Below are positions 1 to 5,665 of a stretch of DNA of 5,665 bases, one piece after another. The DNA is from Anaerolineales bacterium (lineage in GTDB: Bacteria; Chloroflexota; Anaerolineae; Anaerolineales; Villigracilaceae). The stretch spans positions 1 through 5,665 of the forward strand of contig JAICQC010000304.1 of NCBI GenBank assembly GCA_025938055.1, written 5' to 3'. The notes beneath the pieces are model-generated. The model had not been told where the DNA came from. It saw only the letters and a list, made by a program, of their open reading frames with translations, and did no database searches. Position 1 is the first letter of the stretch, and each line of letters starts with the position of its first letter. The position numbers and the translations under genes are program-made.

Positions 1-1419
1 CCCAATGCCCAAGGTGGTGCCCGCATTGGCGGCAGCAACTTCTGGGTCGGTGATTACACCATCGAGCCTGAGAACGGTGGCGTGGGTGTCTTCGCCCATG
101 AGTTCGGTCATGATCTCGGCTTGGATGATCTGTATGATACATCCGGTAATACAGGTGGCGCAGAAAACTCCACCGGCTTCTGGACCATCATGTCCTCCGG
201 TTCCTATGGTAGCACAGGCAATCCTGCCGAAGGCATTGGCTCGAAGCCGATTACCATGAGCGCCCTGGAGAAAATCCAGCTCGGCTGGTCCGACTATGAA
301 GTCTATGACTACAACCAGCGGGCCTCTGTAAAACTTGGACCTTCGAATTACACAACCAAGCAGGCACAGCATTTGGTGGTGCTGCTGCCCGATAAGTTCG
401 TGGACTTCCCCGTGGGCGATCCATACTCCGGCACATACCAGTACTACTCAGGTTCCGGGAATAACCTCGATCACACCATGACCCGCGATGTTACCTTGCC
501 CGCCGGCGCTGTATCCTTCTCAGCTAAAGTAAAATATGAGATTGAGCTGGATTGGGATTATGCCTATCTGACAGTCAACGGCACCCCGGTGGCAACCAAC
601 CTTTCCACCAACTCTAGCCCAAATGGCCAGAACTTTGGTGAAGGGATTACAGGTTCCTCGGGCGGCGCTTGGGTAGACCTGACAGCCGATCTTTCTGCAT
701 TTGCCGATCAGACCGTTACAATCGGTTTCCGTTACTGGACGGATGTTGCCGCCGTTGAAGAGGGTATTTTCATCGATGAGATCAATATTACAGGTCAGCC
801 CACCGATGGCGGTGAGACCGACCCAGGCTGGACGTACGATGGCTTCGTGCGTGCGACTGATGTTGCCTCCGTCGCATTCTTCAATGCCTACTTCGCCGAA
901 TTCCGTACCTACAAGGGCTACGACGACGGCTTGCGCACCGGTCCCTACAACTTCGGCTTCCCCGATACCGCGCCGAACTGGGTCGAGCACTTCCCCTACC
1001 AGGATGGTCTTCTGGTTTGGTACTATGACGAGTCCTTTGCAGACAACAACGTAGGTGACAACTGCCTCGCCGGTCGCTGCGGTGGCCGCTACCTGCCCGT
1101 GGACGCGCATCCCGACCTGATTCTCCGCCCGGATAACGGCCTGGTCTGGCGCCCGCGCATACAGTCCTACGACTCAACCTTTGGCTTGCAGACGACCGAT
1201 CAGATCTGTCTTCACACCAGCAGCACAGTCTCTCAGTGCTATGGTAATCTGCCTGCCAACCCGAAATTCGACGACACCCAGAGCTACTGGGTCGCGCCCA
1301 ACCCAGCTATTGGTCATTTCGGCTGGGCAAGTGTGCCGCTGCCCGGTATCGGTGTTACCATCCGTGTCGTGAGCATTTCGGCACAGGGCAACTTCATGCA
1401 GGTGCATCTCAACAAGTAA
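1..1419 (+). CDS. Secreted M6-family (immune inhibitor A-like) zinc metalloprotease, C-terminal part
   Basis: The reading frame is open from the first base to TAA at 1417-1419, giving 472 residues. The gene starts upstream of the window, so the signal peptide, propeptide and front of the catalytic domain are missing. Numbering from the first codon, the zinc site is HEFGH at residues 33-37 within HExxHxxGxxD (H33, E34, H37, G40, D43). It is followed by LYDT and a Met-turn-like WTIMSSGSY with M64, the usual M6 pattern. Residues about 139-265 form a beta-rich MAM/VEG-like insert ending in IFIDEINITG. The M6 core then resumes (FNAYFAEFRTYKGYDDGL, GLLVWYYDESF). C355/C360 and C403/C413 lie close in pairs and may form disulfides, which fits an exported enzyme. 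From family knowledge it should be an extracellular endopeptidase for nutrient proteins; the substrate is unknown. The GTG at 82 is internal and not the true start. The gene ends at its own hairpin and is convergent with the next gene. Confidence 0.93.
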   Translation, partial: PNAQGGARIGGSNFWVGDYTIEPENGGVGVFAHEFGHDLGLDDLYDTSGNTGGAENSTGFWTIMSSGSYGSTGNPAEGIGSKPITMSALEKIQLGWSDYEVYDYNQRASVKLGPSNYTTKQAQHLVVLLPDKFVDFPVGDPYSGTYQYYSGSGNNLDHTMTRDVTLPAGAVSFSAKVKYEIELDWDYAYLTVNGTPVATNLSTNSSPNGQNFGEGITGSSGGAWVDLTADLSAFADQTVTIGFRYWTDVAAVEEGIFIDEINITGQPTDGGETDPGWTYDGFVRATDVASVAFFNAYFAEFRTYKGYDDGLRTGPYNFGFPDTAPNWVEHFPYQDGLLVWYYDESFADNNVGDNCLAGRCGGRYLPVDAHPDLILRPDNGLVWRPRIQSYDSTFGLQTTDQICLHTSSTVSQCYGNLPANPKFDDTQSYWVAPNPAIGHFGWASVPLPGIGVTIRVVSISAQGNFMQVHLNK

Positions 1420-1444
1420 TCTTATGCCTGCCTGAACAATATCA

Positions 1445-1478
1445 ATAATCCCCCGCTGGTTCACCAGCGGGGGATTAT
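1445..1478. terminator. Bidirectional hairpin terminator between convergent genes
   Basis: The arms at 1445-1459 and 1464-1478 are perfectly complementary over 15 bp (ATAATCCCCCGCTGG), with a TTCA loop. The stem lies 25 bases after the protease stop. It contains the stop codon of the minus-strand lipoprotein gene (complement of 1475-1477), so it can serve both converging transcripts. The A/T-rich foot of the stem gives a short U-rich 3' side in each direction, but there is no long T-run after it, so termination strength is uncertain. Confidence 0.8.
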
Positions 1479-1975
1479 CGTATCGGCACACCGGGCGTGG
1501 GACCGGTGTCTACATTCGGGGCATGTGGGTTCAGTTCCGGGCACAGGATCAGTGTGCCATTGAGATCTGTATTGTAAACATATTCCGTCTCTTCCACCTC
1601 CAGCCAGATCTGGAAACCAGGCACCCGCCCACTCGGATAGAACACGCCCGGGCGCGGACAGCCGAGGGCGGCATTGAGCCAAAGCTTTTCCTCGCTCCTG
1701 ACGAATTGAATAGTGCTGGCATCGATGCCCAGTCGATTGGCAAGGTCCTGTTTTGTTAATTGAACAAACTTTTCGGCAGGCGGTGTGGAAGACATTTCAG
1801 TAGGTTCCGGCGTACGTCCCAATTGTAACGGGTTCTCGGGCGTGCTTTCTGTGGGGGCAATCTGTGGGTCTGGTGGGGGCAATTCTGGAGTTTCTCGCGC
1901 TCCTGCCGAAGGAGCGCCGCAGGCTGCCAGAGCCAGAGAAAACACAAATATCAGGTACATCCAGCGGGTTTTCAT
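1475..1975 (-). CDS. Small surface lipoprotein with C-terminal ALGCPRPG-type domain
   Basis: The start chosen is the ATG at 1975, which gives 166 aa. GGAAGGA (complement of 1985-1991) lies nine bases upstream, and the protein then opens directly with a type II signal peptide: MKTRW, a hydrophobic stretch, and lipobox LAAC with C19 as the lipidated residue. An upstream start at 2023 would add 16 residues in front of the signal and lacks this Shine-Dalgarno. Residues 20-67 are a Pro/Thr/Glu-rich linker. Residues about 73-147 form a compact domain: LTKQDLANRLGI, then W99, ALGCPRPG with C106, VPGFQIWLEV, and a closing TLILC with C145. C106 and C145 could form a disulfide. I recognise this domain pattern from Chloroflexota lipoproteins but know no function for it and give no family name. 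The gene stands alone: it is convergent with the protease and divergent from hsp20. Confidence 0.85.
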   Translation of the reverse strand: MKTRWMYLIFVFSLALAACGAPSAGARETPELPPPDPQIAPTESTPENPLQLGRTPEPTEMSSTPPAEKFVQLTKQDLANRLGIDASTIQFVRSEEKLWLNAALGCPRPGVFYPSGRVPGFQIWLEVEETEYVYNTDLNGTLILCPELNPHAPNVDTGPTPGVPIR

Positions 1976-2072
1976 CACAATAGATCCTTCCAATTTCATA
2001 TTCAAGCATACCGCATTTTCCAAGACGACTCCGCTGTATCGTGGGTTCCCTTATTGCCGGTCAGGATTGCTG

Positions 2073-2090
2073 AATGTTCATATGAAAATT
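2073..2090. repeat. Near-perfect 18-bp palindrome upstream of hsp20
   Basis: TTCATATGAA at 2077-2086 is a perfect 10-bp palindrome. It extends to 18 bp as AATnTTCATATGAAnATT, with one mismatched pair. It lies in the 205-bp divergent spacer, about 24 bases upstream of a possible -10 box and 91 bases before the hsp20 start. It has the size and symmetry of a dimeric repressor or activator site, but it does not match CIRCE (TTAGCACTC-N9-GAGTGCTAA), which I looked for and did not find. The rest of the 1976-2180 spacer shows nothing else convincing. Confidence 0.35.
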
Positions 2091-2113
2091 CTATCTGGCA
2101 TTATCTTTTTTCT

Positions 2114-2119
2114 TATACT
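2114..2119 (+). promoter_or_regulatory. hsp20: Possible -10 box of the hsp20 promoter
   Basis: TATACT matches the sigma-70 consensus TATAAT at five of six positions. It lies 61 bases before the hsp20 ATG in an A/T-rich stretch. No good TTGACA-like -35 element sits at the right distance (the best hexamers at 2089-2094 match poorly), so it could depend on an activator, on another sigma factor, or be coincidental. Confidence 0.3.
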
Positions 2120-2180
2120 CCCAAAATAAACTACGAAGTAATTCAATCAGAAAATGAACAATACACAACAGGAGACAATC

Positions 2181-2594
2181 ATGACATTCTATCTACAAAC
2201 CTATCCTTATCGCCGGATGGCACGCCGCTGGGCGGAAAACCGCGACCAGACTCTCGGGATCGATGTCCGCGAGGAGGAGGAAGCCTACGTGCTCTCAGCT
2301 CTCGTCCCGGGACTCAAGTCTGACGACCTGAAAATTCAGGTTCTCGACGATGTTGTCCGCATCGCAGGCGAATACAAGCGAAGCACGCCGCACAGCGGCA
2401 GTGTGGACAAGGCGGCTGAGGATAACTACCTCGTTCGCGAGCTACCGAACGGCTCGTTCACACGCACTCTGCGACTGCCAGCGCCCATTGACGCCGACCA
2501 CGTGGAGGCAGACATCACGGATGGCGTGCTCACCTTGCGCCTGCCCAAGGCAGAATCAGCCCGCCCGAAGCAGATCCAGATCAACTCAAGATAA
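2181..2594 (+). CDS. hsp20: Hsp20/alpha-crystallin family small heat-shock protein
   Basis: This is an ATP-independent holdase chaperone of the cytoplasm that forms oligomers and binds unfolding proteins under stress (family knowledge). The product is 137 aa, a normal length for bacterial sHSPs. A short N-terminal arm (1-25) precedes the alpha-crystallin domain (about 26-123), which starts with IDVREEEEAYVL, contains LVPGL (41-45), and ends with the hallmark ITDGVLTLRLPK (GVL at 115-117). The C-terminal tail carries the I-Q-I form of the IxI motif (132-134), which docks into neighbouring subunits. The ATG at 2181 is preferred because AGGAG (2170-2174) is six bases upstream. The in-frame ATG at 2154 has no such site and would put the Shine-Dalgarno inside the coding region. 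The gene is monocistronic, bounded by a divergent spacer and a strong terminator. Confidence 0.95.
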   Translation: MTFYLQTYPYRRMARRWAENRDQTLGIDVREEEEAYVLSALVPGLKSDDLKIQVLDDVVRIAGEYKRSTPHSGSVDKAAEDNYLVRELPNGSFTRTLRLPAPIDADHVEADITDGVLTLRLPKAESARPKQIQINSR

Positions 2595-2614
2595 AAAGCG
2601 AAAACAATCTCAGT

Positions 2615-2647
2615 AAGAAGACCGCGGGAGCGTGGTCTTCTTTTTTT
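2615..2647 (+). terminator. Intrinsic terminator of hsp20
   Basis: The arms AAGAAGACCGCG (2615-2626) and CGTGGTCTTCTT (2631-2642) form a 12-bp stem with one G-T wobble and a GGAG tetraloop, followed by a T-run through 2647. It begins 20 bases after the hsp20 stop. The T-run lies roughly where the -35 region of the next gene's promoter should be, so the two units are packed tightly. Confidence 0.92.
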
Positions 2648-2661
2648 ATCTGCCCAACGTG

Positions 2662-2667
2662 TATAAT
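2662..2667 (+). promoter_or_regulatory. -10 box for the BMP-like lipoprotein gene
   Basis: There is a perfect TATAAT with TG directly in front of it, 28 bases before the GTG start. A transcript starting about seven bases downstream would leave a short leader that includes the GGAG Shine-Dalgarno at 2686-2689. The -35 position falls in the T-run of the hsp20 terminator and has no clear TTGACA. Confidence 0.55.
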
Positions 2668-2695
2668 TCTCGCATTCCAGCCTGTGGAGAAACTT

Positions 2696-3709
2696 GTGCG
2701 TTTACGACTCATCATCCTCTTCAGCGTGATCGCAGTTGTCCTGAGCGCCTGTGGCGCGGGCGGGTCAAACGAGACAGCCACGCCCATCTCAACCGACACC
2801 CCGCTTGTCCCACCGACGGAGACAGCCACGACTGCCACGCCTCTTGCGATCCTGATCTTGCCGGCTGACCTCGACCCTGATACCTCCAATCTTTACCAGA
2901 AAACAGTCTACGATCTCACTCAAGCCTCCGGCATGCGCTTTCAGGTGCGCAACACGCTCACCACCGCCGACCTCGAACCCGGTTTGCAAGTAGTGATTGC
3001 CCTCCCACCCGACCCTGGGATCGCTGCACTGGCAGCCGCGGCGCCACAGGTGCAGTTCCTTGCAATCAACATCCCCGAAGTTGCAGCGGGCGGCAACGTC
3101 AGCGTGTTGGGAAATAACTCACAGACAGACGTTGCTGCCTTCCTGGCAGGCTACACTGCGGCTCTCCTCACCGACGACTACCGCATTGGCATGATGATGC
3201 CCAAGGACAACCCGGATGCACTGCGCGCGCTGAACGCCTATGCCAGTGGCATGGCATACTATTGCGGGACATGCCGTCCGGTCCTTTTTTACCCGTGGGC
3301 ATACCCGCAGTACATCGAGATTCCAGCCGAGGAGGATCCGGATAATTTTGATGCTTATGCTGATATCCTGATATTGCAATACAAGGTGGGGACGATCTTC
3401 CTCCACCCTGATATCGCCACGGCAGACCTGGAAACGTACATCGGTACGACTGGCGTGTACATGATCGGCACGGTCACTCCCGAAGAGCAGCCAGCAGGCT
3501 GGGTAATGACCATTCAGCCGGATGTCATCCAGGCGATTCAAAATGCCTGGCCCGGCCTGGTCAGCGGGCAGGGAGGGGTCACCGTTCAATCGCCGCTGGG
3601 GCTTGCCGATATAGATGAAACCCTGCTTTCTCCGGGGAAACAGCGCCTCGTTGAACAAACCCTGAACGACCTGCAGGCAGGACTGATCAGTACGGGCGCA
3701 ACTCCGTAG
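2696..3709 (+). CDS. BMP/PnrA/Med-like substrate-binding lipoprotein
   Basis: The GTG at 2696 is preferred (337 aa) because GGAG at 2686-2689 lies six bases upstream. The in-frame GTG at 2684 would overlap that site and add only four residues. A type II signal peptide (MRLRLIILFSVIAVVLSAC, lipidated C19) is followed by a Thr/Pro-rich linker (20-49) and a domain with alternating beta/alpha pattern typical of type I periplasmic binding proteins. The stretch DVAAFLAGYTAALL (FLAGY at 149-153) followed by YRIGMM, and the closing LSPGKQRLVEQTLNDL, resemble the basic membrane protein (BMP) family, which includes the nucleoside-binding PnrA and the regulator Med. A CGTC motif (C190, C193) is unusual for that family. 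No permease or ATPase gene is adjacent, so a transport role is not supported by context. It may be a stand-alone ligand sensor. The lipoprotein call is firm; the family is less certain. Confidence 0.7.
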   Translation: MRLRLIILFSVIAVVLSACGAGGSNETATPISTDTPLVPPTETATTATPLAILILPADLDPDTSNLYQKTVYDLTQASGMRFQVRNTLTTADLEPGLQVVIALPPDPGIAALAAAAPQVQFLAINIPEVAAGGNVSVLGNNSQTDVAAFLAGYTAALLTDDYRIGMMMPKDNPDALRALNAYASGMAYYCGTCRPVLFYPWAYPQYIEIPAEEDPDNFDAYADILILQYKVGTIFLHPDIATADLETYIGTTGVYMIGTVTPEEQPAGWVMTIQPDVIQAIQNAWPGLVSGQGGVTVQSPLGLADIDETLLSPGKQRLVEQTLNDLQAGLISTGATP

Positions 3710-3720
3710 CGAATGGATAA

Positions 3721-3754
3721 ATCAAAATGCCCGCGTTGCTGCGGGCATTTTGAT
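3721..3754. terminator. Bidirectional terminator between BMP-like gene and receiver gene
   Basis: The arms ATCAAAATGCCCGC (3721-3734) and its exact complement (3741-3754) form a 14-bp stem with a GTTGCT loop. The G/C core is flanked by AAAA on one side and TTTT on the other, so transcripts from both strands end in a short U-run. It lies 11 bases after the lipoprotein stop and 39 bases beyond the stop of the convergent minus-strand gene. Confidence 0.88.
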
Positions 3755-3788
3755 CCAGCCAAAGGCTGAGCAGAAATAAGGAGGAGAA

Positions 3789-3839
3789 ATGAATTACAAC
3801 GTGACACCCATAACAGCGGGAACTCGTTCGCTTCGTTGA
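3789..3839 (+). CDS. Doubtful 16-codon ORF with a strong Shine-Dalgarno, antisense to the receiver gene
   Basis: AAGGAGGAG at 3778-3786 is followed two to four bases later by ATG and a 16-codon frame (MNYNVTP...RSLR) ending in TGA. The ribosome-binding site is as good as any in the window. However, there is no visible promoter after the terminator at 3721-3754 and no terminator behind the ORF. All but the first five bases of the ORF are antisense to the 3' end of the receiver gene. It could be chance, or the remnant of a gene that once lay here. It is recorded because the site is striking, not because the gene is established. Confidence 0.15.
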   Translation: MNYNVTPITAGTRSLR

Positions 3840-4231
3840 CCGTGCCCCAGCCATGCCATTGCCTTGACAACCAGCACAGCAGGATTGACCGGCTTCACGA
3901 GACACTCGTCTGCACCTTCCTGATTGGCTTCGACGATTTCATCCACAGTACTGGCGTTGATGAGCATCAGGATGGGCCCGCGGCTGGCAGAACGTAGACC
4001 GTTCAATAAAAAGGTACGGTCAGCCTTTGATAAGTTCATATCCACTAACATCAATGAGGGACCAATCAGCCGCGCGCTCTGCAGGGCATCCGCGATATTT
4101 GCCTCAGACAGGACAACACAATTCCTCTGGCTAAAGAGGGTATCCCATACCGCGATGTTTTCCGGTTGATCAGAAACAATCAGCACGGTGTGAAGGGGGA
4201 TGGCATCGACATCGGTTTTCCAGGTAACCAT
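3794..4231 (-). CDS. Stand-alone response-regulator receiver (CheY-like) protein
   Basis: This is a single-domain cytoplasmic receiver that would accept a phosphoryl group from a histidine kinase. Taking the ATG at 4231 as start it has 145 aa. The GTG at 4234 immediately before it is equally possible, because AAAGG (complement of 4241-4245) is six bases from GTG and nine from ATG. The domain starts at HTVLIVSDQPEN, where the usual acidic pair is reduced to S-D (D21). The phospho-acceptor is D64 in MLVDMNL, the switch residue S94 in LMLINAS, and the conserved lysine K113 in GADECLVKPVNP. About 20 residues follow without any DNA-binding or enzymatic output domain, so it must act through protein contacts or as a phosphate relay. 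No histidine kinase is adjacent. It is divergent from the small-ORF unit and convergent with the BMP-like lipoprotein. Confidence 0.88.
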   Translation of the reverse strand: MVTWKTDVDAIPLHTVLIVSDQPENIAVWDTLFSQRNCVVLSEANIADALQSARLIGPSLMLVDMNLSKADRTFLLNGLRSASRGPILMLINASTVDEIVEANQEGADECLVKPVNPAVLVVKAMAWLGHGQRSERVPAVMGVTL

Positions 4232-4262
4232 CACGTACCGCCTTTCTTATGCACTCAATAAC

Positions 4263-4292
4263 TTGACGGAAAATTAGGCTGCATGTTACACT
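4263..4292 (+). promoter_or_regulatory. Sigma-70-type promoter for the small-ORF/GNAT leader
   Basis: TTGACG (4263-4268, five of six to consensus) is separated by 18 bp from TACACT (4287-4292, four of six). TG at 4284-4285 forms an extended -10 (TGnTACACT). Transcription would begin near 4299, leaving a leader of about 35 bases that includes the strong Shine-Dalgarno at 4316-4323. It is the best complete promoter in the window. The spacer is shared with the divergent receiver gene, for which I found no clear promoter. Confidence 0.6.
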
Positions 4293-4315
4293 TTGATGGT
4301 AAGCAATTTTTTAAG

Positions 4316-4323
4316 AAAGGAGG
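4316..4323 (+). promoter_or_regulatory. Strong Shine-Dalgarno of the 28-codon ORF
   Basis: AAAGGAGG fits the anti-Shine-Dalgarno of 16S rRNA almost completely. It lies 10 bases before the ATG at 4334, and 7 bases before an in-frame TTG at 4331. Bases 4317-4328 can pair with 4401-4412 at the end of the same ORF (11 of 12 pairs, one G-G mismatch), which would hide the site in the full-length RNA. Confidence 0.65.
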
Positions 4324-4333
4324 CGCACGTTTG

Positions 4334-4420
4334 ATGATGAACATCATGAAGTTCCATGACAAAGTATTCCGAATTGGTAATGACGGTTTTGATTCGCGTA
4401 GTGCGCCTGCTTATCGTTAA
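4334..4420 (+). CDS. 28-residue small protein or leader peptide
   Basis: The frame runs from ATG (4334) to TAA (4418-4420), begins MMNIMKFHDKVF and ends RSAPAYR. In-frame ATGs at 4337 and 4346 and a TTG at 4331 are alternative starts. I do not recognise the peptide. It has no membrane segment, signal sequence or metal-binding motif, and is mildly basic. Support for it being real comes from its surroundings: a good promoter (4263-4292), a very strong Shine-Dalgarno, and an intrinsic terminator beginning 22 bases after the stop, which together make a complete unit of about 180 bases. It precedes two GNAT acetyltransferase genes that lack an obvious promoter of their own, so it may be a leader peptide controlling them. 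It contains no run of identical codons of the amino-acid-attenuator type. Alternatively the RNA itself is the product. Conservation of the frame in relatives would decide. Confidence 0.5.
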   Translation: MMNIMKFHDKVFRIGNDGFDSRSAPAYR

Positions 4421-4442
4421 TTTATACGCAATGTAGATAACG

Positions 4443-4480
4443 ACAGCCACGGTGCACCCGCCCGTGGCTGTTTTGATTTT
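4443..4480 (+). terminator. Intrinsic terminator after the small ORF
   Basis: ACAGCCACGG (4443-4452) pairs perfectly with 4462-4471 around a nine-base loop. TTTTGATTTT follows. The opposite strand has no T-run, so it acts on the plus strand only. It ends the small-ORF unit, or attenuates transcription into the acetyltransferase genes. Confidence 0.8.
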
Positions 4481-4491
4481 GCACGACTGTC

Positions 4492-4525
4492 CAGCCATCG
4501 GCATTGCCTGTGGCTGTTTATTTTT
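4492..4525 (+). terminator. Second terminator-like hairpin directly before the GNAT Shine-Dalgarno
   Basis: CAGCCAT (4492-4498) pairs with GTGGCTG (4510-4516, one wobble). Above a C-T mismatch, GGC (4500-4502) pairs with GCC (4506-4508) around an ATT loop. TTTATTTTT follows through 4525, 13 bases before GGAGG of the acetyltransferase gene. It is weaker than the hairpin at 4443 but has the right architecture. Its arm cores are identical to those of the first hairpin. Confidence 0.5.
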
Positions 4526-4547
4526 GAAAAGGATTGTTGGAGGTAAC

Positions 4548-5144
4548 ATGTTCGATATTCAAACCCAATTATTTGAAAGCCAGGACCTGCGGCTGGGTCC
4601 CATTGATCATGAAAAAGACCCGGAGGCTGAATCGAAATGGACGCACGATTCGGAGTTCATGCGTTTAATGGAAACGGCTCCCGCTCGCCCGATGTCTGTG
4701 GCGATGGTCAAGAAGCAGTATGAAAAGCTCGAGAAACAAATTGAAGAGGAAAAGAATCTCTACCACTTCATGATTCGCGTCAAAGAGGATGACCGGGTGA
4801 TCGGCAAAGCCGTCATCCAGCAGATCGAGTGGACGAATGGCAACGGCTGGATTCGTCTCGGCATCGGCTCGTCAGATGACCGGCGAAAGGGATATGGCAC
4901 ACAGGCGCTGCGGATGTTGTTGCGCTTTGCTTTTGCCGAACTCAATCTGTTCCGCGTCGCGGCAATCGTGCCGGAATACAACGAAGGTGCAATCGCCCTC
5001 CTGCAAAAGTTCGGTTTTGTGCAGGAGGTCTGCAGGCGCAAGTCGCTCGAACGTGATGGTCGTCGCTGGGATCTGTATGTCTTCGGCTTGTTGAACGAAG
5101 AATGGCGGATGCCTGCCACAAAGACCCAGGCGCCGGAGGATTGA
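4548..5144 (+). CDS. GNAT-family N-acetyltransferase (RimJ/RimL-like), first of a tandem pair
   Basis: The ATG at 4548 gives 198 aa, with GGAGG (4539-4543) four bases upstream. A longer frame back to 4452 would run through both terminator hairpins and adds no recognisable domain. GNAT enzymes move an acetyl group from acetyl-CoA to an amine. Here residues about 12-180 span the fold. The acetyl-CoA-binding motif A is LGIGSSDDRRKGYGT, with R112-K-G-Y-G-T118 providing the pyrophosphate loop, followed by the motif B region VPEYNEGAIALLQKFGF. The opening LRLGPI and the DSEFMRL segment suggest the RimJ/RimL-type subgroup, which acetylates protein N-termini, small amines or antibiotics. Substrate cannot be told from sequence. 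Residues about 50-70 are Lys/Glu-rich and probably a long helix. The stop TGA shares one base with the ATG of the next, related gene, so the two are translationally coupled. Confidence 0.88.
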   Translation: MFDIQTQLFESQDLRLGPIDHEKDPEAESKWTHDSEFMRLMETAPARPMSVAMVKKQYEKLEKQIEEEKNLYHFMIRVKEDDRVIGKAVIQQIEWTNGNGWIRLGIGSSDDRRKGYGTQALRMLLRFAFAELNLFRVAAIVPEYNEGAIALLQKFGFVQEVCRRKSLERDGRRWDLYVFGLLNEEWRMPATKTQAPED

Positions 5145-5665
5145 TGAAAAATCTATTCCGCGGAGAGCTTGTCCGCTTCACGCTGGAGGAGCCGGATGCA
5201 TACGCCAAAGCGGAAATCCGCTGGCAGCGCGATTCAGAATTCCATCGCCTGGCGGATGGAGACCCTGCCGTATTGCATTCCGAAAAGGCGATCAAGGATT
5301 GGTTCGCCAAGCAGACCGAGGACCCCAAACCCGAACGATATTCCTTCACGGTCCGCACACTGGCTGAGGATAAATTTATCGGTTTTCTCGGCTTGTGGGT
5401 GGACCTGATCCACAGCGAAGCCTGGGTTGGGCTTGGGATTGGCGAGCGCGAATTCTGGAGTAAAGGGTATGGCACCGACATGATGAAGCTCTGCCTGCAA
5501 TATGCCTTTAACGAATTATGCGTGGAACGCGTATCGCTGGGTGTTCATGAATATAACCCGCGTGCCTTGAAGTCGTATGAGAAGTGCGGTTTTCGACTGG
5601 AGGGTCGTACACGCCAGGATGTGATGCGCGAAGGCAGGCGCACCGATTCGTTATGGATGGGCATC
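5144..5665 (+). CDS. GNAT-family N-acetyltransferase, second of a tandem pair (3' end outside window)
   Basis: It starts at ATG 5144, overlapping the previous stop as TGATG, with GGAGG (5135-5139) four bases upstream, the same spacing as its neighbour. The 174 codons present run off the right edge without a stop. Motif A is LGIGEREFWSKGYGT (K107-G-Y-G-T111), followed by YAFNEL, ERVSLGVHEYNPRAL and YEKCGF, and then EGRTRQDVMREGRR, the typical RimL-like end. The family is normally about 180-200 aa, so little is missing. It is clearly related to the preceding gene: both share W-x-x-DSEF-x-RL near the N-terminus, LGIG, KGYGT, FA/FN-x-EL, EYN and K-x-GF. This points to an old tandem duplication with divergence. 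The two products may form a heterodimer or act on related substrates; that is inference. Confidence 0.9.
   Translation, partial: MKNLFRGELVRFTLEEPDAYAKAEIRWQRDSEFHRLADGDPAVLHSEKAIKDWFAKQTEDPKPERYSFTVRTLAEDKFIGFLGLWVDLIHSEAWVGLGIGEREFWSKGYGTDMMKLCLQYAFNELCVERVSLGVHEYNPRALKSYEKCGFRLEGRTRQDVMREGRRTDSLWMGI

Follow-up and report, generated by a model that had tools for sequence, protein, structure and literature searches.

How does transcription reach two GNAT acetyltransferase genes that stand behind two terminator-like hairpins? The genes close a 5,665-nucleotide stretch of DNA from an Anaerolineales bacterium (Chloroflexota), which was analysed as a whole and is called the window here. The initial annotation drew attention to four alternating segments with the cores CAGCCA (4444-4449, segment 1), TGGCTG (4465-4470, segment 2), CAGCCA (4492-4497, segment 3) and TGGCTG (4511-4516, segment 4). 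It proposed that they pair either as 1:2 and 3:4, giving two terminators, or as 2:3, letting polymerase through, and that together with a small open reading frame (ORF) upstream the arrangement resembles leader-peptide attenuation. The positions of the four cores, and of the stop codon of the small ORF (4418), were correct. As a whole this interpretation is partly supported; the element that joins the ribosome to the hairpins, segment B in the list below, was missed. With B included, we propose that 4263-4548 would act as a ribosome-sensing transcription attenuator with a two-step relay, a model to which we assign a probability of about 0.72. The competing segments are A, B, C (which lies within segment 1) and segments 2 to 4; the parts of the window leader and the genes behind it are as follows.

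4263..4292, + strand: promoter-like site, TTGACG-18-TACACT with TG before the -10 element, 9/12 matches
4316..4323, + strand: Shine-Dalgarno (SD) sequence AAAGGAGG, belonging to the small ORF
4321..4328, + strand: segment A, AGGCGCAC, overlapping the SD and pairing with B; the free window leader has A:B in its minimum-energy fold
4334..4420, + strand: small ORF of 28 codons, MMNIMKFHDKVFRIGNDGFDSRSAPAYR, stop codon at 4418
4400..4408, + strand: segment B, AGTGCGCCT, within the final codons of the small ORF; its partner is A or C
4414..4443, + strand: stem-loop between the close of the small ORF and hairpin 1, lying inside the antiterminator (window folds)
4442..4472, + strand: hairpin 1, segments 1 and 2, terminator-like, with a U-rich tract at 4471-4480 (fold against shuffles)
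4451..4457, + strand: segment C, GGTGCAC, partner of B, located in the 5' arm and loop of hairpin 1
4460..4470, + strand: segment 2, GCCCGTGGCTG, forming the 3' arm of hairpin 1 and able instead to pair with segment 3
4492..4502, + strand: segment 3, CAGCCATCGGC, 5' arm of hairpin 2
4492..4516, + strand: hairpin 2, segments 3 and 4, terminator-like, with a U-rich tract at 4517-4525 (fold against shuffles)
4548..5144, + strand: first controlled gene, GNAT acetyltransferase (PF13302)
5144..5665, + strand: second GNAT acetyltransferase (PF13302), running past the window end

The promoter-like site upstream of the small ORF was the only one that a promoter scan found on the + strand of the whole window, and a TTGAC and TG/TA..A-T core could be discerned across 15 leaders (the window and the 14 relatives described below). 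Hairpin 1 folded at -23.3 kcal/mol (z -6.28) and hairpin 2 at -15.5 kcal/mol (z -3.75), and in each case 0 of 200 shuffles folded as well, so that the two terminator-like hairpins, each followed by a U-rich tract, stand as annotated. A simple terminator scan of the whole window, which gave 8 sites against 5.1 expected, listed neither of them because each has a bulge or a mismatch. The 2:3 stretch taken alone from the window was unexceptional (-9.0, z -0.90, with 40 of 200 shuffles as good), and support for 2:3 comes from relatives and not from the window sequence by itself. The window also carries the end of an Immune-inhibitor-A-like M6 metallopeptidase (1-1419, + strand; PF05547, PF20773, PF20774), cut by the window start, and an HSP20 family small heat-shock protein gene (2154-2594, + strand) followed by a terminator-like hairpin at 2615-2642. 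A gene for a receiver-domain protein (3797-4234, - strand; PF00072) is divergent from the leader promoter, and sequence like this region was seen by eye upstream of the leader in several relatives.

Genome contigs were scanned with the first GNAT, which yielded 22 loci, 18 of them (L001-L018) from Chloroflexota by title. The promoter, SD, small ORF, B and hairpin 1 were common to the window and 14 of these 18 relatives and lay in the same place, so the upstream small ORF of the initial annotation is a shared feature. When the 15 leaders were aligned, GCGCC and a G two bases on were invariant near the end of the small ORF, and the arms of hairpin 1 were conserved, its apical part carrying sequence such as GGTGCACTC. 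Of the 9 consensus pairs in hairpin 1, 6 showed changes on both sides with the pair kept. RNAalifold, run from B to hairpin 1, returned hairpin 1 and a 2-pair helix only, a sparse consensus that is expected because the pairings are alternative. The remaining four relatives (L009 and L015-L017) have an ABC-type gene directly upstream of the GNAT (by eye), and matches to the covariance model described below (L149, L151, L152 and L154) precede the GNATs of L015, L009, L017 and L016, respectively, by about 0.9-1.1 kb; here the leader may stand at the head of an operon of the ABC-type gene and the GNAT. These four relatives are not in the leader set. Three others (L002, L006 and L008) carry between leader and GNAT an inverted-repeat element, CCTCA..CCC..TCTCCC..GGGAG..GGGGCAAGGG..GAGG, which resembles an interspersed repeat.

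A covariance model that covers B through hairpin 1 was used to collect further leaders. Nine of the leader-source genomes were scanned and had 2 to 7 matches each at E<=0.1, weak ones included, and 10 of 11 extra matches examined showed full or partial leader anatomy before other genes, the other one (L040) being a terminator only. Within the class of genome G001 (Anaerolineae), 132 of 396 genomes matched at E<=1e-3 per genome, compared with 2 of 185 in the control class of a Burkholderia genome, where the better of the two matches (L167) had by eye the appearance of a plain terminator. A sample of the phylum gave matches in 33 of 400 genomes at E<=1e-4, and 32 of the 33 were already in the class search. 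The 132 leaders analysed are the window, the 14 GNAT relatives, the 11 extra copies and 106 class hits, which were taken without regard to the gene in E-value order to 4.5e-6, leaving out G356:C270 and loci already in the set. Two loci are counted twice among the 132 (L043 is L006, and L049 is L014), and two weak hits without B (L040 and L130) stand outside the B-based counts. The presence of B in these leaders is not independent evidence, because the collecting model itself contains B and hairpin 1.

The genes behind the 106 gene-blind leaders were tallied from the first long ORF downstream, by Pfam for 40 proteins and otherwise by phmmer against five prototypes. They comprised 33 GNATs (14 window-like and 19 other), 31 ABC exporters and 1 MFS transporter, 13 ABC-F proteins, 8 ABC ATPases (three were scanned, with DrrA as best match), 4 HAD hydrolases, 4 RsgA GTPases, 3 RIO kinases, 2 aminoacyl-tRNA synthetases (Leu and Asp) and 7 that were unclassified. 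Leaders before translation or ribosome genes include L090, L108, L119 and L143 (RsgA), L093, L140 and L145 (RIO1-type kinase) and L133 (aspartyl-tRNA synthetase), which are not genes of the resistance type. In the leader before the leucyl-tRNA synthetase gene, L129, B is poor and the criterion used gave no SD-preceded ORF, and this match may be a chance hit.

Segment B of the window has two complements: A, in the SD region, and C, on the 5' side and in the loop of hairpin 1. We compared the duplex energy of cognate segments with that of pairs swapped among leaders in 5000 permutations, admitting leaders with a frame-0 ORF, an SD scoring 5 or more and a hairpin 1 that could be folded (97 leaders, 94 unique). 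Among the 94, cognate B:C had -17.7 kcal/mol against -15.4 when swapped (z -10.1) and A:B -15.0 against -13.4 kcal/mol (z -8.0), each with 0/5000 permutations as strong, and the control pairs stayed near zero (B:mid z +0.4, A:C -0.1, mid:C -0.9). When swaps were confined to gene classes and near-duplicates were removed (90 leaders), B:C kept a z of -8.7 and A:B of -7.0, with controls at +0.3 and -0.4. The GNAT class alone (24 leaders) gave a weak signal for B:C (z -2.1, 99/5000 permutations) and a z of -3.3 for A:B. Position -4 of B showed all six standard pair types in the B:C fits, and joint changes of B and C can be seen, for example, in L135, L060, L123 and L126. The B:C pairing answers the weak point conceded in the initial annotation, that a ribosome at the stop codon would fall short of segment 1: B lies in the last codons of the ORF, and its partner C belongs to the 5' side of hairpin 1, so that a ribosome could act through B.

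A second terminator-like hairpin is present in 79 of the 132 leaders (77/130 without repeated loci); among the 29 leaders before a window-type GNAT, 25 have one (repeats included). Across these 79 leaders (76 unique), the 2:3 pairing that the initial annotation had put forward as the alternative was kept: cognate energies were -17.3 against -12.6 kcal/mol for swapped pairs (z -13.5, 0/5000 permutations, 76 leaders), and the z was -8.9 with swaps within gene classes (55 leaders) and -6.3 in the GNAT class alone (22 leaders). The enclosing pairing 1:4 was also kept (z -10.0, and -6.5 within classes), and the control 1:3 went in the opposite direction (z +3.7). With scripted arm limits, which are not quite symmetric, 2:3 was stronger than 1:4 in 54 of the 79 leaders and weaker in 25 (Wilcoxon p 4e-6), which suggests, as far as such comparisons can be read, selection for a freed segment 2 to capture segment 3. 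Because the arms of both hairpins change together in relatives, and 2:3 more than 1:4, the fallback offered by the initial annotation, that the arrangement is simply a duplicated tandem terminator, is less likely. A related explanation accepts the B:C antiterminator and takes hairpin 2 as a back-up terminator copied from hairpin 1, with the shared arms due to ancestry and 2:3 without a role. Fifty-three of the 132 leaders have a single hairpin by the criterion used, duplication predicts that 1:4 should beat swapped pairs, as it does, and could account for part of the likeness of the arms, and in the window hairpin 2 is predicted to beat 2:3. Against this explanation, 2:3 exceeds 1:4 in most of the 79 leaders, its co-change persists in within-class swaps, the loops of the two hairpins differ by eye, and opening hairpin 1 alone would be of little use if hairpin 2 still halted polymerase. 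We therefore regard the back-up explanation as unlikely, if one to keep in view, and prefer the relay, in which 2:3 has a part.

Folding bears on what B:C would do to hairpin 1. When A was masked, as a ribosome on the start region would do, and the transcript stopped at C, the minimum-energy fold contained five or more B:C pairs in 91/94 leaders, compared with 11% of 940 shuffles that kept B. The B:C fold takes a median of 80% of the paired bases of the hairpin 1 5' arm, with at least five captured in 93/94 leaders, and B:C excludes the terminator because most of this arm is captured. Hairpin 1 and B:C are thus, by prediction, a conserved terminator and a mutually exclusive antiterminator. In the window the B:C fold also pairs 4409-4411 with 4445-4447 of segment 1; the free transcript to 4460 folds with A:B, and when the start region is covered B:C becomes the minimum. 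Unmasked folds had at least five A:B pairs in 28/94 leaders, against 7.7% of shuffles, and B:C was already present in 57/94, so A:B is not universal in the family. It might be argued that B and the loop of hairpin 1 form a pseudoknot by which the terminator would be reinforced and not broken, since C lies largely within the loop in many leaders (by eye) and the two could in part co-exist. The extent to which the B:C fold consumes the 5' arm, and its reach into segment 1 of the window (by programs that score no pseudoknots), make this improbable, and we retain B:C as an antiterminator.

Where the small ORF ends relative to B is the other constraint. For the spacing test the ORF was picked by its SD in any frame, and 107 of the 132 leaders qualified; of the 25 excluded, 23 lacked an SD-preceded start and 2 lacked B. 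The SD-preceded small ORF reads through B in 105/107 leaders (103/105 without repeated loci), and its stop lies 8-27 nt (median 15) past the start of the GCGCC of B. Given the size of a ribosome footprint, a terminating ribosome would therefore cover B. At the level of sequence, then, a translatable leader ORF, of predicted translation, precedes the terminator. Seven leaders without an SD look leaderless by eye, with an ATG a few bases after the -10 box (the pattern flagged 13), namely L036, L112, L113, L116, L137 and L147 (ABC-F) and L144 (GNAT). They cannot use A:B because the SD region is absent. Since some leaders have no SD, the core of the family is B:C, hairpin 1 and the stop-to-B distance, and A:B is an extra in many leaders, the window included.

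A single frame over B is shared by 100 of the 105 ORFs, S-A-P occurs in most, and AP-rich arrest peptides exist, so a conserved C-terminal SAP(V/A)xR-like peptide might stall the ribosome by itself. Yet B is kept in all five exceptions, of which L100, L104, L107 and L133 read it in the second frame and L087 in the third; because of these five the RNA is kept more strictly than the peptide. Furthermore, L135 has Leu for Ala with B:C complementarity intact, and no common peptide sequence was seen by eye beyond the last residues. Nascent-peptide arrest is, in our view, a rather remote explanation, and we favour a ribosome that acts through the RNA of B. That the hairpins, both good terminator candidates, are just an ordinary tandem intrinsic terminator of the small-ORF transcript, with the GNATs unregulated, is very improbable, as B changes together with C and with A, the stop-to-B spacing is narrow, and the leader recurs before resistance-type genes.

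The conserved anatomy, three pairings whose partners change together, the narrow stop-to-B spacing and the downstream gene set are computed results, and they support the attenuation by a leader peptide with mutually exclusive hairpins that had been suggested. The model that we propose is as follows. When the ribosome finishes the small ORF it would sit over B at the stop codon; hairpin 1 and then hairpin 2 would form, and polymerase would terminate. If no ribosome is present on a window-type leader, A:B would occupy B and hide the SD. Should the ribosome instead be slowed or halted near the beginning of the small ORF, as by a translation inhibitor, it would cover A and leave B free. B could then pair with C before the 3' arm of hairpin 1 exists, giving an antiterminator that holds most of the 5' arm. 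Segment 2, freed in this way, would pair with segment 3 before segment 4 is made, so that the second terminator fails and polymerase goes on into the GNAT genes. That termination occurs, that a stalled ribosome is the signal and that events follow this order is what we infer, and it is the gene set that points to a drug or stress as the presumed inducer. For the 2:3 switch of the initial annotation this means that the alternative pairing is supported and that it would be the second step and not the trigger, as the ribosome would act on B.

Folding the window leader for alternative structures gave both terminators as the equilibrium minimum. Both terminators together scored -56.1, B:C combined with hairpin 2 -50.1, and B:C combined with 2:3 -45.8, which argues against the four segments as a free-standing switch. 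Because the terminated state is the equilibrium minimum, the on state must be kinetic and depend on the order of synthesis; in the on state of the window, too, the predicted stability of hairpin 2 exceeds that of 2:3.

Attenuation at more than one termination site, as proposed here, is reportedly also found in the ermK leader, where it acts on a resistance gene. For the bmrB-bmrCD locus of Bacillus subtilis a leader ORF, a terminator, an antiterminator and a predicted anti-antiterminator have been described upstream of a multidrug ABC exporter; the terminator is favoured when translation is efficient, and the antiterminator, the less stable structure in the published model, when a drug slows translation (PMC4191407). 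The leaders studied here share with that account a small leader ORF, an alternative terminator and antiterminator, a less stable on state and, in many leaders, a downstream ABC exporter. By description, not by sequence comparison, they differ in that the one terminator described for bmrB lies inside the leader ORF, whereas here the terminator follows the stop codon, B lies narrowly before the stop, and many leaders have a second terminator cross-paired to the first (PMC4191407). In the vmlR leader of B. subtilis, as described, the anti-antiterminator holds an upstream ORF (uORF), stalling on the uORF prevents the anti-antiterminator, and an ABC-F gene follows (PMC9226507). The antiterminator and terminator, the ABC-F gene behind some leaders and a candidate anti-antiterminator are parallels; the vmlR account gives a uORF of three codons, one terminator and an extra hairpin over the vmlR SD, unlike the ORFs of about 20-35 codons with B inside their end, the two terminators in 79/132 leaders and the GNAT SD that is unpaired in the window fold here (PMC9226507). 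The candidate counterpart of the anti-antiterminator over the ORF start in both systems is A:B (z -8.0), which appears in the free fold of 28/94 leaders and is impossible where the SD region is lacking. Tandem terminators with a potential antiterminator have also been described for the rimP-leader of some Gammaproteobacteria, and this is a likeness; the phylum and gene are different, and that description includes no small ORF (PMC2965389). By analogy, the switch logic is that of bmrB/vmlR attenuation. Attenuators of amino-acid biosynthesis (trp, his or ilv type) fit less well: no codon run shared by the listed ORFs was seen by eye, and none of the classified downstream genes is biosynthetic.

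A search of Rfam gave no match at the gathering score for the window (two sub-threshold matches at E<=1) or for 20 other loci (0 matches). Thr_leader (window 3690-3755), far below its gathering score, and AaHKsRNA41 (minus strand, 4488-4608), with 21.5 bits where 97 are needed, were taken as chance. Within the open-access literature, which leaves most subscription papers and all preprints outside, we found among the titles listed no paper joining Chloroflexi or Anaerolineae with leader-peptide attenuation. Because there was no Rfam match and no such paper, we file the leader as a new form of ribosome-mediated attenuation; the leader family, its gene set and the two-terminator relay appear to be undescribed.

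The conserved leader thus probably permits the reading of resistance-type and ribosome-care genes only when a ribosome stalls on the small ORF upstream. A wider proposal, for which we see the odds as even, is a translation-stress regulon across the class Anaerolineae, in which one leader type before unrelated genes would monitor ribosome progress at a fixed distance ahead of a stop codon, pass the decision from A:B to B:C to 2:3 and open two successive terminators together. If this is true, an RNA switch that responds to antibiotics or stress would be widespread in a group for which the searched literature held none. GNATs, exporters and ribosome-care factors of unknown substrate would then be tied to translation arrest, offering a direct route to their signals, and the two-terminator relay would be an apparently new way to make an attenuator that is tight when off and open when on.
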